Part shown: positions 1 through 64,000 of the stretch, piece after piece | Numbering within the stretch: the stretch's first letter is position 1 | Layout: every line of letters begins with the position of its first letter | Source: Rhodocyclaceae bacterium | GTDB taxonomy: Bacteria > Pseudomonadota > Gammaproteobacteria > Burkholderiales > Rhodocyclaceae | Assembly: GCA_016791145.1 (NCBI GenBank) | Contig: JAEUNJ010000217.1 | Span: 1 to 64,000, forward strand | DNA: 64,000 nt | Direction: 5' to 3' | The notes under the pieces: generated by a model | What the model was told of the DNA's origin: nothing | The model's database searches: none | The model's input: only the letters and a program-made list of their open reading frames with translations | Made by a program: the position numbers and the translations under genes

Positions 1-1537
1 TGCCGGAGATGTCGTAGACCACCCGGTTGATGCCGCGCACCTCGTTGATGATGCGGTTGGAGACGCGGGCGAGCAGTTCATGGGGCAGCTCGGCCCACTT
101 GGCCGTCATGAAGTCGGAGGTCTGCACTGCCCGCAGGGCCACCACGTACTCGTAGGTGCGCCCGTCTCCCATGACGCCGACGCTCTTCACCGGCAGGAAC
201 ACCGCGAAGGCCTGGCTGGTCTTTTCGTACCAGTCGGCGCCGCGCAGCTCGTCGATGAAGATGGCATCGGCCCGGCGCAGCAGGTCCGCGTAATCCCGCT
301 TCACCTCGCCCAGGATGCGCACCCCGAGGCCCGGGCCGGGGAAGGGGTGGCGGTAGACCATGTCGTGGGGCAGTCCCAGGGCGATGCCCAGTTCCCGCAC
401 CTCGTCCTTGAACAGTTCGCGCAGGGGCTCCAGCAGCTTGAGGTTGAGCGTCTCGGGCAGGCCGCCCACGTTGTGGTGGCTCTTGATGGTGTGGGCCTTC
501 TTGGTCTTGGCGCCCGCGGATTCGATGACGTCGGGGTAGATGGTGCCCTGGGCCAGCCATTTCGCGTTGGGCAGCTTCTTCGCCTCGGCCTGGAAAACTT
601 CCACGAATTCGCGGCCGATGATCTTGCGCTTCTGCTCCGGGTCGGCGACGCCGGTGAGGTGGCCGAGGAACTGGTCGGTGGCATCCACGTGGATCACCTT
701 GACGCCCAGGTTGCGGGCGAAGGTCTGCATCACCTGCTCGCCCTCATTGAGCCTCAGCAGGCCGTTGTCCACGAAGACGCAGGTGAGCTGGTCGCCGATG
801 GCCCGGTGCAGCAGGGCCGCCACCACCGAAGAATCGACCCCGCCCGAAAGTCCCAGGATCACCTCGTCGCCGCCCACCTGGGCGCGCACCTTCTCGATGG
901 CCTCGGCCACGTAGTCGGGCATGTTCCAGTCGTGGCCGCAGCCGCAGATGTCGTGGACGAAGCGGGCGAGGATGTCGCGCCCCTTCAGCGTGTGGGTCAC
1001 CTCCGGATGGAACTGGACGGCGTAATAGCCCCGCTCCTCGTCGGCCATGCCCGCGATGGGGGTGGATTCGTTGCTGGCGATCAGCTTGAATCCGGGCGGA
1101 ACCTCGGTGACCTTGTCGCCGTGGCTCATCCAGACATCGAGCAGGCCATGCCCATCCGCATTGGTCCGGTCCTGGATGCCCTGGAACAGACGCGAATGAC
1201 CGCGGGCGCGGATTTCCGCGTAGCCGAATTCCCGCTTGTGGGCGCCCTCCACCTTGCCGCCGAGTTGCGCCGCCATGGTCTGCATGCCGTAGCAGATGCC
1301 CAGCACCGGCACCCCGAGGGTGAACACGGCATCGGGGGCCTTGGGCGTCTCGTCCTCGTAGACGGAGTTCGGCCCGCCGGAAAGGATGATCCCCTGGGGA
1401 GCGAATTCCCGTATGAATTCGTCCGAAACGTCGTTGGGATGCAGTTCGCAATAGACCTGCTGCTCGCGGACCCGCCGAGCGATCAATTGGGTGTATTGGG
1501 AACCGAAGTCGAGGATGAGTATCTTCTGATGGGCCAT
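1..1537 (-). CDS. guaA: GMP synthase (glutamine-hydrolysing), 3' end cut by window
   Basis: Converts XMP to GMP using ATP and glutamine in the cytoplasm. The protein starts [22 protein letters not shown]. The N-terminal class I glutamine amidotransferase domain shows the nucleophile in GICYGMQ and the distal FHPEVTHT. The ATP pyrophosphatase loop [11 protein letters not shown] follows near residue 230, then the C-terminal dimerisation domain. The frame is open for 512 codons to the window edge and ends in VVYDISG, so only about eight residues should be missing. A GAGG ribosome site lies eight bases before the ATG. It is downstream of guaB in the classical guaBA order, with a terminator-like hairpin between the two genes. 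Confidence 0.97.
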
Positions 1538-1554
1538 GGTGGGTGCCTCGGATG

Positions 1555-1578
1555 AAAAAAGGGCGGCCGCGGCCGCCC
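1555..1578 (-). terminator. Intrinsic terminator-like hairpin between guaB and guaA
   Basis: On the minus strand, positions 1578-1561 form a perfect 18-base self-complementary stem (arm GGGCGGCCG). It is followed at once by six T residues at 1560-1555. It begins about 20 bases after the guaB stop and ends 17 bases before the guaA start. It could act as a partial terminator or attenuator setting the GuaB:GuaA ratio, since no separate guaA promoter is visible in the 60-base gap. Confidence 0.7.
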
Positions 1579-1597
1579 CGTCTACGCCGCCGGAGCG

Positions 1598-3114
<1,517 letters not shown>

Positions 3115-3156
3115 ACCACGCCAGGCGCGGATTTCCACGAACCCGGAGGTAGGTCA

Positions 3157-3606
3157 ATGGCGCTTTCCCGCATGGTCCTGGTGGCCCTCGCCCTGCTCCC
3201 GCTGTCGGCGGCGGCCCAGATGTACCAATGGAAGGACGCCGAGGGCCGGACCCATTATTCCGATCGCCCCCCGACCGGCAACGTCCCTTCCCGGACCATC
3301 CGGGAGGCACCCTCCCTCACCGGCGATCCCGGCGGGGCCCGCAAGGGGCTGGCCACCCAGAACATGGATTTCCGCAAGCGCCAGGGGGACAAGGGCGCCG
3401 CCGATGAGAAGGCGGAGAAGGGCAAGCAGGACGCCGAGGAGAAGGCCCGCAACTGCGAGCAGGCGAGGACCCACATGCGCAACCTGGAGTCCGGGCAGCG
3501 CATGGTGGCCACCGACGAGAAGGGCCAGCAGTCCATCCTGGACGACGCGGCCCGCGAGCGCGAGAAGGAATCGGCCCAGAAGGCCATCGACGCCTGGTGC
3601 AAGTAG
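3157..3606 (+). CDS. DUF4124-domain periplasmic protein
   Basis: A 149-residue exported protein. A signal peptide (MALSRMVLVALALLPLSAAAQ) is followed directly by the DUF4124 signature MYQWKDAEGRTHYSDRPP. The rest is a highly charged helical tail rich in Lys and Glu (about residues 80-149), probably coiled coil. The start at 3157 is preferred over an upstream in-frame ATG because GGAGGT at 3145-3150 is correctly spaced and the signal peptide then begins the protein. It is divergent from guaB, a placement common in betaproteobacteria. The molecular role is unknown; DUF4124 is a small beta-rich periplasmic domain. Confidence 0.85.
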   Translation: MALSRMVLVALALLPLSAAAQMYQWKDAEGRTHYSDRPPTGNVPSRTIREAPSLTGDPGGARKGLATQNMDFRKRQGDKGAADEKAEKGKQDAEEKARNCEQARTHMRNLESGQRMVATDEKGQQSILDDAAREREKESAQKAIDAWCK

Positions 3607-3653
3607 CCCGGTGAGGGCAGCGTCGCGCCGCTGACGGCGCGCGACACCTGCGG

Positions 3654-3971
3654 CTATTCGTCGGCCGCGCCGCCGCCCTTCTTCATCACCTTGCCCTCCG
3701 CGGCCCGCTGCTTGCGGACCTCCTTCGGGTCGGCGATCAGGGGCCGGTAGATTTCCACCCGGTCCCGCTCGCGCAGCGCCGTATCGGGCCGGGACAGCTT
3801 GCCGAAGATTCCGAACTTCCCCTTGGCCAGGTCGATTTCGGGGTACTTGGCGGCGAGTCCCGAGGCTTCCAGGGCCGCCTGGAGGGTGCTGCCCGGCGGC
3901 AACTGGAGGCGGACGACCTCCTGCCGCTCCGGCCGGGCATACACCACCTCAACCGCGATCTTCTCTGCCAT
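3654..3971 (-). CDS. rnfH: RnfH/RatB family ubiquitin-fold protein (UPF0125)
   Basis: A 105-residue cytoplasmic protein of the RnfH family. It shows the beta-grasp pattern [24 protein letters not shown] at the start and the conserved GIFGKLSRPDTALRERDRVEIYRPL in the second half, ending in a short basic tail. It overlaps the preceding ratA gene by 23 bases, so the two are co-transcribed and probably translationally coupled. The biochemical function is unsettled. The family name comes from linkage to rnf operons, which is not the case here. Confidence 0.88.
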   Translation of the reverse strand: MAEKIAVEVVYARPERQEVVRLQLPPGSTLQAALEASGLAAKYPEIDLAKGKFGIFGKLSRPDTALRERDRVEIYRPLIADPKEVRKQRAAEGKVMKKGGGAADE

Positions 3972-4395
3972 AGACGTGCGCCGCCCTTTTCACGAAGGAT
4001 TCCACGAAGGTATTGGCGATCTGGTTGAACACCGGCCCCAGCGCCTTTTCCAGCACCCGGCCCGCGAACTCGTACTGGAGCCGGAACTCGATCTTGCACG
4101 CCTTCTCGCCCAGCGGCCGGAACCGCCAGCCCCCTTCCAGGCGCCGGAAGGGCCCTTCCACGAGCCGGATGTCCATCCAGACCGGGATCTCCTTCTCGTT
4201 GCGTGTCGCAAATTCCGCCTGTATTCCCTTGTACTTGATGCGCAGGGCCGCCGCCGTCACGTGGTCGGTGCGTTCCAGCAGGCGCGTGCCACCGCACCAG
4301 GGCAGGAATTCCGGGTAGTGCTCCACCCCGTCCACCAGGGCGAACATCTCCGACGGCGTCCTCTCGATGAGGACGGATTTCTCGACTAAGGCCAT
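3949..4395 (-). CDS. ratA: RatA/Coq10-type START-domain protein
   Basis: A 148-residue START/SRPBCC-fold protein. The N-terminal [33 protein letters not shown] is the Coq10/RatA signature, and the C-terminal helix ([22 protein letters not shown]) closes the lipid-binding cup. Coq10 homologues bind ubiquinone; the E. coli member was also reported to block 70S assembly, hence the toxin name. The position between smpB (divergent) and rnfH is conserved in proteobacteria and argues for a housekeeping role rather than a mobile toxin-antitoxin pair. Confidence 0.9.
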
Positions 4396-4482
4396 TCCTC
4401 TGCTTGGGCTAGAATCACGCGACCGCCTCGGGAAAGCGCTGCCGCTTCCGCCGGGGCGTTTTCGATTCTACCCCGCCCGTCC

Positions 4483-4932
4483 ATGAGCATCGTCGAGAAC
4501 CGCAAGGCCTCCCACGACTACTTCATCGAGGAACGCCTCGAAGCCGGCCTCGCCCTCGAGGGCTGGGAGGTGAAGGCCATCCGCGCCGGCCGGGCCCAGC
4601 TGAAGGAAGCCTACGTGGTCCTGCGCGGGGAGGAGGTCTTCCTGATCGGCGCCCACGTGAGCCCGCTGCTCTCCGCCTCGACCCACGTGAAGCCCGACCC
4701 GGTGCGCACCCGCAAGCTCCTGCTCCATGCCGAGGAGATCCGCCGCCTGATCGGCAAGGTGGAACGGGCCGGCTACGCCCTGGTGCCGCTGGACCTCCAT
4801 TACGCGAAGGGGCGCATCAAGCTGGCCGTCGGCCTCGCCAAGGGCAAGAAGCAGTTCGACAAGCGGGAGGCGGAAAAGGAACGGGACTGGAAGAAGGAGC
4901 AGAACCAGCTGCTCAAGCAGAGGGCCCGTTGA
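4483..4932 (+). CDS. smpB: SsrA (tmRNA)-binding protein
   Basis: Binds tmRNA and delivers it to stalled ribosomes for trans-translation. The 149-residue length fits the family. Diagnostic segments are [13 protein letters not shown] at the start, [15 protein letters not shown], the central [24 protein letters not shown] and the basic tail [17 protein letters not shown]. The ribosome site is weak. The stop at 4932 lies within or just before the start region of the following exporter gene. The tmRNA gene itself is not in the window. Confidence 0.97.
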
Positions 4933-4958
4933 CCGGCACCGGTGACCGGCACGCCGGG

Positions 4959-6140
4959 ATGAGGCCCGGCATGCTGTTGTGGCTGATCACCGGCTCGCTG
5001 ATGCTGCAGCCGCTGTCGACGGACCTCTACCTCCCCACCCTGCCCCACCTGGGCGCCTATTTCGCCGTATCCCCCGCGGCGGTCCAGCAGACCCTGTCCC
5101 TGTTCGTCATCGGCTTCGGCGTCGCCCAGCTCGTCAGCGGCCCCCTGTCCGACCGCTATGGGCGCCGTCCGGTGCTCCTCGGCGGGCTTTGGGTCTACCT
5201 GCTCTCCAGCCTGACCTGCGCGCTGGCACCCGCGATGCCGGTCCTGGTGGCGGCCCGCTTCGTCCAGGCCGTCGGCTGCTGCACGGCCGTGGTCGTCGCC
5301 CGGGCCCTGATCCGCGACGTGTTCGAGCCCGCCGAGGGCGCCCGCATGATCGCCAAGGCGAGTTCGCTCCTCTCCGCGGCGCCGCTGCTGGGGCCCATCC
5401 TGGGCGGATTCCTGCAGGTGCAATTCGGCTGGCGGTCCGCATTCCTCGTGCTGGTCGCCTTCTGCGCCGCCCTGGCCTTCTCGGCCACCCGGTGGCTGCG
5501 GGAGACCAACTCGGCCCCGAACCCGGAAGCCCTGCGCCCGGCCCACCTGGCGGCCGGTTACCGGGCCATCGCCGGCCACGGCGCCTTCTGGGCCTACACC
5601 CTGCCCGGGGCCCTCTCCTATGCCGGGATCTTCGTCTTCATCGCCGGATCCTCCTTCGCCCTGATCCAGGTGCTCGGCGTCTCCACCGAGGCCTACGGAT
5701 TCTGCTATGCCCTTGGCGTCTGCGGCTATCTCGGCGGCACCCTCGTCTGCCGCCGCCTGCTGCCCAGGCTGGGGATCGATCGCACCCTGCGCGTCGGCGT
5801 GGCGGTGGCCGCCGCCGGCGCCGTGCTGTTCGCCGGCTGCATATTCGCCGGGGTGCATCACTGGGCGGTGGTCGTCGCCGGGCAGTTCCTCGCCATGGCC
5901 GCCCACGGCATCAACTTCCCTTGCGCCCAGGCCGGTTCGGTGGCGCCCTTCCCGGATCGCGCCGGCGCCGCCGCGGGCCTCATGGGGGCGGTCACCATGC
6001 TTGCCGCGCTGGCCGTCGGCACCTGGGTGGGCCAGAGCCACGACGGCACCCTCACGCCCCTGGCCTGGATCGACGCCGCCGCGGCGGGAACCCTGGCCCT
6101 GGCCGCGGCGGCCACGCGCCGCCATCGGCGGGCGGATTGA
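4959..6140 (+). CDS. Bcr/CflA-family MFS drug exporter
   Basis: Inner-membrane proton-driven exporter of the DHA1 family, 393 residues with twelve predicted helices. The Bcr/CflA hallmark is STDLYLPTLPHL in helix 1. The loop between helices 2 and 3 carries the MFS motif GPLSDRYGRRPVLL, and the helix 5 antiporter region reads AAPLLGPILGG. The start is uncertain. A TTG at 4929 would overlap smpB by four bases; ATG 4959 and ATG 4971 are also in frame, the latter with GAGG seven bases before it. Substrates cannot be told from sequence. Confidence 0.85.
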   Translation: MRPGMLLWLITGSLMLQPLSTDLYLPTLPHLGAYFAVSPAAVQQTLSLFVIGFGVAQLVSGPLSDRYGRRPVLLGGLWVYLLSSLTCALAPAMPVLVAARFVQAVGCCTAVVVARALIRDVFEPAEGARMIAKASSLLSAAPLLGPILGGFLQVQFGWRSAFLVLVAFCAALAFSATRWLRETNSAPNPEALRPAHLAAGYRAIAGHGAFWAYTLPGALSYAGIFVFIAGSSFALIQVLGVSTEAYGFCYALGVCGYLGGTLVCRRLLPRLGIDRTLRVGVAVAAAGAVLFAGCIFAGVHHWAVVVAGQFLAMAAHGINFPCAQAGSVAPFPDRAGAAAGLMGAVTMLAALAVGTWVGQSHDGTLTPLAWIDAAAAGTLALAAAATRRHRRAD

Positions 6141-6338
6141 CCCTCGCAAGCACGCCCGTCCTGCGCTCGAGTGCGCGGCGGGCGGGATCCACTGCACGCC
6201 CGCAGGCAACCCCGGCCGGGTCGCTCCCGCTGCCAGCCATGGGCCTGCGGTGTTGCGGCCCTGGGCAGACCACCCGCCCGGACGCGTCCTCCTGCGCCTG
6301 CGGCGACCGCTTCCGGGTGCGCCGGCCGTCCGCTGCGG

Positions 6339-7178
6339 TCACCAGGCCGGGGAGGGATTCCTCCCTTCCAGGATGTCCTCGCAGCGCCGCTTCACGACCT
6401 CGAGGATCTTCCGGTGCGGGATCACGTAGAAGCGGTCCTCGGCCACCGCCGCGAACACGGCGTCGGCCACGTCGTCGGCCGACAGGCGCCCCGATTCCAG
6501 GGCCTTCGCGATGCGCTCCTCCAGGGCCCGGGACATCTCGCCGGCCGGCGACACCTCCCCGTAGCGGGCCTGCCGGTTGCGCCCGGCCTGGTTGATGCCC
6601 GTCTTCACCCACGCGGGGCAAAGCAGCGAGACGCCCACCCGGCTGTTCTCGGCCTTCAGTTCCTGGTAGAGGGTTTCGGACAGGGTCACGACGCCGTGCT
6701 TGCCGACGTTGTAGGCGGCCGAGGCCGGCGTGGAGAGGAGTCCGGCCACCGAGGCCGTGTTGACCACATGGCTCTCCCCGTCCTGGGCCGCCATGCGGGG
6801 CAGGAAGTGCCGGATCCCGTGGATCACGCTCCACAGGTTCGCGCCGAGCACCCACTCCCAGTCGGCGGTGCTCATCTCCCGCACCAGGCGGGTCAGGGCC
6901 ACGCCGGCGTTGTTGCAGAGCAGGTGCACGGCGCCGAAGCGCCCGAACGCCGCCTCGGCGAGCGCCGCGACATCGGCCTCCAGGCTGACGTCACAGGCCC
7001 GCGCCAGCACCCGGTCGGGAGGACAGGCCAATTCCGCCGCGGCGGCCTGGAGGCGCGGCAGATCGATGTCGGCGAGCACCAGATTCATGCCGTCCCGGGC
7101 CGCCCGGCGGGCGAGCGCCAGGCCGATGCCGCTCGCCGCGCCGGTGATCACGGCGGTCCTGCCGGCGAAGTCCTTCAT
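6339..7178 (-). CDS. Short-chain dehydrogenase/reductase
   Basis: Classical NAD(P)-dependent SDR of 279 residues. It has the Rossmann motif TGAASGIG at residues 10-17, the NNAG motif (LLCNNAGVAL), an active-site serine region in NTASVAGLL, and YNVGKHG carrying the catalytic Tyr and Lys. The C-terminal part is longer than in minimal SDRs. The ATG at 7178 overlaps the stop of the upstream acyl-CoA ligase gene in an ATGA junction, so the pair is one operon. That context suggests a hydroxyacyl or alcohol intermediate of fatty or aromatic acid metabolism, but the substrate is not visible. Confidence 0.9.
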   Translation of the reverse strand: MKDFAGRTAVITGAASGIGLALARRAARDGMNLVLADIDLPRLQAAAAELACPPDRVLARACDVSLEADVAALAEAAFGRFGAVHLLCNNAGVALTRLVREMSTADWEWVLGANLWSVIHGIRHFLPRMAAQDGESHVVNTASVAGLLSTPASAAYNVGKHGVVTLSETLYQELKAENSRVGVSLLCPAWVKTGINQAGRNRQARYGEVSPAGEMSRALEERIAKALESGRLSADDVADAVFAAVAEDRFYVIPHRKILEVVKRRCEDILEGRNPSPAW

Positions 7179-8836
7179 GCGGCCTGCCCCGCTCGCCGTT
7201 CGCGCAGCACCCGGCGCAGCACCTTGCCCGTCGCGTTCTTCGGCAGCTCCTCGACGAATTCGACGATGCGCGGCACCTTGTAGGCGGCCAGTCGCTCCCG
7301 GCACCAGGTGACCAGTTCGTCCCGGTCGGCCTTGCAGCCCTCCCGCAGGCTCACCACGGCCTTCACCGTCTCGCCCCGGTATTCGTCGCCGACGCCCACC
7401 ACGGCGGCTTCCCGCACCGCCGGATGGGCATAGAGCACGTCCTCCACCTCCCGCGGCCAGACCTTGTAGCCCGATGCATTGATCATGTCCTTCTTGCGGT
7501 CCACCACGTAGAACCAGCCGCCGGCATCCATGAAGCCCACGTCGCCGGTGCGGAAGCCGTCCGGGCGCATGGACTCGGCCGTCTCGGCCGGCTTGCGCCA
7601 GTAGCCGTCGGCCACCATCGGGCCGCCGAGGACGATCTCGCCGATCTCGTCGTGGCCCAGACGGACACCTCCCTCCCCCTCGATCCAGGCATCGACCCCG
7701 CAGATGGGCACGCCGATGGACAGGGCCCCGGACACCGGGTCCACGCGCCCTTCCGATCCCACGGGCATGATGACCACCCCCGAGGACGTCTCCGTGAGGC
7801 CGTAGCCGTTCAGCACCGGCCAGCCGAGTTTCTCCCTCACCTGCCGCGCGACGCTGGGCGGCACCGGCGCCCCGCCGGAAGTGACGATCTCCAGGCTGGC
7901 CAGCGGCGCCGGATCGACGCCCGGCTGGTTCACCAGCGCGATGTAGGCCGTGATGGCGTTGGCCGTGTAGCGCGGCCGGTGCTCGGCAATGGCCTCCAGC
8001 ACCACGCCCGGGTCGAAGCGGTGGCAGAGGACCAGGGGCGCTGCCAGGGCCCAGGCGAGGATCATGTGGCCGGCCAGCCCGGTGATGTGGAACAGGGGCG
8101 CCGCGGCGAGGACGGGTGTGCCGGGGGCGAGCCCGTACCAGGCCTTGTGGGCCGCCGCCACCTGGACCAGGTTGGCGTGGGTGATCCGCGCCCCCTTCGG
8201 CAGCCCGGTGGTGCCCGAGGTGTAAACGATGAAGGCCACTTCGGCCGGCGCGGGCCGGTGGGCCGGCGGCCGCTCCCCGCCGCCGGCGGCGATGGCCAGC
8301 CGCAGGTCCGTTTCCGGCACCGTCGCGGCCTCGCCCGCCCCGGCGGGGAATATCCGCGGATCGTTGCGCCCCTGCATGTCCCGGGCATCCACCGTCAGCA
8401 GTATCGGCGGCAGGGTCTCCGGCGCCAGCCGCGACACCACCCCCTCCCGCAGGCCCTCCAGGCAGACCAGGGCCCTGGGCTCCGCATCGGCGAGCAGCTT
8501 GCCGAGTTCGTATTCCCGGTTCATCGGGTTGATGGTCACCACGATGCCGCCCGCCTTCCAGGCGGCCAGGGTGGCGACCAGGAAATGCGGCATGTTCTGC
8601 AGGTAGACGGCCAGCCGGTCGCCGGCCCGGAAGCCGCGCCGCTGCAGGGCCACGGCCAGGGCATCGCTCAGGCGGTCCAGTTCCGCGTAGTCGAGGCGGT
8701 GGTCGAAATAGCGCACGGCGTCACCCGACGGCGCGGCCGCCGCGGCGGCCCGGAACAGGCTCAGGGCGTCGGGCTGGGCGGGCTCGGCCGCGGCGGGAAC
8801 GCCGGCCGGATAGCTGGCGAGCCAGGGACGGGACAT
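7175..8836 (-). CDS. AMP-forming acyl-CoA synthetase
   Basis: ANL-superfamily ligase of 553 residues activating a carboxylic acid to its CoA thioester via an acyl-adenylate. It shows the P-loop VYTSGTTGLPKGA, the A5 motif NGYGLTETSSG, the A7 segment YWRKPAETAESMRPDGFRTGD, the hinge VDRKKDMINASGYKVWPREVE and the catalytic lysine region LPKNATGKVLRR. The architecture is that of medium/long-chain fatty acyl-CoA ligases. It is first gene of a two-gene operon with the SDR. The region upstream holds two copies of a dyad motif shared with the divergent binding-protein gene. Confidence 0.9.
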   Translation of the reverse strand: MSRPWLASYPAGVPAAAEPAQPDALSLFRAAAAAAPSGDAVRYFDHRLDYAELDRLSDALAVALQRRGFRAGDRLAVYLQNMPHFLVATLAAWKAGGIVVTINPMNREYELGKLLADAEPRALVCLEGLREGVVSRLAPETLPPILLTVDARDMQGRNDPRIFPAGAGEAATVPETDLRLAIAAGGGERPPAHRPAPAEVAFIVYTSGTTGLPKGARITHANLVQVAAAHKAWYGLAPGTPVLAAAPLFHITGLAGHMILAWALAAPLVLCHRFDPGVVLEAIAEHRPRYTANAITAYIALVNQPGVDPAPLASLEIVTSGGAPVPPSVARQVREKLGWPVLNGYGLTETSSGVVIMPVGSEGRVDPVSGALSIGVPICGVDAWIEGEGGVRLGHDEIGEIVLGGPMVADGYWRKPAETAESMRPDGFRTGDVGFMDAGGWFYVVDRKKDMINASGYKVWPREVEDVLYAHPAVREAAVVGVGDEYRGETVKAVVSLREGCKADRDELVTWCRERLAAYKVPRIVEFVEELPKNATGKVLRRVLRERRAGQAA

Positions 8837-8898
8837 GGCGCGGAATCTCCTTCGAGGGGGTCGAAGCCGCCACTCTAGTGCCCCCCCGGCCAGGCCCG

Positions 8899-8938
8899 TG
8901 TAGGAACTTTCCGAAACCCCCTGTAGGACATTTCCGAA
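8899..8938. promoter_or_regulatory. Two tandem copies of a 17-base dyad motif
   Basis: TGTAGGAACTTTCCGAA (8899-8915) and TGTAGGACATTTCCGAA (8922-8938) differ at two positions and start 23 bases apart. Each contains an imperfect inverted repeat (AGGA...TCCG). They lie between the divergent acyl-CoA ligase (start 8836) and binding-protein gene (start 9024). They look like an operator for a dimeric regulator; the LuxR-type regulator at 11093-11725 is one candidate, by proximity only. Confidence 0.55.
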
Positions 8939-9023
8939 GTGGCTCGGCCGGCCTCCGCGCGGGCGCGGGGCTTCCTACAATCGGCGGCGCATCATCCCCA
9001 CCGGAAAAAATCAGGAGGAGTCC

Positions 9024-10169
9024 ATGAAGTCCAAGCTGTCCCTCGCCCTGCTGGCCGCCCTCTGCCTGGGCTGGAGCGCCCGCGCCGCGGCCGACATCAA
9101 TGTCGGCATCACCGTCTCGGCCACCGGCAACGGCGCACCCCTGGGCCTGCCGCAGAAGAACACCACGGCGCTGCTGCCCGCCACCATCGCCGGGGAGAAG
9201 GTGAACTGGTTCGTGCTCGACGACGCCACCGATCCCACCCAGGCTTCGAAAAATGCCCGCAAGTTCGTCACCGACAACAAGGTCGACGTGATCATCGGCT
9301 CGTCGATCACCCCGAACACGATACCCATCATGGATATCGCCATCGAGACGAAGACGCCGTTGCTCGCCCTGACGCCCCACGACCTGGCCGGCGACCGGCT
9401 GACCTGGACCTTCTGCTTCCCCCAGCACATCGCGCTGATGTCCAAGGCCATCGCCGACCACATGGCCGCCGCCGGCTACAAGTCGGTGGCCGTGTTCGCC
9501 CAGTCCGACCCCTACGGCGACGTTTATCTCAAGGAACTGACCAGGGCCGGCGAGCCCCACGGCATCAAGGTCATGGCCGTCGAGCGATTCAACCGCAGCG
9601 ACACCTCCGCGACCGGCCAGGCCATCAAGATCGTCACCGCCAAGCCGGATGCCGTGCTGATCGTCGCCGGCGCCTCGGCCGGCGCCATGGCCCAGCTGGG
9701 CCTGGTGGAGCGCGGCTACAAGGGCCAGATCTACCAGACCCACGGCGCCGCCAACCGGGACATCCTGCGCCTGGGCGGCAAGGGCATGGAAGGCACGATC
9801 TTCGCGGCGGGGCCCCTGGTGGTCTGGAACCAGCTTCCGGACGGCCATCCGTCCAAGAAGGTCGGCGCCGACTACGCCAAGCGCTACGAGGACATGTACG
9901 GCCCCAACACCATGGGCCCCCAGGGCGGCCACCTGTGGGATGCCGTGCTGGTCCTCCAGCACGCCACCCCCGCCGCGATGAAGAAGGGCAAACCGGGTAC
10001 CCCCGAGTTCCGCCAGGCCCTGCGCGACGCGGTGGAGAGCGAGCGCAACATGGTGGTCAGCCACGGCGTGCTGAACATGTCGCCGACGGATCATTTCGGC
10101 CACGACGAGCGCGCCCGGGTCCTGCTGCGCGTCGAGAACGGCGCCTTCAAGCTGGTCTCCGGCAGGTAG
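9024..10169 (+). CDS. ABC transporter periplasmic binding protein, LivJ-type
   Basis: Periplasmic binding protein of 381 residues. A signal peptide (MKSKLSLALLAALCLGWSARAAA) is followed by DINVGITVSATGNGAPLGLPQKN, the ligand-pocket start of type I Leu/Ile/Val-binding folds. The conserved VDVIIGSSITPNT, SDPYGDVYLKEL and NRDILRLGGKGMEG segments follow. AGGAGG lies eight bases before the ATG. No permease or ATPase genes follow, so it is an orphan binding protein. Such solo LivJ homologues often accompany acyl or aromatic acid catabolism, matching the divergent acyl-CoA ligase. Confidence 0.9.
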   Translation: MKSKLSLALLAALCLGWSARAAADINVGITVSATGNGAPLGLPQKNTTALLPATIAGEKVNWFVLDDATDPTQASKNARKFVTDNKVDVIIGSSITPNTIPIMDIAIETKTPLLALTPHDLAGDRLTWTFCFPQHIALMSKAIADHMAAAGYKSVAVFAQSDPYGDVYLKELTRAGEPHGIKVMAVERFNRSDTSATGQAIKIVTAKPDAVLIVAGASAGAMAQLGLVERGYKGQIYQTHGAANRDILRLGGKGMEGTIFAAGPLVVWNQLPDGHPSKKVGADYAKRYEDMYGPNTMGPQGGHLWDAVLVLQHATPAAMKKGKPGTPEFRQALRDAVESERNMVVSHGVLNMSPTDHFGHDERARVLLRVENGAFKLVSGR

Positions 10170-10300
10170 CGCGCCCTCCGGCATCCCCGGGCAGTTGGCC
10201 GGTGGGGTCCGGGCGCGTCCGCGGGGGCGGCGGCGTCCCGGGCGAAGCTGCTATATTCGCCCGGCGATCCCGCCGCCCTTTCCTCGCATCAAGGCCTCCC

Positions 10301-10816
10301 ATGAACGCCGAAGAACTCCGCCAGCTGCAGGCCCCGATCAAGGCCCGCTACAGGGAAGACCCTGCAGCCGCCCTGCGCACCTTCCGGGCCGAGGGCACCC
10401 TGCTTCCGGACCGTCCCGTCTGCCGGATCGAGACACGCTTCGCCACCTTCGATGCCGGCCTCCACCCGGCCGCCGGCGGCGACGGCAGCGAGGCCTGTTC
10501 CGGGGACATGCTGCTGGAATCGCTGGTGGCCTGCGCCGGGGTCACCTTCAACGTGGTCGCCACCGCCATGGGCATCCCCTTCCGCTCCGCCCGCGTCATC
10601 GTCGAGGGCGACGGGGATTTCCGCGGCACCCTCGGCATCGCCAAGGACGTGCCGGTGGGCATCGCCGACATCCGCCTGCGCTTCGAGGTCGATTCCCCCG
10701 CCAGCGACGAGCAGCTCGCGGTGCTGATGCGGCAGACCGAGCGCTACTGCGTGATCTTCCAGACCCTCAGGACGCCCCCGCGCATCGAGGCGAGCCTGCA
10801 GCGGACCGGGGCCTGA
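10301..10816 (+). CDS. OsmC-family protein
   Basis: A 171-residue OsmC/Ohr-fold protein. The centre reads ACSGDMLLESLVACAGVTFNVVATAMGI, the OsmC helix with a cysteine equivalent to a catalytic thiol. RYCVIFQTLRTPP holds the second cysteine expected for thiol peroxidase chemistry near the C-terminus. The start ATG at 10301 fits the family N-terminus. It may reduce organic hydroperoxides, though many OsmC paralogues have no proven activity. It follows the binding-protein gene by 131 bases and is probably a separate unit. Confidence 0.85.
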   Translation: MNAEELRQLQAPIKARYREDPAAALRTFRAEGTLLPDRPVCRIETRFATFDAGLHPAAGGDGSEACSGDMLLESLVACAGVTFNVVATAMGIPFRSARVIVEGDGDFRGTLGIAKDVPVGIADIRLRFEVDSPASDEQLAVLMRQTERYCVIFQTLRTPPRIEASLQRTGA

Positions 10817-10955
10817 GCGGCAGGGGGAACGCGCCTTTCCCGCGAACGCGGCACGGCCCGCGCCCGGATGCTGCACTCGTTTTCATCGTGCCCCCTGGCG
10901 TCCCTGATGCCTTGGTGGTTCGCCTTGTCTTGACGGCCGCCGGGAAAGTCAAAAT

Positions 10956-11000
10956 CTCACCGCAGAGGCGCAAAGGCGCAGAGGGCCGCAGAGAAAGGCA
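10956..11000. repeat. GCAGAG-rich short repeat
   Basis: The stretch contains repeated GCAGAG/GCAAAG units (ACCGCAGAGGCGCAAAGG and its continuation). Similar ACCGCAGAGGCGC elements occur as dispersed intergenic repeats in many proteobacterial genomes, from general knowledge. It lies in the 276-base convergent gap between osmC and the LuxR-type regulator, next to a REP-like element. No gene was seen in the gap. Confidence 0.45.
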
Positions 11001-11028
11001 ATTCCCCGGGAGGCGATGAGATTCTCTT

Positions 11029-11057
11029 GGGAGCGGCGCCCACGCCGCGATGAAGCC
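11029..11057. repeat. REP-like palindromic element, copy 1
   Basis: GGGAGCGGCGCCCACGCCGC followed by GATGAAGCC matches, with two mismatches, the element found twice at 31219-31247 and 31308-31336. The GGAGCGGCGCC...GCCGCGAT arms form a hairpin like the well-known GTGGGAGCGG REP sequences of Pseudomonas and relatives. It lies 35 bases beyond the stop of the LuxR-type regulator. Confidence 0.6.
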
Positions 11058-11092
11058 GGTACCGAAGCCATCACGGCCCCGGTGACGCTCCG

Positions 11093-11725
11093 TCAATCCA
11101 GCAGCCCGTGCTGCATCGCGTAGCGGACCAGTTCCGAATTGCTCCCGAGCTGAAGTTTCTCCAGGATCCGCGTCCGGTAGGTGGAGATGGTCTTCACGCT
11201 GAGGAAGAGCTCGGCGCCGATCTCGGTCAGGGATTTGCCGGCCACGATGGCGGCCATGATCTGCATCTCCCGCGCCGACAGGCGGAAATGGGCCGGCCCA
11301 TCGGCGGAAGAGGCCTCCGCCGCGTGGACACGGGGCGCCACGGCCGGTGCGAAGGCGCTGCCTCCCTGGGCCACGCGGCGGATGGCGGCGAGCAGGTCGC
11401 CCGGCTCCGCGTCCTTGGGCACGTAGCCGTTGGCGCCGGCCTCCAGGGCGGCCCGGGCGAACTGCTCCTCCGGGTACATGGAGACCATCAGGACCGGCAG
11501 GACCGGCCATTCGCGCCGCAATCCCGACAGCATCTCCAGCCCGCTGCGGCCCTTCAGGTTGATGTCGAGGATCACGATGTCCACCGGGCGTCGGCGCAGC
11601 GCCTGCATGGCGTCGGCCGCGTTGCCGGCCTCCTCCGCGACCCGCAGGTCGGGCTCGTCGGCCAGGAGCCGCCGCAGGCCGGAGCGGAAGATGGTGTGGT
11701 CGTCCACCACCAGGGCCTCGATCAA
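11093..11725 (-). CDS. LuxR/NarL-type response regulator
   Basis: A 210-residue two-domain regulator. The receiver has acidic residues in VVDDHTIFRSG, the phosphoacceptor in IVILDINLKGRSG and the switch lysine in NGYVPKDAEPGD. The C-terminal helix-turn-helix reads RLSAREMQIMAAIVAGKSLTEIGAELFLSVKTISTYRTRILEKL. The start is TTG at 11725: the coding frame matches the family from there (LIEALVVDDH), GGAGGG sits four bases upstream, and the TTGA overlaps the kinase stop codon. The upstream kinase is its obvious partner. Targets are not visible; the twin dyads at 8899-8938 are a candidate. Confidence 0.92.
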   Translation of the reverse strand: MIEALVVDDHTIFRSGLRRLLADEPDLRVAEEAGNAADAMQALRRRPVDIVILDINLKGRSGLEMLSGLRREWPVLPVLMVSMYPEEQFARAALEAGANGYVPKDAEPGDLLAAIRRVAQGGSAFAPAVAPRVHAAEASSADGPAHFRLSAREMQIMAAIVAGKSLTEIGAELFLSVKTISTYRTRILEKLQLGSNSELVRYAMQHGLLD

Positions 11726-12804
11726 GGCGCCCTCCCCGCCCCGCCGTCCGGGGGCAGGACCAGGCGCAGCACCGTGCCCCCGTCCAGGCCCGGCGATATT
11801 TCCAGGTGGCCGCCGGCATCCCGGGCCCGCTCGCGCATGCCGACGAGGCCGATGGAGGGACGCTCCAGTTCGGCGGGAGTGATCCCGCTGCCGTTGTCGG
11901 CCACGGCCACGTGGAGCACCGGCCCGTCGAGTCGGATGGCCACGTGGACCCGCGTCGCGCCCGCGTGGCGGGCGATGTTGGTCAGGGCCTCCTGGATGAT
12001 CCGGTAGGCGGCGATCCCCCGGGCCGGCCCCACGGGCAGCGGGGATTCCGTCGCGTCGATCCGGCATTCGATGCCGTGGCGCTCGGCGAAGGTCCCCAGT
12101 TGCCGCCGCACCGCCGCCACCAGGCCCAGGTGGTCCAGCAGGCTGGGGTGCAGGCTCTCGGAGATCTGGCGCACCGCGTCGATGGCCTCCCGGGCGAGAT
12201 CGACGATCCCGTCGGCGATCTCCCGGTTCTCGTCCCGCTCGAGCCGCCGGCGTATGCGGGACGCATCGAGCTTGATGGAGGTGAGGATGCCGCCCAGCAC
12301 GTCGTGCAGCTCCCGGGCGATCAGGTGGCGCTGCTTCTCCCGGTCCTCGTTGATGCTGGCGGCCAGGGCCCGCAACTGCTCCCGGGAATGGCTGAGGTCC
12401 TGCTCGAAGCGCACATTGTCGGCGATGCTGATGGCCACGCCCGCCACTGCCGGCCTGCCGCGGAAGATCACCCGGCTGCCATGCACCTCCACGTCCACCG
12501 GGTAGCCGTCCCGGTGCCAGCCCTGGGTGCGGAAGCGCATGCTGGGAATCTCGCCCGAGACCCGCTGGCGGATGCGCTGCAGGTTGTCCTCGCTGCGCCA
12601 CGGCGGCGTCAGGTCCCGGATGTGCATGCCGACGATCTCCTCCGGCGTGTGCCCCGTGAGGCCAGCGAAGACGGCGTTGGCGTACTGCACCACCTCGTCC
12701 TGGATCACGTAGACGCCGACCAGCGACTGCTCGACGATGGCCTTGAAGGGAACGTCGTCGGGCGCGGAGAGCGCGGATCCGGAGGGCGGGAGGTGGGGTT
12801 CCAT
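11722..12804 (-). CDS. PAS-domain sensor histidine kinase (HisKA_3/NarX type)
   Basis: Soluble kinase of 360 residues with no membrane segment. One PAS domain occupies about residues 18-135 (QSLVGVYVIQDEVVQYANAVFAGLTGHTPEEIVG ...). A short coiled coil follows, then the HisKA_3 dimerisation helix with the phosphorylated histidine in LIARELHDVLGG. The HATPase_c domain shows IIQEALTNIARHA and VADNGSGI, ending GGTVLRLVLPP. It overlaps the regulator start and forms a classical LuxR-type two-component pair. A cytoplasmic PAS suggests redox, heme or small-ligand sensing. Confidence 0.92.
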   Translation of the reverse strand: MEPHLPPSGSALSAPDDVPFKAIVEQSLVGVYVIQDEVVQYANAVFAGLTGHTPEEIVGMHIRDLTPPWRSEDNLQRIRQRVSGEIPSMRFRTQGWHRDGYPVDVEVHGSRVIFRGRPAVAGVAISIADNVRFEQDLSHSREQLRALAASINEDREKQRHLIARELHDVLGGILTSIKLDASRIRRRLERDENREIADGIVDLAREAIDAVRQISESLHPSLLDHLGLVAAVRRQLGTFAERHGIECRIDATESPLPVGPARGIAAYRIIQEALTNIARHAGATRVHVAIRLDGPVLHVAVADNGSGITPAELERPSIGLVGMRERARDAGGHLEISPGLDGGTVLRLVLPPDGGAGRAP

Positions 12805-12874
12805 GGGCGGCGGGCGACGTCGATGTTAGCGCAATACCCCGCTCCTTCCGGCGGGTCGGCGGGCGGGGCCCGGA

Positions 12875-13783
12875 TCAGGCGGCGGCGATGGCCGCCTTCA
12901 GCTGTTCCCTCAGCCAGAGGGAGGCCGGATCCCGGTCCGTGTTCCCGTGCCAGTAGAGGAAGAGTTCCAGGCGCGTTTCCGGCAGCGGCAGGGGCACCAC
13001 CCGGTTGCCCCAGGGCTTGTTCGCCACGTCCGCGTAGCGGGCCGGCATGGTGGCCAGCAGGTCGGTCATGCTGGCCGTGCGGCAGGCGGTCCCGTACTGG
13101 CGGCAGCGCAGCCGGATGCGGCGGGACACGCCGAGGCGCGCCAGTTCCATGTCCTCCAGCCCGGGGCCGCGGCGGCGGGAGGACACCTGGATGTGTTCCT
13201 GGGCCAGGTAGGCCGCCAGATCCAGGTCCCGCTTCAGGGCCGGGTGCCCCTTCCGGGCGACCACCACCATGGGCTCGGACAGGATGCGCTCCCGGCGTAC
13301 CGCGGGGGGCACCGGCAGCAGCACGTCGATGGCCAGGTCCACGGCCCCCGTCTGCAGGTCGGATTCCAGCCGGGCCCGGTCCATGCGGGCGGCCGCCAGT
13401 TCGATGCCCGGCCCGGCGGCTGCCAGCCGGGCCATCAGGGCGGGCACCAGCAGCAGTTCCAGCACGTCCCGGAAGGCCACCGAGAACCGCCGCTCGCTGC
13501 GCGCCGGGTCGAAGGGCGCCGCCTCCCGGAGCGTCCCTTCCAGCCGTGCCAGCGCCAGCCTCACCTCGCCGGCGATGCTCCTCGCATAGGGCGTCGGCAC
13601 CATGCCCCGCCCCTGCCGCTCGAACAGCGGATCCCCGAGGAGTTCCCGGAGCCGCGCCAGGGCATGGCTGACCGCCGGCTGGGAGAGGTGCAGGCGCCGG
13701 CCCGCGGCGGTGATGCCGCCCTCCGCCAGCACGGTGTCGAAGACGACGAAGAGGTTCAGGTCGACGCGGGATATATGCACCAT
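12875..13783 (-). CDS. LysR-family transcriptional regulator
   Basis: A 302-residue regulator with the N-terminal helix-turn-helix VDLNLFVVFDTVLAEGGITAAGRRLHLSQPAVSHALARLRELLGDPLFERQGRGM and a C-terminal periplasmic-binding-like effector domain. ATG 13783 is used; an in-frame ATG at 13807 would add eight residues, and neither has a clear ribosome site. It is divergent from the acyl-CoA dehydrogenase at 13883, the classic arrangement for LysR control of the neighbouring gene. The 99-base intergenic region is locally AT-rich (about 13771-13825). Confidence 0.9.
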   Translation of the reverse strand: MVHISRVDLNLFVVFDTVLAEGGITAAGRRLHLSQPAVSHALARLRELLGDPLFERQGRGMVPTPYARSIAGEVRLALARLEGTLREAAPFDPARSERRFSVAFRDVLELLLVPALMARLAAAGPGIELAAARMDRARLESDLQTGAVDLAIDVLLPVPPAVRRERILSEPMVVVARKGHPALKRDLDLAAYLAQEHIQVSSRRRGPGLEDMELARLGVSRRIRLRCRQYGTACRTASMTDLLATMPARYADVANKPWGNRVVPLPLPETRLELFLYWHGNTDRDPASLWLREQLKAAIAAA

Positions 13784-13882
13784 ATGAATGGACGAATATC
13801 GAAACATTGCACTGGGTAAATTGTACCTGGCACCGTAAGCTCCCGGTCGTTCCCGTTTCGGGTCCGCCACCGGAGACATGCG

Positions 13883-15145
<1,263 letters not shown>

Positions 15146-15277
15146 CGCGGGTATCCGCGCGCTGGAGGCGCCAGCGCCGCCGACCGCTCCCGTCGCCATC
15201 GCATCCGCCTCATCGCCCTAAGACACCGAACGTGGCCCCGGCCTCCCGGGGCACGCTGCGCAGTCGATGGGCGAGAA

Positions 15278-17179
15278 TCACCCGGCCCCTGCGTCGGCCG
15301 GCGCCAACAGGTAGCGGTCGAGCGCATCGTGCAGGCATTCCGTGGTGACCGGCTTCGCCAGGAGTCCGTCCATGCCCGCATCCAGGCAGCGCTGCCGGGC
15401 TTCCTCGAAGGCATTCGCGGTCAAAGCCAGGATGGGGACGCGACCGCCGACCGGCAGACTGCGGATCGCCGCCGCCGCGTCCAGGCCGTTCATCTGGGGC
15501 ATCTGCAGGTCCATCAGGACGAGTGCATAGCCGTGGCCGCGGGCGAGATCCACCGCCTCCAGGCCGTTCGAGGCCACGTCCACCACGAGTCCCGCCTCCT
15601 CGAGCAGCGTCCGCGAGACTTCCTGGTTGCTGGGTTCATCTTCGACGAGGAGGACCCGCGCACCGCGCCACCGCTCCGACCGGGAGGGCCGGGGGACGCT
15701 GGCGTTCCCACCGCGTTCCAAGGGACGGTCTGGATACCCGAACCGTGCGGTGAACCAGAATGTGCTACCGGCGCCGGGCGTGCTCTCCACGCCGATTTCG
15801 CCGCCCATCATGTCGACGAGGCGCTTGCTGATGGCCAGCCCCAGTCCCGTGCCACCGTAGCGCCGCGTCATGGAGTTGTCCGCCTGCTCGAAGGCAGCGA
15901 ACAGGCGCCCGCGATCTTCCGCGGCGATCCCGATCCCCGTATCGGCCACTTCGAAGCGGAAAACCACCTCGGACGACCCCGCGTTGGCCCGGACGACCGA
16001 GAGGCGCACCGATCCCGAATCCGTGAATTTCACCGCGTTGCCCACCAGGTTCACGAGGATCTGGCGTAGCCGCAGGGGATCGCCCTCCAGGGGCATGCGG
16101 CGGATCTCCGGTGCCGCCTCGATGGAGAGGATGAGTCCCTTTTCGGCGGCTTTGTGGTCAAACAGGCTGTGCAGGTCTTCCAGCACAGACCCCAGGTGGA
16201 AGTCGATGCGCTCCAGACGCAGCCGGTCGGCCTCGATTTTCGAGATGTCCAGGATGTCGTTGATCACCTCGAGCAGGTGCCGCGACGCCTGCAATGCCGT
16301 CGTCAGGAAATGGCGCTGCCTTTCGTCCGTGGCGCGGCGCAGGGCGAGGTCGGTCATCCCCATGATGGCGTTCATGGGCGTGCGCAATTCGTGGCTCATG
16401 TTGGCGAGGAAGACGCTCTTGGCCCGATTGGCATTCTCGAGTTCCGCCGTGCGTATCCTCACGCGGTCCTCGAGGCCCTCGTTCACCCGGCGCAATTCGT
16501 CCAGGGCCGCGGCCAGTTCCGCGCCTGCCGCATCGAAGGCCCAGCGCAGCGATTCCACTTCATCCAGGCCGACGGGAGGCCCCGCCGTCGCGGGACCGCG
16601 GCCTGACGCCGGCGCCAGCGTGCGGACCCGCGCGGCCAGGTCTTCGAGACGACGCGTCACCAGTCGGCGGAAGGCGTAGAACATGAATATCGCGACCAGG
16701 AAGGTCTTCAGTCCGTTGCTGACAAGGATCGATGCGGCATGCATCAGGACGCGCCGGTTGATCCCGTCCAGGCCGGCGCTCACCTCCAGGATGCCGATCT
16801 CGGCATCCCCGCCGCGGACTTCATGGCGCAACGAATACGTCCGCACCAGCAGTTCGCCCGACGTCCGTTTCCCGGCCGTCCATCGCCGGTCCCCTTCTGC
16901 CGTCCGCACGTCGGCACGCTCGATCTGCGGCAGGCGCACGAGGGCTTCGATGGCGGAGCGGATCTGCTTTTCGTCGAAAGCCCAGACGCTGCCCGCAATA
17001 TTGGGCGAATAAATCGCCACCTGGTCCAGTTGCCGGTCCAGGTCGTCGCGCAACTCCCGGTACTCCGCGAACAACTGGATCGCGGTAAGGACCAGGGTGA
17101 TCACCGAACTGAACGCTACGGTCAGGACGATCATCCGGCGGCCTATCCGGTTCCCTCCCGACATCGTCGCCGCCCTCAT
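15278..17179 (-). CDS. Hybrid sensor histidine kinase with receiver domain
   Basis: Membrane kinase of 633 residues. TM1 is near residues 12-32 and TM2 near 142-162, bracketing a periplasmic sensor of about 110 residues. A linker and coiled coil follow, then HisKA with the histidine in [18 protein letters not shown], HATPase_c ([41 protein letters not shown]) and a C-terminal receiver with [21 protein letters not shown] and LLAKPVT. ATG 17179 was chosen over an in-frame TTG at 17206. It lies directly downstream of a binding-protein gene, which probably supplies the ligand-bound sensor partner. No separate output regulator is adjacent. Confidence 0.9.
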
Positions 17180-17209
17180 GACCGATGGTCCCCGGGCCTC
17201 ACGCAACGC

Positions 17210-17986
17210 TCATCGCCGATCCCGGCCTTTCAGTACCTCGTCTATCTTCAGCGTTGCTGCAATCGATTCCAGACGCCCCAGGAAGCCCTCCGCATCGGGA
17301 TAGGTGCGCGACAGGACGAGGAAGATCTCCACGCGGTCCAGCGGATCCATGCGCAGGCCGTCGATCGGGAACGACGCCAACAGGTCTCCTGCCGCTGACG
17401 CGTAGTCGATCACGTAATCGGCCCGCCGGGCCGCCAGCATCTCGAAGGCGGCTTTGTGGGTCGGCGCAGGTTCGTTGCGGATTCTGTTGGCCGGGTCGTT
17501 CAGGTAGGCGAGCAGCCCGGCGTAGGAGTACCCGGCCACGGTGATGACGCTCCTGCCCGCGAGATCTTCCTTGCGTTTCACCGGCGGATGTTCGCCCAGG
17601 TAATAGACGCCGAGGACGGTCCGGAAGACCGGCGCCTTGCTGACCACGCAGCATGCCTCCAGGGCCGGAGATCGGACGAGGATCGAAAAGTTCGTGGTCC
17701 CGTCCTGCAGGTTGCGGAACAGGCGGGCCGCCGGATAAGGGACGGCCCGCCACCGGACGCCGGCCCTCTCCAGGAGAGCCGCGGCCATGTGGAGCATGGG
17801 GCTATCCACGCGGCCTTGCGCATCCTTGCTGGCCAGGAAGATCGATTGTTCGGGGTAGCCGTACTCGATATCCTGGGCGGCGCGGGCAGCCTCGCCGCGG
17901 GCCGGCGGGCCCAGGGCGAGCGACAGAGAACAGAATACCCCGGCAGCGGCGCGTCGAATCGGTGCGGGATATTTCGGCATCGCCAT
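17210..17986 (-). CDS. Periplasmic solute-binding protein (SBP_bac_3-like) paired with kinase
   Basis: A 258-residue exported protein. A signal peptide (AAAGVFCSLSLALGPPARGEA) precedes a type II binding fold with a hinge region such as KRKEDLAGRSVITVAGYSYAGLLAYL and RADYVIDYASAAGDLLASFPIDGLRMDPLDRVEIFLVLSRTYPDA. Weak resemblance is to the amino-acid-type SBP_bac_3 family. The stop is about 30 bases before the hybrid-kinase ATG, and no ABC permease is present, so it probably acts as a signalling co-receptor rather than in transport. Two in-frame ATGs, 17986 and 17980, are equally likely. Confidence 0.82.
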   Translation of the reverse strand: MAMPKYPAPIRRAAAGVFCSLSLALGPPARGEAARAAQDIEYGYPEQSIFLASKDAQGRVDSPMLHMAAALLERAGVRWRAVPYPAARLFRNLQDGTTNFSILVRSPALEACCVVSKAPVFRTVLGVYYLGEHPPVKRKEDLAGRSVITVAGYSYAGLLAYLNDPANRIRNEPAPTHKAAFEMLAARRADYVIDYASAAGDLLASFPIDGLRMDPLDRVEIFLVLSRTYPDAEGFLGRLESIAATLKIDEVLKGRDRR

Positions 17987-18100
17987 CGTCCCGGTTCGTG
18001 AATGAATCAAGGCTAATGCACCGGGCGTTCGGTTGCAAGGCGGCTGTGACAGAATCCGAAACCCGGGCTCTCCCCCTCCATCCCCGCACAGGAGAAGGCA

Positions 18101-18715
18101 ATGATCGACCTTTACACCGCCAACACCGGCAACGGCCAGCGGGCCGCCCTCGCCCTCGAGGAAGCCGGCCTGCCCTACCGGGTGCACAAGCTGGACCTGA
18201 TGGCCGGGGACCAGAAGGGGGATGCGTTCCAGGCAGTCCATCCGGCCGGCCGCATCCCCTGCATCGTGGATCCGGATGGCCCAGGCGGCCCCGTGACCCT
18301 GAGCCAGTCCGGCGCGATCCTGGTCTATGTCGCCAACAAATCGGGGCGGCTGTGGCCCGAGGGGTCGGCGGACCGCCTCGCCGCCCTCGAGTGGATGATG
18401 TTCGCCTGCACCGACGCGGCACCCTGGTCCGGGGTCCTGTTCCAATCCCAGCACATGATGCCGGAGCGCTCTACCCGCAACGAGGGCTACATCCAGGACA
18501 AGCTGTTCCGGTTCCTGGGGGAGGCGAATGCCCGCCTCGTCGGCCGCGAATACCTGGCCGGCACATACTCCGTGGCCGACGTGGCCCTCTACCCGGTGGT
18601 CGCCCTGCGCCGGGAGACCCTGGGCAACGCGGGCGGCTTCGCGAACCTGCTGGACTGGGCGGCCCGGGTCGGCGCCCGGCCGGCCATCCAGAAAGGCATG
18701 GCGGCCTGCCGGTGA
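18101..18715 (+). CDS. Glutathione S-transferase family protein
   Basis: Cytoplasmic GST of 204 residues of the YfcG/Ure2p-like (nu) type. The N-terminal thioredoxin fold starts MIDLYTANTGNGQRAALALEEAGLPY, with N and T residues in place of the usual catalytic Tyr. The cis-proline region is GRIPCIVDPDG and the gamma-Glu recognition segment is LSQSGAILVYVA. The all-helical C-terminal domain includes YLAGTYSVADVALYPVVA. AGGAGAAGG precedes the start. Members usually show disulfide reductase or peroxidase activity with glutathione. It is coupled to the next gene by a GTGA overlap. Confidence 0.92.
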   Translation: MIDLYTANTGNGQRAALALEEAGLPYRVHKLDLMAGDQKGDAFQAVHPAGRIPCIVDPDGPGGPVTLSQSGAILVYVANKSGRLWPEGSADRLAALEWMMFACTDAAPWSGVLFQSQHMMPERSTRNEGYIQDKLFRFLGEANARLVGREYLAGTYSVADVALYPVVALRRETLGNAGGFANLLDWAARVGARPAIQKGMAACR

Positions 18716-19245
18716 CGCCCACGCTGGAGCAGCTCCTCGGCGCCCGGGCCCGCATCGCCTTCGCCGCGGTGCGCGACTTCCGCAAGGCTGCACCGCCGCC
18801 CGTCGACACCGCCACACCGGAGCTGGAGGACGAGCATCGCGAGGCGCTGGAGGACTTCCGCGCCAGGGCCGAGGCCGGGGACGCCTATGCCCAGTGGATC
18901 ATGGGCCGCGCCGCCGAGAAGGGACTGGCCGACCCTTCGGGCCCTGGGGCCGCCCGCGCCTGGTACGAGCGGGCCGCAGCCGGGGACCTGCCCGAGGCGA
19001 TCAACGACCTGGCCGTGGAGCGCCACCGGGCCTGTGACCCGAACCCGGCCTCGGGCGAGGCGCTGATCGCGGCCTATGAACGGGCCGCCGACGGCGGCCT
19101 CGCCGAAGCCCTCTGCAACCTGGGCCTCGCCTTCCACCACTACCGGGGCTACACGGGTCGCGCCAAGGGCAATGTGCTCTTCGAGGAGGCCGCCGTCGCC
19201 GGCGTACCCGAGGCGGACTCGCTACGCCGGGAACCGCCGCCCTGA
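18712..19245 (+). CDS. Sel1-like repeat protein
   Basis: A 177-residue protein of alpha-helical SLR/TPR-like repeats: DAYAQWIMGRAAEKGLADPSGPGAARAWYERAAAGDLPEAINDLAV, then YERAADGGLAEALCNLGLAFHHYRG and LFEEAAVAGVPEADSLRR. No signal peptide is seen. The start is GTG at 18712, whose GTGA overlaps the GST stop, so the genes are translationally coupled. Such proteins act as protein-protein scaffolds, and no specific partner is indicated. Confidence 0.8.
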   Translation: MTPTLEQLLGARARIAFAAVRDFRKAAPPPVDTATPELEDEHREALEDFRARAEAGDAYAQWIMGRAAEKGLADPSGPGAARAWYERAAAGDLPEAINDLAVERHRACDPNPASGEALIAAYERAADGGLAEALCNLGLAFHHYRGYTGRAKGNVLFEEAAVAGVPEADSLRREPPP

Positions 19246-19270
19246 AGCCGCGGCCCGCCGGGCCATCGGA

Positions 19271-20194
19271 CTATCGGGCGACCCGCTGCCAGGCGCTTTC
19301 GATCCGCGCCTTGCGCGCCGCCGAGGCCACCTCCAGCAGGCGCCTGTCCCGGGCCCAGCGGCGGCGCGCCGGATCGTCGGAGGGAGCCTCGGCCCAGAAA
19401 TCCTCCGCCTGGGCGATCAGGTCGCCGGCGAGGCCCAGGGCGCCTGCCAGCGCAATGTGCCCGTGGGGCGAGGCGAACTCGCGAACGTCGATGTCTTGCA
19501 GGCTCAGAAGCACCGCCAGGACCCGCTGCACCCAGGTCCGCGGCCATGACCGAACCCGCGCCTCGCGGATCAGATGCCCCAGCACCGCCGATGTCACGTG
19601 CATGTCCTCGATGGCGCGAAAGGGCTTGAGATAGGTGTCGTAGCCGTCCCCGGGCAGAACGTCCTCGCCGGACACGGACACGTCGGCGAACACGATGCGC
19701 GCGTGGGAGACCTCCGGCACGAAACCCGGCGGCGACATGGGATGGATCGAGATTCCCGGGGCCGACGCGGCGATCGCCGCGACGCGCAGCTGGGGGCGGG
19801 GCTCCTGACGGTCGTTCGTCCGCGCCACCACGTAGAGGATCGAATCGGGGGTGGCGACGCTGCCCCAGGACTTCTCTCCGTCGAGGCGCCAGCCTTCCCC
19901 AGCCGCCTGAAGGCGGGTGAAGATGGCCTTGGGGGTGTTGCCGCCGGCTTCCGTGGCGCAGAAGGTGGCCATGCGGTCCCCGGGCAGGGTCGGGAACAGC
20001 CGCCTCAGGGCGCCCTGGTAGCCCGAACAGAAGGCCCAGGCCAGGCGGTCCGCCCGGAAGCCGCCGGCCACGGCCTGCTCGAGGGTCCTGCCCCAGCCGG
20101 GACTGTCCGCGCGGAAGGCCGCCCACCAATCGGCCTGGGTCTCGAACATGGGCGCCTCGGGCGGCGCTTCGAGCAGGAAGCGGACGAGGTTCAA
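19271..20194 (-). CDS. Acyl-CoA dehydrogenase-like protein, short form
   Basis: A 307-residue ACAD-superfamily protein, shorter than the usual 380 or so. The middle domain has FCATEAGGNTPKAIFTRLQ and WRLDGEKSWGSVATPDSILYVVARTND, but the C-terminal helical domain lacks the normal FAD dimer-contact motif seen in the gene at 13883. TTG 20194 gives the longest frame; ATG 20149 has a better-spaced GAGG and may be the true start. It may be a catalytically unusual paralogue acting on a non-standard thioester. It is convergent with the Sel1 gene. Confidence 0.75.
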   Translation of the reverse strand: MNLVRFLLEAPPEAPMFETQADWWAAFRADSPGWGRTLEQAVAGGFRADRLAWAFCSGYQGALRRLFPTLPGDRMATFCATEAGGNTPKAIFTRLQAAGEGWRLDGEKSWGSVATPDSILYVVARTNDRQEPRPQLRVAAIAASAPGISIHPMSPPGFVPEVSHARIVFADVSVSGEDVLPGDGYDTYLKPFRAIEDMHVTSAVLGHLIREARVRSWPRTWVQRVLAVLLSLQDIDVREFASPHGHIALAGALGLAGDLIAQAEDFWAEAPSDDPARRRWARDRRLLEVASAARKARIESAWQRVAR

Positions 20195-20266
20195 GGGGTC
20201 ACCGCGGGGTCCCCGGCGCGGTAAGGCAGGCGGCGTCGTGCATTCGGACGGTCGCCCCGGCCGGCA

Positions 20267-20704
20267 TCAATGGGTTTCGTCGTCCGGGACCAGGGGCAGC
20301 GGGAACACGTCGATCCCCTCTTCCTCGAGTTCCTGGGCCTCCTCGCGGCTCGCCTTGCCGCGGATGTCCCGTTTCGGGGCCTCGCCGTAATGGATCTTGC
20401 GGGCTTCCTCGGGGAAACGGCTGCCGACGTTCTCGGTCCGGGCGACGATCTTTCGCAAGGTATCGATGGCTTCCCCCACCTGGGCCGCCACGGCAGCCGC
20501 CGCGGAATCCACTTCGCGCTTGCCCTCCGGGGCGGCAGTGCCGGTCCCGATGTAGGCCGCAGCCGGCAGGCGGGTGATCTGCGCATCGCCGCAGGACGGG
20601 CAGGACACCAGCCCCTTCGCCCGCTGGTCGGCGTAGGCCTCGCTCGAGGCGAACCAGCCCTCGAATTCGTGCAGGTTCCGGCAGCGGAGGGTGATGACGA
20701 TCAT
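20267..20704 (-). CDS. DUF1178 family protein
   Basis: A 145-residue cytoplasmic protein. It opens MIVITLRCRNLHEFEGWFASSEAYADQRAKGLVSCPSCGDAQITRLPAA, which is the DUF1178 signature with a CxxC that could bind zinc. The middle is Ala-rich and helical. The C-terminal half carries ENVGSRFPEEARKIHYGEAPKRDIRGKASREEAQELEEEGIDVFPLP, conserved in the family. ATG 20704 begins this pattern exactly. The function is unknown, although the family is common in alpha- and betaproteobacteria. Confidence 0.9.
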   Translation of the reverse strand: MIVITLRCRNLHEFEGWFASSEAYADQRAKGLVSCPSCGDAQITRLPAAAYIGTGTAAPEGKREVDSAAAAVAAQVGEAIDTLRKIVARTENVGSRFPEEARKIHYGEAPKRDIRGKASREEAQELEEEGIDVFPLPLVPDDETH

Positions 20705-20836
20705 CGGGTAGCGGTGGCGCGGCACGGGACCGCGGGATATCGGTCTAAAGGTCCGGCCCATTGTACAGTTTCGGCCCCACCGCCCCCGCAAGGGGCTTCG
20801 GCGGCCCTCCCGCCGGGCCCGCGGCCGCCGGGGCCG

Positions 20837-22768
20837 CTACAGGTCCACGGCGGGGCGGATCGCGGAAGGCTCCACGTAGCGCCACTTGCCGACCAGGCAG
20901 GCCATGGTCCCGGCCGCCACGCCGGCCGCCGCCACCAGGAGCAGCGGCAGCGCCCAGGCCTGGTCGAAGGCCCCGAACATGGCGGCCTTGATGGCCCGCA
21001 CGACCCAGGTGAGGGGCAGCCAGGGACTGATGTCCATGAACACCCTCCCGCTCAGTTCCACGGGAAGCACCCCTCCGGACGAGGAGAGCTGGACGGCGAG
21101 GAAGAGCACCGCCAGGGCCTTGCCGGCATCCCCGAGGGCTTTCGTCAGCGCGAACACGATGACCAGGAAGGTCAGGGCGGCGACCGCGAGGCTGAGCACG
21201 AAGACCCCCATGTCGGCGATCCGCATCCCCAGCACCAGGCGGACTGAAACCACCACCAGCGCCGCCTGGAACAGCACCACGAGCGCCGGCAGCGCGATCT
21301 TTCCGCAGAGCTGCGCCACCACGCCGAACTCCCGCGCCTGCCGGGGCAGCACCCGCACATGCACCAGGAACGCGGCGATGCCGGCCCCCAGCCAGAGGGC
21401 GGCGGGTACGATGTTGGGCGCATAGGCGCTGCCGTTGTTCTCCACCGGGGCCTCGGCCCGCACCACGGGCCGGACGGAGTTGGCCAGCCCTTCGGCGCTC
21501 CCCTCGATGCCGTCCGGCGCGTCCGGCAGCGCGTCGGCCAGCAGGTCCAGGCCCGCCGCCAGCCGGTGCGCGCCCTCCTTCAGCGTCCGGTTGCCCTGCG
21601 CCAGCGTGGCGCCGGCCGCCGCGAGCCTGGCCGTCCCGGTCGCCAGTTCTTCCATCTGGCCTTCGGCCGGCAGTCCACCCACGATGGTGCGCAGGGCCGT
21701 TCCCTGGGCCTCGAGCCCGCCGGTGAGCGCGGCCACGCCCTCCTGGAGCTTCTGGGCGCCCTCGGCGAGCCGCCGCTCGCCGCCGACCGCCGTCCCCAGG
21801 CCGGCTTGCAGCCTCCCCAGGTTGTCGGCGAATTGCTCCGCCCCCTCGCCGATCCGCCCCCCGATCAGGAAACTGGACCGGGCCTCGTCGCGGAACTCGA
21901 TGGCACCGGCATGCAGGGACTGGCTCGCCTGGTGCAGCGCGGTCAGGCCTGCGGAAAGCTCCCCGTGGCCGGCAACGAGGCCCTCGGACCCCTCCCGCAG
22001 GCGTTGCAGGTCGGCCGGGGAAGGCTGGCGGGAATCCAGCGTGCGCAGCGCGCCGCCCAGGTCGCGGCCGGCCGCCGCCATTCGCGACACGCCGCGGTCC
22101 AGGCGCACGATCCCGCCGCCCAGGGCATCCGCCCCGGTCGCGGCCTGGCCCGCGCCGCCGGCCAGCTCGTGGGCGCCCTTCCCCAGTTGGTCCACCGCCG
22201 AGCGCAAGCGCTCCACGCTGCGCTGGGAACCCACCGCCTTGGACAGGACGAGGGCCCAGCGCCGCTCGTTCAGCCGCTCGTTGATCTCGTGGCCCAGGTC
22301 CTCGGCGAAGCGCCGGGCCAGGGCCGCGCTCTGGTAGCTGTTCCCCTCGGATACGAAGACCTCCAGGTGCCCGGCCCCCATGTCGGCGCCCGGGACCGCG
22401 TTGGAGCTGAAATCGGCCGGCACGATCAGCGCGAAGGCGAGCTTCCCCGTCCGCACCAGCCGGCGGGCCTCCTCGGCGTCCGTGAGTTCCACGTAGCCGA
22501 AGCGGCGGCCCGCCTTGAGCTTCTCCGTCACCTCCCGGCCCAGGTTGAAGACCTGGTCGTGGTAGCGCACGTCCCGGTCCAGGTTGACCAGGCCGGTGGG
22601 CAGCGCCCCCGTATGGGCGGCCGGGTCCCAGACACTGGACAGGTAGATCACCACATAGAACGCCGGAATGAAAGCCACGGCCGCGGCGGCCCACAGCAGG
22701 CGCCGGTGCTCCAGGTAGAAGCGCCCCTCGAGCCTGGCGATCTGGGCGGACTGGGACAGGAATCTCAT
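20837..22768 (-). CDS. YhgE/Pip-type membrane protein (ABC-2-like)
   Basis: A 643-residue inner-membrane protein. It has one N-terminal TM helix (LLWAAAAVAFIPAFYVVIYL), a long extracytoplasmic region of about 370 residues, and at least five C-terminal helices in the ABC-2 permease pattern. The extracytoplasmic part has heptad-rich repeats such as GAGQAATGADALGGGIVRLDRGVSRM, typical of the YhgE/Pip domain. ATG 22768 is chosen because GGAGG lies ten bases upstream, whereas ATG 22777 is too close to it. Members are linked to phage adsorption or secretion-system accessories in Gram-positives, and the role here is unknown. No ATPase partner is adjacent. Confidence 0.82.
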   Translation of the reverse strand: MRFLSQSAQIARLEGRFYLEHRRLLWAAAAVAFIPAFYVVIYLSSVWDPAAHTGALPTGLVNLDRDVRYHDQVFNLGREVTEKLKAGRRFGYVELTDAEEARRLVRTGKLAFALIVPADFSSNAVPGADMGAGHLEVFVSEGNSYQSAALARRFAEDLGHEINERLNERRWALVLSKAVGSQRSVERLRSAVDQLGKGAHELAGGAGQAATGADALGGGIVRLDRGVSRMAAAGRDLGGALRTLDSRQPSPADLQRLREGSEGLVAGHGELSAGLTALHQASQSLHAGAIEFRDEARSSFLIGGRIGEGAEQFADNLGRLQAGLGTAVGGERRLAEGAQKLQEGVAALTGGLEAQGTALRTIVGGLPAEGQMEELATGTARLAAAGATLAQGNRTLKEGAHRLAAGLDLLADALPDAPDGIEGSAEGLANSVRPVVRAEAPVENNGSAYAPNIVPAALWLGAGIAAFLVHVRVLPRQAREFGVVAQLCGKIALPALVVLFQAALVVVSVRLVLGMRIADMGVFVLSLAVAALTFLVIVFALTKALGDAGKALAVLFLAVQLSSSGGVLPVELSGRVFMDISPWLPLTWVVRAIKAAMFGAFDQAWALPLLLVAAAGVAAGTMACLVGKWRYVEPSAIRPAVDL

Positions 22769-22868
22769 GGGCAACATGCCTCCGGGGAGCGGGTTCTGGC
22801 GGGCGCGGTCAGGGCGCGGGTCCGCTGCGGCCGATGCGGACGGATGGAACGGAAGCGGGTGGATGCCC

Positions 22869-22955
22869 TGGTGCCCGGAGCCGGATTCGAACCGGCATGG
22901 CCTCGCGGCCGAGGGATTTTAAGTCCCTTGCGTCTACCTGTTTCGCCATCCGGGC
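22869..22955 (-). tRNA. tRNA-Leu (UAA)
   Basis: An 87-base tRNA including an encoded CCA (22871-22869 on the minus strand). The acceptor arms GCCCGGA and TCCGGGC pair fully, with discriminator A. The anticodon loop CTTAAAA gives anticodon UAA at 22921-22919. A long class II variable arm (CTCGGCCGCGAGG) and the T-loop GGTTCGAATCC are present. A TAGAAT -10-like box lies at 22979-22974. The remaining intergenic sequence to 23127 holds no recognised gene. Confidence 0.97.
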
Positions 22956-23127
22956 ACGTTGATTTCGGCAGGGATTCTAATGTGCGCGCGCAATCCCGGC
23001 ATCGCCGCGATACGGCAGGCTATTCCGGCTTCCAGGTGCCTTCGGTCGCGGTCGCGGCCCAGGTCGGCTCGGGCGCCCGACCCGACACGGAGCCGCTGTA
23101 CGGCGGCTGGGCACCGCCTTCCTTTCC

Positions 23128-24786
23128 TCAGGCCAAGCGGGCCTGGGGCGTGATCTGCCGGGGGTCCACCGTCAGTTCGATCAGGGCCGGCACCCCGGCC
23201 GCCGCCGCCCGGGCGAAGGCGGCCGGGAACTCGCCGGCGCCGGATATCCGTTCCGCATAGGCGCCGAAGGAGCGGGCGAAGGCGACGAAATCGGGGTTGC
23301 GCAGTTCCGTTGCGCAGGGGCGGCCCGGATACTCGCGCTCCTGGTGCATGCGGATGGTGCCGAACATCCCGTTGTTCACCACGACCACCACGACCGCGGC
23401 CCCGTACTGCATGGCCGTCGCCAGTTCCTGCGGATACATCATGAAGCAGCCGTCCCCCGCGATGCAGACCACGGTGCGCTCCGGGTGGCGCAGCTTGGCC
23501 GCGATGGCCGCCGGCAGGCCGTAGCCCATGGCGCCGTTCACCGGCGCGAGTTCCGTGGCCAGGCGGCGGTAGCGGAAGAAGCGGTGCACCCAGACCGTGT
23601 AGTTCCCCGCGCCGTTGGCCAGGATGGCGTCATCGGGCAGGTGCGCGTCCAGCCAGCCCATGACCTCCGCGAAATCGACCCCGTCCAGGTCGGGGTGCGG
23701 CGCGGGCGGCGTCGAATGGGCCTCGTAATCGGCCCGGGCCTCGCGGGTCCACTCCCCCCAGGCCGGGGCCGACACGGGCTCCAGGGCCGCCAGGGCGTGG
23801 GCCGCAAGGGCCGGCGCGGCGTTGATCGGCAGCGCCGGCAGGTAGGTGCGCCCCAGTTCGTCCGGGTCGGCATGGACATGCACCAGGGCCTGCCGCGGCC
23901 GGGGGCTCTCCAGCAGCGTGTAGCCGGAACTGGACACGTCGCCCATCCGGGAACCGAGGACCAGCAGCAGGTCGGCATCCTTCACCCGTTGCGCGAGGCG
24001 CGGCGAGGCGGCCAGGCCGAGTTGGCCGACGTATTGCCGGTCCCTGTTGTCGAGCAGGTCCTGGCGGCGGAAGGCGGCCGCCACCGGCAGGTCGTTCGCC
24101 GCCGCGAAGCGGGCCAGGGCGGCGCCGGCGGGCGCGTCCCAGCCGCTGCCCCCGGCAATCACCAGGGGCCGCCGGGCGCCGGCCAGCAGGGCGCGCAGTG
24201 CCGCCATCTCCCCGGCCGCGGGCGCCGCCCGGGAGACCGGGAGCGGCGGCAGGGCCGGGGCCGATCCCCGGGCGAAGAGGATGTCCTCGGGCAGCGCCAC
24301 CACCACCGGCCCGGGGCGGCCGGAAAGGGCCGCCGCGAAGGCCTGCATGACCAGTTCCGGGATCCGTTCCAGCCGGTCCGCCTGCAGTACGCGCTTCGCC
24401 ATGCCGCCGAACATGCGGCCGTAATCCACCTCCTGGAAGGCCTCCCGCCCGAGGAAGCCGCTGTCCACCTGGCCGACGAAGAGGATCATCGGGGAGGAGC
24501 CCTCCCGGGCCGCATGGACGCCGTTGGCGGCGTGGGTGGCGCCGGGCCCGCGGGTGACGATGCAGATTCCCGGCCGGCCGGTGAGCTTGCCGTAGGCGTC
24601 CGCCATGTAGGCGGCGGCGCCCTCGTGGCGGGTGACGACGGTCCGCACCCCGGCCCGGTCCCGCAGGGCGTCCAGCACCGGCAGGAAGCTCTCGCCGGGC
24701 ACGCAATAGACCGTGTCCACGCCCTGTCGGCAAAGGGCCTCGACCAGGATCTCCCCGCCGCTCGATCCGTCCTGACGCTGGCTCAC
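23128..24786 (-). CDS. Thiamine-diphosphate-dependent enzyme (acetolactate synthase-like)
   Basis: A 552-residue ThDP enzyme of the acetolactate synthase / benzoylformate decarboxylase superfamily. The N-terminal domain has GVDTVYCVPGESFLPVLDAL and the catalytic glutamate in TRHEGAAAYMADAYGKLTGRPG. The central domain is LPVSRAAPAAG...PLVIAGGSG. The C-terminal ThDP motif runs from IAGDGCFMMYPQELATAMQYG to VVVVVNNGMFG. The GTG at 24786 is chosen as start because AAGGAG lies seven bases upstream. No small regulatory subunit adjoins it, so a catabolic decarboxylase or carboligase is more likely than branched-chain biosynthesis. Confidence 0.9.
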   Translation of the reverse strand: MSQRQDGSSGGEILVEALCRQGVDTVYCVPGESFLPVLDALRDRAGVRTVVTRHEGAAAYMADAYGKLTGRPGICIVTRGPGATHAANGVHAAREGSSPMILFVGQVDSGFLGREAFQEVDYGRMFGGMAKRVLQADRLERIPELVMQAFAAALSGRPGPVVVALPEDILFARGSAPALPPLPVSRAAPAAGEMAALRALLAGARRPLVIAGGSGWDAPAGAALARFAAANDLPVAAAFRRQDLLDNRDRQYVGQLGLAASPRLAQRVKDADLLLVLGSRMGDVSSSGYTLLESPRPRQALVHVHADPDELGRTYLPALPINAAPALAAHALAALEPVSAPAWGEWTREARADYEAHSTPPAPHPDLDGVDFAEVMGWLDAHLPDDAILANGAGNYTVWVHRFFRYRRLATELAPVNGAMGYGLPAAIAAKLRHPERTVVCIAGDGCFMMYPQELATAMQYGAAVVVVVVNNGMFGTIRMHQEREYPGRPCATELRNPDFVAFARSFGAYAERISGAGEFPAAFARAAAAGVPALIELTVDPRQITPQARLA

Positions 24787-24967
24787 ATCGTTCTCCTTGT
24801 CTGTCGGCCCGAAGTATCGCGCAAGGCGCCGCCGAACGCCCTGGCAGCGGTTGCATGCCACGGTGGGCGGGGCGCCTTTCGCCGGAGCGGCGTCCCCGCC
24901 CCGACGGTTTCGGCAACCGCTTCCGTCGCGCGGTGTTCCAACCGGGCGCCTCGTGGATCGCTCCCGC

Positions 24968-25330
24968 ATGGACTCCGGTCCTGCGCAGGTGGCGCCGCCC
25001 GGCGAGCGCAAGGGCGTTTCGGCGAAGCTGATCGGGACGTTGCCCCTTGGCCTGGAGTTCGACGGCCCGCAGGCCGCCCGTCGAGGATACGGGTGGCGAC
25101 GCTCGCGCCGCAAAGGGCTTTCGCGATTCACAGCCATGAAGATCGCCCGTCCGTCGAATGCGTCCTCCGGGGCGAGGCCACCGAGTGCATCGGCGATACG
25201 AGCGAGGCATGCGCCGGAGGCGACGCCCTCCCGGCCGACCGGAAAACCACGCGCCGGTGGTGGAACGACGGCGCCGAACCCGCGATAGTCGTGGCCGTCG
25301 ATGTGTTCAATCCGCCGAAGCAATCCGCAG
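24968..25330 (+). pseudogene. Cupin-domain protein, frameshifted remnant
   Basis: Two adjoining reading frames together encode a small cupin. From ATG 24968 one frame reads MDSGPAQVAPPGERKGVSAKLIGTLPLG... up to about 25080. The frame one base back then continues RIRVATLAPQRAFAIHSHEDRPS, CVLRGEATECIGDTSEACAGGDALPADRKTTRRW, AEPAIVVAVDVFN. This matches the cupin family with HSHxDRPG...VLxGxxTExxG...DRxTTHWxxNxGxxPAVxxxVDIF, but the second-motif His is replaced and no stop follows. A one-base deletion near 25080 would explain the shift. Outside this remnant the 549-base gap (24787-25335) shows no other gene. Confidence 0.7.
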
Positions 25331-25335
25331 ACGGG

Positions 25336-26232
25336 TCACCCGGCCGTTCCGTCGGCGCGGCCCCCCGCCGCGCGCCCGGCGATCCGCCGGTGCCGCAGGG
25401 CCCAGGCCAGGGCCACGATGGCCACGGCGGGGGCGTAGAGCACGATGAAGGCGGCGAGTTCCGGGCGGGCCAGCATCGACTGGGCCATCACGATGGCCAG
25501 GGGCACGTTGTGGACGCCCACCTCGGTGGCGATGGTCATGCGCAGCGGCCGGTCCAGACCGGCCAGCGCCGCCACGGCGCTGGTCGCCGCGAACATGGCC
25601 AGGCAGAGCAGGAAGGCCCCGGGCAGCATGGTCCGCCAGTGGTCGGCCAGGGCCCCGGCGGAGGCCCAGAAGACCAGGGCCAGCACGCTGGCGAGCATCA
25701 GCGCGGCGAGGCGGCGCGAGGCGCGCTGCACCGCCGCCAGGCGCCTGCCCGCCAGGCGCCGCAGCCCCATGCCCAGGAAGATGGGCAGCACGGCCATGAA
25801 CAGGATCTTCGCAATGGTGTCGCCGACGGGCAGCGCGATCGACACCCCGGCGCCGCCGAACCACTCGAAGCCCAGATGCACGATCAGCGGCGTGGAGGCC
25901 AGCGAGAGGACGCCGTTGGTGGCCGTCAGCGAGACGGAGACGTCCGGGCGCCCGCGGCCGAGGAAGACGAAGCCGTTGGCCACCGGCCCCCCCGGGGCGG
26001 CCACCACGAGCACCATGGCCAGCGCCACGGCGGGCTCCCCGGCGAAGGCCGCCGCCAGCGCGAAGCCTGCCGCCGGCGCCACCAGCAGCTGCCCCGCGAT
26101 GCCCACCAGCAGCGGCTTCGGGGCGCGCAGCAGCGCCCGGAACTGGGCCGGCACCAGGTCGAGGCCGATGCAGGCCATCATCACGAACACGCAGACCGGG
26201 GCGAGGCCGGCCACCAGGTCCCGCGCTTCCAT
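25336..26232 (-). CDS. Bile acid:sodium symporter (BASS) family transporter
   Basis: Inner-membrane protein of 298 residues with nine or ten helices. The pattern is that of BASS/SBF proteins: FVMMACIGLDLVPAQFRALLRAPKPLLVGIAGQLLVAPAAGF, then VLVVAAPGGPVANGFVFLGRGRPDVSVSLTATNGVLSLASTPLIV and the crossover helix TIATEVGVHNVPLAIVMAQSML. GGAGGA lies about ten bases before ATG 26232. Bacterial members carry organic acids or sterol acids with sodium. It is divergent from an IclR regulator, which probably controls it. Confidence 0.9.
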   Translation of the reverse strand: MEARDLVAGLAPVCVFVMMACIGLDLVPAQFRALLRAPKPLLVGIAGQLLVAPAAGFALAAAFAGEPAVALAMVLVVAAPGGPVANGFVFLGRGRPDVSVSLTATNGVLSLASTPLIVHLGFEWFGGAGVSIALPVGDTIAKILFMAVLPIFLGMGLRRLAGRRLAAVQRASRRLAALMLASVLALVFWASAGALADHWRTMLPGAFLLCLAMFAATSAVAALAGLDRPLRMTIATEVGVHNVPLAIVMAQSMLARPELAAFIVLYAPAVAIVALAWALRHRRIAGRAAGGRADGTAG

Positions 26233-26287
26233 GCGTCGGCGCTCCTCCGTCGGGTATGCTTTTCCGCCGAGTTTAACCGCCATCCCC

Positions 26288-27097
26288 GTGAAGACCATCC
26301 GCGCCCTGGAGAGAGGCCTCGCCGTGCTGAACGCCCTGGAGGGCCGCGGCGGCATGACCCTGGCCGAACTGCACGCCCACACGGGCATGGCCAAGCCGAC
26401 GCTGCTGCGCATCCTCGCGACCCTGGAGGAAGCGGGGGCCGCCTGGAAGGCCATCGGCGACCGGCGCTATCGCCGCCGGGTCGGCCCCGCCGGCAAGGCG
26501 CGGCCCGACGAGCGCGCCCACCGGATCGCCGAGGTCGCCGCCCCGCACCTGGAGGCCCTGCAGCGCAAGGTGATCTGGCCGTCGGACCTGCTGGTGTACC
26601 GGAACTACCGCCTGGAGCTGGCGGAGACCTCCCGCCGGCAGAGCAACCTGGGGCTCTTCCCCTACCGGCTGGGCTTTCGCATCGACATGTTCCTGACGGC
26701 GCCCGGGCGGGCCTGGCTGGCCTGGTGCACCGACCGCGAGCGGCAACGGATCCTCGCCCACGCCCGCAGCTACCCGCCGCCCAACCCGCGCAGCCGGGCC
26801 GTGCTGCGCGGCGAGCTGGAGGGCATCCTCGCCACCACGCGGCGCCTCGGCTACGCGTCCCGGGACCCGCTGTTCGGCGGCACCGACGCCGACATGAGCG
26901 AATTCGACGACGGCCTCGACGCCATCGCCGTGCCGGTGATGCAGGGCGGGCGCGTGCTCGCCTGCATGAACCTGGTCTGGCCGCGCAAGTACCGCCTTAA
27001 GGCCAAGATCGTCAAGGACCACCTGGCCGACCTGAAGCAGGCGGCGGCCGGCGTCGCGGCCGCCCTGGCGGCCATGGACCGCCCCCCCGGGGACTGA
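26288..27097 (+). CDS. IclR-family transcriptional regulator
   Basis: A 269-residue regulator. The winged helix begins IRALERGLAVLNALEGRGGMTLAELHAHTGMAKPTLLRILATLEEAGAAW. The effector-binding GAF-like domain contains LGFRIDMFLTAPGRAWLAW and DGLDAIAVPVMQGGRVLACMNLVWPRKY. GTG at 26288 is chosen as start because the family signature begins there; an in-frame ATG at 26231 would add 19 untypical residues. The divergent BASS transporter is the probable target, and IclR proteins usually respond to a carboxylic acid substrate. Confidence 0.9.
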   Translation: MKTIRALERGLAVLNALEGRGGMTLAELHAHTGMAKPTLLRILATLEEAGAAWKAIGDRRYRRRVGPAGKARPDERAHRIAEVAAPHLEALQRKVIWPSDLLVYRNYRLELAETSRRQSNLGLFPYRLGFRIDMFLTAPGRAWLAWCTDRERQRILAHARSYPPPNPRSRAVLRGELEGILATTRRLGYASRDPLFGGTDADMSEFDDGLDAIAVPVMQGGRVLACMNLVWPRKYRLKAKIVKDHLADLKQAAAGVAAALAAMDRPPGD

Positions 27098-27243
27098 CTC
27101 CGGGCGCTTCCCCGCGTTTCACCTGGTGTAACGATCCTCCGGGTTCTCCCTTCAGGCCTCAACTGTCGTGACATGATGCGCTCCGGTCGCGGCCGGCGCG
27201 CCTCAGGAATCAACCCCGACAACCCACTGGAGGAGGAACCCCC

Positions 27244-28986
27244 ATGATCACCCTGCGCAAAGCCTGCGCCGCGCTGCTGGCCGCCTGCCTGGCGGCGCCG
27301 GCCGCCGCGGCCGACGGCCGCCCCAACATCCTGCTGATCCTCGCCGACGACCTGGGCATGACGGACATCGGCGCCTATGGCTCCGAGATCTCGACGCCCA
27401 ACCTGGACCGCCTCGCCGGCGGCGGCGTGCGCATGCGGAACTTCTACGCCTCGCCCTTCTGCTCGCCGACCCGGGCGATGCTGATGAGCGGCTCGGACAA
27501 CCACCTGGTGGGCTTCGGCGACATGGCCGAGCTGATGACCGCGGAACAGCGCGGCAAGCCCGGCTACGAGGGCTACCTGAACGAGCGCGTGGTGCCGATC
27601 CCACAGGTGCTGAAGGACGCCGGCTACCGCACCGTCATGGCCGGCAAGTGGCACCTGGGCAACGCCGAGAACCAGAGCCCCGCCGCCCGCGGCTTCGACC
27701 GGTCCTATGCCATGACCATGGGCGGCGCGAGCCACTTCGGCGACCAGACGGGCATCGTGGCCATGGACGCGAGCAAGCCGCCGAAGGCCATCTACCGGGA
27801 GAACGGCAAGTCCATCGACATCCCCCGCGACGGCTTCTTCTCGTCGGTGGCCTTCACCGACAAGCTGATCGGCTACCTGGACGAGACCGAGGCCACGGGC
27901 AAGCCCTTCTTCGCCTACCTGGCCTTCACGGCGCCCCACTGGCCGCTGCACGCCCCCGACGAGGACATCCGCAAGTACGAGGGCCGCTACGACGCCGGCT
28001 ACGACCGCCTGCGCGAGGAGCGGGCCGAGCGCCTGCGCCGCCTGGGCCTGCTGGCCCCGGGCACGCCGATCTACGAAGGCCACCGCCACTGGCCCCGGTG
28101 GGAGACCCTGACGGCGGAGCAGAAGCGGGCCGAGTCGAAGCGGATGGCCGTCTATGCCGCCATGGTGGACAACATGGACCGGCAGATCGGACGCGTGCTG
28201 AGGCACCTGGAGAGCAAGGGCCAGCTCGACAACACGGTGATCTTCTTCCTCTCCGACAACGGCGCCGACGGCAACTCGGTCTACGACGTGGGCGAGACGC
28301 GCACCTGGATCCACCGGGACATGGACAACAGCATCGAGAACACCGGCCGCCCGGGCTCCTTCGTGGAGTACGGACCCGGCTGGGCCCAGGTGGGCATGAC
28401 GCCGCTGCACCTGTACAAGGCCTTCATGTACGAGGGCGGCATCTCGGTGCCGGCCATCGCCTGGGGACCCCGGGCCGGCCTGGCCTCGGGCGAGCGCGGC
28501 GCCCCGGCCCACGTGAGCGACCTGGCCCCGACGATCTACGAACTGGCCGGCGCGCGCCACCCGGGCACCGAGTACCAGGGCAGGACCGTCCTGCCCGTGC
28601 GCGGCAAGTCGCTGCTGTCCTACCTGCGCGGCCAGTCCCCGTCCGTGCGCGGACCGGACGAGTACCTGGCCTGGGAACTGGGCGGCCGCAAGGCCCTGCG
28701 CAAGGGGGACTGGAAGATCGTCTTCGCCAACGCGCCCTGGGGCGCCGGCCGCTGGGAGCTTTACAACCTGGCCGAGGACAGGACCGAGAGCCGCGACCTG
28801 GCAGCCGCCCGCCCGGACAAGCTGGCGGAACTCCTCGCCACCTGGCAGCAGTACGTGGCCGAGACCGGTGTCCTGGAGATCGACAAGCTCGCCGAGCGGC
28901 CCGGCTACAGCAATGCCGGCAAGTACTACGAGGACCTGGCCAAGGAGGCCGTCCTGCCGCCCCGGCAGAAGCAGGCGGCCCGCTGA
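27244..28986 (+). CDS. Exported sulfatase (arylsulfatase type)
   Basis: A periplasmic type I sulfatase of 580 residues with a signal peptide ending AAPAAAADG. Metal-binding DD lies in NILLILADDLGMTDIGAYG. The formylglycine motif is FCSPTRAMLMSG, with the cysteine as the residue modified by the maturase. KWHLGN follows, and FLSDNGADG supplies further metal ligands. A strong GGAGGAGGAA lies upstream. It hydrolyses sulfate esters, substrate unknown. No maturation enzyme is seen in the window. It stands alone between IclR and the octaheme cytochrome. Confidence 0.93.
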   Translation: MITLRKACAALLAACLAAPAAAADGRPNILLILADDLGMTDIGAYGSEISTPNLDRLAGGGVRMRNFYASPFCSPTRAMLMSGSDNHLVGFGDMAELMTAEQRGKPGYEGYLNERVVPIPQVLKDAGYRTVMAGKWHLGNAENQSPAARGFDRSYAMTMGGASHFGDQTGIVAMDASKPPKAIYRENGKSIDIPRDGFFSSVAFTDKLIGYLDETEATGKPFFAYLAFTAPHWPLHAPDEDIRKYEGRYDAGYDRLREERAERLRRLGLLAPGTPIYEGHRHWPRWETLTAEQKRAESKRMAVYAAMVDNMDRQIGRVLRHLESKGQLDNTVIFFLSDNGADGNSVYDVGETRTWIHRDMDNSIENTGRPGSFVEYGPGWAQVGMTPLHLYKAFMYEGGISVPAIAWGPRAGLASGERGAPAHVSDLAPTIYELAGARHPGTEYQGRTVLPVRGKSLLSYLRGQSPSVRGPDEYLAWELGGRKALRKGDWKIVFANAPWGAGRWELYNLAEDRTESRDLAAARPDKLAELLATWQQYVAETGVLEIDKLAERPGYSNAGKYYEDLAKEAVLPPRQKQAAR

Positions 28987-29227
28987 GCGCCGGAGCGGGC
29001 AACGCGGCGGCGGGTCCGCGCCCGCCGCCCGCTTCCCGGACCGGGACGGCGAATCCCGTCGCGGAGGCGCCAGGGAACGGGGAGGTCGCCACCCCATGGC
29101 CGCGCGCAACGTGATTCGACCTCCCGGCCGGTGCGTTGGCCCGGCGTCGCCGGTTCCGGGGCAACCGCCCTGTCCGCGACATCCTCTGCATCCCCTGCGT
29201 TGAAAGGGTCCCGGTCCAGTCCCCGCC

Positions 29228-31150
29228 ATGCGCGCCGCCATCCTCCTCCCCCTCCTCGCCCTCTGCGCCCTGGAGGCTCTCGCCGCCGCCCCGCGCGGCG
29301 CCCGGGATCCCGCCTACGTCAGCGATGCCGAATGCGCCCGCTGCCACCGGGAGGCGGCCCAAGCCTGGCGCGACTCCCACCACGCCCGGTCCATGCAGGA
29401 GGCCACGCCGGCCACCGTGCGCGGCGACTTCGCCGGCCTGGCGCTGCGCGAGGGCGCCGACACGGTGCGCCTCTTCCGGCGCGGCAAGGGTTTCTACGCC
29501 CGGGCCCGCGATGCCGGTGGGCGGATGCGCGACCACCGGGTCCGCTACACCTTCGGCGTCGAGCCCCTGCAGCAATACCTGGTCGACGCCCCGGGCGGCC
29601 GGCTGCAGGCCCTGACCGCGGCCTGGGACACGGGCCGCCGGCGCTGGTTCAGCCTCGACGCGACCGGGGCCGTTCCCGGCGACGCCCTGCACTGGAGCGG
29701 GCGCTACCGCAACTGGAACCTGATGTGCGCCGAATGCCACTCGACGGGAGTGCGCAAGGGCTACGACCCGGCGAAGGACCGCTACCGCAGCACCTGGACC
29801 GCCATCAACGTGGGCTGCCAGGCCTGCCACGGTCCGGGCCGGGCCCATGCGGCGGCGGCCCGCCGCGGCCGCCCCACTCCCATGCCCGTGGACTACTCCG
29901 GCGGAGACCCGGACCGGCAGATCGACCAGTGCGCCCGCTGCCACTCGGTGCGCAGCCGGCTCACGGACCGCGACGACCCGGCCGCGCCCTTCCTCGACCG
30001 CTACCGGCCGGAGACCCTGCGCCCCGGCCTCTACCACGCCGACGGGCAGCAGGACGGGGAAGTGTTCGAGGTGGGGTCCTTCCGCCAGTCCCGGATGCAT
30101 CAGGCGGGCGTGCGCTGCACGGACTGCCACGACCCGCACGGGGGCAAGCTGCGGCGGCCCGGTGACGCCACCTGCACCGCCTGCCACGCCACCGTCGGCG
30201 ACCCGCGCTTCCCGACCGCCGCGGGACGCCCCTACGACGGGCCCGAGCACCATTTCCACGCCCCCGGCGGCCCCGGCAGCCGCTGCGTGGATTGCCACAT
30301 GCCGAGCCGTGACTACATGGTCGTGCACCCCCGCCGCGACCATGCCATCCGGATTCCCCGGCCCGACCTGGCGGCGCGGACCGGGACCCCGGATGCCTGC
30401 GCCGCCTGCCACGCGGACCGGGGCAGCGCCTGGGCGGCGGACTTCCTGGCGGCCCGCCGGCGGGCGGCGGGCGAACCGCCGCCCGGCCGCCACCACGGGG
30501 AGGCCTTCGCCGCCGCACGGCTGGGCGGGCGGGGGGCCGCGCCGCCGCTGGCCGCCCTCGCCCGGGACCGGGCCGTGCCGGCCATCCTGCGGGCCACCGC
30601 CGCCGAGACCCTGGGGCAGATGGGCGCCGCCGTCCCCGACGCCGCGCTGGCCGATCCCGACGGCGAGGTCCGCGCCGCGGCCGCCGGGAATGCGTCGCCG
30701 GTCCGCCAGGGCGCCCTGCTCGCGGCGCTGCTGGGCGACCCCCTGCGCGCCGTGCGCATCGCCGCCGCGCGCAGCCTCGCGGCCGCACCCGGCGCGCTGC
30801 CGCAGGCCAGCCGGAATGCCTACGCCCGCGCCCTGGACGAATACCGGGCGGCCCAGGGCGCCATGGCCGACGCGCCCGCGGCCCGCCTGAGCCTGGGCCT
30901 GCTGGAGGAGGACCTGGGGCGCCCCGCCGGCGCCGAAGCGCACTATCGGGCCGCCCTGGGCATGGACCGCCACCTGGTCCCGGCACGCCTCGCCCTGGGC
31001 GAACGGCTGGCGGCGCGCGGCGCCCTGGACGAGGCCGAGGCGCTGCTGCGGGAGGGATTGTCCCTGGGGGCGGACGAAGACGGCCTTCGCCAGGCCCTGG
31101 CGGCCCTCCGGACCGGGCGGCTGCACGGGCCGACATCGCCGGACCGGTAG
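29228..31150 (+). CDS. Octaheme c-type cytochrome with HEAT and TPR repeats
   Basis: A 640-residue periplasmic protein. A signal peptide (AAILLPLLALCALEALAAA) precedes eight CXXCH motifs in the first 400 residues: CARCH, CAECH, CQACH, CARCH, CTDCH, CTACH, CVDCH and CAACH. Segments such as SDAECARCHREAAQAWRDSHH resemble the cytochrome c554/multiheme family. Then come HEAT-like helices (ATAAETLGQMGAAVPDAALADPDGEVRAAAAG) and TPR units (ARLSLGLLEEDLGRPAGAEAHYRAALGMDRHL) at about 540-635. Heme domains with HEAT/TPR tails are usually annotated as uncharacterised redox proteins that dock to a partner. It lies 7.6 kb from the large cytochrome cluster. Confidence 0.9.
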   Translation: MRAAILLPLLALCALEALAAAPRGARDPAYVSDAECARCHREAAQAWRDSHHARSMQEATPATVRGDFAGLALREGADTVRLFRRGKGFYARARDAGGRMRDHRVRYTFGVEPLQQYLVDAPGGRLQALTAAWDTGRRRWFSLDATGAVPGDALHWSGRYRNWNLMCAECHSTGVRKGYDPAKDRYRSTWTAINVGCQACHGPGRAHAAAARRGRPTPMPVDYSGGDPDRQIDQCARCHSVRSRLTDRDDPAAPFLDRYRPETLRPGLYHADGQQDGEVFEVGSFRQSRMHQAGVRCTDCHDPHGGKLRRPGDATCTACHATVGDPRFPTAAGRPYDGPEHHFHAPGGPGSRCVDCHMPSRDYMVVHPRRDHAIRIPRPDLAARTGTPDACAACHADRGSAWAADFLAARRRAAGEPPPGRHHGEAFAAARLGGRGAAPPLAALARDRAVPAILRATAAETLGQMGAAVPDAALADPDGEVRAAAAGNASPVRQGALLAALLGDPLRAVRIAAARSLAAAPGALPQASRNAYARALDEYRAAQGAMADAPAARLSLGLLEEDLGRPAGAEAHYRAALGMDRHLVPARLALGERLAARGALDEAEALLREGLSLGADEDGLRQALAALRTGRLHGPTSPDR

Positions 31151-31168
31151 CGCAGACCGGCCCGCCCC

Positions 31169-31336
31169 ATCGCGCCGGGGACCGCCCTCCTGCGGGGCCG
31201 AGGCGATCGGCTTTCGCAGGAGCGGCGCCCTCGCCGCGATGCAGCCTTGACCGCCGCTATCGCGCCGGGGACGGCGCTCCCTCGGTCCATGCCATCCGGC
31301 TTTTGTGGGAGCGGCGCCCTCGCCGCGATGCAGCCT
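31169..31336. repeat. Imperfect 90-base tandem repeat with REP-like elements, copies 2 and 3
   Basis: Two units about 90 bases long. Each opens with ATCGCGCCGGGGAC (31169 and 31259) and ends with an identical 29-base element at 31219-31247 and 31308-31336, which begins GGAGCGGCGCCCTCGCCGCG and ends ATGCAGCCT. A third partial unit may begin near 31340. The element forms a hairpin. The surrounding 379-base gap between the octaheme gene and the PAS gene holds no gene that I can recognise. Confidence 0.75.
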
Positions 31337-31529
31337 GATCCGCCGGAATCGCCCCGCAGGCAGCGCGCCTGCAGGGTCATGAGCCGGTACCCGCATGCAG
31401 CTTCGCCGCCGGGCCGCCCCAAGGCGAAGCGGCACGCGGCGGAGCCGCTACCCGCGCCGCGCCCGGACACCGCTCCCCGTAACAATTGAGCGAAGCGATC
31501 TGTCGAGTTCCCTCGCCCCCGGGGCGGGG

Positions 31530-31916
31530 TCAGGGGGTGGGGGGACCACTCCGCGCCACCGCCACCGCCCCGATGGCCTTTCCATCGGCGCCGGTGACCA
31601 CCGCGAAGCTCATCTCCACCAGGCACTTTCCGCCGTCCGCCCGCAGGGCCTTCGTCGGCGTGGGGCGGCCGTCCAGGCGGCCCCGTCCCGCGGCCATGGC
31701 GGCCCGGTATCCCTTCCAGTGGGGCTCGCGCAGCCGCTCCGGTATGACGATGTCGAGGGACCGGCCCACCGCCGCGTCCCGGGCAAACCCGAAGAGCCTT
31801 TCCGCCGCCCGGTTCCATTCCCGGACGATGCCCTCCGCATCGGCGAAGATCATCGCATCGGCCATCTGGTCGAGGATCCGGCCGGCCAGGGCCTGGTCGA
31901 TCGCGTCATCGCCCAT
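31530..31916 (-). CDS. Single-domain PAS protein
   Basis: A 128-residue soluble protein consisting of one PAS domain: LAGRILDQMADAMIFADAEGIVREWNRAAERLFGFARDAAVGRSL, then LREPHWKGYRAAMAAG and CLVEMSFAVVTGADGKAIGAVAVARS. No output domain is attached. ATG 31916 has GGAGGT upstream, and the start overlaps the hemerythrin stop by 11 bases. It is third in the operon ccoG - hemerythrin - PAS. It probably senses a gas, redox state or small ligand and signals by binding another protein. Confidence 0.85.
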   Translation of the reverse strand: MGDDAIDQALAGRILDQMADAMIFADAEGIVREWNRAAERLFGFARDAAVGRSLDIVIPERLREPHWKGYRAAMAAGRGRLDGRPTPTKALRADGGKCLVEMSFAVVTGADGKAIGAVAVARSGPPTP

Positions 31917-32352
31917 CGGCGCCACCTCCCTGCGGCTGTCCTTCCTCGCGCTCCTGCGCATCCGCCGGCTCCGCGTCGGCCAATCCCAGGAAGCGTTCCG
32001 CGGCCGGGAACAGTTCCCGCTCCTCGAACCGCACGTGCTCGATCAGCAGTTTCGCGAAAGCCTCCGGGGCACCCTCCCGGCGGATGCCCTCCGGCGACGC
32101 CAGGGCGCGCAGCCGGGCATGCTCGGCGAGGGTGCGGCTCACCAGGTCGATGTGCTTCGAGTGGCGCAATCCGTCCAGGATGCTTTCCTCCTCCGCCTGG
32201 AAATGGGGCTCCAGGTCGCGCTGGAACATGACCGGGATGCGGCCGGTCAGGTCCTCCGCTTCCCCGGGGCCGGCCCGCAACAGTTTCCAGGCGAAGACCA
32301 GGGCGCGGTGGTGCTCCCGGGACAAGGGCGCCAGGGCCGCGCTGCGCTTCAT
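31906..32352 (-). CDS. Hemerythrin-like di-iron protein
   Basis: A 148-residue four-helix bundle of the HHE cation-binding family. Conserved ligands appear in LSREHHRALVFAW (His), LEPHFQAEEESIL (His and Glu), LAEHARLRALA (His) and LIEHVRFEERELFP (His and Glu). The C-terminal tail is polar and likely disordered. It overlaps ccoG by ATGA. In NsrR-regulated operons, hemerythrin-like proteins such as YtfE are associated with nitric oxide or iron-sulfur repair, which fits the neighbouring NsrR-like gene. Confidence 0.9.
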   Translation of the reverse strand: MKRSAALAPLSREHHRALVFAWKLLRAGPGEAEDLTGRIPVMFQRDLEPHFQAEEESILDGLRHSKHIDLVSRTLAEHARLRALASPEGIRREGAPEAFAKLLIEHVRFEERELFPAAERFLGLADAEPADAQEREEGQPQGGGADGR

Positions 32353-33812
32353 GGCAGCCAGAACTTGGCGGCTTCGGAGACGGCGACCTTCGGGTCGTCC
32401 TCCGCCGTGATGCGGAAGACGATGGGCACCGAACCCCGCCGGCCCCCTTCCGGCGTCGCCCGCACCGAGGCGGTCAGGCTGCTCGCTGCCCCGCCCGGCG
32501 CCATGACTTTCGCCTTGTCCGCCAGGTGGATGCCGGGCAGGCCCTCAACCTCGATGCGGAAGCTGCGCGCCCGTTCGCTGATGTTCATCACCTGCAGCCG
32601 GTAGACGTTCTCGATGGCGCCGTCCTCGGCCTCCCGGGCCAGCACGCCACGGTCGCGGATCACGTCCACCCGCAGGGGAATCCGGGTGGCCAGCGACCAC
32701 GCCACCGAGCCCAGGATGGCGGCGAAGATGGCCGCGTAGGCCAGCACCCGGGGCCGCAGGGCCCGGCGCAGGATGTCCGCGGGCCCCATGCGCAGGGCCA
32801 CGGCGTTCTCGGTGGAATAGCGGATCAGCCCGCGGGGGTAGTCCAGCTTGCCCATGACCTGGTCGCAGGCGTCGATGCAGGCCGCGCAGCCGATGCATTC
32901 GTTCTGCAGGCCGTTGCGGATGTCGATCCCGGTCGGGCAGACCTGGACGCAGATGCCGCAATCCACGCAGTCGCCGAGCGCCATGGCCTTGCGGTCGGCG
33001 GCGCGGGCGCGCCCGCCCCTGGGCTCGCCGCGGGCCGTGTCGTAGGCGATGATCAGCGAATCCGGGTCCAGCATCACGAACTGGAAGCGGGCGTAGGGGC
33101 AGATCTGCCGGCACATCTGCTCGCGCAGGAAGCCCGCGTTGCCGTAGGTGGCGAAGCCGTAGAACAGCACCCAGAAGGCGGACCAGTGGCCGGCCGAGAA
33201 GTTGGCCAGTTCCGCGACGAGTTCCCGGATCGGGACGAAGTAGCCCACGAAGGTGATGCCGGTCCACAGGGCGAACAGGCCCCAGGCGCCGTGCTTGGCG
33301 CCCTTCACCAGGGCCTTCTTCGCGGACCAGGGCGCCGCGTCGAGCTTGATGCGGGCGGAGCGGTCGCCCTCGATCCATTTCTCGATCGCCAGGAAGATTT
33401 CCGTATAGACGGTCTGGGGGCAGGCGTAGCCGCACCACAGCCGCCCCGCCACCGCGGTGAACACGAACAGGGCCAGGGCGCAGAGGACCAGCAGCGCGAC
33501 CAGGTAAATGGTGTCCTGGGGCCAGAGGACCAGGTCGAAGAGATAGAACTTGCGGGCATCGATGTCGAACAGGATGGCCTGCCGCCCGTCCCAGGGAATC
33601 CAGCAAAGGCCGTAGAAGACCGCCTGGGTGAGCCAGACGAAAACCCAGCGCCAGGTCGTGAAACGGCCCTTGACGGAGCGGGGATAGACCTTGGCCTCGG
33701 GATCGGCGAAGGCCTGGATGGGGATGACCCGGGGCTGGGATTGGGGCTTGGGCTGCTGCACGGGAAGGGGGCCCTCGAAGGCGCGGGGCGGACGGGTAAG
33801 CCCCGTTAACAT
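32349..33812 (-). CDS. ccoG: Cytochrome cbb3 oxidase accessory protein CcoG
   Basis: A 487-residue inner-membrane ferredoxin-like protein that reduces copper for cbb3 oxidase assembly. It shows RSVKGRFTTWRWVFVWLTQ, the first cluster region LWCGYACPQTVYTEIFLAIEKWIEG, EQMCRQICPYARFQFVMLD, and two 4Fe-4S sets in CVDCGICVQVCPTGIDIRNGLQNECIGCAACIDACDQVM. The C-terminal Ig-like FixG domain follows. ATG 33812 lacks a ribosome site, and GTG 33761 with GAGGG about ten bases upstream may be the true start. The ccoNOQP genes are not in the window. Confidence 0.93.
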   Translation of the reverse strand: MLTGLTRPPRAFEGPLPVQQPKPQSQPRVIPIQAFADPEAKVYPRSVKGRFTTWRWVFVWLTQAVFYGLCWIPWDGRQAILFDIDARKFYLFDLVLWPQDTIYLVALLVLCALALFVFTAVAGRLWCGYACPQTVYTEIFLAIEKWIEGDRSARIKLDAAPWSAKKALVKGAKHGAWGLFALWTGITFVGYFVPIRELVAELANFSAGHWSAFWVLFYGFATYGNAGFLREQMCRQICPYARFQFVMLDPDSLIIAYDTARGEPRGGRARAADRKAMALGDCVDCGICVQVCPTGIDIRNGLQNECIGCAACIDACDQVMGKLDYPRGLIRYSTENAVALRMGPADILRRALRPRVLAYAAIFAAILGSVAWSLATRIPLRVDVIRDRGVLAREAEDGAIENVYRLQVMNISERARSFRIEVEGLPGIHLADKAKVMAPGGAASSLTASVRATPEGGRRGSVPIVFRITAEDDPKVAVSEAAKFWLP

Positions 33813-33829
33813 ATATTGTTGATATATCT
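33809..33829. promoter_or_regulatory. AT-rich inverted repeat at ccoG/nsrR divergent start
   Basis: ACATATATTGTTGATATATCT forms an imperfect dyad (ATATAT / ATATAT arms) in an otherwise GC-rich region. It covers the annotated ATG of ccoG and lies about 60 bases before the nsrR start. The size and AT content fit an Rrf2/NsrR-type operator. If ccoG really starts at GTG 33761, the dyad would be a normal upstream operator for both directions. Confidence 0.5.
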
Positions 33830-33850
33830 AATGATACCGGCGCCTCCCCC

Positions 33851-33856
33851 TATAAT
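33851..33856 (+). promoter_or_regulatory. -10 box of the nsrR-like gene
   Basis: A consensus TATAAT, 31 bases before the nsrR ATG. No good -35 at 17 bases is visible; the AT-rich dyad at 33809-33829 lies just upstream of that position, so a regulator bound there would affect polymerase access. Confidence 0.45.
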
Positions 33857-33887
33857 CAATCTTCCCCGTACATCTTTACGATTCCCC

Positions 33888-34325
33888 ATGCGCCTGAGCA
33901 CCTTTACGGATTACAGCCTGCGGGTCCTGATCTACCTCGGCCTCCAGGGCGAGCGCCTGTCCACCATCGCGGAAATCGCCGAGCGGTTCGGCATCTCCCA
34001 GGCGCACCTGATGAAGGTGGTGCACGGGCTCGCCAGGAGCGGTTACGTGAGGACCGTCCGGGGCAAGGGGGGCGGCATGGAACTGGCCCTGGCGCCCCGG
34101 GACATCCGCCTGGGGCAGGTCATCCGCTCCACCGAGGCCGACTTCGACCTGGTCGAATGCTTCGACGACACGTCGGCCTGCCGCATCCAGTCCGCCTGCG
34201 CCCTGAAGGCCATCCTGGAGGAAGGCCTGGAGGCCATGTTCGAGACCTTCGACCGATACACCCTGGAAGACCTCCTCAAGAAGCCGAAGGCGCTCCTGCG
34301 CGCCATCACGGTTCGCGCCGCCTGA
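33888..34325 (+). CDS. nsrR: Rrf2-family regulator, NsrR-like
   Basis: A 145-residue winged-helix regulator. MRLSTFTDYSLRVLIYLGLQ opens the Rrf2 fold, and ISQAHLMKVVHGLARSGYVRTVRGKGGGMELA is the recognition region. Three cysteines (C91, C98, C104 in VECFDDTSACRIQSAC) match the position of the NsrR iron-sulfur ligands, though the first spacing is slightly longer than in E. coli. NsrR senses nitric oxide and represses detoxification genes. The divergent ccoG-hemerythrin-PAS operon is the likely target. Assignment to NsrR rather than another Rrf2 regulator is an inference from context. Confidence 0.85.
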   Translation: MRLSTFTDYSLRVLIYLGLQGERLSTIAEIAERFGISQAHLMKVVHGLARSGYVRTVRGKGGGMELALAPRDIRLGQVIRSTEADFDLVECFDDTSACRIQSACALKAILEEGLEAMFETFDRYTLEDLLKKPKALLRAITVRAA

Positions 34326-34867
34326 AGGCACCGGGCGCCTCGGCGCCCGTCGGCCGCGCCATCGATCGACGACGCGCACCGGCGGCCAGAGCCACGACAA
34401 GGCCGGATGCCGGGCCTCGGGGCCCCGGATCCCGATCCATGCCGAGATCCGCCGCAGGTAACACCGGAACGCCGGCGGCGCGGCCTCAGGCGCGAAGGGA
34501 ATGAACCGGCAGGGGCCGGCCCGGCAGGCTGCCAAGGGTGTGCCCCGGACAACGCGGCGTCGGCGCAGACGACCCGAACAGGCCACCGGCGCGTCAGGAA
34601 ATCCGGAACGGCAGAATGGGAAGCGGCCCCCACGATCCCGATCGCATGGGTGCGGTGGCGCGCCATGGGGCTGCCTGGAATGCCCGAACGCCCCCTTGCC
34701 GGGGTATCGGCGGCGCCGCTTCGCTGCAGGGCACCATCCGCCCCAAGACCATTTCATAGTCATGGGCAATAACGCGACTTCATTTGACGAGGGTCAATTC
34801 CCACATCACGCTCCGGCGCAGAATAGCAATTCTCATATCATGCCGGCCGGCAGGCAGGGGGGACCCG
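34326..34867. other. 542-base non-coding region after nsrR
   Basis: No convincing gene on either strand. A GC-rich hairpin with arms CGGGCGCC/GGCGCCCG at 34332-34349 follows the nsrR stop and may end its transcript, although no T-run follows. The last 120 bases (about 34750-34867) are AT-richer and contain TTGACG near 34786 plus AT-rich segments, so the promoter of the kinase gene probably lies there. No consensus -10 at the right spacing was found. Confidence 0.5.
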
Positions 34868-36970
34868 ATGCTCGGTTTCGACTTGGGCAAGTACCGGACG
34901 ATGGTCGTCTCGATTGCCCTTTTCCTGGTTCTGGACCTCGGCGTGCTGATCCTGAACTTCGTGATCTCCAGCGAGATCGACAAGGACGCCGTCAATATCA
35001 ACCTCGCCGGCCGCCAGCGCATGCTCTCGCAACGCATGGCCAAGACGGCATTGCAGATCGAGGCGCGGAACGCCCAGGGACAGCCCTCGGAAAAGGAGGC
35101 GAAGGAACTGGCCCAGGCCCACGCCACCTTCGACGGCACGCTGAACGCCTTCATCGCCGGCGGCAACACCCTGAGCGGCGCCGGCAAGGACATCCACGTC
35201 GAACGCATCGATGACGCCCATGCGCAGGCCATCCTCGCCGAGGCGAAGGGCCTGTGGACGCCCTTCAGCACTGCCGTTCGCGGCCTCGGCGACAAGGGTG
35301 CGCCGTCCCCCGAGGCTGCGGCGGGGATCGCGCGCCAGGCCGAGGCCGTGAATCTGAGCCTCCTCAAGCTGATGAACGACCTCACCACGCGCTGCGAACA
35401 GTTGTCGTCGGACAAGGCCACCACGCTGCGCATGGTCCAGGTAAGCGGCATCACGCTGGCGACCATCAACTTCCTGATCATCCTGTTCCACTTCCTGCGC
35501 CACCTGCGCGAAAGCGACCGGCTGGTGGAAAAAGCCAGGCGGGAGACGGACAACATCCTGCAGACCACCCAGGAAGGCCTCTTCCTGCTCGACGACAAGT
35601 TCGCGATGGGTACCCAGCACTCGAAGGCCCTGGCCGGCATCATCGGCACCGACCGGATCGCGGAGCAGGACTTCCTTGCCATCCTGCGGCCGATGGTGAC
35701 CCAGAAGACCCTCGACACGGCAAAGGAATACATCGAGTTGCTGTTCCAGCCCGAGATCAAGGAAAAGCTGGTCGCCAGCCTCAACCCCTTGAATCACGTG
35801 GAAATCCACCAGGCCCAGGGCGCCGGCGAGATGAGTACGCGGTATCTGCAGTTCGGTTTCAACCGGGTGCGCGAGGAAGGCCGCATCACCCACCTCCTGG
35901 TGACGGCGAACGACATCACGCGCCGCGTCAAGCTGGAACAGGAGTTGAAGGCGACGGAGGAGCGCGCCAAGGGACAGATGGGCATGCTGGTGGAGATCCT
36001 GCAGGTCGATCCCTCGGACATGCACCGCTTCCTGCGCGCGGCGAACGAAGGCCTGGGGCACATCAACAACCACCTCATGGAACAAGGCGGCGGCAAGGCG
36101 GAACAGAAGATCAACGCCATCTACCGGATCACCCATCGCCTCAAGGGCGATGCCGGCGCACTGGGGTTGTCGATGCTCGCCACGCCCTTCCACGAACTGG
36201 AGGAGGTGCTCGATGGCCTGCGCGGCCGGCCGAACGTGACCGGCGAGGAGTTCCTGCCCATCACGGTGCACCTCAAGGCCTTGTTCGAGCAGCTCGAGAC
36301 GGTCGGCAGCGCGGTCACCCGCATCGCCCAGATGCGCGGCGTGGTCACCGTCGAGCCGCCGCGGCCCCAGATCGACCCCGCCGAGGCCGTGCCGCGCGTG
36401 GTGAGCCAGTGGCAGGCCTTCACGCGTCAGATCGCCGACCGCCAGCAGCGCCAAGTCCAGTTGAGCTACAGCGGCATCGACCTGCAGAAACTGGCCCCGG
36501 TGCTGCAGGAAAGCATCAACAGCATGGTCACCCAGTTCGTGCGCAACGCCGTGGTTCATGGCATCGAACCGCCCGCCGAGCGCCGCGCCCGCGGCAAGCC
36601 GGAATCCGGCCGCATCGCGGTCTATGTGTCGCAGCGCGAAGACGGCGGCGCGGACCTCAGTTTCCGCGACGACGGTAAGGGGCTTTCGATCGCCAAGCTG
36701 CGCGAGGCCGCGGTACGGGCGGGCAAGCTGACCGCGGAAGAGGCGGCGACACTGGACCATCGCCGCATCGTGGCCCTGATCTTCGAACCGGGCGTATCGA
36801 CCCGGGAAGCGGTCGATGAGGATGCCGGCCGCGGCGCCGGCCTGGACGCGGTGAAGGACATGATTGCGCGCCTCGGCGGCACGGTACGCATCGGCAGCAC
36901 GCCAGGCGAGTATTGCCATTTCCGCATCAGCCTGCCGGCGCAGCCGGAGCAGCTTGCGGCCGCCGCCTGA
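34868..36970 (+). CDS. Membrane PilJ-PAS-Hpt-CheA-like histidine kinase
   Basis: A 700-residue one-protein sensor kinase. TM1 (MVVSIALFLVLDLGVLILNFVI) and TM2 near 196-216 flank a PilJ-type periplasmic domain with INLAGRQRMLSQRMAKTALQIEA. A PAS-like domain (LQTTQEGLFLLDDKFAMGTQH ... LLVTANDITRR) and coiled coil follow. An Hpt domain has the histidine in ITHRLKGDAGALGLSML. The C-terminal CheA-type HATPase shows FVRNAVVHGIEPPAERRARGKPE and DDGKGLS, but there is no CheW-like regulatory domain. ATG 34868 is preceded by GGGGGGA. It is followed by cheY and cheX genes and should phosphorylate the adjacent CheY. Confidence 0.85.
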   Translation: MLGFDLGKYRTMVVSIALFLVLDLGVLILNFVISSEIDKDAVNINLAGRQRMLSQRMAKTALQIEARNAQGQPSEKEAKELAQAHATFDGTLNAFIAGGNTLSGAGKDIHVERIDDAHAQAILAEAKGLWTPFSTAVRGLGDKGAPSPEAAAGIARQAEAVNLSLLKLMNDLTTRCEQLSSDKATTLRMVQVSGITLATINFLIILFHFLRHLRESDRLVEKARRETDNILQTTQEGLFLLDDKFAMGTQHSKALAGIIGTDRIAEQDFLAILRPMVTQKTLDTAKEYIELLFQPEIKEKLVASLNPLNHVEIHQAQGAGEMSTRYLQFGFNRVREEGRITHLLVTANDITRRVKLEQELKATEERAKGQMGMLVEILQVDPSDMHRFLRAANEGLGHINNHLMEQGGGKAEQKINAIYRITHRLKGDAGALGLSMLATPFHELEEVLDGLRGRPNVTGEEFLPITVHLKALFEQLETVGSAVTRIAQMRGVVTVEPPRPQIDPAEAVPRVVSQWQAFTRQIADRQQRQVQLSYSGIDLQKLAPVLQESINSMVTQFVRNAVVHGIEPPAERRARGKPESGRIAVYVSQREDGGADLSFRDDGKGLSIAKLREAAVRAGKLTAEEAATLDHRRIVALIFEPGVSTREAVDEDAGRGAGLDAVKDMIARLGGTVRIGSTPGEYCHFRISLPAQPEQLAAAA

Positions 36971-36987
36971 ACCAACGGACATCGACC

Positions 36988-37368
36988 ATGACCGCCAGAA
37001 AACTGCTCATCGCCGACGACTCGAACATCGTGCGCAGCAAGATCGCCCGCGCCCTGGGTCAGCACGGCCTGCACATCGTCGGCCTCGCCGCCAACGGGCG
37101 CGAGGCCCTCGAGCTGTTCAAGGCGACCCGGCCCGACGTATTGACCATGGACCTGACCATGCCGGAAATGGACGGCATCGAATGCATTCGCGCGATCCGG
37201 GCGCTCGACGCGAAGGTGCGCATCCTGGTCGTCTCGGCGCTGTCGGACAAGGGAACCGCGATCCAGGCCCTGAAGCAGGGCGCGCAGGGCTTCCTCGACA
37301 AACCCTTCACCGAGGCCGAGCTTTCCGATGCCATCGGCGAACTGCTGGAGGAAACGGGAAATGGATGA
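36988..37368 (+). CDS. CheY-like single-domain response regulator
   Basis: A 126-residue receiver with no output domain. It shows the acidic pair in LLIADDSNIVRSKIARAL, the phosphoacceptor in DVLTMDLTMPEMDGIECIRAI, the Ser switch in VVSALSDKGTAIQA and the lysine in GFLDKPFTEAEL. Fifteen of its residues before the stop overlap nothing, but the last eight bases overlap the cheX start. The phosphate likely comes from the upstream membrane kinase and is removed by CheX. Confidence 0.93.
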   Translation: MTARKLLIADDSNIVRSKIARALGQHGLHIVGLAANGREALELFKATRPDVLTMDLTMPEMDGIECIRAIRALDAKVRILVVSALSDKGTAIQALKQGAQGFLDKPFTEAELSDAIGELLEETGNG

Positions 37369-37813
37369 GACGCAACTCAAGGTCTTCGTCGGCATCGTCC
37401 AGCGCTATTTCGAGAAGATCACCGGCAAGGCCGCCGAGGTCGGCACGCCTTTCCTGGGCCAACCGAAGGAGCTGCCGATCCACGACTTCACCGGCGTGAT
37501 CGGCATCTCGGGCAGCCAACGCGGTTGCGTGTATTTCAGCGCGCCGGCGCAGATGCTGAAGGAATTGCTGCTGCGCGCGGGGGAAACGGACCTGTCAGAG
37601 GACAACTTCGCCGACCTGACGGGCGAGATTGCCAACACCATCTCGGGTAACGCCCGCCGCGAGTTCGGCAGCGAGTTCCTGATCTCCGTGCCGGTCGTGG
37701 TGCGCGGAAGCGGGCAACACATCACCGTGCCGAAGGATGTCAGGGCCTACGTGATCCCGCTGCGCTGGCACAAGATCGCCGCCTCCCTGGTGGTCAGCGT
37801 CGCCAAGGCCTGA
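37361..37813 (+). CDS. cheX: CheX-type CheY-phosphate phosphatase
   Basis: A 150-residue CheX/CheC-family protein. The catalytic ExxN is in ADLTGEIANTISGNARREFG, and the fold ends with VPVVVRGSGQHITVPKDVRAYVIPLRWHKIAASLVVSVAKA. ATG 37361 overlaps the cheY stop by eight bases. In the Thermotoga and Borrelia systems CheX dephosphorylates CheY. The three genes form a closed kinase-regulator-phosphatase unit without CheW, CheR, CheB or a separate receptor in the window. Confidence 0.9.
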   Translation: MDETQLKVFVGIVQRYFEKITGKAAEVGTPFLGQPKELPIHDFTGVIGISGSQRGCVYFSAPAQMLKELLLRAGETDLSEDNFADLTGEIANTISGNARREFGSEFLISVPVVVRGSGQHITVPKDVRAYVIPLRWHKIAASLVVSVAKA

Positions 37814-38080
37814 CGCGGCCCCGGCGCGTGCGGCGCGTCGCGACGTGATCCGGGTACCGGGTCACGAGCGGGGAGAAGAACCGGCTTCGCCCCTGGCCGG
37901 CCCCGGAGCCCGGGGCCGGAGGTTCGGGGCCGCATGAGTTTCGGTCCCTCCGGGTCAGGCCGTGGTCCGGTACCGGGCGGGACAAAGCACGGATCTTGCA
38001 AGCGGTTCCTTTCGGAACACCTTCCCAACCCACGAACCGCCGGAACGCCAGCGCACTCCGGTCCGCTCGGAACAACGCCC

Positions 38081-38776
38081 ATGACCTTCCCGACTTCAGT
38101 TTCGTTCGGCATCCTGCTCCTGTGCTGTGTCACCGCCGCCCGCGCCGACCTGGAACCCCTGCTCGCCCGGGTCGCGGCCGCCTATGGTGGCGGCCCCACG
38201 CCGGCCGCCCTGCTGGAGAAGGGGACGACCACCTCGCTTCGGCGCGGCGCCGGACCGGTGGAGCGCCTGTGGGCCGGCGACGCGGATGGGGACCGGTTCC
38301 GCATCGTGATCGCCTATCCGGGCGGAACGGAGAAGCGGACGCTGCTGGGAGCCCGGGCCTGGCAGCAGGACCGCCCGGCCACCGCCGCCTTCCGTGGCGC
38401 CGTGGTGCTGCAGGCGGCGCGCATGGCGCTGCCCTGGCGCCTCCGGGACGCCGGCCGTGCCCTGTCGGACCAGGGCACGGCGCCCGGGCCCGACGGCCGG
38501 CCCCGGCGCATCGTCGCGTGGTCCCCGGAACCGGGGGTCGCGCTGACCGCCGAGATCGACCCGGAGTCGGGCCGCATCCTCCGCTCGGTGGGCCGGCTCG
38601 GCGAGGGCGACACCCGGATGGAATTCGCCACCGAGTATTCCGAGTTCATGGCCGGAACCCCGCACGGTTACGCTGCGCGGGAGCGGCACTTCGCGATGGG
38701 CCAGTACATCGGCGAAACGCACCTCACGGAGGTGTCCGTGCCGGCCGCCCCCGGGGACGGGCTGTTCACGCCCTGA
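38081..38776 (+). CDS. Exported protein of unknown function
   Basis: A 231-residue protein with a signal peptide (SFGILLLCCVTAARA). The mature part is rich in Arg and Ala: YPGGTEKRTLLGARAWQQ, VVLQAARMALPWRLRDAG, and a C-terminal MGQYIGETHLTEVSVPA. It resembles outer-membrane lipid carrier-like periplasmic proteins in length only, and no family is recognised with confidence. ATG 38081 fits the signal peptide. It is convergent with the cytochrome pair that starts the large cluster, with 28 bases between the two stops. Confidence 0.6.
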   Translation: MTFPTSVSFGILLLCCVTAARADLEPLLARVAAAYGGGPTPAALLEKGTTTSLRRGAGPVERLWAGDADGDRFRIVIAYPGGTEKRTLLGARAWQQDRPATAAFRGAVVLQAARMALPWRLRDAGRALSDQGTAPGPDGRPRRIVAWSPEPGVALTAEIDPESGRILRSVGRLGEGDTRMEFATEYSEFMAGTPHGYAARERHFAMGQYIGETHLTEVSVPAAPGDGLFTP

Positions 38777-38804
38777 CCGCGGCCCCGGCGGGGACGGCGC
38801 GGGG

Positions 38805-39821
38805 TCAGCGGGCCGCCGCTCCCGTCCGGGCAGCCATCCTGGGCGGCAGCGGATGGAAGGCCCGGGCCACGTAGTCGACGATGGCGTCGATCTCGGCGGG
38901 TTTCAGCACGTCCCGCCAGGCCGGCATGGAGGTGTCCGGCAGGCCCTCGGCAATGGTCCGGGCCAGCCGCTCCCGGGTCATGCCGACCATGAAGCCCGCG
39001 TCCCGCAGGTCGCGCGGATGCGGTTCCAGGAAGGCCCCGATCCAGTTCCGGCCGCTGCCGTCGGCGCCGTGGCAGAAGGCGCAGTTGGCCTGGAAGAGCC
39101 GCTCGCCGCGCTTCTCGGCCGCCGAGAGGCCGCGCAGGCGGGGCACCACGTCGTGCCTGGCGTAGGGGCTGGCGCCCGCCAGGGCGTCGACGCCGGGCGG
39201 GGGATTGGCGAGGGAGAAGCCGTTGCGCGGGTAGGACAGCGGCCGCGCGTCCCAGGCGACGCCATCGTCGCCGGGCGCACCCCGGTCGTGGCAGCTCACG
39301 CAGGCGGAGAGATAGAGCCGCTTGCCCTCGGCCTGGGACGGGTCCAGGGATTCCCATTCCCGGGAAAGCGGAATCTCGCCGGTTGCAAAGGGATAGGCGG
39401 CCCGGTAGCGCTCGTGGCCCGGCCAGCCGTTCTCGGGGGTGTGGTAGCGCGTATTGACTGCCTTGTCGCGGACGAAGGCCTCGTGGACAAAGCGGGCCAC
39501 GTCCTCGATCTCCCGGGCGCTGATGACCCGGGCGAAGGACTTCATGGCCGTGCCCGGCCGGCCCTGGCGCAGGGTCTCCCGGATGTGCGCGGGCGTGAGG
39601 CGGGCCGGATCGGCCCGGGTGAAGTCGGTGGGCGGTGGGCTGACGAAGGTGGCCGCCAGGGTCTTGGCGTCGCCGGAGTAGCCGTGGCAGTAGTAGCAGC
39701 GGAAGTTGTAGACCGCGCGGCCGGCCGCCAGGGGGTCCGGGGGGGCTGCATGGACTGCGCCGGCGACCGCCAGGGCGCCCAGCCAGGCGGCGGCCGGCGG
39801 GCGCCGGCGGCGGGCCGCCAC
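38805..39821 (-). CDS. Triheme c-type cytochrome (cytochrome c class I domains)
   Basis: A 338-residue exported cytochrome with three CXXCH motifs: CYYCH, CVSCH and CAFCH. Each belongs to a monoheme class I domain; the axial Met candidates include LPDTSMPAWRDVL and RQGRPGTAMKSFARVI. The signal region is PPAAAWLGALAVAGAVHAAP. The start is GTG at 39821, two bases after the stop of the upstream paralogue, so the two are coupled. It is likely periplasmic, shuttling electrons between membrane complexes and terminal multiheme proteins. Confidence 0.85.
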   Translation of the reverse strand: MAARRRRPPAAAWLGALAVAGAVHAAPPDPLAAGRAVYNFRCYYCHGYSGDAKTLAATFVSPPPTDFTRADPARLTPAHIRETLRQGRPGTAMKSFARVISAREIEDVARFVHEAFVRDKAVNTRYHTPENGWPGHERYRAAYPFATGEIPLSREWESLDPSQAEGKRLYLSACVSCHDRGAPGDDGVAWDARPLSYPRNGFSLANPPPGVDALAGASPYARHDVVPRLRGLSAAEKRGERLFQANCAFCHGADGSGRNWIGAFLEPHPRDLRDAGFMVGMTRERLARTIAEGLPDTSMPAWRDVLKPAEIDAIVDYVARAFHPLPPRMAARTGAAAR

Positions 39822-39823
39822 GG

Positions 39824-40855
39824 TCAGCCCCGGCCGGACCGGATGTAGCGGCGGAACACGAACTCGGAGACGTCGGCGATCTCCTGGTCGGTGAGGACCT
39901 TGCTCCAGGCCGGCATCTCGGTGCCCAGCTTGCCCATGGCGGTGGCGGCATAGATGACGGGACGGTTGAACGTGCTGCGCGACTTGAGTTCGACGAAGTT
40001 GCGCGGCTTCGGATTGATGAAGTAGGCCCGCGGCCCCTTGCCGTCGCCCTTGGCGCCGTGGCAGGTGGCGCAGTTGGCCATGTAGAAGCGCTCGCCGCGG
40101 GCGGCGTCCCCCTTCAGGCCGTTGGGCATCGGCAGGCTCATGTCGGACCGGGCGACGGCCGGGGCCGGATCGCTCTGCTTGCCGCCGTGGGCCTTGACGC
40201 CGGAGATGCTGGTCTCGGGAACCATCAGGGCGGCGCGCACGTAATCCACGATGGCCTCGATGTCGGCGGGCGGGAGCCGTTCGGCGAAGCCGGCCATGGC
40301 CGTGCCGGGACGTCCCCGGGTCACCGATTCGACCATCCGCTCGCGGGACAGCTCGGCGCGGGACTGGGGCGAGGACAGGTCGCGGGGCGGGGTCGGGCCG
40401 CCCACCGGGTGGTTGGAACCCTGGCCCCGCTCGCCATGGCATGCGACGCAGTTGTGGGCGTACAGGGAACGTCCCTTCTGCAGGCGCGGGTCGAGGGCGA
40501 CGATCATGAAGGTGTCGCGGATGTAATCGACGACGGCCTCGATCTCCTTCTCGTTCAGCTGGGTCTGCCATCCCACCATGGCCGTGCCGGCCTTGCCGTG
40601 GGCCACGATGGTGATCATGGCCTCGCGGCCCAGGTTCGCGGCGGTGCTGAAATCCCGGGGCGGCGGGTTCAGGCTGGCCCGCGCCCGGCTGCGCCCGTCG
40701 CCCCGGTCGCCGTGGCAGACCGAGCAGTAGTTGTGGTACAGGACGTCGGGCTTGATCTGGCCGCCCTTCAGGGGCCGCTCCCCAGCCAGGGCCGCGGCCC
40801 CCCCGGCAAGGATGCCCAGGGTCAGGATCAGTCCGGTCAGCGAAAGGCGGGGCAT
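39824..40855 (-). CDS. Triheme c-type cytochrome (cytochrome c class I domains)
   Basis: A 343-residue exported protein, paralogous to the next gene in the operon. A signal peptide (MPRLSLTGLILTLGILAGGAAALA) precedes three CXXCH motifs (CSVCHGDRGDG, CVACHGERGQG, CATCHGAKGDG), each followed by an axial methionine in KAGTAMVGWQ, RPGTAMAGFAE or KLGTEMPAWSK. The repeated layout shows three tandem class I cytochrome domains. It is divergent from the c5-type cytochrome at 41012; the 156-base gap carries a sigma-54-like promoter and a dyad. Confidence 0.9.
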   Translation of the reverse strand: MPRLSLTGLILTLGILAGGAAALAGERPLKGGQIKPDVLYHNYCSVCHGDRGDGRSRARASLNPPPRDFSTAANLGREAMITIVAHGKAGTAMVGWQTQLNEKEIEAVVDYIRDTFMIVALDPRLQKGRSLYAHNCVACHGERGQGSNHPVGGPTPPRDLSSPQSRAELSRERMVESVTRGRPGTAMAGFAERLPPADIEAIVDYVRAALMVPETSISGVKAHGGKQSDPAPAVARSDMSLPMPNGLKGDAARGERFYMANCATCHGAKGDGKGPRAYFINPKPRNFVELKSRSTFNRPVIYAATAMGKLGTEMPAWSKVLTDQEIADVSEFVFRRYIRSGRG

Positions 40856-40908
40856 GGGGCAGGTCTCCGTGGCGCGAAAGGGAATGGCCGGACCAGAGGC
40901 AATTTCCG

Positions 40909-40924
40909 TTCCCGGCCCTGGGAA
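40909..40924. promoter_or_regulatory. TTCCC-N6-GGGAA dyad upstream of the c5 gene
   Basis: TTCCCGGCCCTGGGAA, the same 16-base dyad type seen three times before each of the two sigma-54 promoters at 43574 and 45912. It starts 42 bases before the -24 element at 40951. A weak minus-strand GG-N10-GC match (40912-40899) overlaps it. Confidence 0.55.
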
Positions 40925-40949
40925 AGCCCGTTGGCCGGACCCGGAGTGG

Positions 40950-40964
40950 TGGCATATGGATTGC
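40950..40964 (+). promoter_or_regulatory. Putative sigma-54 promoter of the c5 cytochrome gene
   Basis: TGGCATATGGATTGC has the invariant GG at 40951-40952 and GC at 40963-40964, exactly ten bases apart, with good flanks (TGGCA, TTGC). Transcription would start near 40976, leaving a leader of about 36 bases with AAGGA before ATG 41012. Confidence 0.65.
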
Positions 40965-41011
40965 TTCCTTCCCACGGGTCGGACCGCGACGGAACCCCCG
41001 AAGGACTGGGC

Positions 41012-41395
41012 ATGGTGTGGAACGCGGCATTTGAGTTTCCCGCATGGAGGCGCTGGGCGATGGCCGTCCTGGGCATGCTGCTGCTCGCCGGCCTCCCGCT
41101 GCTCGGCCTCGCCCCGGCATGGACCGCCGCCAGCGGCGGGTCGGACCTGGGCCGGGAAACCTACGTGCAGACCTGCGCCCTGTGCCATGCGAAAGGCACG
41201 GCCAACGCCCCGCGCCTGGGAAACCGGGAGGAGTGGCAGGCCCGCATTGCCCGCGGCCGGCCGGAACTGCTCCGGTCGGTGCTGAAGGGCAAGGGCGCCA
41301 TGCCTCCCAAGGGCGGGAATGCCTCCCTGTCCGACCGGCAGGCCGCCGCCGCCCTGGATTACCTGCTGTCCCAGTTCGAGGAAGCCCATCGATGA
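41012..41395 (+). CDS. Monoheme cytochrome c5-type protein
   Basis: A 127-residue exported cytochrome c5. A hydrophobic N-terminus (WAMAVLGMLLLAGLPLLGLAPAW) precedes one heme in YVQTCALCHAKGTANAPRLGNREEW, and the axial Met region is KGKGAMPPKGGNASLSDRQAAAALDYLL. It closely resembles the N-terminal domain of the fusion cytochrome at 50849-51889. AAGGA lies seven bases before the ATG. A terminator-like hairpin follows 60 bases after the stop. Confidence 0.88.
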   Translation: MVWNAAFEFPAWRRWAMAVLGMLLLAGLPLLGLAPAWTAASGGSDLGRETYVQTCALCHAKGTANAPRLGNREEWQARIARGRPELLRSVLKGKGAMPPKGGNASLSDRQAAAALDYLLSQFEEAHR

Positions 41396-41456
41396 ACCGA
41401 GCTCCCTGTGTTGTCGCCACCACGTCCCTTTCCGTGGGCAACGACAACATCCCTTT

Positions 41457-41495
41457 GCCGTGGCCGCCCTCCCGGGGCCACGGCGCCTTTCTTTC
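41457..41495 (+). terminator. Hairpin with T-rich tail after the c5 gene
   Basis: Arms GCCGTGGCC (41457-41465) and GGCCACGGC (41476-41484) pair perfectly around a 10-base loop and are followed by GCCTTTCTTTC. It could end the c5 transcript or form a leader for the tetraheme gene at 41520. No separate promoter for that gene was recognised. Confidence 0.5.
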
Positions 41496-41519
41496 ACCGA
41501 CAGCATCGTCCCCAAGACC

Positions 41520-42257
41520 ATGGCGCCGCCGATCCGAGGCCCGGGAAGCGTGGCCCGCGCCGCCCTCCTGGGCACTGCATTCCTGCTTTTCGCCCTCCCC
41601 GCGCCGGCCGACATGCGGATGACGCGCCACAGCCTGGCCAGCCGACAGGGCGGCGCGCTCCCGGCGGACGAACGGGAGGTCTGCATCTTCTGCCACACGC
41701 CGCAGGTCACCGGGTCGAGGCCCGGCGCGCCGCGCTGGCAGGAATCCCTGGGGACGGACTTCGCCTTCACCCTCTACGACGACATCGGACGGCTCGGCTT
41801 CGACCGGACCACGGTGGGTTCCCAGTCCGTCGCCTGCCTCTCCTGCCATGACGCCAACCAGGCCCGCGAGGTGGGCCGCACCTCGGCCGACCATCCCTTC
41901 GGCATCCCCTACCGGGGCGCCCGGAAGTCCGCCTTCCAGCCGCCCCGGGAGGGACCCGAGCGCCCCGGGGACAGCCGCCACGTGCATGCGCGCCGGCTGG
42001 TCGCCGTGGACGACTTCCGCGACGCGAGCCAGGGCACCATCGAGAACCGCCGCTTCTGGTGGGTTTCCGCCTCCGGCGTCACCGCGCGGCGCACCCGCCA
42101 GGACCTGCCCCTGTACGGCCGGCGCGACGCCGAGACCGGCGAGGAGACGCCGCACATCGAATGCGGCAGCTGCCACGACCCCCACTCCCCGAACGGCCAG
42201 TTCCTGCGCGTCGCCGCCGGCGCGGGCGCCCTCTGCCTCACCTGCCACTCGAAATGA
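41520..42257 (+). CDS. Tetraheme c-type cytochrome, CHTPHG-family core
   Basis: A 245-residue exported protein with a signal peptide to about residue 31. CXXCH motifs start at residues 55 (CIFCHTPQ), 106 (CLSCHDAN), 215 (CGSCHDPHSPNG) and 239 (CLTCHSK). It shares the core of the genes at 44762, 45988 and 55885: RHSLAS near the mature N-terminus, DHPFG in the middle and a C-terminal CxSCHDPH-FLRV-CLTCH block. The first motif has CHTPQ instead of CHTPHG. It lies 16 bases before the beta-propeller gene and is probably co-transcribed with it. Confidence 0.88.
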   Translation: MAPPIRGPGSVARAALLGTAFLLFALPAPADMRMTRHSLASRQGGALPADEREVCIFCHTPQVTGSRPGAPRWQESLGTDFAFTLYDDIGRLGFDRTTVGSQSVACLSCHDANQAREVGRTSADHPFGIPYRGARKSAFQPPREGPERPGDSRHVHARRLVAVDDFRDASQGTIENRRFWWVSASGVTARRTRQDLPLYGRRDAETGEETPHIECGSCHDPHSPNGQFLRVAAGAGALCLTCHSK

Positions 42258-42273
42258 CATCGGAGATGCCCGC

Positions 42274-43434
42274 ATGACGCCCACAGCGCCCTTCCACCGG
42301 TCCCGCCCGGGCCCCGCCCGCGCGACTCTGGCCCGCCTGGCCGTCCTTCTCGCCGCGGCCCTCCTCGCCGGCTGCGTCGCCGTCGGCGACCGGCCCGCGG
42401 ATGCCGGGCGCAGGAGCGCCCAGGCCCTGGTGTTTCCGCCGCCACCGGACGAACCGCGCTTCGTGTATGAGCGCAGCATCCGCGGCAGCGCCGACGTGAT
42501 CCCGGACAGCGAGGAGTCGGCGCTGCGCCGGGCCCTGACCGGCGAGGGGCGCACCAGCGAGGGCCTGGGCAAGCCCTACGCCCTGGCCGTGCAGAAGGGG
42601 CGCATCTTCGTGTCCGATTCCGCCGAGCGCTTCGTGAAGGTGTTCGACGTGCCGGAGGGCCGCTATTTCAAGATCGGCGACGAGGACGGCGACGGCCAGC
42701 TGGTGAAGCCCCTCGGGCTGGACGTGGATGACCGCGGCAACCTCTACGTGGCCGACGGCACCCAGAAGCTGATCGTCGTCTTCGACCGGGACGGCAAGTT
42801 CCAGCGCCGCATCGGCGGCCCCAAGTTCTTCGACCGCCTGTCCAGCGTCACCGTGGACCCCAAGGGCGACCGGATCTATGTGGTCGACATCGGCGGCGTG
42901 ACCTCCGACCTGCACCGGGTGCGCGTCTTCGACGCGCGCTCCGGCGAGCACGTGCGGGACATCGGCAAGCGGGGCAGCGGGCCCGGCGAGTTCAACCTGC
43001 CGCGGGACGTGGCGGTGGGCCGGAACGGGCAGCTCTACGTGGTGGACGGCGGCAACTTCCGGGTCCAGATCTTCGACCGGGACGGGCGCTACCAGCAGAG
43101 TTTCGGGTCGGTGGGCAAGCAACTGGGCAGTTTCGCCCGCCCCAAGGAGGCGGCCACCGACCGGGAGGGGAACGTCTATGTGGCCGACGCGGCCTTCGGG
43201 AACTTCCAGATCTTCACGCCGGAAGGCGAACTCCTGATGTTCGTCGGCGACCGGGGGGAGCAGGACGTGCCGGGCCGCTACATGCTGCCGTCGGGGATCG
43301 CCGTGGACGAGGATGGCCGCATCTACTTCGTAGACCAGTGGTTCCGCCGCATCGACGTCTTCCGCCCCTATCCCATGAAGGCGGAGGACGGCTACCTGGG
43401 ACGGCGCCCCGGACCCAGGACGGCCAGGAAGTAG
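42274..43434 (+). CDS. NHL-repeat beta-propeller lipoprotein
   Basis: A 386-residue lipoprotein with the lipobox LLAGC (Cys34, +2 Val, consistent with outer-membrane sorting). After FPPPPDEPRFVYERSIRG comes a six-bladed NHL propeller. Blades read KPLGLDVDDRGNLYVADGTQKLIVVFDRDGKF, FNLPRDVAVGRNGQLYVVDGGNFRVQIFDRDGRY and FARPKEAATDREGNVYVADAAFGNFQIFTPEGELL. The gene at 43635 is a close paralogue and the one at 54705 a more distant one. NHL lipoproteins accompany multiheme cytochromes in Geobacter export clusters. The role here is likely scaffold or assembly factor. Confidence 0.9.
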   Translation: MTPTAPFHRSRPGPARATLARLAVLLAAALLAGCVAVGDRPADAGRRSAQALVFPPPPDEPRFVYERSIRGSADVIPDSEESALRRALTGEGRTSEGLGKPYALAVQKGRIFVSDSAERFVKVFDVPEGRYFKIGDEDGDGQLVKPLGLDVDDRGNLYVADGTQKLIVVFDRDGKFQRRIGGPKFFDRLSSVTVDPKGDRIYVVDIGGVTSDLHRVRVFDARSGEHVRDIGKRGSGPGEFNLPRDVAVGRNGQLYVVDGGNFRVQIFDRDGRYQQSFGSVGKQLGSFARPKEAATDREGNVYVADAAFGNFQIFTPEGELLMFVGDRGEQDVPGRYMLPSGIAVDEDGRIYFVDQWFRRIDVFRPYPMKAEDGYLGRRPGPRTARK

Positions 43435-43439
43435 GTCTT

Positions 43440-43522
43440 TTCCCGCCGGCGGGAAGCCCTTCTTCCCTGGGTCGGGAATCACCGAGGGACTCCGGGATGC
43501 CGGCCCTTCCCATTCTCCGGAA
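43440..43522. promoter_or_regulatory. Three enhancer-like dyads before the first sigma-54 promoter
   Basis: Three 16-base TTCCC-N6-GGGAA-type dyads: TTCCCGCCGGCGGGAA (43440-43455), TTCCCTGGGTCGGGAA (43463-43478) and TTCCCATTCTCCGGAA (43507-43522). Their start-to-start spacings are 23 and 44 bases. The third begins 67 bases before the -24 GG at 43574. The arrangement is repeated exactly at 45778-45860. They are likely binding sites for an NtrC-type activator. Confidence 0.75.
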
Positions 43523-43572
43523 AATCGCGCCGCGCCGGCCCGACGGAGCCGCCAGGTCCCTCGCCGGCCGCG

Positions 43573-43587
43573 TGGCACGCCTCGTGC
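43573..43587 (+). promoter_or_regulatory. Sigma-54 promoter of the propeller-pentaheme operon
   Basis: TGGCACGCCTCGTGC, with GG at 43574-43575 and GC at 43586-43587 ten bases apart, a near-consensus -24/-12 element. Transcription would start near 43599, about 36 bases before ATG 43635, with GGGGAGAGG in the leader. Confidence 0.82.
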
Positions 43588-43634
43588 ATACACTACTGCG
43601 CATAATCTCAGGGGAGAGGTCCCAGGACACCCGC

Positions 43635-44765
43635 ATGACGGCCCGGCGACCCGATACGATGAATACCTCCGCGCACACCCGCCGGCGCTCCGCCCGCCTC
43701 CTGTTGTCGGGGTGCGCCGGGTTCGCCGCGGGCATGGCGCTGCTTTCCGGCTGCGGCGTCCAGGCGCCACGCGGCGGCGAGAAGGAGGCACGCATCCAGC
43801 GGATCTGGCCGGAGCCCCCCAACCCCCCGCGCTACGTCTATGAGACGGCCCTGCGCTCCCTGGCCGACATCAAGCCGGAAACCGACCAGGAACGCCTGCA
43901 GCGGCAGTTGACCGGCCGCGGCGCCATCCCCTCGGACCCCGTGTTCCGCAAGCCGGCTGCCGTCGCGGCCCGCAAGGGGCGGATCTACGTGGCGGACCCG
44001 CCCACGTCCGCCGTGGTCGTCTTCGACGTGCCCCGCCGCAGCATCTTCCGCATGGGGGTGCGGGAACCCAACCAGGTCCAGAAACCCGTGTCGCTGGCCA
44101 TCGACGACCGGGACCGGGTCTACGTTCTGGATGGCCAGGCCCGCCGGGTGCTGGTCTTCGACGCCCTGGGCCTCTTCCAGTTCGCCGTGGGGGACCCCAG
44201 GGCCCTGCGCCAGCCGGCGGGCGTTGCGGTGAGCCCGGACGGCTCCAGGATCTACGTGGTGGACCGGGGCGGGGTCGAGGAGGAGGACCATCGGGTCGTC
44301 GCCTACGCGCCGGACGGACGCGAGTTGTACCGGCTGGGGCCCCGGGGAAGGAACCCCGGCCAGTTCAACATCCCGCTGGCGGCGAGCGTCGCCCGCGACG
44401 GCACCCTCCTCGTCCTGGACGCCGGCAATTTCCGCGTCCAGGCCTTCGACGCCGAGGGTCGCCACCGGCGCAGCTTCGGCGGCGTGGGGACCGAACTGGG
44501 CCGCTTCTCCCGTCCGCGCAGCATCGCCGCGGACCAGGACGGGAACGTCTTCGTGGCCGATGCCTCCTTCAACAACGTCCAGATCTTCGATGCCGAGGGC
44601 CGCCTGCTCATGTGGATCGGCCGTCCGGAACTGAACGACGGCCCCGGCCAGTTCGGCCTGCTGGCCGGCCTCGCCACCGACGAGACCGGCCGCCTCTACG
44701 TCACCGACACCTATCACGGCAAGATCGAGGTCTATCGCCGTGCCGTTCCCGGAGACCTGCAATGA
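43635..44765 (+). CDS. NHL-repeat beta-propeller lipoprotein
   Basis: A 376-residue lipoprotein with lipobox LLSGC (Cys40, +2 Gly). WPEPPNPPRYVYETALRSLADI parallels the start of the gene at 42274. The propeller includes KPVSLAIDDRDRVYVLDGQARRVLVFDALGLF, FNIPLAASVARDGTLLVLDAGNFRVQAFDAEGRH and FSRPRSIAADQDGNVFVADASFNNVQIFDAEGRLL. ATG 43659 is an alternative start eight codons in. Its stop overlaps the pentaheme start as ATGA, so propeller and cytochrome are produced together. This pairing repeats the 41520-42274 neighbours in reverse order. Confidence 0.9.
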   Translation: MTARRPDTMNTSAHTRRRSARLLLSGCAGFAAGMALLSGCGVQAPRGGEKEARIQRIWPEPPNPPRYVYETALRSLADIKPETDQERLQRQLTGRGAIPSDPVFRKPAAVAARKGRIYVADPPTSAVVVFDVPRRSIFRMGVREPNQVQKPVSLAIDDRDRVYVLDGQARRVLVFDALGLFQFAVGDPRALRQPAGVAVSPDGSRIYVVDRGGVEEEDHRVVAYAPDGRELYRLGPRGRNPGQFNIPLAASVARDGTLLVLDAGNFRVQAFDAEGRHRRSFGGVGTELGRFSRPRSIAADQDGNVFVADASFNNVQIFDAEGRLLMWIGRPELNDGPGQFGLLAGLATDETGRLYVTDTYHGKIEVYRRAVPGDLQ

Positions 44766-45676
44766 AAGCCCTGCGCAAGCTCGGCGGCCTGCCGCCCCTC
44801 CTCCTGGCGATCCTCGCGGCGCTGCTCTGGTTCGGGACGGCCCGGGCCGACACGGACCTGCCGACCAAGTTCTCCGACGTGGGCACCATCGGCAACACCC
44901 GCCACAACCTGACCCAGCGCCAGTCCTCCGGCGGCGGCCCCAACGGCTCGAGCATGGACCAGTACCGGAACGACTACCGGGAGATCTGCGTCTATTGCCA
45001 CACGCCCCACGGCGCCAATGCCGACGTGGCCCTGCCGCTCTGGAACCGCACCATCCGGAACACCACCTACACGGTCTACAGCAGCACCACCCTGACCAAT
45101 GCCACCGTCACGCAGCCGGGGGCGAACTCGCTCGCCTGCCTCTCCTGCCACGACGGCCAGACGGCGGTGGATTCCATCATCAACATGCCCGGCGCCGGCC
45201 GCTACCTCGAAAGCCAGAAGACCAGCCAGAACAACGCCTTCCTGAACACCTGGAACAATACCCGGGGGCCGGACGCGACGGTGCACCTGGGGCTGTCCGG
45301 AACCGAATGCCTGGCCTGCCATTCCTCCACGGCGGGCTTCATCGGCGCCGGGGCCACGGACTTCTCGGTGTTCGCCATCGGCACCAACCTGACCAACGAC
45401 CATCCGATCGGCGTCCTGCTGCCCACCGGCGAGGACTGGAAGGTGCCCACCGGAACCAAGGGCACGACCCGCTTCTTCGACACCAACGGCGACGGCCGCA
45501 TGGCTTCCAGCGAAGTACGGCTCTATGCCGGCGACCGGGGCCCGGAGGTGGAGTGCGCCTCCTGCCACGATCCCCATGGCGTCCCCAGCGGCGGCGCCGG
45601 CTCGCCCTTCATCAAGTCTTTCCTGCGCGTCACCCCGACGGGCAGCACCATCTGCCTGACCTGCCACAGCAAGTAG
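44762..45676 (+). CDS. Pentaheme c-type cytochrome, CHTPHG family
   Basis: A 304-residue exported protein with a signal peptide ending near ARA-D. Heme motifs start at residues 76 (CVYCHTPHGAN), 126 (CLSCHDGQ), 183 (CLACHSST), 265 (CASCHDPHG) and 298 (CLTCHSK). The four-heme core shared with the gene at 45988 (RHNLTQ, PLWN, NDHPIG, VECASCHDPH, FLRV) is complete; the extra heme is inserted between core motifs two and three. The mature protein is rich in Asn, Thr and Gly, as in surface-exposed cytochromes. It is coupled to the upstream propeller lipoprotein. Confidence 0.9.
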   Translation: MKALRKLGGLPPLLLAILAALLWFGTARADTDLPTKFSDVGTIGNTRHNLTQRQSSGGGPNGSSMDQYRNDYREICVYCHTPHGANADVALPLWNRTIRNTTYTVYSSTTLTNATVTQPGANSLACLSCHDGQTAVDSIINMPGAGRYLESQKTSQNNAFLNTWNNTRGPDATVHLGLSGTECLACHSSTAGFIGAGATDFSVFAIGTNLTNDHPIGVLLPTGEDWKVPTGTKGTTRFFDTNGDGRMASSEVRLYAGDRGPEVECASCHDPHGVPSGGAGSPFIKSFLRVTPTGSTICLTCHSK

Positions 45677-45777
45677 CCGCGTCCCTCCCGGCATCCGGCA
45701 GCGGCGATCCGCGCGGCTTGCCGCCGGGATACCCGATCGCAATACTCGGATTCCCGTTTCCTTTCAATCGCTTGTCC

Positions 45778-45860
45778 TTCCCGTCGCCGGGAAACCCTTC
45801 TTCCCTTCCCCGGGAACGGGAGCCCGACCACGCCGTCGGGAACCTTCCCGAATCCCGGAA
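45778..45860. promoter_or_regulatory. Three enhancer-like dyads before the second sigma-54 promoter
   Basis: TTCCCGTCGCCGGGAA (45778-45793), TTCCCTTCCCCGGGAA (45801-45816) and TTCCCGAATCCCGGAA (45845-45860). Spacings of 23 and 44 bases between dyads and 67 bases from the third to the -24 GG (45912) equal those at 43440-43574. In both sets the third dyad has CGGAA in place of GGGAA. Confidence 0.75.
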
Positions 45861-45910
45861 TTCCGGGGCCTGCCGGCCGATTCCGGCCACCCGCGCGGCA
45901 TTTCCCGGCA

Positions 45911-45925
45911 TGGCACGCCTCCTGC
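45911..45925 (+). promoter_or_regulatory. Sigma-54 promoter of the tetraheme gene
   Basis: TGGCACGCCTCCTGC, differing at one base from the promoter at 43573, with GG (45912-45913) and GC (45924-45925) ten bases apart. The expected start is near 45937. GAGGAAGGG at 45970-45978 lies before ATG 45988. Confidence 0.82.
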
Positions 45926-45987
45926 TAACCATTCACGCGAGGGCGGATGGTCCGCTGTCATCGTCGATAGAGGAAGGGACGAAAACC

Positions 45988-46869
45988 ATGGAAACGATCA
46001 AGACGCAAGGAAGCAAGGGGCGAGGCGTCATGCGCTGGTTGACGGCGGCCGCCCTGGTACTGGGTGTCGGATTCTCCGCGGGCGCCTACGCCGGCATCTC
46101 CGCCACGAAGCACAATCTCTCCACCAGCGGCACGGGTACCAACCACGTGACGGCCGGCACGGGCGCCGACCAGATCTGCGTCTTCTGCCACACGCCCCAC
46201 GGTGCGGACACCTCCGCCCCGGTTCCCCTGTGGAACAAGAAGCTCCCGGCCACGACCTACCAGACCTACGACCAGTTGAACACCTCGACGCTGGACGGCA
46301 AGGTCCTGTCGGTCGGTTCCGTCTCCCTCGCCTGCCTGTCCTGCCACGACGGCACCCAGGCCATGGACAACCTGATCAACGCCCCGGGCGCCGGCGGCTG
46401 GGATCCGGCAGGCGCGCGGCCGGCCGGGTGGACCTGGACCGGCGTCGGAGCCGACGGCCTGATGCCGGCCGGCATCACCAACATCGGGGCCGACCTGCGC
46501 AACGACCATCCGATCGGCATCCAGTATTGCGGTGGTGGCCTTTCCGGCACCGGCACGACCCTGAGCGGCTCCTGCAACGACGGCGACTTCATCGGCACGA
46601 CGGCCGACGGCTCCGGCCGCGTCGTCAAGACCGCCTCCATCAACACCAACCAGGTGTTCTGGGTCGAGGTCAACGGCAGCACCGGCCGGCAGAAGGACGA
46701 CATCGTCCTCTACACCCGCGATTTCGTGGGTTCCGGCGGCGTGGGCCCCTCCGTCGAGTGCGCCTCCTGCCATGACCCGCACGTGGAATCCAAGGGTTCG
46801 GACAACATCGCCTTCATGCGCGTGACGACGGCCGGTTCCCAGATCTGCCTGTCCTGCCACGTGAAGTAA
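45988..46869 (+). CDS. Tetraheme c-type cytochrome, CHTPHG family, monocistronic
   Basis: A 293-residue exported protein. The signal peptide is WLTAAALVLGVGFSAGAYA; the mature form starts near GISATKHNLSTSG. CXXCH motifs start at residues 64 (CVFCHTPHGAD), 116 (CLSCHDGT), 258 (CASCHDPHVES) and 287 (CLSCHVK). NDHPIG at about 172-177 offers a distal His. A further Cys pair (C181, C196) could form a disulfide in a Gly/Thr/Ser-rich loop. It alone lies between a sigma-54 promoter and a strong terminator, suggesting high, separate expression. It is a candidate structural subunit of an extracellular cytochrome assembly; that role is an inference. Confidence 0.9.
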   Translation: METIKTQGSKGRGVMRWLTAAALVLGVGFSAGAYAGISATKHNLSTSGTGTNHVTAGTGADQICVFCHTPHGADTSAPVPLWNKKLPATTYQTYDQLNTSTLDGKVLSVGSVSLACLSCHDGTQAMDNLINAPGAGGWDPAGARPAGWTWTGVGADGLMPAGITNIGADLRNDHPIGIQYCGGGLSGTGTTLSGSCNDGDFIGTTADGSGRVVKTASINTNQVFWVEVNGSTGRQKDDIVLYTRDFVGSGGVGPSVECASCHDPHVESKGSDNIAFMRVTTAGSQICLSCHVK

Positions 46870-46891
46870 GCCCATCAGCGAGCAGTACCCG

Positions 46892-46930
46892 CGCGGACCG
46901 GATGCCCTGCAACTGGTCCGCGTTTTTTTT
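46892..46930 (+). terminator. Strong intrinsic terminator after the tetraheme gene
   Basis: Arms CGCGGACC (46892-46899) and GGTCCGCG (46915-46922) pair perfectly, with possible extension into the 15-base loop. They are followed directly by eight T residues at 46923-46930. It isolates the tetraheme transcript from the downstream isomerase gene. Confidence 0.88.
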
Positions 46931-46942
46931 GAGCCCACCCCG

Positions 46943-46963
46943 GGAATCCGCCGCGCGGATTCC
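46943..46963. promoter_or_regulatory. Perfect inverted repeat upstream of the isomerase gene
   Basis: Arms GGAATCCGC (46943-46951) and GCGGATTCC (46955-46963) with a 3-base centre, flanked on each side by ACCCCG-like sequence. It is separate from the terminator just upstream. It may be an operator or mRNA hairpin for the gene at 47025; no promoter was recognised beside it. Confidence 0.5.
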
Positions 46964-47024
46964 ACCCCGCGAGGGGCCATCAGAAACCGGGGCCGCCGTT
47001 CTTCATCCTGAGAGAGAACAGACC

Positions 47025-48026
47025 ATGCACCTACCCACACGTCGCACCCTCGGAATGGCCGCCGTGCTTGCCACCCTTGGCCTGGCCGGCGTCGCCGTCG
47101 CGGCACCCGCCTCCGCCCAGGCCCGGGCCGAGGTCCAGGCGGAGGCCGACCTGTTTGCCCGCGTGAATGGCAAGCCCATCAGCCGCCGCGAGTTCTCCAC
47201 TGCCTACAGCAATCACGTCCGCCAGCAGTTCTATCACCGGGAGGTGGCCGAGGAGCGCCTGGCCGCGGCCCGCCAGGAGGTGGCCGACCGGCTGATCGAC
47301 CGGATCCTGCTGCTCGAGGAGGCGGAGCGCCGGGGCGTCGCCGCCGACCAGGCCAAGCTCGACGAGGTGATTTCCGGCTACGAGCGCCGGTATGCCGCGA
47401 GCCCCATGTGGCAGCAGAACCGGGAAAGCATGCTGCCCGGCCTGCGCAACCAGTTGGCCGACCAGAACCGCCTCGAACAGCTCGAACGACGGGTCCGGGA
47501 GATCGCCGATCCCTCGACGGACGAGGCGAGGGCCTTCTACGAGGCCAATCCAAACCTGTTCACCGAGCCGGAGAAACTCCACCTGCATACCATCCTGCTG
47601 AAGGTGGATCCGTCCTCCCCCAAAGCCGTGTGGGACGCGGCGCGGGAGGAGGCGGCGCGCATCGTCGCCCGCCTGCGCGGCGGCGCCGACTTCGCCGAGA
47701 CGGCCAGGCTCCACTCCAACGACCGCTCGGCCGGCGAGGGCGGCGACATGGGCTACCTGCACCTGGGCATGCTCCCGGAAGCCCTCCAGGCGCGGATCGA
47801 CCAGCTCCAGACCGGCGCCGTCGGCGATCCCATCGACGTGCTGGAAGGCGTCGGCATCTTCCGCATCGACGAGCGGGTCACGGCCCGCAAGCGCGAGTTC
47901 GCCGACGTGGCGGGGCGCGCCCGCGACCTGCTCAAGCGCGAGAAGGCGGAAACGGCCTGGAAGCAGTTCCTGGCCGGACTGCGCCAGACCGCCAGCATCA
48001 CCGTCTTCGAGCCCGCCTCCAAGTAA
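47025..48026 (+). CDS. Periplasmic parvulin-type peptidyl-prolyl isomerase
   Basis: A 333-residue exported SurA/PpiD-like protein. A signal peptide (LGMAAVLATLGLAGVAVAAPASA) is followed by a SurA-like N-terminal chaperone domain (FARVNGKPISRREFSTAYSNHVRQQFYHREVAEERLAAARQEV). The parvulin domain at about 185-285 reads LHLHTILLKVDPSSP, GGADFAETARLHSNDRSAGEGGDMGYLHLGMLPEALQARI and DVLEGVGIFRIDER. It should aid folding of exported proteins. Its place between the tetraheme subunit gene and the barrel gene suggests dedicated service to those. Similar isomerase genes accompany nanowire cytochromes in Geobacter. Confidence 0.9.
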   Translation: MHLPTRRTLGMAAVLATLGLAGVAVAAPASAQARAEVQAEADLFARVNGKPISRREFSTAYSNHVRQQFYHREVAEERLAAARQEVADRLIDRILLLEEAERRGVAADQAKLDEVISGYERRYAASPMWQQNRESMLPGLRNQLADQNRLEQLERRVREIADPSTDEARAFYEANPNLFTEPEKLHLHTILLKVDPSSPKAVWDAAREEAARIVARLRGGADFAETARLHSNDRSAGEGGDMGYLHLGMLPEALQARIDQLQTGAVGDPIDVLEGVGIFRIDERVTARKREFADVAGRARDLLKREKAETAWKQFLAGLRQTASITVFEPASK

Positions 48027-48044
48027 GGTTCCGGCCACGTCCCG

Positions 48045-48077
48045 GCGTGCCGCCCCGCGGGGCGGCACGCTCCGTGC
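48045..48077 (+). promoter_or_regulatory. 26-base perfect palindrome overlapping a sigma-54-like site
   Basis: A perfect palindrome at 48045-48070 (arm GCGTGCCGCCCCG) follows the isomerase stop. Its right arm contributes GG at 48064-48065 of a GG-N10-GC element ending GC at 48076-48077 (GGCACGCTCCGTGC). It may be a terminator hairpin without T-run, a sigma-54 promoter for the barrel gene, or both. None of the TTCCC dyads was found upstream. Confidence 0.5.
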
Positions 48078-48137
48078 ATCTCCCCAGCGGCACGGCCCCC
48101 GGGTTCCCGCAGAGGCACCCGGCGCTCCCCCCCAACC

Positions 48138-50357
48138 ATGTCATCGCACGGAGGAAGGCCCGGCCACCGGCCCCGCCGCGGGCACTGGCCCGGCCGTCGA
48201 GTGGACAGAGAAGCCCCCGCGGGTCACCGGCGGTCCCCCACCCATGGCAGGGTCCTGGGCGGCTCGCTGCTGGCCGCTGCCACGGTGGCCGGCGCGGCGG
48301 CGCCCGAGGGCGGCGCCGGGATGCTCGCGCCGCCGGAAGCCCCGCCCCTCCTGCTGGCCCAGTCCATCACCACCGGCTCCGCCCGCCCGCCACGCATGCC
48401 CGATGCATCGCCGTCCGGCGCCCCGGCCGGACGCCGCCCCGCGGTATCCGAGGAACCGCTCCGCCTCGCCCAGGCCGCCGGCGTGACCCCTCGCCCGGCG
48501 GACGAACCGGAGCCCCCGGTACAGCCGGCCGACGTGCGGGCGCCGCCCTCCCCGGTGAGCCGGGAGGCCGCGAGAAAGGAACAGGAACTGCCCGATCTGG
48601 ACGGTTCCACCCTGCGCCTAGCACCCATCCGCTGGGGCGGGAACTCCTCCACGGCGCTCTCCTGGTTCAACGACGGCGAGGGCGGCACGACGCTCAACAA
48701 CATCCAGTCGACGGTCCTGCGCGCCGCCAGCTACATCTACCAGCCCTGGTTCGCCCAGGTCTCCGGCAACCTGGGCCTGGTGTCCGGTACCACCAAGCGG
48801 ACCCTGAGCCAGCAGACCGCGCTCGGCGCCGGCGGCAGCGACGGCGGCAGCCGCAACAACACGCTCACCTGGGGCGGCACGCTGAACCTGTTTCCGCAGA
48901 GCCGCTTCCCGCTCCAGGTCTATGCCGACACCAGCGACAGCCGGGCGAGCGGGGCGCAGATCGGCACCCAATACACCGCCACCCGCTTCGGCTTCCGGCA
49001 GAACTACCGGCCCGAGGCGGGGACCGACAACTATTCCCTGAGCTACGACCGCAGCACCCTGGCCGGCGACATCGGCCGCAGCGTGGTCGATTCCCTGCAG
49101 GCGGGGTATTCGGTGTCGCTGGACGACCAGTCCATCGCCACCAACGCGCGCTGGGCACAGAATACGGGCGGCATCAACGGCGAGTCCGCGCGCCTGTTCG
49201 GGATCACCGGGACCCATTCCTGGCGGGTCCACGAGGACCTGAGCATCTCCACCACGGCCAACCTGACCGACAACCAGCTCCACTACCTGTCCGGCGGCAC
49301 CCTCGCCCTCAACCAGAGCCGCCTGCTGCAGGCCACCACCAACTTCCACTGGCGGCCCGACGAGGACCTGCCCCTGACGGTCACCGGAGGCGGGAGCTTC
49401 CTCGGCATGAGCACGCGGACGGAGAGCGGCGGCCTGGACCTGACCAACCTGACCGGCTACGCCGGCGCGAACTACCGCTTCTCCGCCAACCTGACGGGAG
49501 CCGCCACGGTCCAGGTGGCGCGCCTGGCCAGTGCCGGGACCGACCAGTTGATGCTGGCGGAAACGGCGTCTCTCTCGTATTCGGGAGACCCTCTCGTTTT
49601 CGGGAATTTCAATTACAACTGGAACACCGCCGGCACGCTCACCAACCAGGACATCACGGGCGGGAACGGCCTGCGCGGCGTCAATGTGCAGCTCGGCCAC
49701 GGGTTGAACCGCAGCATCGTGTTCACCCCCGGCAACGTCCTCAACCTGACCGTCGGCCAGAGCGTCTCCGCCGGGGCCGCCACCCGGACCGGCGGCACCG
49801 GGGGACTCGTCCACACGGCCGGCGCGTCGTGGCGCCTGGGCTACGGGGACCGCATCACCGGAACCTTCAGCGCCTCGGTCTCCGACACGATGACCACCGG
49901 CCAGTACGCCAACCACTACCAGTCCCTCAACGTCTCCGCCAACGGCCTCGCCCAGCTCTCCCGGCGTTCCGGCGTCTCGGTCGGCGGCAATCTGACCTGG
50001 TACCGGCAGGAGCAGCAGCAGACCCCGCTGCTGCAACTGGGCCAGCAGCTGTTCGACACCTCCAGTTCCCGGTGGAACGGCGGCGGCGCCGTGACCTACT
50101 TCCATCGCAATCCCTTCGGGGTCGCGAACCTGAACTACAACGCCTCCCTGCTGTTTACGACCGCCCAGACCAACCAGCGCCTGCTGGGCGCGGACCCCAA
50201 CGCGCCGGTCTGGCAGACCAGCACGGCCCTCACCCAGCGGCTCGAGTACCGGTCCGGCCGCCTGAGCTTCCAGGTCCTGGGAACCCTGGCGACGGTCAGT
50301 GGCAAGAAAAATGCTTCCATCTATTTCCAGGTCAGTCGCGATTTCGGCGCCCTCTGA
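48138..50357 (+). CDS. Predicted outer-membrane beta-barrel (porin of a cytochrome conduit)
   Basis: A 739-residue heme-free protein. The start is uncertain: ATG 48138 gives a long Arg/His-rich N-terminus, and GTG 48201 gives a normal signal peptide with hydrophobic core VLGGSLLAAATVAGAAA. A Pro/Ala-rich segment to about residue 150 follows. Then come some 25 alternating beta strands rich in Asn, Thr and Tyr with two-residue periodicity, such as ANLTGAATVQVARLAS, GVNVQLGHGLNRSIVFTPGN and YFHRNPFGVANLNYNASLLF, ending FQVSRDFGAL. The size fits conduit porins such as MtrB or OmbB, but no family motif was recognised. The function rests on context with flanking cytochromes. Confidence 0.75.
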   Translation: MSSHGGRPGHRPRRGHWPGRRVDREAPAGHRRSPTHGRVLGGSLLAAATVAGAAAPEGGAGMLAPPEAPPLLLAQSITTGSARPPRMPDASPSGAPAGRRPAVSEEPLRLAQAAGVTPRPADEPEPPVQPADVRAPPSPVSREAARKEQELPDLDGSTLRLAPIRWGGNSSTALSWFNDGEGGTTLNNIQSTVLRAASYIYQPWFAQVSGNLGLVSGTTKRTLSQQTALGAGGSDGGSRNNTLTWGGTLNLFPQSRFPLQVYADTSDSRASGAQIGTQYTATRFGFRQNYRPEAGTDNYSLSYDRSTLAGDIGRSVVDSLQAGYSVSLDDQSIATNARWAQNTGGINGESARLFGITGTHSWRVHEDLSISTTANLTDNQLHYLSGGTLALNQSRLLQATTNFHWRPDEDLPLTVTGGGSFLGMSTRTESGGLDLTNLTGYAGANYRFSANLTGAATVQVARLASAGTDQLMLAETASLSYSGDPLVFGNFNYNWNTAGTLTNQDITGGNGLRGVNVQLGHGLNRSIVFTPGNVLNLTVGQSVSAGAATRTGGTGGLVHTAGASWRLGYGDRITGTFSASVSDTMTTGQYANHYQSLNVSANGLAQLSRRSGVSVGGNLTWYRQEQQQTPLLQLGQQLFDTSSSRWNGGGAVTYFHRNPFGVANLNYNASLLFTTAQTNQRLLGADPNAPVWQTSTALTQRLEYRSGRLSFQVLGTLATVSGKKNASIYFQVSRDFGAL

Positions 50358-50379
50358 GGGTGGCCGGCGCCGGCCACCC
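50358..50379. repeat. 22-base perfect palindrome between barrel and cytochrome genes
   Basis: A perfect self-complementary stretch (arm GGGTGGCCGGC) that starts one base after the barrel stop codon and ends 20 bases before the next ATG. As RNA it forms a very stable hairpin with no T-run. It may stabilise the upstream message or reduce read-through, giving different levels of barrel and cytochromes. Confidence 0.6.
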
Positions 50380-50399
50380 CAACGACAGAGGAAAACCGT

Positions 50400-50852
50400 A
50401 TGAGAGACCCCCGTGCCTGGCTGCGGCGCATCGCCTTCGCCTGCCTCGTGGCCGCAGCCGGATTGTTCGTCGCGGACATCCCGGACGCCCGCGCCGAATA
50501 CGGCGACATCGTGATCAACAACTATTCCGACAACGCGGGCATGCGCCCGGCGATCTTCCCCCACTGGTTCCACCGGATCCGCTTCCGCTGCAAGGTCTGC
50601 CACGCCGACCTGGGATTCAAGTTCCAGGCGGGAGGCAACGACATCGACATGGTGAAGATCATCGATGGGCAGTTCTGCGGGGCCTGCCACAACGGCGACA
50701 TCGCCTGGTCGGTGGAAAACTGCAACCTCTGCCACACGGGCAAGCCCGGCACCCGGACCCAGGTCCACGAAAGCACGATCCAGAAGCTCGCCCAGCCCGC
50801 CGCGCCGCAGCCGGCGGCCACGGCGCGCAAGGGCAGGGAGGCCGCGAAATGA
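50400..50852 (+). CDS. Small triheme cytochrome (c7/c3-like)
   Basis: A 150-residue exported protein with heme motifs starting at residues 64 (CKVCHADLGFKF), 93 (CGACHNGD) and 108 (CNLCHTGKPG). The mature part opens EYGDIVINNYSDNAGMRPAIFPHWFHRIRFRCKVCH, with two His before the first heme as likely distal ligands. The tail after residue 125 is Ala/Pro-rich. It is a close paralogue of the protein at 53403-53789. It overlaps the next gene by ATGA. It is likely the periplasmic electron carrier feeding the barrel-associated conduit. Confidence 0.92.
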   Translation: MRDPRAWLRRIAFACLVAAAGLFVADIPDARAEYGDIVINNYSDNAGMRPAIFPHWFHRIRFRCKVCHADLGFKFQAGGNDIDMVKIIDGQFCGACHNGDIAWSVENCNLCHTGKPGTRTQVHESTIQKLAQPAAPQPAATARKGREAAK

Positions 50853-51889
50853 AGACCCACGCCGCCACCCTCGCCGCCATCCTGCTGGCGGCAGCCCCTC
50901 CGGCCCTCGCCCAGGCGGGCAAGGATCTCTATGCGAAGACCTGCGCCGTCTGCCACGCCACCGGCATCGCCGGCGCGCCCAAATACGGCAGCGCGGCGGA
51001 CTGGGGCCCGCGCATCGCGGCCGGCCTTCCCAAGGTCTATGCAAACGCGCTGAAGGGCACCGCCAAGGGCATGCCGGCCAAGGGCGGCAATCCCGCCCTC
51101 CCCGACGCCGACGTGAAGGCGGCGGTGGATTACATGCTGGCCGCCGTCAAGGGCGCCGGCGCGCCCGCGGCCGCCGCGCCGGCGAAAGAGGCGCCGGCGA
51201 AAGAGGCGCCGGCGAAGGAGGCCCCCGCGAAGGAGGCCGGCAGGCCGCCCCCGCCGAAAGCCGAGGCCGCCGCCCGGCCCGAGGCGGGCACCGCCGCCGC
51301 ATCGGCACCCGCAGCGCCGGCGGCACCCCCGGTCCAACTGGCGCTGGCGGCCCCGGCCGGGGCCGAGGCGAACAGCTTCAACCGCCTGCTGAAGCCCGCG
51401 GAGAAGCGCAATCCGGCGCCCGCCGACGACGGCATCCACGATCCCGCCAACGACGGCACCCATGCCCTGATGGCGCCGCTCAGCGCCTACGCGGGCCTGC
51501 CCAGGAGCCTCGCCGGCAATCGGATCAACTGGGTGGAAGCCCTGGGCCAGAAGAAGATCGATCCGCGCTGGGATCGCACGGACCTGAAGGCGGAGCCGGT
51601 GATCATGGACATGAACGTGGTGCGCGAGGTGAAAGGCTCCATGCCGGACGTGGTCTATCCCCACAAGCAGCATACGGAGTGGCTCGACTGCTCCAACTGC
51701 CATCCGGCCATCTTCGTGCCGCAGAAGGGCGCCAATTCGATCAGCATGGCCTCCATCCTGCTCGGCGAGAAGTGCGGGGTCTGCCACGGCAAGGTGGCCT
51801 TCCCCGTTTCCGAATGCCGCCTGTGCCATTCGAAGAAGAAGGAACCCGCCGCCGCCCGGGCCCAGGCCCCGGCGCCGGCCGCCAAGTGA
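50849..51889 (+). CDS. Fusion of cytochrome c5 and triheme c3-like domains
   Basis: A 346-residue exported tetraheme protein in two parts. The N-terminal c5 domain has one heme (CAVCHATG, residue 32) and axial Met in KGMPAKGGNPALPD, matching the stand-alone protein at 41012. A long Ala/Pro/Lys/Glu linker with four APAKE repeats follows. The C-terminal part has three hemes (CSNCH, CGVCH, CRLCH) in EWLDCSNCHPAIFVPQKGANSISMASILLGEKCGVCHG. That half is homologous to the whole protein at 52789. The linker could span part of the periplasm. The domain order suggests electrons pass from a c5-type donor to the triheme unit. Confidence 0.9.
   Translation: MKTHAATLAAILLAAAPPALAQAGKDLYAKTCAVCHATGIAGAPKYGSAADWGPRIAAGLPKVYANALKGTAKGMPAKGGNPALPDADVKAAVDYMLAAVKGAGAPAAAAPAKEAPAKEAPAKEAPAKEAGRPPPPKAEAAARPEAGTAAASAPAAPAAPPVQLALAAPAGAEANSFNRLLKPAEKRNPAPADDGIHDPANDGTHALMAPLSAYAGLPRSLAGNRINWVEALGQKKIDPRWDRTDLKAEPVIMDMNVVREVKGSMPDVVYPHKQHTEWLDCSNCHPAIFVPQKGANSISMASILLGEKCGVCHGKVAFPVSECRLCHSKKKEPAAARAQAPAPAAK
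51176..51235 (+). repeat. 15-base in-frame tandem repeat (APAKE x4)
   Basis: Four units of GCGCCGGCGAAAGAG-type sequence (51176-51190, 51191-51205, 51206-51220, 51221-51235). The first two are identical and the later ones differ at one to three bases. They encode A-P-A-K-E in the linker of the fusion cytochrome. Copy number could vary by slippage and change linker length. Confidence 0.85.
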
Positions 51890-51908
51890 TTCCACGGACC
51901 CCAGCCCC

Positions 51909-52814
51909 ATGAAGAAGATCATCGCCTCCATCGCCCTGCTCGCCGCCGCCCTGCCGGCCGCCGCCCAGGGAAGCCCCAACGGCGCGGCCAGCGCCGCCTC
52001 CCGCCTCGCCGCCGCCCCCCAGGACCGCGAGCAGGTGGCCTTCACCCTGGAGTCCGTGGGCAAGCTCCTGGGCACCTCGTCGGCGGCCCGCCAGATCGAG
52101 GCCAGCAAGGTGCCCGAGGCCCTCGCCCGGCAGGCCCGCGCCCGGGAACTCCACGCCACCGCCCGGACGGCCCTGGACGCCGGCGACCTGGCCCGGGCGT
52201 CGGCGCTGCTCACCGAGGCCCGCGCGGTGTTCTTCGAGGGGGTGCGCCTGGCCGCCCCCGAGGAAGTGACCGCGAAGAAGCTGGAGACCGACTACAACGC
52301 CCGCCTGGAAAGCGTCAAGGCGCTGCTCGGCGCCTACCGGCGCGTGGCCAGCGAGAAGGGCGGCGCCGCGCGGGGCGTCACGGAGGCCATCGCCCAGATC
52401 GAGAAGTTCATGGCGGCGGCGGCGGCCCATGCCCAGGGGGGCCGCTACAAGGAAGGACGCGCCGAACTCGACCGGGCCTACCTGGTGGCCAAGGCCGGCG
52501 TCAGCGGGCTGCGCAGCGGCGACACCCTCGTCCGCTCCCTGCACTTCGCGACCCGCGAGGAGGAGTTCCATTACGAGGTGGACCGCAACAACACCCACCA
52601 GATGCTGATCCGCGTCCTGCTGGAGGAGAAGCGCGCCGCCGAGCGCGTGGATGGCATGGTCCAGGGTTACGTTTCCCGGTCCCAGGAATTGCGCGGCCAG
52701 GCCGACGCGGCGGCCGCCCGCCGGGACTACCCGGAGGCGATCCGCCTGCTCGAGGAATCGACGGCGGAGCTGGTCAAGGCCATACGCAATGCGGGTGTCT
52801 TCATCCCGGGTTGA
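51909..52814 (+). CDS. Exported helical protein without heme motifs
   Basis: A 301-residue protein with a clear signal peptide (MKKIIASIALLAAALPAAAQ). The mature chain is predicted almost wholly alpha-helical with TPR-like alternation, e.g. LHATARTALDAGDLARASALLTEARAVFFEG, FMAAAAAHAQGGRYKEGRAELDRAYLVAKAG and QADAAAARRDYPEAIRLLEESTAELVKAIRN. No cysteine-heme motif is present. It lies between two homologous cytochrome genes and overlaps the next gene by 26 bases, so it is made with them. It may hold the periplasmic cytochromes in place; no family was recognised. Confidence 0.75.
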   Translation: MKKIIASIALLAAALPAAAQGSPNGAASAASRLAAAPQDREQVAFTLESVGKLLGTSSAARQIEASKVPEALARQARARELHATARTALDAGDLARASALLTEARAVFFEGVRLAAPEEVTAKKLETDYNARLESVKALLGAYRRVASEKGGAARGVTEAIAQIEKFMAAAAAHAQGGRYKEGRAELDRAYLVAKAGVSGLRSGDTLVRSLHFATREEEFHYEVDRNNTHQMLIRVLLEEKRAAERVDGMVQGYVSRSQELRGQADAAAARRDYPEAIRLLEESTAELVKAIRNAGVFIPG

Positions 52815-53406
52815 CGGCCGCCGATCCCTTCCGAGCGCATGGAAACGCGCCGCCCTGCTCCTTGCGGCGACCGCCGCGATGCAGGCCCCGGCGGCCGCCC
52901 AGCAGGAATGGCTGCCCCTGCGCCGGGACGGCCTCCACGATCCGAAGGGACCCGCCATCGGCCAGTTGCAGGAACCCAGGGATGCCCTTTCGCGGCTCGC
53001 CCCCGATACGACCGGCAACCTGGTCCGCTGGGTCGAGGCCCTGGAAAAGGGCCAGATCGCGCCGCGCGAGAAGCTCAGGCCCCAGACCACGGTCCGGGAA
53101 CTGGACAAGGACATCCTGCTCAACCTGTCAGGCGGCATGCCGATCGTGCGCTTCCCGCACCTGGCCCACACCCGCTGGCTCGACTGCGACAACTGCCACG
53201 ACCACCTGTTCAAGGCCCAGGCGGGCGCCAACAAGTTCTCCATGTTCGCCATCCTGCAGGGGGAACAGTGCGGCGTCTGCCATGGCGCGGTGTCCTTTCC
53301 CCTGACCGAGTGCTACCGCTGCCACAGCGTCGTGCGGCCCGGCCAGGGACGCAGCGTGGCCGGCACCCCCGCGCCGCCGCCGGCGGCCGGCGGGGGCGGC
53401 CGGTGA
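52789..53406 (+). CDS. Triheme c3-like cytochrome
   Basis: A 205-residue exported protein with three hemes starting at residues 133 (CDNCHDHLFKAQ), 161 (CGVCHGAVSF) and 175 (CYRCHSV). It is homologous to the C-terminal half of the protein at 50849, from about GLHDPKGPAIGQL through FPHLAHTRWLDCDNCH; the c5 domain is absent. ATG 52789 lies inside the preceding gene. A GTG at 52795 is an alternative. It overlaps the following gene by GTGA. The C-terminus is Pro/Gly-rich and may be flexible. Confidence 0.85.
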   Translation: MRVSSSRVDGRRSLPSAWKRAALLLAATAAMQAPAAAQQEWLPLRRDGLHDPKGPAIGQLQEPRDALSRLAPDTTGNLVRWVEALEKGQIAPREKLRPQTTVRELDKDILLNLSGGMPIVRFPHLAHTRWLDCDNCHDHLFKAQAGANKFSMFAILQGEQCGVCHGAVSFPLTECYRCHSVVRPGQGRSVAGTPAPPPAAGGGGR

Positions 53407-53789
53407 AGCCGCCGCGGCGCCTGCTGGGCACGCTGCTCGCCGCAGCGCTCGCCGCCGGCGCGGCGCTCCCGGCCCGCGGCGAGTATGCCGACGTCGTCCT
53501 CAACCGGCGGGCCGAGAAGGAGGGCGTCCGCCCGGTGGTCTTTCCGCACTGGTTCCACCGGATCCGCTTCCGCTGCAAGGTCTGCCACCAGGAACTGGGC
53601 TTCCGGATGCGGGTAGGGACCAACGACTTCCGCATGGCCGACATCATCGACGGCAAGTTCTGCGGCGCCTGCCACAACAACGACGTGGCCTGGGGGCCGG
53701 AACGCTGCGACCTCTGCCATTCGGGCAAGCCCGGACTGCCGACGGGCATCTACGGGGGACACGAGACCAATGGGCCGGGACGCTGGTAA
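53403..53789 (+). CDS. Small triheme cytochrome (c7/c3-like), paralogue
   Basis: A 128-residue exported protein with heme motifs starting at residues 58 (CKVCHQELGFRM), 87 (CGACHNNDVAWG) and 102 (CDLCHSGKPG). It matches the protein at 50400 over its length, including VFPHWFHRIRFRCKVCH. GTG 53403 overlaps the preceding stop. The pair 52789-53403 therefore mirrors 50849-50400 in reversed order, a duplicated module. The stop lies inside the next gene, a 20-base overlap. Confidence 0.9.
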   Translation: MKPPRRLLGTLLAAALAAGAALPARGEYADVVLNRRAEKEGVRPVVFPHWFHRIRFRCKVCHQELGFRMRVGTNDFRMADIIDGKFCGACHNNDVAWGPERCDLCHSGKPGLPTGIYGGHETNGPGRW

Positions 53790-54714
53790 GTCCCTGGCGC
53801 GGCGGGTGGCGGCCCTCGTGGGCGCCGCGGCCCTGCTCGGCGCCTGCGCCGCGGAGCAGCGGGCGTCGCCGGCCGGGGAGCGGGCGACCCTGTCCCCCGT
53901 CCGCACGATCCAGGGCGGACGCCTGGCCCCCCGGACCGATGCCCTCGGCACGCCCAATCCGGCCGCCCTGGGCGGCTTCCAGCCCCTCGTCTTCCCCGTC
54001 GCCGTGGCCATGGCCGGCGCCGACCTCTACATCGCCGACGCCGGGGCGGGCAGGCTCTATCGTTTCGAACCGGCCCTCCTGGCCCTGGTGCCGGTCGCCG
54101 GAATCTCCCCCGTGCCCGGCGTGCGCCTGCAGGGCGGCCCCGACGGACTGCTCTACGTGCTGGATCCGGGCGCCTCGGAGATCCGCCGCCTGTCCCGCCT
54201 GGGCAGGCCGCTGCCGGCCCTGCTGCCCCGCCTGCCGGCGAGCCGCTACGTGGAGTTCGCGGTGGATCCGGTCCAGGGCCGCGTCTATGCCTCCGACGGC
54301 GCCCACGGGGCGGTCGATCGCTTCGAACCCACGGGGCGCCAGGCCGTCGTGGTCCAGGCCGGCGCGGCGCCCGGGCCGGTCGCCGCCGACGGCCGGGCCC
54401 TGTACCAGGGCGATCCGGGCTGCCGCTGCATCCTGCGCTGGCAGGACGGCGGACCGCCCGCGGCCCTGGCCGAAGGGGACCTTGCCCAGCCCAGGGCCGT
54501 GGCCGCCGGCGACGGGGTGGTGGTGGCCCTCGACGGCGCCGACCGCAGCCTCCTCGTCCTGTCCGCCGCGGGCCAGGAACGGCTGCCGGCCGCGCGCCTC
54601 GGCATGGTCGCCCCGGAAGGGCTGGCGATTGCCGGCGGCCTGCTCTACGTGGCTGACGGCGCCGGCCAGGCGGTACATGTCTTCCGGCTCCCGCCGGGAA
54701 AGCGATGGCCATGA
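53770..54714 (+). CDS. Beta-propeller lipoprotein, divergent NHL type
   Basis: A 314-residue lipoprotein with lipobox LLGAC (Cys26, +2 Ala). The blades are more degenerate than in the genes at 42274 and 43635 but repeat the pattern, e.g. PVAVAMAGADLYIADAGAGRLYRFEPALLAL, YVEFAVDPVQGRVYASDGAHGAVDRFEPTGRQ and APEGLAIAGGLLYVADGAGQAVHVFRLPPG. It overlaps the neighbours on both sides (20 bases upstream, 10 downstream), so it belongs to the long operon from 50400 onward. A CRC segment near residue 215 is not a heme motif. Confidence 0.85.
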   Translation: MGRDAGKSLARRVAALVGAAALLGACAAEQRASPAGERATLSPVRTIQGGRLAPRTDALGTPNPAALGGFQPLVFPVAVAMAGADLYIADAGAGRLYRFEPALLALVPVAGISPVPGVRLQGGPDGLLYVLDPGASEIRRLSRLGRPLPALLPRLPASRYVEFAVDPVQGRVYASDGAHGAVDRFEPTGRQAVVVQAGAAPGPVAADGRALYQGDPGCRCILRWQDGGPPAALAEGDLAQPRAVAAGDGVVVALDGADRSLLVLSAAGQERLPAARLGMVAPEGLAIAGGLLYVADGAGQAVHVFRLPPGKRWP

Positions 54715-55805
54715 ACAGCGCGACCCGCCGCGCCGCCCCGCTCGTCCTGGCCGCCCTGCTGGCGGCCTGCGCGGCCCCCGGGACGCCGCGCTTCGAACTG
54801 GGCCTGGACGCCACCTCCGAGACCCGGCGGCTCATGTGGCCGGCGGCCCGCACCGGCGAAGTGCCCCGCTATTTCTATGCGGGAGAACTGACGGGCGACG
54901 AGAACTTCGTCCAGCCGAAGGAGGCCACGCGGACCGTCATGGATCTGCTGGCCGACTTCCTGGAGATCGTGCGCGGCGAGGCGCCGCCGCGCCGCCTCTA
55001 CCGTCCCCAGGCCGGCGTTGTGGACGAGTCGGGGCGCATCCTGGTGACGGACCTGGGGCGCTCGGCGGTTTATGTGTTCGACGAGCCCTCGGCCACGCTC
55101 TCGGTCTGGGAACAGGCCGACGGCAACCGCGGGTTCGTCGCGCCCGTCGGCATCGCGCTGGGCCCCTCCGGCCAGGTGTTCGTGGCCGACGCGGAACTGG
55201 GGCTGGTGGCCCGCCTCGACCGGGACGGCAACGCCCAGGCCCCCATCGGAAAGGGCCAGCTCGCCCGCCCCACCGGGCTGGCCTTCGACCCGGCCACGGG
55301 TCGCCTGTTCGTCACCGACACCCGGGAACACCGGGTCAAGGTCTTCGACCTGGAGGGCCGGCTCCTCGCCGCATGGGGCGAATTCGGCGAAGGTGCGGGG
55401 CAGCTCAACTACCCGACCCACCTGGCGCTCGCCGGGGACCGGATCCACGTCAGCGACACCCTGAACGCCCGGATCCAGACCTTCTCGACCGCCGACGGCC
55501 GCTGGCTCGGCCAGGTGGGCCGCCGGGGCCTGTACATCGGCAACCTGGTGCGCCCCAAGGGCGTGGCGGTGGATGGCGAAGGCAACCTGTATGTCATCGA
55601 GTCCTACTTCGACCACCTGCTCGTCTTCAACCGGCAGGGGGACTTCCTGATGCCCATCGGGGGCGTCGGCGAGCGCGCGGGTCGCTTCCACCTGCCCGCC
55701 GGCGTCTGGACGGATGCCCGCAACCGGGTATTCATCGCCGACACCCTGAACGCCCGGGTATCGGTGTTCCAGTACCTGGGCGGCGGGGCGGAGAACGCCG
55801 AATGA
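54705..55805 (+). CDS. NHL-repeat beta-propeller lipoprotein
   Basis: A 366-residue lipoprotein with lipobox LLAAC (Cys22, +2 Ala). WPAARTGEVPRYFYAGELTGDENF parallels the N-termini of the genes at 42274 and 43635. NHL blades include RPQAGVVDESGRILVTDLGRSAVYVFDEPSATL, RPTGLAFDPATGRLFVTDTREHRVKVFDLEGRLL and RPKGVAVDGEGNLYVIESYFDHLLVFNRQGDFL. ATG 54711 is an equal alternative start. It lies directly before the undecaheme gene, as the propeller at 43635 lies before the pentaheme gene, so each large CHTPHG cytochrome has its own propeller partner. Confidence 0.9.
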   Translation: MAMNSATRRAAPLVLAALLAACAAPGTPRFELGLDATSETRRLMWPAARTGEVPRYFYAGELTGDENFVQPKEATRTVMDLLADFLEIVRGEAPPRRLYRPQAGVVDESGRILVTDLGRSAVYVFDEPSATLSVWEQADGNRGFVAPVGIALGPSGQVFVADAELGLVARLDRDGNAQAPIGKGQLARPTGLAFDPATGRLFVTDTREHRVKVFDLEGRLLAAWGEFGEGAGQLNYPTHLALAGDRIHVSDTLNARIQTFSTADGRWLGQVGRRGLYIGNLVRPKGVAVDGEGNLYVIESYFDHLLVFNRQGDFLMPIGGVGERAGRFHLPAGVWTDARNRVFIADTLNARVSVFQYLGGGAENAE

Positions 55806-55888
55806 GCGCCCGCAACGCCCTCCGGCCACTGCCGCCCGGCGCGGGTCCGCGACCGGCCCCGCCGTTGCCGCCGGGGTGCCCGGGATGA
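55802..55888 (+). CDS. 28-codon open frame linking propeller and undecaheme genes
   Basis: ATG 55802 overlaps the propeller stop as ATGA, and the TGA at 55886-55888 overlaps the ATG of the undecaheme gene (55885). The peptide is MSARNALRPLPPGAGPRPAP and eight further residues, Pro/Arg-rich, with no domain. It may serve only to carry ribosomes from one gene to the next. It could also be chance in GC-rich DNA. Confidence 0.35.
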   Translation: MSARNALRPLPPGAGPRPAPPLPPGCPG

Positions 55889-58632
55889 GGCACGCGGTCC
55901 TGCGCGCGGCGCTGCTCGCCCTTTCGGCCGTGTCGGCCCTACTGCTGCTGCCCTGGGGGGACGCCCAGGCGGCGCGGGAATCCCGGGTCAGCCAGACGAA
56001 GCACAACCTCTCCTCGTCCAACCCGCAGCACGGACAGGCCGGCGTCGTCTCCTCGCCGACGGAATCGCAGATCTGCGTCTTCTGCCACACGCCCCACGGC
56101 GCCGACGCCTCGCAGCCGGCGCCCCTGTGGAACAAGACCATCCAGAGCAAGACCTACACGCCCTACACCTCGTCGTCCTTCGACGCGGTGGCGATCCAGG
56201 GCACCTCCGCCGGGCAGCCACTGGGCAGTTCCAAGCTCTGTCTTTCCTGCCACGACGGGGCCATGCAGATCGGCGCGGTCCGCGTGCTGCGGGGACAGGC
56301 CGACCAGGTGATACCCCTGGACAACACCAATGCCGGCACCATGCCCGAGGGGCGCGGGCTGGCCACGGGCTTCACCCGCAACCTGGGCGGCGCGACCCAC
56401 GACGACCTGTCCAACGACCACCCGATATCGGTCACCTACGACACCACCCTGACCACCCGGGACGGGGAACTGCGGGTGCCCGACGTCAGCCAGCGCTTCG
56501 GCAACGTCTTCGGCAAGCGCGTCCCCGGCGACCACTACAAGCCCATGCTGCCCCTGGAACCCACCGGCTCCGGGAACGCCGGCCAGATCCAGTGCACCAC
56601 CTGCCACGATCCGCACATCCGGGAGACCAACCTCGCCAACGAAAAGACGATCAAGTTCCTGCGCGCCAACCGCTTCCAGCTCGCCCAGCCTTCCGACGTC
56701 TACAGCGCCGTGGACGACATCATCTGCCTCGCCTGCCACGACAAGGGCATGCAGGGCAACGGCACGAGCTGGGCCTACTCGGCCCATGCCAATTCCCAGG
56801 TCGCGACCCAGACCTACAAGTCGGGGGCCGGCAGCGCCGCGGAGACCCGGGAGTTCCCGGACAACCTGCCGGTGTGGAAGGCCGGCTGCCTGAACTGCCA
56901 TGACACCCACACGGTCAGCGGCGCCCGGCGGCTGCTGCGGGAGGGCACGGATTCCGCGCTGGTGGGCGGCGTCAAGTCCGGCGGCGATCCCGCCCTGGAG
57001 GAGGTCTGCTACCAGTGCCATCGCGATTCCGCCGGTGCCGTCCTCAACTCGGTGGCCACGGTGCCCAACATCAAAGCCGATTTCGAGCTGGCGGGCGGTT
57101 ACCGCATGCCGATCAGGACGACGGACCAGGACACGGCCCTGGAGACCCACGACATCGGCGGCAGCTTCGACGATGGCTTCGCCGGAAGCGGGACCAGCGG
57201 TTCCAACTGCTCGACGGTGGACAACAAGTGCGGCGCCGATTTCGTGGAGTCCCGCGCGAAACTGGGTTTCGGCGCGCCCAACAACCGGCACGTGGAATGC
57301 ACCGATTGCCACAACCCCCACCGGGTCGTCAAGTTCCGCCTCTTCTCCGGCGCCGGCGGCGCCCTCGACGGGCCTCCCGACGCGGCCGGCACCCATGCCC
57401 ATACCGACACGGCCGGCTACACCCATACGAACGTGGCCTCCGGAGTCCTGCGCGGGGCCTGGGGCGTCGAGCCCTCCTACGGCAGCGCCTCCTTCCACGC
57501 CACGGCCAACAACTACACGGTCCGCCGCGGCGACCCCGGGAACGACAGCGTGCCGAACACCTCGGTCCCCGACAGCAAGGGCTACCTGACGCGGGAATAC
57601 CAGATCTGCATGAAATGCCATTCGACCTACGGCTATGCGAGCCCGCCCAACCTGCGCCTGGCGGCGACCCGGCGCGGCCTGACGGCCCAGGGCACCAACG
57701 GGCTGGGCCAATACACGGACCAGGCCAAGGAATTCCAGGCCCCCATCGGCCACGACACGGAACCCGCCAACCTGGGCACGGCCGCCGGGAATGCGGATCC
57801 CAATTCCAATGCCAACAACCACCGGTCCTGGCACCCGGTCACGCGGGCCACGGGCCGCACGCTGGGGTTGCGCGGCATCACCCGCACCGGCGGCACCGGC
57901 GCCGATACCTTCCCCTGGCGGCGTCCCTGGCTCAACGACGTGGGCGCCCAGACCATGTACTGCACCGACTGCCACGGCTCGGCCACCGACGCCAACCGGA
58001 CGGTGATCCCCAACGGCGGCGAGGACGGCAATCCCTGGGGGCCCCACGGGTCGGCCAATCCCTTCATCCTGAAGGCGCCCTGGTCCAGCGCCACCGGCAC
58101 GGGCAATCCGGACGACCTGTGCTTCAAGTGCCACGACTACGACACCTATGCCCGCGGCAAGGACGTGGACAGCGGACGCGGCTGCAACGACGACACCAAG
58201 GTCAACAAGACGGGGTTCAGCGACACCAAGAACTTCGGCAGCAAGAAGGGCGACCTGCACTGCTACCACCAGGAGCGCATCACCGGCAACGACATGCGTT
58301 GCTCCTGGTGCCACGTGGCCGTCCCCCACGGCTGGAAGAACAAGGCGCTGCTGGTGAACCTGAACGACGTGGGCCAGGAGGCGGGACAGCCGGTCGGCTC
58401 CAGCCGCGAGGTGGCCATGAACGGCAGCCTGCACGTCTACAACCAGGGGCCGTACTACATGAATGCCAAGCTGAAGGTGCGCAGCTTCAACCAGAGCGGG
58501 CGCTGGACCCCGGACAGTTGCGGGGCCCGGGGCAAGACCGGCGCCAACCTGATCGCCGGCAGCGGGGGACTGTCCAACAACACCGACGTCGGCGTGACCT
58601 GGATGAAGGCGGTATGCAACGACCCGCCATGA
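55885..58632 (+). CDS. Undecaheme c-type cytochrome, CHTPHG family
   Basis: A large exported cytochrome of about 915 residues. The signal peptide is AVLRAALLALSAVSALLLLPWGDAQA. The N-terminal third has the family core (KHNLSSSN, CVFCHTPHGAD, PLWN, CLSCHDGA, NDHPIS, CTTCHDPH, CLACHDKG). Seven more CXXCH follow: CLNCH, CYQCH, CTDCH, CMKCH, CTDCH, CFKCH and CSWCH, eleven in all. Long Asn/Gly/Thr-rich loops between hemes suggest surface exposure. GTG 55876 is an alternative start. It overlaps resB by ATGA. It is a candidate terminal reductase or oxidase-side cytochrome at the cell surface. Confidence 0.9.
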   Translation: MRHAVLRAALLALSAVSALLLLPWGDAQAARESRVSQTKHNLSSSNPQHGQAGVVSSPTESQICVFCHTPHGADASQPAPLWNKTIQSKTYTPYTSSSFDAVAIQGTSAGQPLGSSKLCLSCHDGAMQIGAVRVLRGQADQVIPLDNTNAGTMPEGRGLATGFTRNLGGATHDDLSNDHPISVTYDTTLTTRDGELRVPDVSQRFGNVFGKRVPGDHYKPMLPLEPTGSGNAGQIQCTTCHDPHIRETNLANEKTIKFLRANRFQLAQPSDVYSAVDDIICLACHDKGMQGNGTSWAYSAHANSQVATQTYKSGAGSAAETREFPDNLPVWKAGCLNCHDTHTVSGARRLLREGTDSALVGGVKSGGDPALEEVCYQCHRDSAGAVLNSVATVPNIKADFELAGGYRMPIRTTDQDTALETHDIGGSFDDGFAGSGTSGSNCSTVDNKCGADFVESRAKLGFGAPNNRHVECTDCHNPHRVVKFRLFSGAGGALDGPPDAAGTHAHTDTAGYTHTNVASGVLRGAWGVEPSYGSASFHATANNYTVRRGDPGNDSVPNTSVPDSKGYLTREYQICMKCHSTYGYASPPNLRLAATRRGLTAQGTNGLGQYTDQAKEFQAPIGHDTEPANLGTAAGNADPNSNANNHRSWHPVTRATGRTLGLRGITRTGGTGADTFPWRRPWLNDVGAQTMYCTDCHGSATDANRTVIPNGGEDGNPWGPHGSANPFILKAPWSSATGTGNPDDLCFKCHDYDTYARGKDVDSGRGCNDDTKVNKTGFSDTKNFGSKKGDLHCYHQERITGNDMRCSWCHVAVPHGWKNKALLVNLNDVGQEAGQPVGSSREVAMNGSLHVYNQGPYYMNAKLKVRSFNQSGRWTPDSCGARGKTGANLIAGSGGLSNNTDVGVTWMKAVCNDPP

Positions 58633-59675
58633 CCGTCCATGCCGTCGCCGTGACGCCGGGGCGCCGCGCCGTCCGCGGCGCCTGGCTGGCCCGGGCCGGT
58701 TCCCTGCGGCTGACGCTGGGCATCCTGCCGCTCCTCGCCGCGGGCGTGCTGGCGGCCTACGAGGGCCCGGCCGGGGACTACGCCACCTGGGTGCTCGTGG
58801 TGCCCCTGGCGCTGCTCGCCGGCAACCTGCTGGCCGCCGTCGCCAGCCACCCCGCCTTCCGCCGGCAGGGCGCGCTGCTCGTCTTCCACCTGGCCCTGCT
58901 GGCGCTGATCCTGCTCGTGGCGGCCTCCCGGCTCTGCTACCTGAAGGGCACCGCGGAGGTCCTCTCCGGCGGGGAGTTCGCCGGGCTGAAGGACCGGGAG
59001 GCCGGACCCTGGCACCGGGACCGGACCGGGGACCTCCGCTTCGAGAGCCTGGGATTCTCCATTGCCTACCGGCCCGGGCTGCGCCGCTCCGGAACGGAGA
59101 ACCGGGTGCGCTGGCGTGATGCCCAGGGCATTCCCCGCGAGCAGGTGGTCGGCGACCAGGAACCCCTGGTCCTGGATGGCTACCGCTTCTACACGACCCA
59201 CCACAAGGGCTTCGCCCCCGTCTTCTCGTGGCGCCCCGGGACGGGAACGGCGGACGTGGGCAGCGTGCACCTGCCCGCCTACCCGGAGCACGAGCACCGC
59301 CAATGGAACGAGTGGCGCCTGCCGGGGCTGGCCGAGCCGGTCTGGGTGCAGCTGGCCATCGAGGAGACCGTGCTGGACCCCGCGGGGCCGACCGCGTTCC
59401 GGGTGCCGGCACGGCATCACCTGGTGGTGCGGCACGGCGAGGAGCGGGTCACCCTGCGCCCCGGCGAGGCGGCCCGCCTCGCCGGCGGGGAGCTGCGCTA
59501 CCTGGAACTGCGGACCTGGATGGGGTATGCGGTCTTCCACGACTGGACCATCCCCTGGCTGCTGGCCACCTGCGTGCTGGCGATCGTCGCCCTGGCCTGG
59601 CACGTCCGTTGCAAGCACTTTTCCCGACCCTGGCGACCGGAAGCCCAGGCGGAGGAAAAAGGCATGGAAGGCTGA
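58629..59675 (+). CDS. resB: ResB-like cytochrome c biogenesis protein
   Basis: A 348-residue inner-membrane protein of the ResB (CcsB) family. Three N-terminal helices (LTLGILPLLAAGVLAAYEG, WVLVVPLALLAGNLLAAV, LLVFHLALLALILLVAASRLCYL) precede a large periplasmic domain with VLDGYRFYTTHHKGFAPVFSW. A last helix near 310-330 (WTIPWLLATCVLAIVALAWHV) follows. With CcsA it forms the System II synthase that moves heme out and attaches it to CXXCH. It is shorter than typical ResB proteins of about 450 residues or more. It is coupled to the undecaheme gene and to ccsA. Confidence 0.88.
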   Translation: MTVHAVAVTPGRRAVRGAWLARAGSLRLTLGILPLLAAGVLAAYEGPAGDYATWVLVVPLALLAGNLLAAVASHPAFRRQGALLVFHLALLALILLVAASRLCYLKGTAEVLSGGEFAGLKDREAGPWHRDRTGDLRFESLGFSIAYRPGLRRSGTENRVRWRDAQGIPREQVVGDQEPLVLDGYRFYTTHHKGFAPVFSWRPGTGTADVGSVHLPAYPEHEHRQWNEWRLPGLAEPVWVQLAIEETVLDPAGPTAFRVPARHHLVVRHGEERVTLRPGEAARLAGGELRYLELRTWMGYAVFHDWTIPWLLATCVLAIVALAWHVRCKHFSRPWRPEAQAEEKGMEG

Positions 59676-60487
59676 TGGAAACGGAACTGCGGCTCCTCTG
59701 GGTGGCCATCGTGGCCTACGTGCTGTCGGGCAGCGTCGCCATCTTCGGCCTCATCCTGAAGCGCCGTCCCGACGGCTTCGTCCTGGCGGCCATGGCCGGC
59801 GGCCTGCTGCTGCACGCGGCGGCCGTGGCCCTGCGCTGGGACCGCCTGGGCCACGGGCCCTTCGTGACCCTGTTCGAGATCCTCTCCAGCAACGTCTGGA
59901 GCCTGACCCTGATCTACTGCCTGGCCTATTGGCGCTACCGGGCCGTGCGGCCGGCCGCCGCCTTCGTGATGCCCGTGCTCTTCGTCTTGATGGGCTGGCT
60001 GATGCTGTCGAGTCCCGAGGAAGGCCATTTCCCGGTCACCTACCGCACGCCCTGGCTCTACATCCACGTGGGCCTGTCCAAGGTGTTCCTGGGCTGCGTG
60101 CTGATCGCCCTGGGCATGGCCGTCGTCGTCCTGCTGCGCCGGCAGGGGCTGGCCCTGGGGCGCCTGGCGGGGCTGCCCCCCGACGGGCGCCTCGACGACC
60201 TGGCCTACCGCTTCATGGCCCTGGGCCTCGTCTTCCAGTCGCTCATGCTGGTCTCCGGCGCGATCTGGGCCCAGGACGCCTGGGGGCGCTACTGGGCCTG
60301 GGATCCCCTCGAGACCTGGTCCTTCGTGACCTGGCTGCTCCTCGCCTTCGCGCTCCACCTGCGCCTGACGCTGCGCGCCTCGGCGCCGGCCGGCGCTTGG
60401 ATGATCGTCGCCGTGTTCGGCCTGGCCTTCCTGACCTTCTTCGGGGTTCCCTTCTTGACGACTTCACCGCACAAGGGGGCCGTGTGA
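59675..60487 (+). CDS. ccsA: CcsA-type heme handling protein (System II)
   Basis: A 270-residue polytopic membrane protein with eight or so helices. It shows the tryptophan-rich heme motif WGRYWAWDPLETWSFVTWLLLAFALHLRL and conserved His at LYIHVGLSKVFLG, both typical of CcsA/CcmC-type heme handlers. ATG 59675 shares one base with the resB stop (TGATG), so they are tightly coupled. Together they make a cytochrome c synthase that may be dedicated to the multiheme proteins of this cluster. Confidence 0.92.
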   Translation: METELRLLWVAIVAYVLSGSVAIFGLILKRRPDGFVLAAMAGGLLLHAAAVALRWDRLGHGPFVTLFEILSSNVWSLTLIYCLAYWRYRAVRPAAAFVMPVLFVLMGWLMLSSPEEGHFPVTYRTPWLYIHVGLSKVFLGCVLIALGMAVVVLLRRQGLALGRLAGLPPDGRLDDLAYRFMALGLVFQSLMLVSGAIWAQDAWGRYWAWDPLETWSFVTWLLLAFALHLRLTLRASAPAGAWMIVAVFGLAFLTFFGVPFLTTSPHKGAV

Positions 60488-61875
60488 GGCCCTTTGGACC
60501 CCGCCTCCCGGCGCCGCCGGCGGCGACCCCGTGGCCGCCCGGCGACACCGGGGCGCCGGACCGCGCCAGGGCGTGGATGCTGCTGGCCACCCTCGCCGTG
60601 GCGGGCGCGGCGTTCTTCGCGATCCTCATCGTCCTGGCCCGGGTGCCGGCCATCGGCGCCCTCTTTCCCGGCCCGCGCTTCTACAAGGTGGCCCTGACGC
60701 TGCACGTGAACCTGGCCCAACTGGTCTGGTTCACCAGCGTCGCGGGGGCGCTCTGGAGCCTGGCCGGCCCCGACGGCGGGCGCCACCTGGAAAGGGCGGC
60801 CCTGTGGTGCTGCGCCGCCGGCGCCGCGACGATCGCCGTCTCGCCGGCCCTGGGCGCCCTGTCCCCGGTGACCAGCAACTACCTGCCGGTCCTGGACCAT
60901 CCCGTCTTCGCGTCGGGGGTCACCCTCTTTGGGGCCGGCCTGGGCCTGCAGGCATGGCGCGGGTGGGCCGCCTGGCGGCAAGGGCGCGGCCCCTCGCCCC
61001 TGGCCGACGGGCTCGGCATGGCCGCCGGGACCGCCCTGGCCACCCTCGCCCTGCTGGCCGCCAGCGCGGTGGAGCTGCGGCAGGCACCGGCCGGGCCCGG
61101 CTTCTACGAAGCCCTGTTCTGGGGGGCCGGCCATGCCTGGCAGTTCACCCTCGCCCTCCTGATGATGACGGCATGGCTCTGGCTGGCCGCCGGCGCCCGC
61201 CACCCCTTCACGGATCCCCGCCGTGCCCGCCTGCTGCTGGCGGCGGGAACCCTGCCCCTGGCGGCGGCTCCCGTCCTGCAGGCCCTGCATCCGGTCATGT
61301 CCGGCGCCTACCGGAGCGGCTTCACCGACCTGATGCGCTACGGCCTCTGGCCGGCGCCCGCCCTGCTCTGCGCCGTCCTGCTGGCGGCCACCGCCGGCCG
61401 CGTGAATGCCGGGTGGCGACGCACGGCGCTGCGCCTGTCGGCGCTGCTGTTCGCGGCCGGCCTCGCCCTCGGCGCCGCCATCGGCGGCGCGAACACCGTG
61501 GTCACCGCCCATTACCACGGCACCATCGGCGCCGTGACCCTCGCCCTGATGGGCCTGAGCCACGGGCTCCTGCCGGTCCTGGGAAGGCCGGTTCCTCCGG
61601 CGGGCCTGGTGTGCCGGCAACTCCGCCTCTATGGCTTCGGCATCCTGCTGATGATGGCCGGCCTGGCCGTGGCCGGCTTCGCCGGGGCGCCCCGCAAGCT
61701 GCCGGGCAACGTGGGCCTGGACCTGGGGCCCGAATTCTTCGCCCGCCTGGTGATGGGACTGGGCGGGACGCTGGCAACGGCCGGGATCCTGATGTTCGTC
61801 GCCCTGATGCTCCGCCAGGCGGGCCCGGTGGCCCGCCGGCCGGCCCCGGCCTGGCCCCTGGAGGGTCGCGCATGA
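60484..61875 (+). CDS. Heme-copper-oxidase subunit I-like membrane protein
   Basis: A 463-residue polytopic protein with about twelve helices that resembles the catalytic subunit of cbb3/NOR-type oxidases. Likely equivalents of the low-spin heme and metal ligands are H74 (TLHVNLAQLVWF), H217 (FWGAGHAWQFTLAL) and H343/H345 (TAHYHGTIGAVTLALMGLSH). The paired HH of helix VII expected for CuB is not visible; only H269 lies nearby. It starts with GTG overlapping the ccsA stop and is followed by a TPR gene. It may be a heme-binding quinol- or cytochrome-linked module without oxygen reduction. Confidence 0.8.
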   Translation: MRPFGPRLPAPPAATPWPPGDTGAPDRARAWMLLATLAVAGAAFFAILIVLARVPAIGALFPGPRFYKVALTLHVNLAQLVWFTSVAGALWSLAGPDGGRHLERAALWCCAAGAATIAVSPALGALSPVTSNYLPVLDHPVFASGVTLFGAGLGLQAWRGWAAWRQGRGPSPLADGLGMAAGTALATLALLAASAVELRQAPAGPGFYEALFWGAGHAWQFTLALLMMTAWLWLAAGARHPFTDPRRARLLLAAGTLPLAAAPVLQALHPVMSGAYRSGFTDLMRYGLWPAPALLCAVLLAATAGRVNAGWRRTALRLSALLFAAGLALGAAIGGANTVVTAHYHGTIGAVTLALMGLSHGLLPVLGRPVPPAGLVCRQLRLYGFGILLMMAGLAVAGFAGAPRKLPGNVGLDLGPEFFARLVMGLGGTLATAGILMFVALMLRQAGPVARRPAPAWPLEGRA

Positions 61876-62432
61876 GCGCCGGAACGGCGGCGGCGGGCGG
61901 ACGGTGGCGCCGCGACCTTCGCCTGCCCGCCCTCGCCGCCACGGTGCTCGCGGTGGCCGGCGGGGGCTGGCTCCTGGAGCGCGCCGCGGCCCCAGACCCG
62001 GCCGCCGCCCGCCATGCCCACGCGGAACGCAAACTGGCCGAGGAGATCGACAACCGCTTCCGGCAGGGGGTGGTGATGCTCCACGCCCGCCAGTACGAAC
62101 ACGCGATGACGGCCTTCCACCGGGTGTTGCAACTGTCCCCGCGGATGCCGGAGGCCCACGTGAATGCCGGCTTCGCCCTGGTCGGTCTGCAGCGGCATCG
62201 CGAGGCCAGGGATTTCTTCGAGGCCGCGACGGCGCTGCGGCCGGGCCAGGTCAACGCCTATTACGGCCTGGCCGTGGCGCTGGAGGGATTGGGCGACCTG
62301 GAGGCGGCTTCCGGGGCCATGCGGACCTACCTCCACCTGGCGCCCGGCGAGGACCCCTACCGGCGCAAGGCGGAGGCGGCCCTTTGGGAATGGCAGGCCC
62401 GGCGCGAATCCGCCGCCGGGAAGCGGCCCTAG
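61872..62432 (+). CDS. Membrane-anchored TPR protein
   Basis: A 186-residue protein with one N-terminal membrane helix (LPALAATVLAVAGGGWLLERAAA) and a periplasmic TPR domain: FRQGVVMLHARQYEHAMTAFHRVLQLSPRMPEAHVNAGFALVGLQRHREARDFFEAATALRPGQVNAYYGLAVALEGLGDLEAASGAMRTYL. The anchored TPR layout resembles NrfG/CcmH-type apocytochrome-binding subunits, which fits the neighbouring ccmF-like gene. It overlaps the preceding gene by ATGA and is the last gene of the long operon; 264 bases without a recognised gene follow. Confidence 0.85.
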   Translation: MSAGTAAAGGRWRRDLRLPALAATVLAVAGGGWLLERAAAPDPAAARHAHAERKLAEEIDNRFRQGVVMLHARQYEHAMTAFHRVLQLSPRMPEAHVNAGFALVGLQRHREARDFFEAATALRPGQVNAYYGLAVALEGLGDLEAASGAMRTYLHLAPGEDPYRRKAEAALWEWQARRESAAGKRP

Positions 62433-62696
62433 CGGCCTGCCGGACATGGGCCGCGGGATGCGTTGCCGTCGAACCGGATTGGATGCCAGGCGCACCGCGC
62501 GGGCAACGGTTCTGCCGGGTGCGGGGCCACCGGCGCCCGGTTTGGCGGCGGCCCCCCGGGACGGGGTCGCGATGCGCCGGCGGCTGGGCGTGATCCTTGC
62601 TAACGATCTCCGGGGCGCGGCCCCCCGGCCGCCCTTGCGGTCCCCCGCCACCTGTCCCCGCGCGCCATCGGGGCGCGTCCAACCGAGGTCTCCAGG

Positions 62697-64000
62697 ATGA
62701 TTCCCGAAATCGGTCATTTCGCCCTTATCCTCGCCCTGTGCGTGGCCCTCGTCCAGGGGACGGTGGTCCTTTACGGCGGGCTCCGCCATGACGGACGCCT
62801 GATGGCCATGGCGCGGCCGGCGGCCCTGGTCCAGGGCGTGCTGATGGCCACCGCCTTCGGCTGCCTGACGGCCTCCTTCGTGGGCAACGATTTCTCGGTG
62901 CTCTACGTGGCCTCCCATTCCAACAGCCAGTTGCCCACCTTCTACCGGGTGGCGGCAGTGTGGGGCGGCCACGAGGGTTCGATGCTGCTGTGGGTCTTCA
63001 TCCTGTGCCTGTGGTCGGCCGGCGTGGCGCTGTTCAGCCGCCGGCTGCCCCTTTCCATGGTCGCCACGGTGCTCGGCGTCATGGGCCTGCTGAGCGTCGG
63101 CTTCATCCTCTTCCTGCTGTTCACCTCGAATCCCTTCACCCGGCTGCTGCCCGCCGCCCCCGACGGCCGCGACCTGAACCCGCTGCTCCAGGACCCCGGC
63201 ATGGCCTTCCATCCGCCGATGCTCTACATGGGCTACGTGGGGTTTTCCGTCGCCTTCGCCTTCGCCATCGCGGCCCTGGCCTCGGGCCGGCTGGATGCCG
63301 CCTGGGCGCGCTGGTCCCGTCCGTGGACCACCGTGGCCTGGGTTTTCCTGACCCTGGGCATCGCACTGGGTTCCTGGTGGGCCTACTACGAGCTGGGCTG
63401 GGGCGGCTGGTGGTTCTGGGACCCGGTGGAGAATGCCTCTTTCATGCCCTGGCTGGTCGGCACCGCCCTCATCCATTCGCTGGCGGTGACGGAGAAGCGG
63501 GGCAGCTTCAAGAACTGGACGGTGCTGCTGGCCATCCTCGCCTTCTCGCTGTCGCTGCTCGGCACCTTCCTGGTCCGTTCGGGCGTGCTCACCTCGGTCC
63601 ACGCCTTCGCCACCGATCCGAAGCGCGGCATCTTCGTGCTGGGCTTCCTGGCCCTGGTGGTGGGCGTCTCCCTGACCCTCTACGCCTGGCGCGCGCCCCG
63701 GGTCGGCCTTGGCGGCGGCTTCGAGATGCTGTCCCGGGAGACGCTGCTCCTGGTGAACAACGTGCTGCTGGTGGTGGCGGCCGGGGCGGTGCTGCTCGGC
63801 ACCCTCTACCCCCTGTTCCTGGACGCCCTCGGGCTGGGCAAGATATCCGTCGGTCCGCCCTACTTCGAGGCCGTCTTCGTGCCCCTGATGGTGCCGGTCG
63901 CCCTGCTCCTGGTGGCGGGCCCCCTGGCCCGCTGGCGGCAGGCCCGCCGGGAGGATTTCTGGCCGCGCCTGGCGCTGCCCGGCGCCGCCGCAGCCCTCCT
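62697..64000 (+). CDS. ccmF: CcmF/NrfE-type heme lyase, 3' end cut by window
   Basis: The first 434 residues of a large polytopic protein (family about 650). It shows [20 protein letters not shown] at the start, [15 protein letters not shown], the WWD heme motif [30 protein letters not shown], and [14 protein letters not shown]. These fit System I CcmF or its NrfE paralogue that serves unusual heme motifs. It is intact to the window edge. GAGG lies before ATG 62697. Its presence beside ResB and CcsA means both maturation types are encoded here; no ccmABCDE genes precede it. Confidence 0.93.

Follow-up and report, generated by a model that had tools for sequence, protein, structure and literature searches.

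CheA is not known to work other than together with receptors and CheW in arrays. A survey of 13,673 CheAs by Berry et al. 2023 reports, in the part of its text that is available, CheW in 100% of them and four core domains, and it recognizes a CheA by HATPase_c together with CheW (PMC10782961), so that CheW-free relatives fall outside it. Nitrate receptors are described from another side. Martin-Mora et al. 2019 gave the structure of McpN with nitrate and R61 as key to recognition, and the accessible sections of the paper define the N-box of nitrate-binding PilJ domains as [IVL]-[ND]-x-A-G-x-Q-R-M-L-[ST]-Q and treat McpN as a chemoreceptor feeding a Che array (PMC6381276). The NarX/NarQ sensors have G-x-x-R as conserved nitrate motif, according to the available part of a 2021 review (PMC8199190). 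Here we analyzed a three-gene locus (the triad) in a stretch of 64,000 nucleotides (the window) from a Rhodocyclaceae bacterium (the host; assembly GCA_016791145.1, contig JAEUNJ010000217.1), in which parts of these systems are joined in a different way.

Architecture of the kinase

The first gene (34868..36970, + strand) encodes a CheA-like membrane sensor kinase of 700 aa with the order TM1-PilJ-TM2-PAS-helix-Hpt-P4 ATPase, as read from the translation, Pfam and AlphaFold, the TM helices being assigned by eye from the sequence and the model helices. Pfam placed PilJ at residues 34-102 (E 1.5e-13), Hpt at 387-477 (7e-9) and HATPase_c at 549-692 (2.1e-12). The periplasmic helical PilJ sensor was delimited at residues ~35-190 (34970..35437, +) by Pfam, VIA-align and a profile match to McpN. 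The Hpt domain covers residues 382-492 (36011..36343, +; Pfam and conservation) with the phospho-acceptor His423 at 36134-36136, and His423 and Lys426 are kept in 81/81 aligned kinases. The CheA-type P4 ATPase covers residues 510-691 (36395..36940, +) and was matched to CheA by phmmer (E 2.6e-29) and to the CheA P4 by VIA-align (Z 21.5).

Pfam reported no PAS domain in the kinase. The AlphaFold model of the kinase was made from 50 of the 81 sequences (mean pLDDT 84.4), and a second model of residues 1-381, with 37 of the 81 sequences in the sensor alignment, placed the sensor near PilJ, McpN and NarQ and residues 237-349 near PAS domains. The PAS-fold domain (residues 237-349; 35576..35914, +) was accepted because the best Foldseek matches of this alpha/beta domain were PAS domains (FixL E 5e-6; LOV proteins).

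The original prediction had described a membrane protein fusing PilJ, PAS, Hpt and a CheA-like ATPase without CheW, and Pfam together with AlphaFold and Foldseek agrees with this fusion. The domain search was negative for CheW as well. Neither CheW nor H-kinase_dim (a Pfam model described as insensitive in the available text of PMC10782961) matched the window kinase at E<=1 or any of 50 family members at E<=0.01, the same 50 carrying HATPase_c (50), Hpt (50) and PilJ (49). A hidden CheW domain was dropped on these results; moreover, the P4 domain ends ~9 residues before the C-terminus, which leaves no room for one. P2 and P3 domains were not found, the Hpt-P4 spacer of the model being ~17 residues long and mostly of low confidence, and Pfam gave no match to HisKA-type DHp (at E<=1), HAMP or GAF, with Hpt in place of DHp.

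Hpt and P4 are thus common to CheA and the triad kinase, whereas P2, P3 and P5/CheW are absent from the latter, which has its own sensor, TM helices and PAS ahead. When the four-domain definition was applied, P1 Hpt and P4 were found and P3 and P5 were not, and therefore the triad kinase is not a CheA by the definition given in the available part of that survey (PMC10782961), though it is built on CheA catalytic parts. With NarX/NarQ it has in common the periplasmic helical sensor with G-x-x-R and the membrane kinase, but they use a DHp transmitter and the DNA-binding NarL, and the triad uses Hpt-P4 and CheY/CheX; because of this transmitter, and despite the agreement in the sensor motif, it is not a NarX/NarQ kinase. 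McpN has the PilJ sensor and the N-box in common with it, but in the accessible account (PMC6381276) McpN is the receptor of a Che array, and in the triad sensor and kinase are one protein.

A tree of P4 domains, with 26 of the 81 kinases and array-type CheAs from related genomes, put the 26 triad kinases on one side of a branch (SH-aLRT 97) and 22 array-type CheA domains plus two distant relatives on the other. CheW-less sensor-Hpt-HATPase kinases of Burkholderia and Ideonella (L126, L127) have a similar Hpt-P4 layout with ~29% identity over roughly 300 aa; unlike the triad kinases, they have their P4 across the main branch and no CheX match with the triad queries.

Partner genes and conservation of the triad

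The kinase is followed after 17 bp by a single-domain receiver CheY of 126 aa (36988..37368, +) with Asp55 at 37150-37152, for which Pfam gave Response_reg at E 2.6e-30 and the nearest PDB chains include the Thermotoga CheY (E 1e-25). The start of the third gene overlaps the CheY stop by 8 bp; it encodes a CheX phosphatase of 150 aa (37361..37813, +) with Pfam CheX at E 2.7e-20, the only Pfam CheX match of the host genome, and with the E89-x-x-N92 motif, which we take to be catalytic. Asp55 and Lys105 of CheY and Glu89 and Asn92 of CheX are kept in 78/78 rows of alignments from which rows without a match or of <=100 aa were excluded. A single-domain CheY and then CheX were expected behind the kinase from the original prediction, and both are there. 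The three genes probably form one operon and would be co-transcribed. Likeness to CheB within the triad is limited to the receiver part.

The order kinase-CheY-CheX was searched in three samples. With tblastn it was found for 7/7 full-length homologues, in six of 60 related genomes. It was kept at 77/80 loci among the best 80 of 274 confirmed ones, from one genome each of 84,980 species scanned, a selection enriched for close kin; loci L064 and L124 were judged the same as those in genomes G011 and G016, and the two counts overlap accordingly. Among the three exceptions, the contigs of L100 and L104 stop shortly behind the kinase, and L119 has CheY without a CheX match, the loss of CheX there being either real or a matter of detection. 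The locus L102 has a gap of ~1.3 kb. In a sample of the class (274 genomes, drawn regardless of the triad), nine including the host matched the kinase at E<=1e-80, a frequency of roughly 3%, and CheY and CheX matches adjoin 11 of 12 kinase matches other than the window's own. Within this sample, L156 is without CheY/CheX matches and L153 is cut at a contig end.

The triad is a real, conserved unit, and chance neighbours are ruled out by its conservation in these samples. Two findings had been named beforehand as counting against the original prediction, a CheW domain in the kinase and a triad not conserved as a unit; both were looked for and neither turned up. Among 450 matching plasmid records, none covered 80% of the kinase at a single place. 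No published description of the triad was found by title or abstract start in open-licence PMC text, subscription papers lying outside that collection, and the triad is apparently a widespread, undescribed signalling unit.

Probable nitrate sensing

The sensor of the window kinase contains the sequence INLAGRQRMLSQ at residues 44-55 (34997..35032, +), which fits the published N-box exactly and has R51 as the nitrate-contact arginine, and G48 with R51 makes up the G-x-x-R nitrate motif. The best match of the sensor profile in the PDB was the nitrate receptor McpN (E 1.5e-6), with the N-boxes aligned. The fold matched PilJ 7zjr (VIA-align Z 15.1), McpN 6gcv (12.9) and NarQ 5jef (12.7), values near the chance level for unrelated helical bundles; assignment of the sensor from the fold alone was dropped for this reason, and the assignment leans on the sequence match. 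The top fold match, PilJ, did not bind nitrate according to the available text of PMC6381276.

The strict N-box is present in only 17/81 kinases and the contact arginine R51 in 61/81. R51 is lost in 20/80 relatives, and among these L052, L060 and L063 differ in their N-terminal part; because of this the family, as judged from its sequences, senses more than one thing.

The genes around the triad were examined at the relatives with tblastn under our own thresholds, the neighbour calls coming from a home-made caller. Genes of the nas or nap type lie within ~7 kb in 23/60 R51-bearing relatives versus 0/20 without R51 (Fisher p 4e-4, a naive value that ignores kinship); a link corrected for phylogeny was rejected, as only 3 independent pairs lay on supported branches (sign test p = 1). 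In many Burkholderiales, nasT and nrtABC-type genes immediately precede the triad and narK or nirB follows it; the bins L106, L118 and L120, all three betaproteobacterial, have nap genes just downstream of it. Beside the window triad no nitrate-metabolism gene was identified among the neighbours scanned; elsewhere in the host genome, NapA was matched at 72% (against the NapA of L118) and a NasA-like sequence at 55%. The kinase tree, which excludes L102, has the nitrate-linked loci in one half and the window kinase in the other, and the nitrate claim for the window copy hence relies on two findings, the N-box and the profile match to McpN. From these two, the window kinase probably senses nitrate; the NsrR-like regulator gene and the FNR-type box upstream of it and the NapA and NasA-like matches of the host lend support as context. 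Nitrate as the likely ligand is the point that the original prediction lacked.

Proposed mechanism and alternative readings

We read the triad as a CheW-free CheA-type two-component pathway which senses nitrate (or a close oxyanion) and whose output target is encoded elsewhere, with a probability of roughly 60%. The membrane receptor-kinase, presumably dimeric, would sense the ligand in the periplasm, where the interface of the PilJ dimer would form a site of McpN/NarX type, and the signal would pass from TM2 through PAS and the helix to Hpt and the CheA-type P4. P4 would phosphorylate His423 of the Hpt domain and the phosphoryl group would then go to Asp55 of the partner CheY, a transfer expected from established family knowledge, and the same kind of knowledge suggests that CheX would remove it from CheY-P. 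CheY-P may act by protein contact on its target.

The original prediction had spoken of a chemosensory pathway collapsed into three genes. The absence of array parts stood up, since Pfam found no MCP signalling domain, CheW, CheR/CheB or methylation gene among the three proteins, which sets the unit apart from the array-based chemosensory class (F, Tfp, ACF), but the words collapsed and chemosensory did not. The host keeps seven CheW-domain matches elsewhere, one of them within a CheA-like frame of 1901 aa (contig C148), and because it keeps such CheW-containing systems the triad is not a collapsed chemotaxis system. Against taxis, besides the separate branch of the P4 domains, stands the distribution of FliM. 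It is present in the host and was matched in 33/48 carrier genomes searched, and 15/48 gave no match, including the isolates Moraxella lacunata, Ramlibacter sp. Leaf400 and Caenimonas sedimenti, while incomplete assemblies could account for some of the absences among MAGs. Because of these 15 carriers, flagellar taxis is not the common output of the triad, and a flagellar-only output was dropped.

Taken literally, the earlier reading amounts to a minimal nitrate-taxis pathway in which CheY-P binds the flagellar switch and the arrays are bypassed. Thermotoga and Borrelia use CheY-CheX pairs in chemotaxis, a CheX with ExxN being paired there with a single-domain CheY as in the triad, and this agrees with it as does FliM in the host and in two thirds of the carriers (33/48); the triad unit differs from those systems in being without MCP, CheW, CheR and CheB. 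In view of the FliM-less carriers and the nitrate-gene setting in 23/80 relatives we consider taxis quite improbable. In each of the 15 carriers without FliM a PilT-family match exceeded the cut-off, and 14/15 gave CheW matches, many of these within large frames the size of ChpA, so that the common target is more probably type IV pili or the regulation of nitrate metabolism than just the flagellar motor. The triad could accordingly be an auxiliary input to type IV pili, with CheY-P joining PilG/PilH on the pilus motors beside a Pil-Chp array. We find this doubtful, as the carrier G107 has PilT and no CheW match, and relatives that lack the triad commonly have ChpA-sized CheA-like frames as well; pilus output argued from co-occurrence was set aside as weak, PilT and CheW being genes too common for such an argument.

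Regulation of nitrate assimilation or respiration is another candidate, by action of CheY-P on NasT, another ANTAR antiterminator or a transporter. It would suit the Burkholderiales triads that lie between nrtABC-type genes and narK/nirB, have nasT upstream and are close to a gene for a PilJ-ANTAR protein, and ANTAR matches are present in the host, but no such gene was identified beside the window triad and the Paracoccus NasT is controlled by binding of NasS in the available text of PMC3795266, and we hold it to be rather unlikely. The remaining alternative concerns the input. The window sensor might read nitrite, another oxyanion, redox state or surface contact, the N-box being inherited and not decisive, and the drift of the sensor across the family with R51 lost in a quarter of relatives (20/80) would allow this, as would the sulfate-type binding-protein genes downstream of the triad in part of the window's own clade. 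The exact N-box with its contact arginine, and the nitrate genes adjoining 23/60 R51 relatives, make a different signal an unlikely one in our judgement, and nitrate or a close oxyanion is kept as the ligand of the proposed pathway.

Value of the triad

The triad may stand for a widespread, undescribed class, in which CheA-type kinases free of CheW and fused to their receptors work with a CheY and a CheX of their own and without arrays, many of them as nitrate sensors; this generalization is put forward tentatively, its odds being clearly below even. If true, the catalytic core of CheA is able to function on its own as a receptor kinase, and the triad may have kept, or evolved anew, an intermediate stage linking ordinary two-component kinases with array chemosensing. 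It is a three-gene system for in vitro tests of CheA-type catalysis and direct ligand control, with nitrate as a definite ligand to try, R51A as the mutation and a phosphatase of its own. Next to the NarX/NarQ-type architectures gathered in the available part of the 2021 review (PMC8199190), it would be a further likely input for nitrate.

Upstream region

A box of FNR/ANR/DNR type, TTGACGAGGGTCAA, was found by motif search 70 bp before the kinase start codon (34784..34797, no strand assigned). It is the single match in the 64-kb window to TTGAYNNNNRTCAA, a motif presumably of FNR type, and 0.01 matches were expected in shuffles. Exact boxes of this type occur in 3/76 upstream regions (the window, L045 and L119) against 0.12 expected from mononucleotide shuffles, and the one of L045 lies at -106, off the aligned position relative to the window; a conserved FNR box was dropped on these grounds. 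The box of the window suggests that the triad may be expressed at low oxygen. Further upstream and outside the triad lies a gene for an NsrR-like Rrf2 regulator (33891..34325, +), whose best NCBIfam equivalog is NsrR at 121.7 bits, below the cut-off of 182.

Apparent sensor exchange and copy number of the triad

In three close relatives of the window kinase (L052, L060 and L063) the N-terminal sensor part gave no match to that of the window kinase, while the cytoplasmic kinase part was retained along with CheY and CheX, so that the sensor appears to have been swapped. Genome G194 carries two kinase copies (L151 and L155) on the same contig with about 2.5 kb between them, and CheY and CheX matches were found beside each copy. 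A distant sensor-Hpt-HATPase kinase of Burkholderia cenocepacia (L127, 3765-6152, plus strand) is followed downstream by putative CheX-like and receiver genes, as judged by eye, and may possibly represent with them a second class of such units.

Genes surrounding the triad

The window triad is flanked by several c-type cytochrome genes (29228-31150, 38805-40855 and 41060-41395), one of which has multiheme-type domain matches, and together they are possibly an electron-transport island. At locus L044 the triad is adjoined by a gene (2609-4297, minus strand) that by eye is chemoreceptor-like and has a heme-like CxxCH motif. In part of the window clade (L042, L043 and L047-L051) a sulfate-type binding protein gene lies after the triad, downstream of CheX, its identity being confirmed by NCBIfam in L051; several of these loci also have a putative PstS-like gene there, recognized by eye.

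PilJ domains in other regulators

Within the nas cluster of locus L086, a PilJ-ANTAR protein (14558-15829, minus strand) combines a receiver-like part, an ANTAR domain and two PilJ stretches at its C-terminal end, one of which contains the exact published nitrate-binding motif, or N-box (LNLAGRQRMLSQ). This protein is likely a cytosolic nitrate-sensing antiterminator. The host genome encodes on contig C89 (L129, 1057-2562, minus strand) a protein in which two PilJ domains with the N-box-like motifs VAGRQRMLSQR and NLAGRERMLSQR come after a predicted Crp/Fnr-like regulator part, the latter labelled by eye rather than through a family search.

Follow-up and report, generated by a model that had tools for sequence, protein, structure and literature searches.

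The mechanism closest to the one considered here is that of the NtrB/NtrC-type systems, in which a regulator with a receiver, an AAA+ sigma-54 activator domain and a Fis-type helix-turn-helix acts through tandem upstream dyads on a promoter with GG-N10-GC spacing. The site bound by NtrC is of the TGCACC type, as against TTCC-N8-GGAA at the promoters described below. In related Betaproteobacteria, PrsK and PrsR form a conserved kinase/NtrC-type pair that exerts RpoN-dependent control over a PEP-CTERM surface-protein system, its targets carrying a TGGCAC...CTGC promoter and a predicted enhancer (PMC9850573, PMC1569441). On the side of the product, the nearest described protein is OmcE of Geobacter (7TFS), which polymerises as a filament; the physiological role of OmcE-type filaments has been described as an open challenge (PMC12954529). 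The main text of an RpoN study in G. sulfurreducens does not mention OmcE.

The locus analysed here lies in a window of 64,000 nucleotides (the whole stretch of DNA examined) and contains two promoter regions, each with three dyads. We propose that both are very probably sigma-54 promoters under the control of a single dedicated two-component system that consists of a histidine kinase and the NtrC-type response regulator EBP1, both encoded on the same contig beyond the window. Such a system would share with NtrB/NtrC the regulator domains, the tandem dyads and the promoter spacing, and with PrsK/PrsR the pairing of a kinase with an NtrC-type regulator, the sigma-54 promoter and the service of a single surface-protein system. 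Unlike the NtrB/NtrC-type systems, EBP1 is linked to nanowire cytochrome clusters, and unlike those of PrsK/PrsR, its predicted targets comprise multiheme cytochromes and NHL propellers. EBP1 scores 384 bits against the NtrC model TIGR01818 (cut-off 558.6) and 342 bits against the PrsR model TIGR02915 (cut-off 502.6); AtoC, at 479 of 714 bits, is the best among the NCBIfam equivalogs listed, none of whose cut-offs is passed. Since it falls below the NtrC and PrsR equivalog models, EBP1 is best regarded as working like both and filed under neither. The class of mechanism is known, and the dedicated nanowire-cluster regulon appears to be the new part: the literature searched yielded no regulator of the EBP1 type for omcE, and in the open-licence literature neither such a regulator nor control of OmcE-type clusters by sigma-54 was found described.

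The features of the window are as follows.

40909 to 40924, plus strand: single dyad TTCCCGGCCCTGGGAA, marking a probable third regulon member (homologous genes in L065, L077 and L084)
40950 to 40964, plus strand: sigma-54 element TGGCATATGGATTGC before the monoheme gene (sigma-54 score)
41012 to 41395, plus strand: monoheme c5-like cytochrome, probable regulon member (homologues with dyad and sigma-54 promoters)
41520 to 42257, plus strand: small multiheme cytochrome with four CXXCH motifs, upstream of NHL1 (family search, neighbourhood comparison)
42274 to 43434, plus strand: NHL1 beta-propeller gene, whose orthologue directly precedes the tetraheme gene in relatives
43440 to 43455, plus strand: dyad 1 of promoter 1 (TTCCCGCCGGCGGGAA), predicted activator site (PWM 16.4)
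43463 to 43478, plus strand: dyad 2 of promoter 1 (TTCCCTGGGTCGGGAA), pattern match
43507 to 43522, plus strand: dyad 3 of promoter 1 (TTCCCATTCTCCGGAA), pattern match
43573 to 43587, plus strand: predicted sigma-54 -24/-12 element of promoter 1 (TGGCACGCCTCGTGC), predicted start about 43599
43635 to 44765 (alternative start 43659), plus strand: NHL2, an NHL beta-propeller protein with an N-terminal signal (PF01436, E=7e-28)
44762 to 45676, plus strand: pentaheme c-type cytochrome with five CXXCH motifs, a paralogue of the tetraheme (PF09699)
45778 to 45793, plus strand: dyad 1 of promoter 2 (TTCCCGTCGCCGGGAA), pattern match
45801 to 45816, plus strand: dyad 2 of promoter 2 (TTCCCTTCCCCGGGAA), pattern match
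45845 to 45860, plus strand: dyad 3 of promoter 2 (TTCCCGAATCCCGGAA), pattern match
45911 to 45925, plus strand: predicted sigma-54 -24/-12 element of promoter 2 (TGGCACGCCTCCTGC), predicted start about 45937
45988 to 46869, plus strand: OmcE-like tetraheme cytochrome, predicted extracellular nanowire subunit (profile match to 7TFS)
47025 to 48026, plus strand: PpiC/SurA-like peptidyl-prolyl isomerase, conserved downstream neighbour (family search)
48138 to 50357, plus strand: putative beta-barrel of the outer membrane, a conserved downstream neighbour without a Pfam match

Promoter 1 precedes the genes for the NHL2 propeller and the pentaheme cytochrome, and promoter 2 those for the tetraheme, the isomerase and the putative barrel. 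An exact pattern search placed both arrays of TTCCC-N6-(G/C)GGAA dyads, and the -24/-12 elements behind them, at the positions that a sequence-only reading had given, with start-to-start distances of 23, 44 and 67 in each promoter. In both cases the distance to the -24 element is 133 bp for the first dyad and 66 bp for the third, and the form common to the two is TGGCACGCCTC(G/C)TGC. Each 15-mer has GG-N10-GC spacing, is close to TGGCAC-N5-TTGC and reaches a sigma-54 score of 11.3 of 12.1, in keeping with the earlier proposal of sigma-54 promoters. The remaining cluster genes in the window have no recognisable dyad.

Could such matches arise by chance in GC-rich sequence, where sigma-54-like and palindrome-like motifs are to be expected? 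Degenerate sigma-54 matches are indeed common in this window, and dyads common at random sites had been named as an outcome that would speak against the promoters. We counted 14 strand-matches to TTCCC-N6-SGGAA in the window, whereas 100 shuffles of it led us to expect 0.41 and never gave more than 2. Pattern searches of the whole genome (3.94 Mb) returned at least 95 places with TTCC-N8-GGAA, 11 of those listed falling inside the 64-kb window, and none of the 17 lone TTCCC-N6-SGGAA matches on other contigs whose flanks were read had a convincing sigma-54 site just downstream.

Related genomes bear on the same question. The 23-bp pair (TTCCN8GGAA-N7-TTCCN8GGAA), sought in 399 genomes of the family, occurred in four others and its reversed control in none; in three of the four it sits between the NHL1 and tetraheme orthologues and is followed by a sigma-54 element. 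Tetraheme homologues turned up at 80 loci in a scan of named genomes, the hosts belonging to Beta- and Gammaproteobacteria, Magnetococcales, Nitrospirota and Nitrospinota. In the 500-bp regions upstream of these homologues TTCC-N8-GGAA is 22-fold enriched over the rest of the loci (40 in 44 kb versus 56 in 1,380 kb) and usually precedes a sigma-54 promoter. Combining a dyad matrix, trained on these same promoter regions, with the sigma-54 score across the 80 loci, the window and part of the contig returned 42 composite sites, 35 of them at the tetraheme gene, and none in reversed sequences. Exact composite patterns in the whole genomes of 36 relatives gave 22 matches versus 4 in the control; half (11) lie at the tetraheme gene, 5 in the cluster on the same contigs and 6 elsewhere, those outside the cluster being mostly intragenic and near the control in number. 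The dyad and sigma-54 promoter thus recur upstream of tetraheme orthologues in Betaproteobacteria, Magnetococcales, some Gammaproteobacteria, Nitrospirota and Nitrospinota, and this conservation across genera refutes a chance origin, to which we assign a negligible probability.

The spacing of the dyads is conserved in a looser form. Among 57 promoter regions, 28 close pairs of neighbouring dyads were found, 15 of them 20–24 bp and 10 of them 30–33 bp apart, which corresponds to two or three helical turns; no pairs occur in shuffled regions, and the phasing is stronger than random spacings would give (p<0.001). While the 23-bp pair or a 20–33 bp pair recurs in relatives, the exact triple 23/44 geometry was not seen outside the window genome in these 57 regions. 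In relatives there are mostly one or two dyads, at a variable distance from the promoter, and we rejected the triple spacing as a general rule.

What is the origin of the identical geometry of the two promoters? The sequence-only reading held that the DNA between the motifs is not conserved and that selection keeps the geometry. The first statement is only partly right, in that the intervening DNA has diverged to near saturation, but 48 of 108 non-motif positions are identical where 33 are expected (P=0.0015), and this identity is concentrated in the spacer between dyads 1 and 2 (6/7) and in the interior of the -24/-12 element (4/5). It follows from this residual likeness that the promoters are probably old, diverged duplicates that preserved their motifs and spacing, rather than independent convergences, and the second statement needs amending accordingly: motifs and spacing were retained, with duplication coming first and selection not acting alone. 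In relatives the order of genes is NHL1, promoter, tetraheme, PpiC and barrel, and the propeller/pentaheme pair is located elsewhere, sometimes in opposite orientation. In the window genome the pair stands between NHL1 and the tetraheme gene with a promoter copy of its own, so duplication followed by retention under selection is the simplest history; the arrival of the propeller/pentaheme module between the two genes is the most likely occasion for the second copy. The same residual identity and apparent insertion could be taken to mean that the matching geometry is a mere recent promoter copy, with no bearing on selection or joint control. We consider this highly improbable, given that the motif bases and spacing are intact, free of any indel, in otherwise nearly saturated DNA, and that the same motifs recur in other genera, beyond the reach of duplication.

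The genome encodes about 21 full sigma-54 activators (enhancer-binding proteins, EBPs). Three genes on the contig beyond the window are relevant to the choice among them.

Contig 68333 to 69871: histidine kinase directly upstream of the EBP1 gene (HisKA and HATPase, with HAMP at cut-off)
Contig 69859 to 71235: EBP1, NtrC-type response regulator, 24 kb downstream of the tetraheme gene in the same cluster
Contig 77790 to 79175: EBP2, preceded by a kinase (76395 to 77780)

EBP1 has a PF00072 receiver, a PF00158 sigma-54 AAA+ domain and a PF02954 Fis-type HTH, all above cut-off; its loop reads GAFSGA in the window genome and GAFTGA in most orthologues. Orthologues (47–79% identity) are present in 36 of 50 tetraheme-bearing genomes, and a related kinase adjoins them in 33 of 35 loci. 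A sigma-54 promoter is found in 35 of the 36 genomes with EBP1 versus 1 of the 14 without (35/1/1/13; Fisher 5e-10, a value inflated by shared ancestry because the genomes without EBP1 are mostly Gammaproteobacteria); requiring the dyad as well gives 3e-7. Promoter and EBP1 are jointly absent at about five separate places on the tetraheme tree, and shared descent therefore does not explain all of the co-occurrence. One exception (L129) is an unlinked tetraheme paralogue in a genome whose EBP1-linked tetraheme has dyad and promoter. The other (L075) is a draft genome from the Magnetococcales with the promoter and no EBP1 found, whose near-identical sister (L073) has both. Five genomes with EBP1 lack a clear dyad at the threshold used (L058, L060, L070, L076 and the paralogue L129). 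Wherever both genes lie on one contig (24 of 24 genomes) they are 4–39 kb apart, mostly in the same orientation, and all five complete EBPs found within 10 kb of a tetraheme gene elsewhere are closest to EBP1 (53–54% identity) among the own-genome EBPs extracted for this comparison. The DNA-binding domain (GDRR-AA--LGIGLSSLYRKLEE) and the recognition helix (LSSLYRKLE) are near-invariant down to Nitrospirota and Nitrospinota.

The dyads might instead serve another regulator, be it EBP2, a further EBP or a non-EBP factor, with the linked two-component system acting elsewhere. EBP2 and its kinase are on the same contig, and a dyad with a sigma-54-like site (75134/75210) lies just upstream of them. 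This reading seems unlikely to us: in a phylogenetic profile covering EBP1 and EBP2 of the roughly 21 EBPs, strong matches to EBP2 occur in only 11 of the 50 tetraheme genomes and do not track the promoter, whereas the distribution of EBP1 follows the promoter almost without exception, with linkage to the tetraheme gene in every contiguous case. Co-occurrence, linkage and cross-genus conservation of the dyad and sigma-54 promoter strongly support the earlier suggestion that one NtrC-type activator controls both units. The expectation of an orphan enhancer-binding protein has to be corrected, the likely activator, EBP1, being a classical response regulator with an adjacent cognate kinase in the same cluster. 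As to the site upstream of EBP2 (contig C110, 75134 to 75225, beyond the window; L035, 12135 to 12226), it has CGGCATGCCTCGTGC preceded by one dyad and a second, degenerate one, and lies upstream of genes for a secreted protein of about 60 residues and a possible barrel.

For control by EBP1, we propose the following model. The membrane histidine kinase would phosphorylate EBP1, and activated EBP1 dimers would bind the TTCC-N8-GGAA dyads through the Fis-type HTH; with dyads two or three helical turns apart, the dimers could assemble on one face of the DNA. The resulting oligomer would remodel the RNA polymerase–sigma-54 complex at the TGGCA-N7-TGC element, making both promoters dependent on RpoN. 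Promoter 1 would then switch on the NHL-propeller/pentaheme unit, and promoter 2 the OmcE-like nanowire subunit together with the downstream PpiC protein and barrel.

A profile of the tetraheme protein and 73 homologues matches the OmcE filament subunit 7TFS with E=3.2e-38 and another cytochrome entry, 9YUQ, with E=1.1e-35. Among the 74 homologues the four CXXCH histidines show little or no variation, and neither do H8, H37, H140 and H231 (numbering of the trimmed, aligned sequence); these four further histidines fit the requirement of a four-heme bis-histidine protein. AlphaFold gave a pLDDT of 56, with low confidence from 3 as from 74 sequences. The tetraheme is a clear OmcE homologue with the same four CXXCH motifs and four distal histidines; OmcE is known as a filament and the window protein from its sequence, from which we infer that it too may polymerise. 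The window also encodes a large cytochrome with 11 CXXCH motifs (55876 to 58632), whose N-terminal part matches 7TFS (E=1e-17); this protein, an OmcE-like domain with a long multiheme tail, is perhaps a filament anchor, adaptor or cap. Tetraheme copies that are the second or third in their genome (L163, L164, L165, from Polaromonas and Gallionellaceae) are unlinked to EBP1 and lack a recognisable dyad, and these paralogues therefore appear to be under different control.

The regulon probably extends beyond the two units. Monoheme c5-like genes with dyad and sigma-54 promoters in three relatives are homologous to the gene at 41012, so that the monoheme cytochrome probably belongs to the regulon and would be switched on from the 40950 element. 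A propeller/pentaheme orthologue in a different gene arrangement has its own dyad and sigma-54 promoter (L095), another such pair has the sigma-54 part only (L081), and a composite promoter lies ahead of a multiheme gene in L110. In three further genomes composite promoters precede cytochrome c maturation genes that are CcmF-, CcmC- and ResB-like as read from their sequences by eye rather than by family search, and these genes of the same cluster may likewise come under the switch. Nearly all genes with composite promoters are in or near one extracellular electron-transfer cluster.

It is a broader and evenly balanced proposition that OmcE-type nanowire clusters in several phyla share one dedicated master switch, a single, previously unnamed two-component system whose kinase would sense the state of the cell surface or the electron acceptor. 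If so, pairs of TTCC-N8-GGAA set two to three helical turns apart, with a sigma-54 promoter, would mark the parts that are made together, namely the nanowire subunit, propellers, the monoheme carrier and cytochrome c maturation genes, and the binding signature would tell which neighbouring proteins belong to the nanowire machine. When and how bacteria outside Geobacter make cytochrome nanowires is largely unexplored. A conserved, dedicated switch would offer a genetic handle, in that the loss of a single regulator should silence the system and its activation should start it, and the periplasmic domain of the kinase points to the signal.

Several further sites were noted. A perfect dyad (TTCCCATTCCCGGGAA, window 39351 to 39366) lies within a minus-strand cytochrome gene with no strong sigma-54 element nearby. 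At 50268 to 50315, inside the end of the barrel gene and before a triheme gene at 50400, a dyad (TTCCAGGTCCTGGGAA) is followed 32 bp on by a sigma-54-like TGGCAAGAAAAATGC. A perfect sigma-54 consensus (TGGCACGTCCGTTGC, 59598 to 59612) stands about 60 bp ahead of a CcsA/CcmC-like gene; since no TTCC-N8-GGAA dyad lies closer than 300 bp, it was not assigned to this system. In a Magnetococcales bacterium (L078, minus strand, 16141 in the reverse-complement count), a composite site with a dyad score of 23.0 and a sigma-54 score of 12.1 of 12.1 precedes a possible PilZ-domain gene, a possible link to c-di-GMP.
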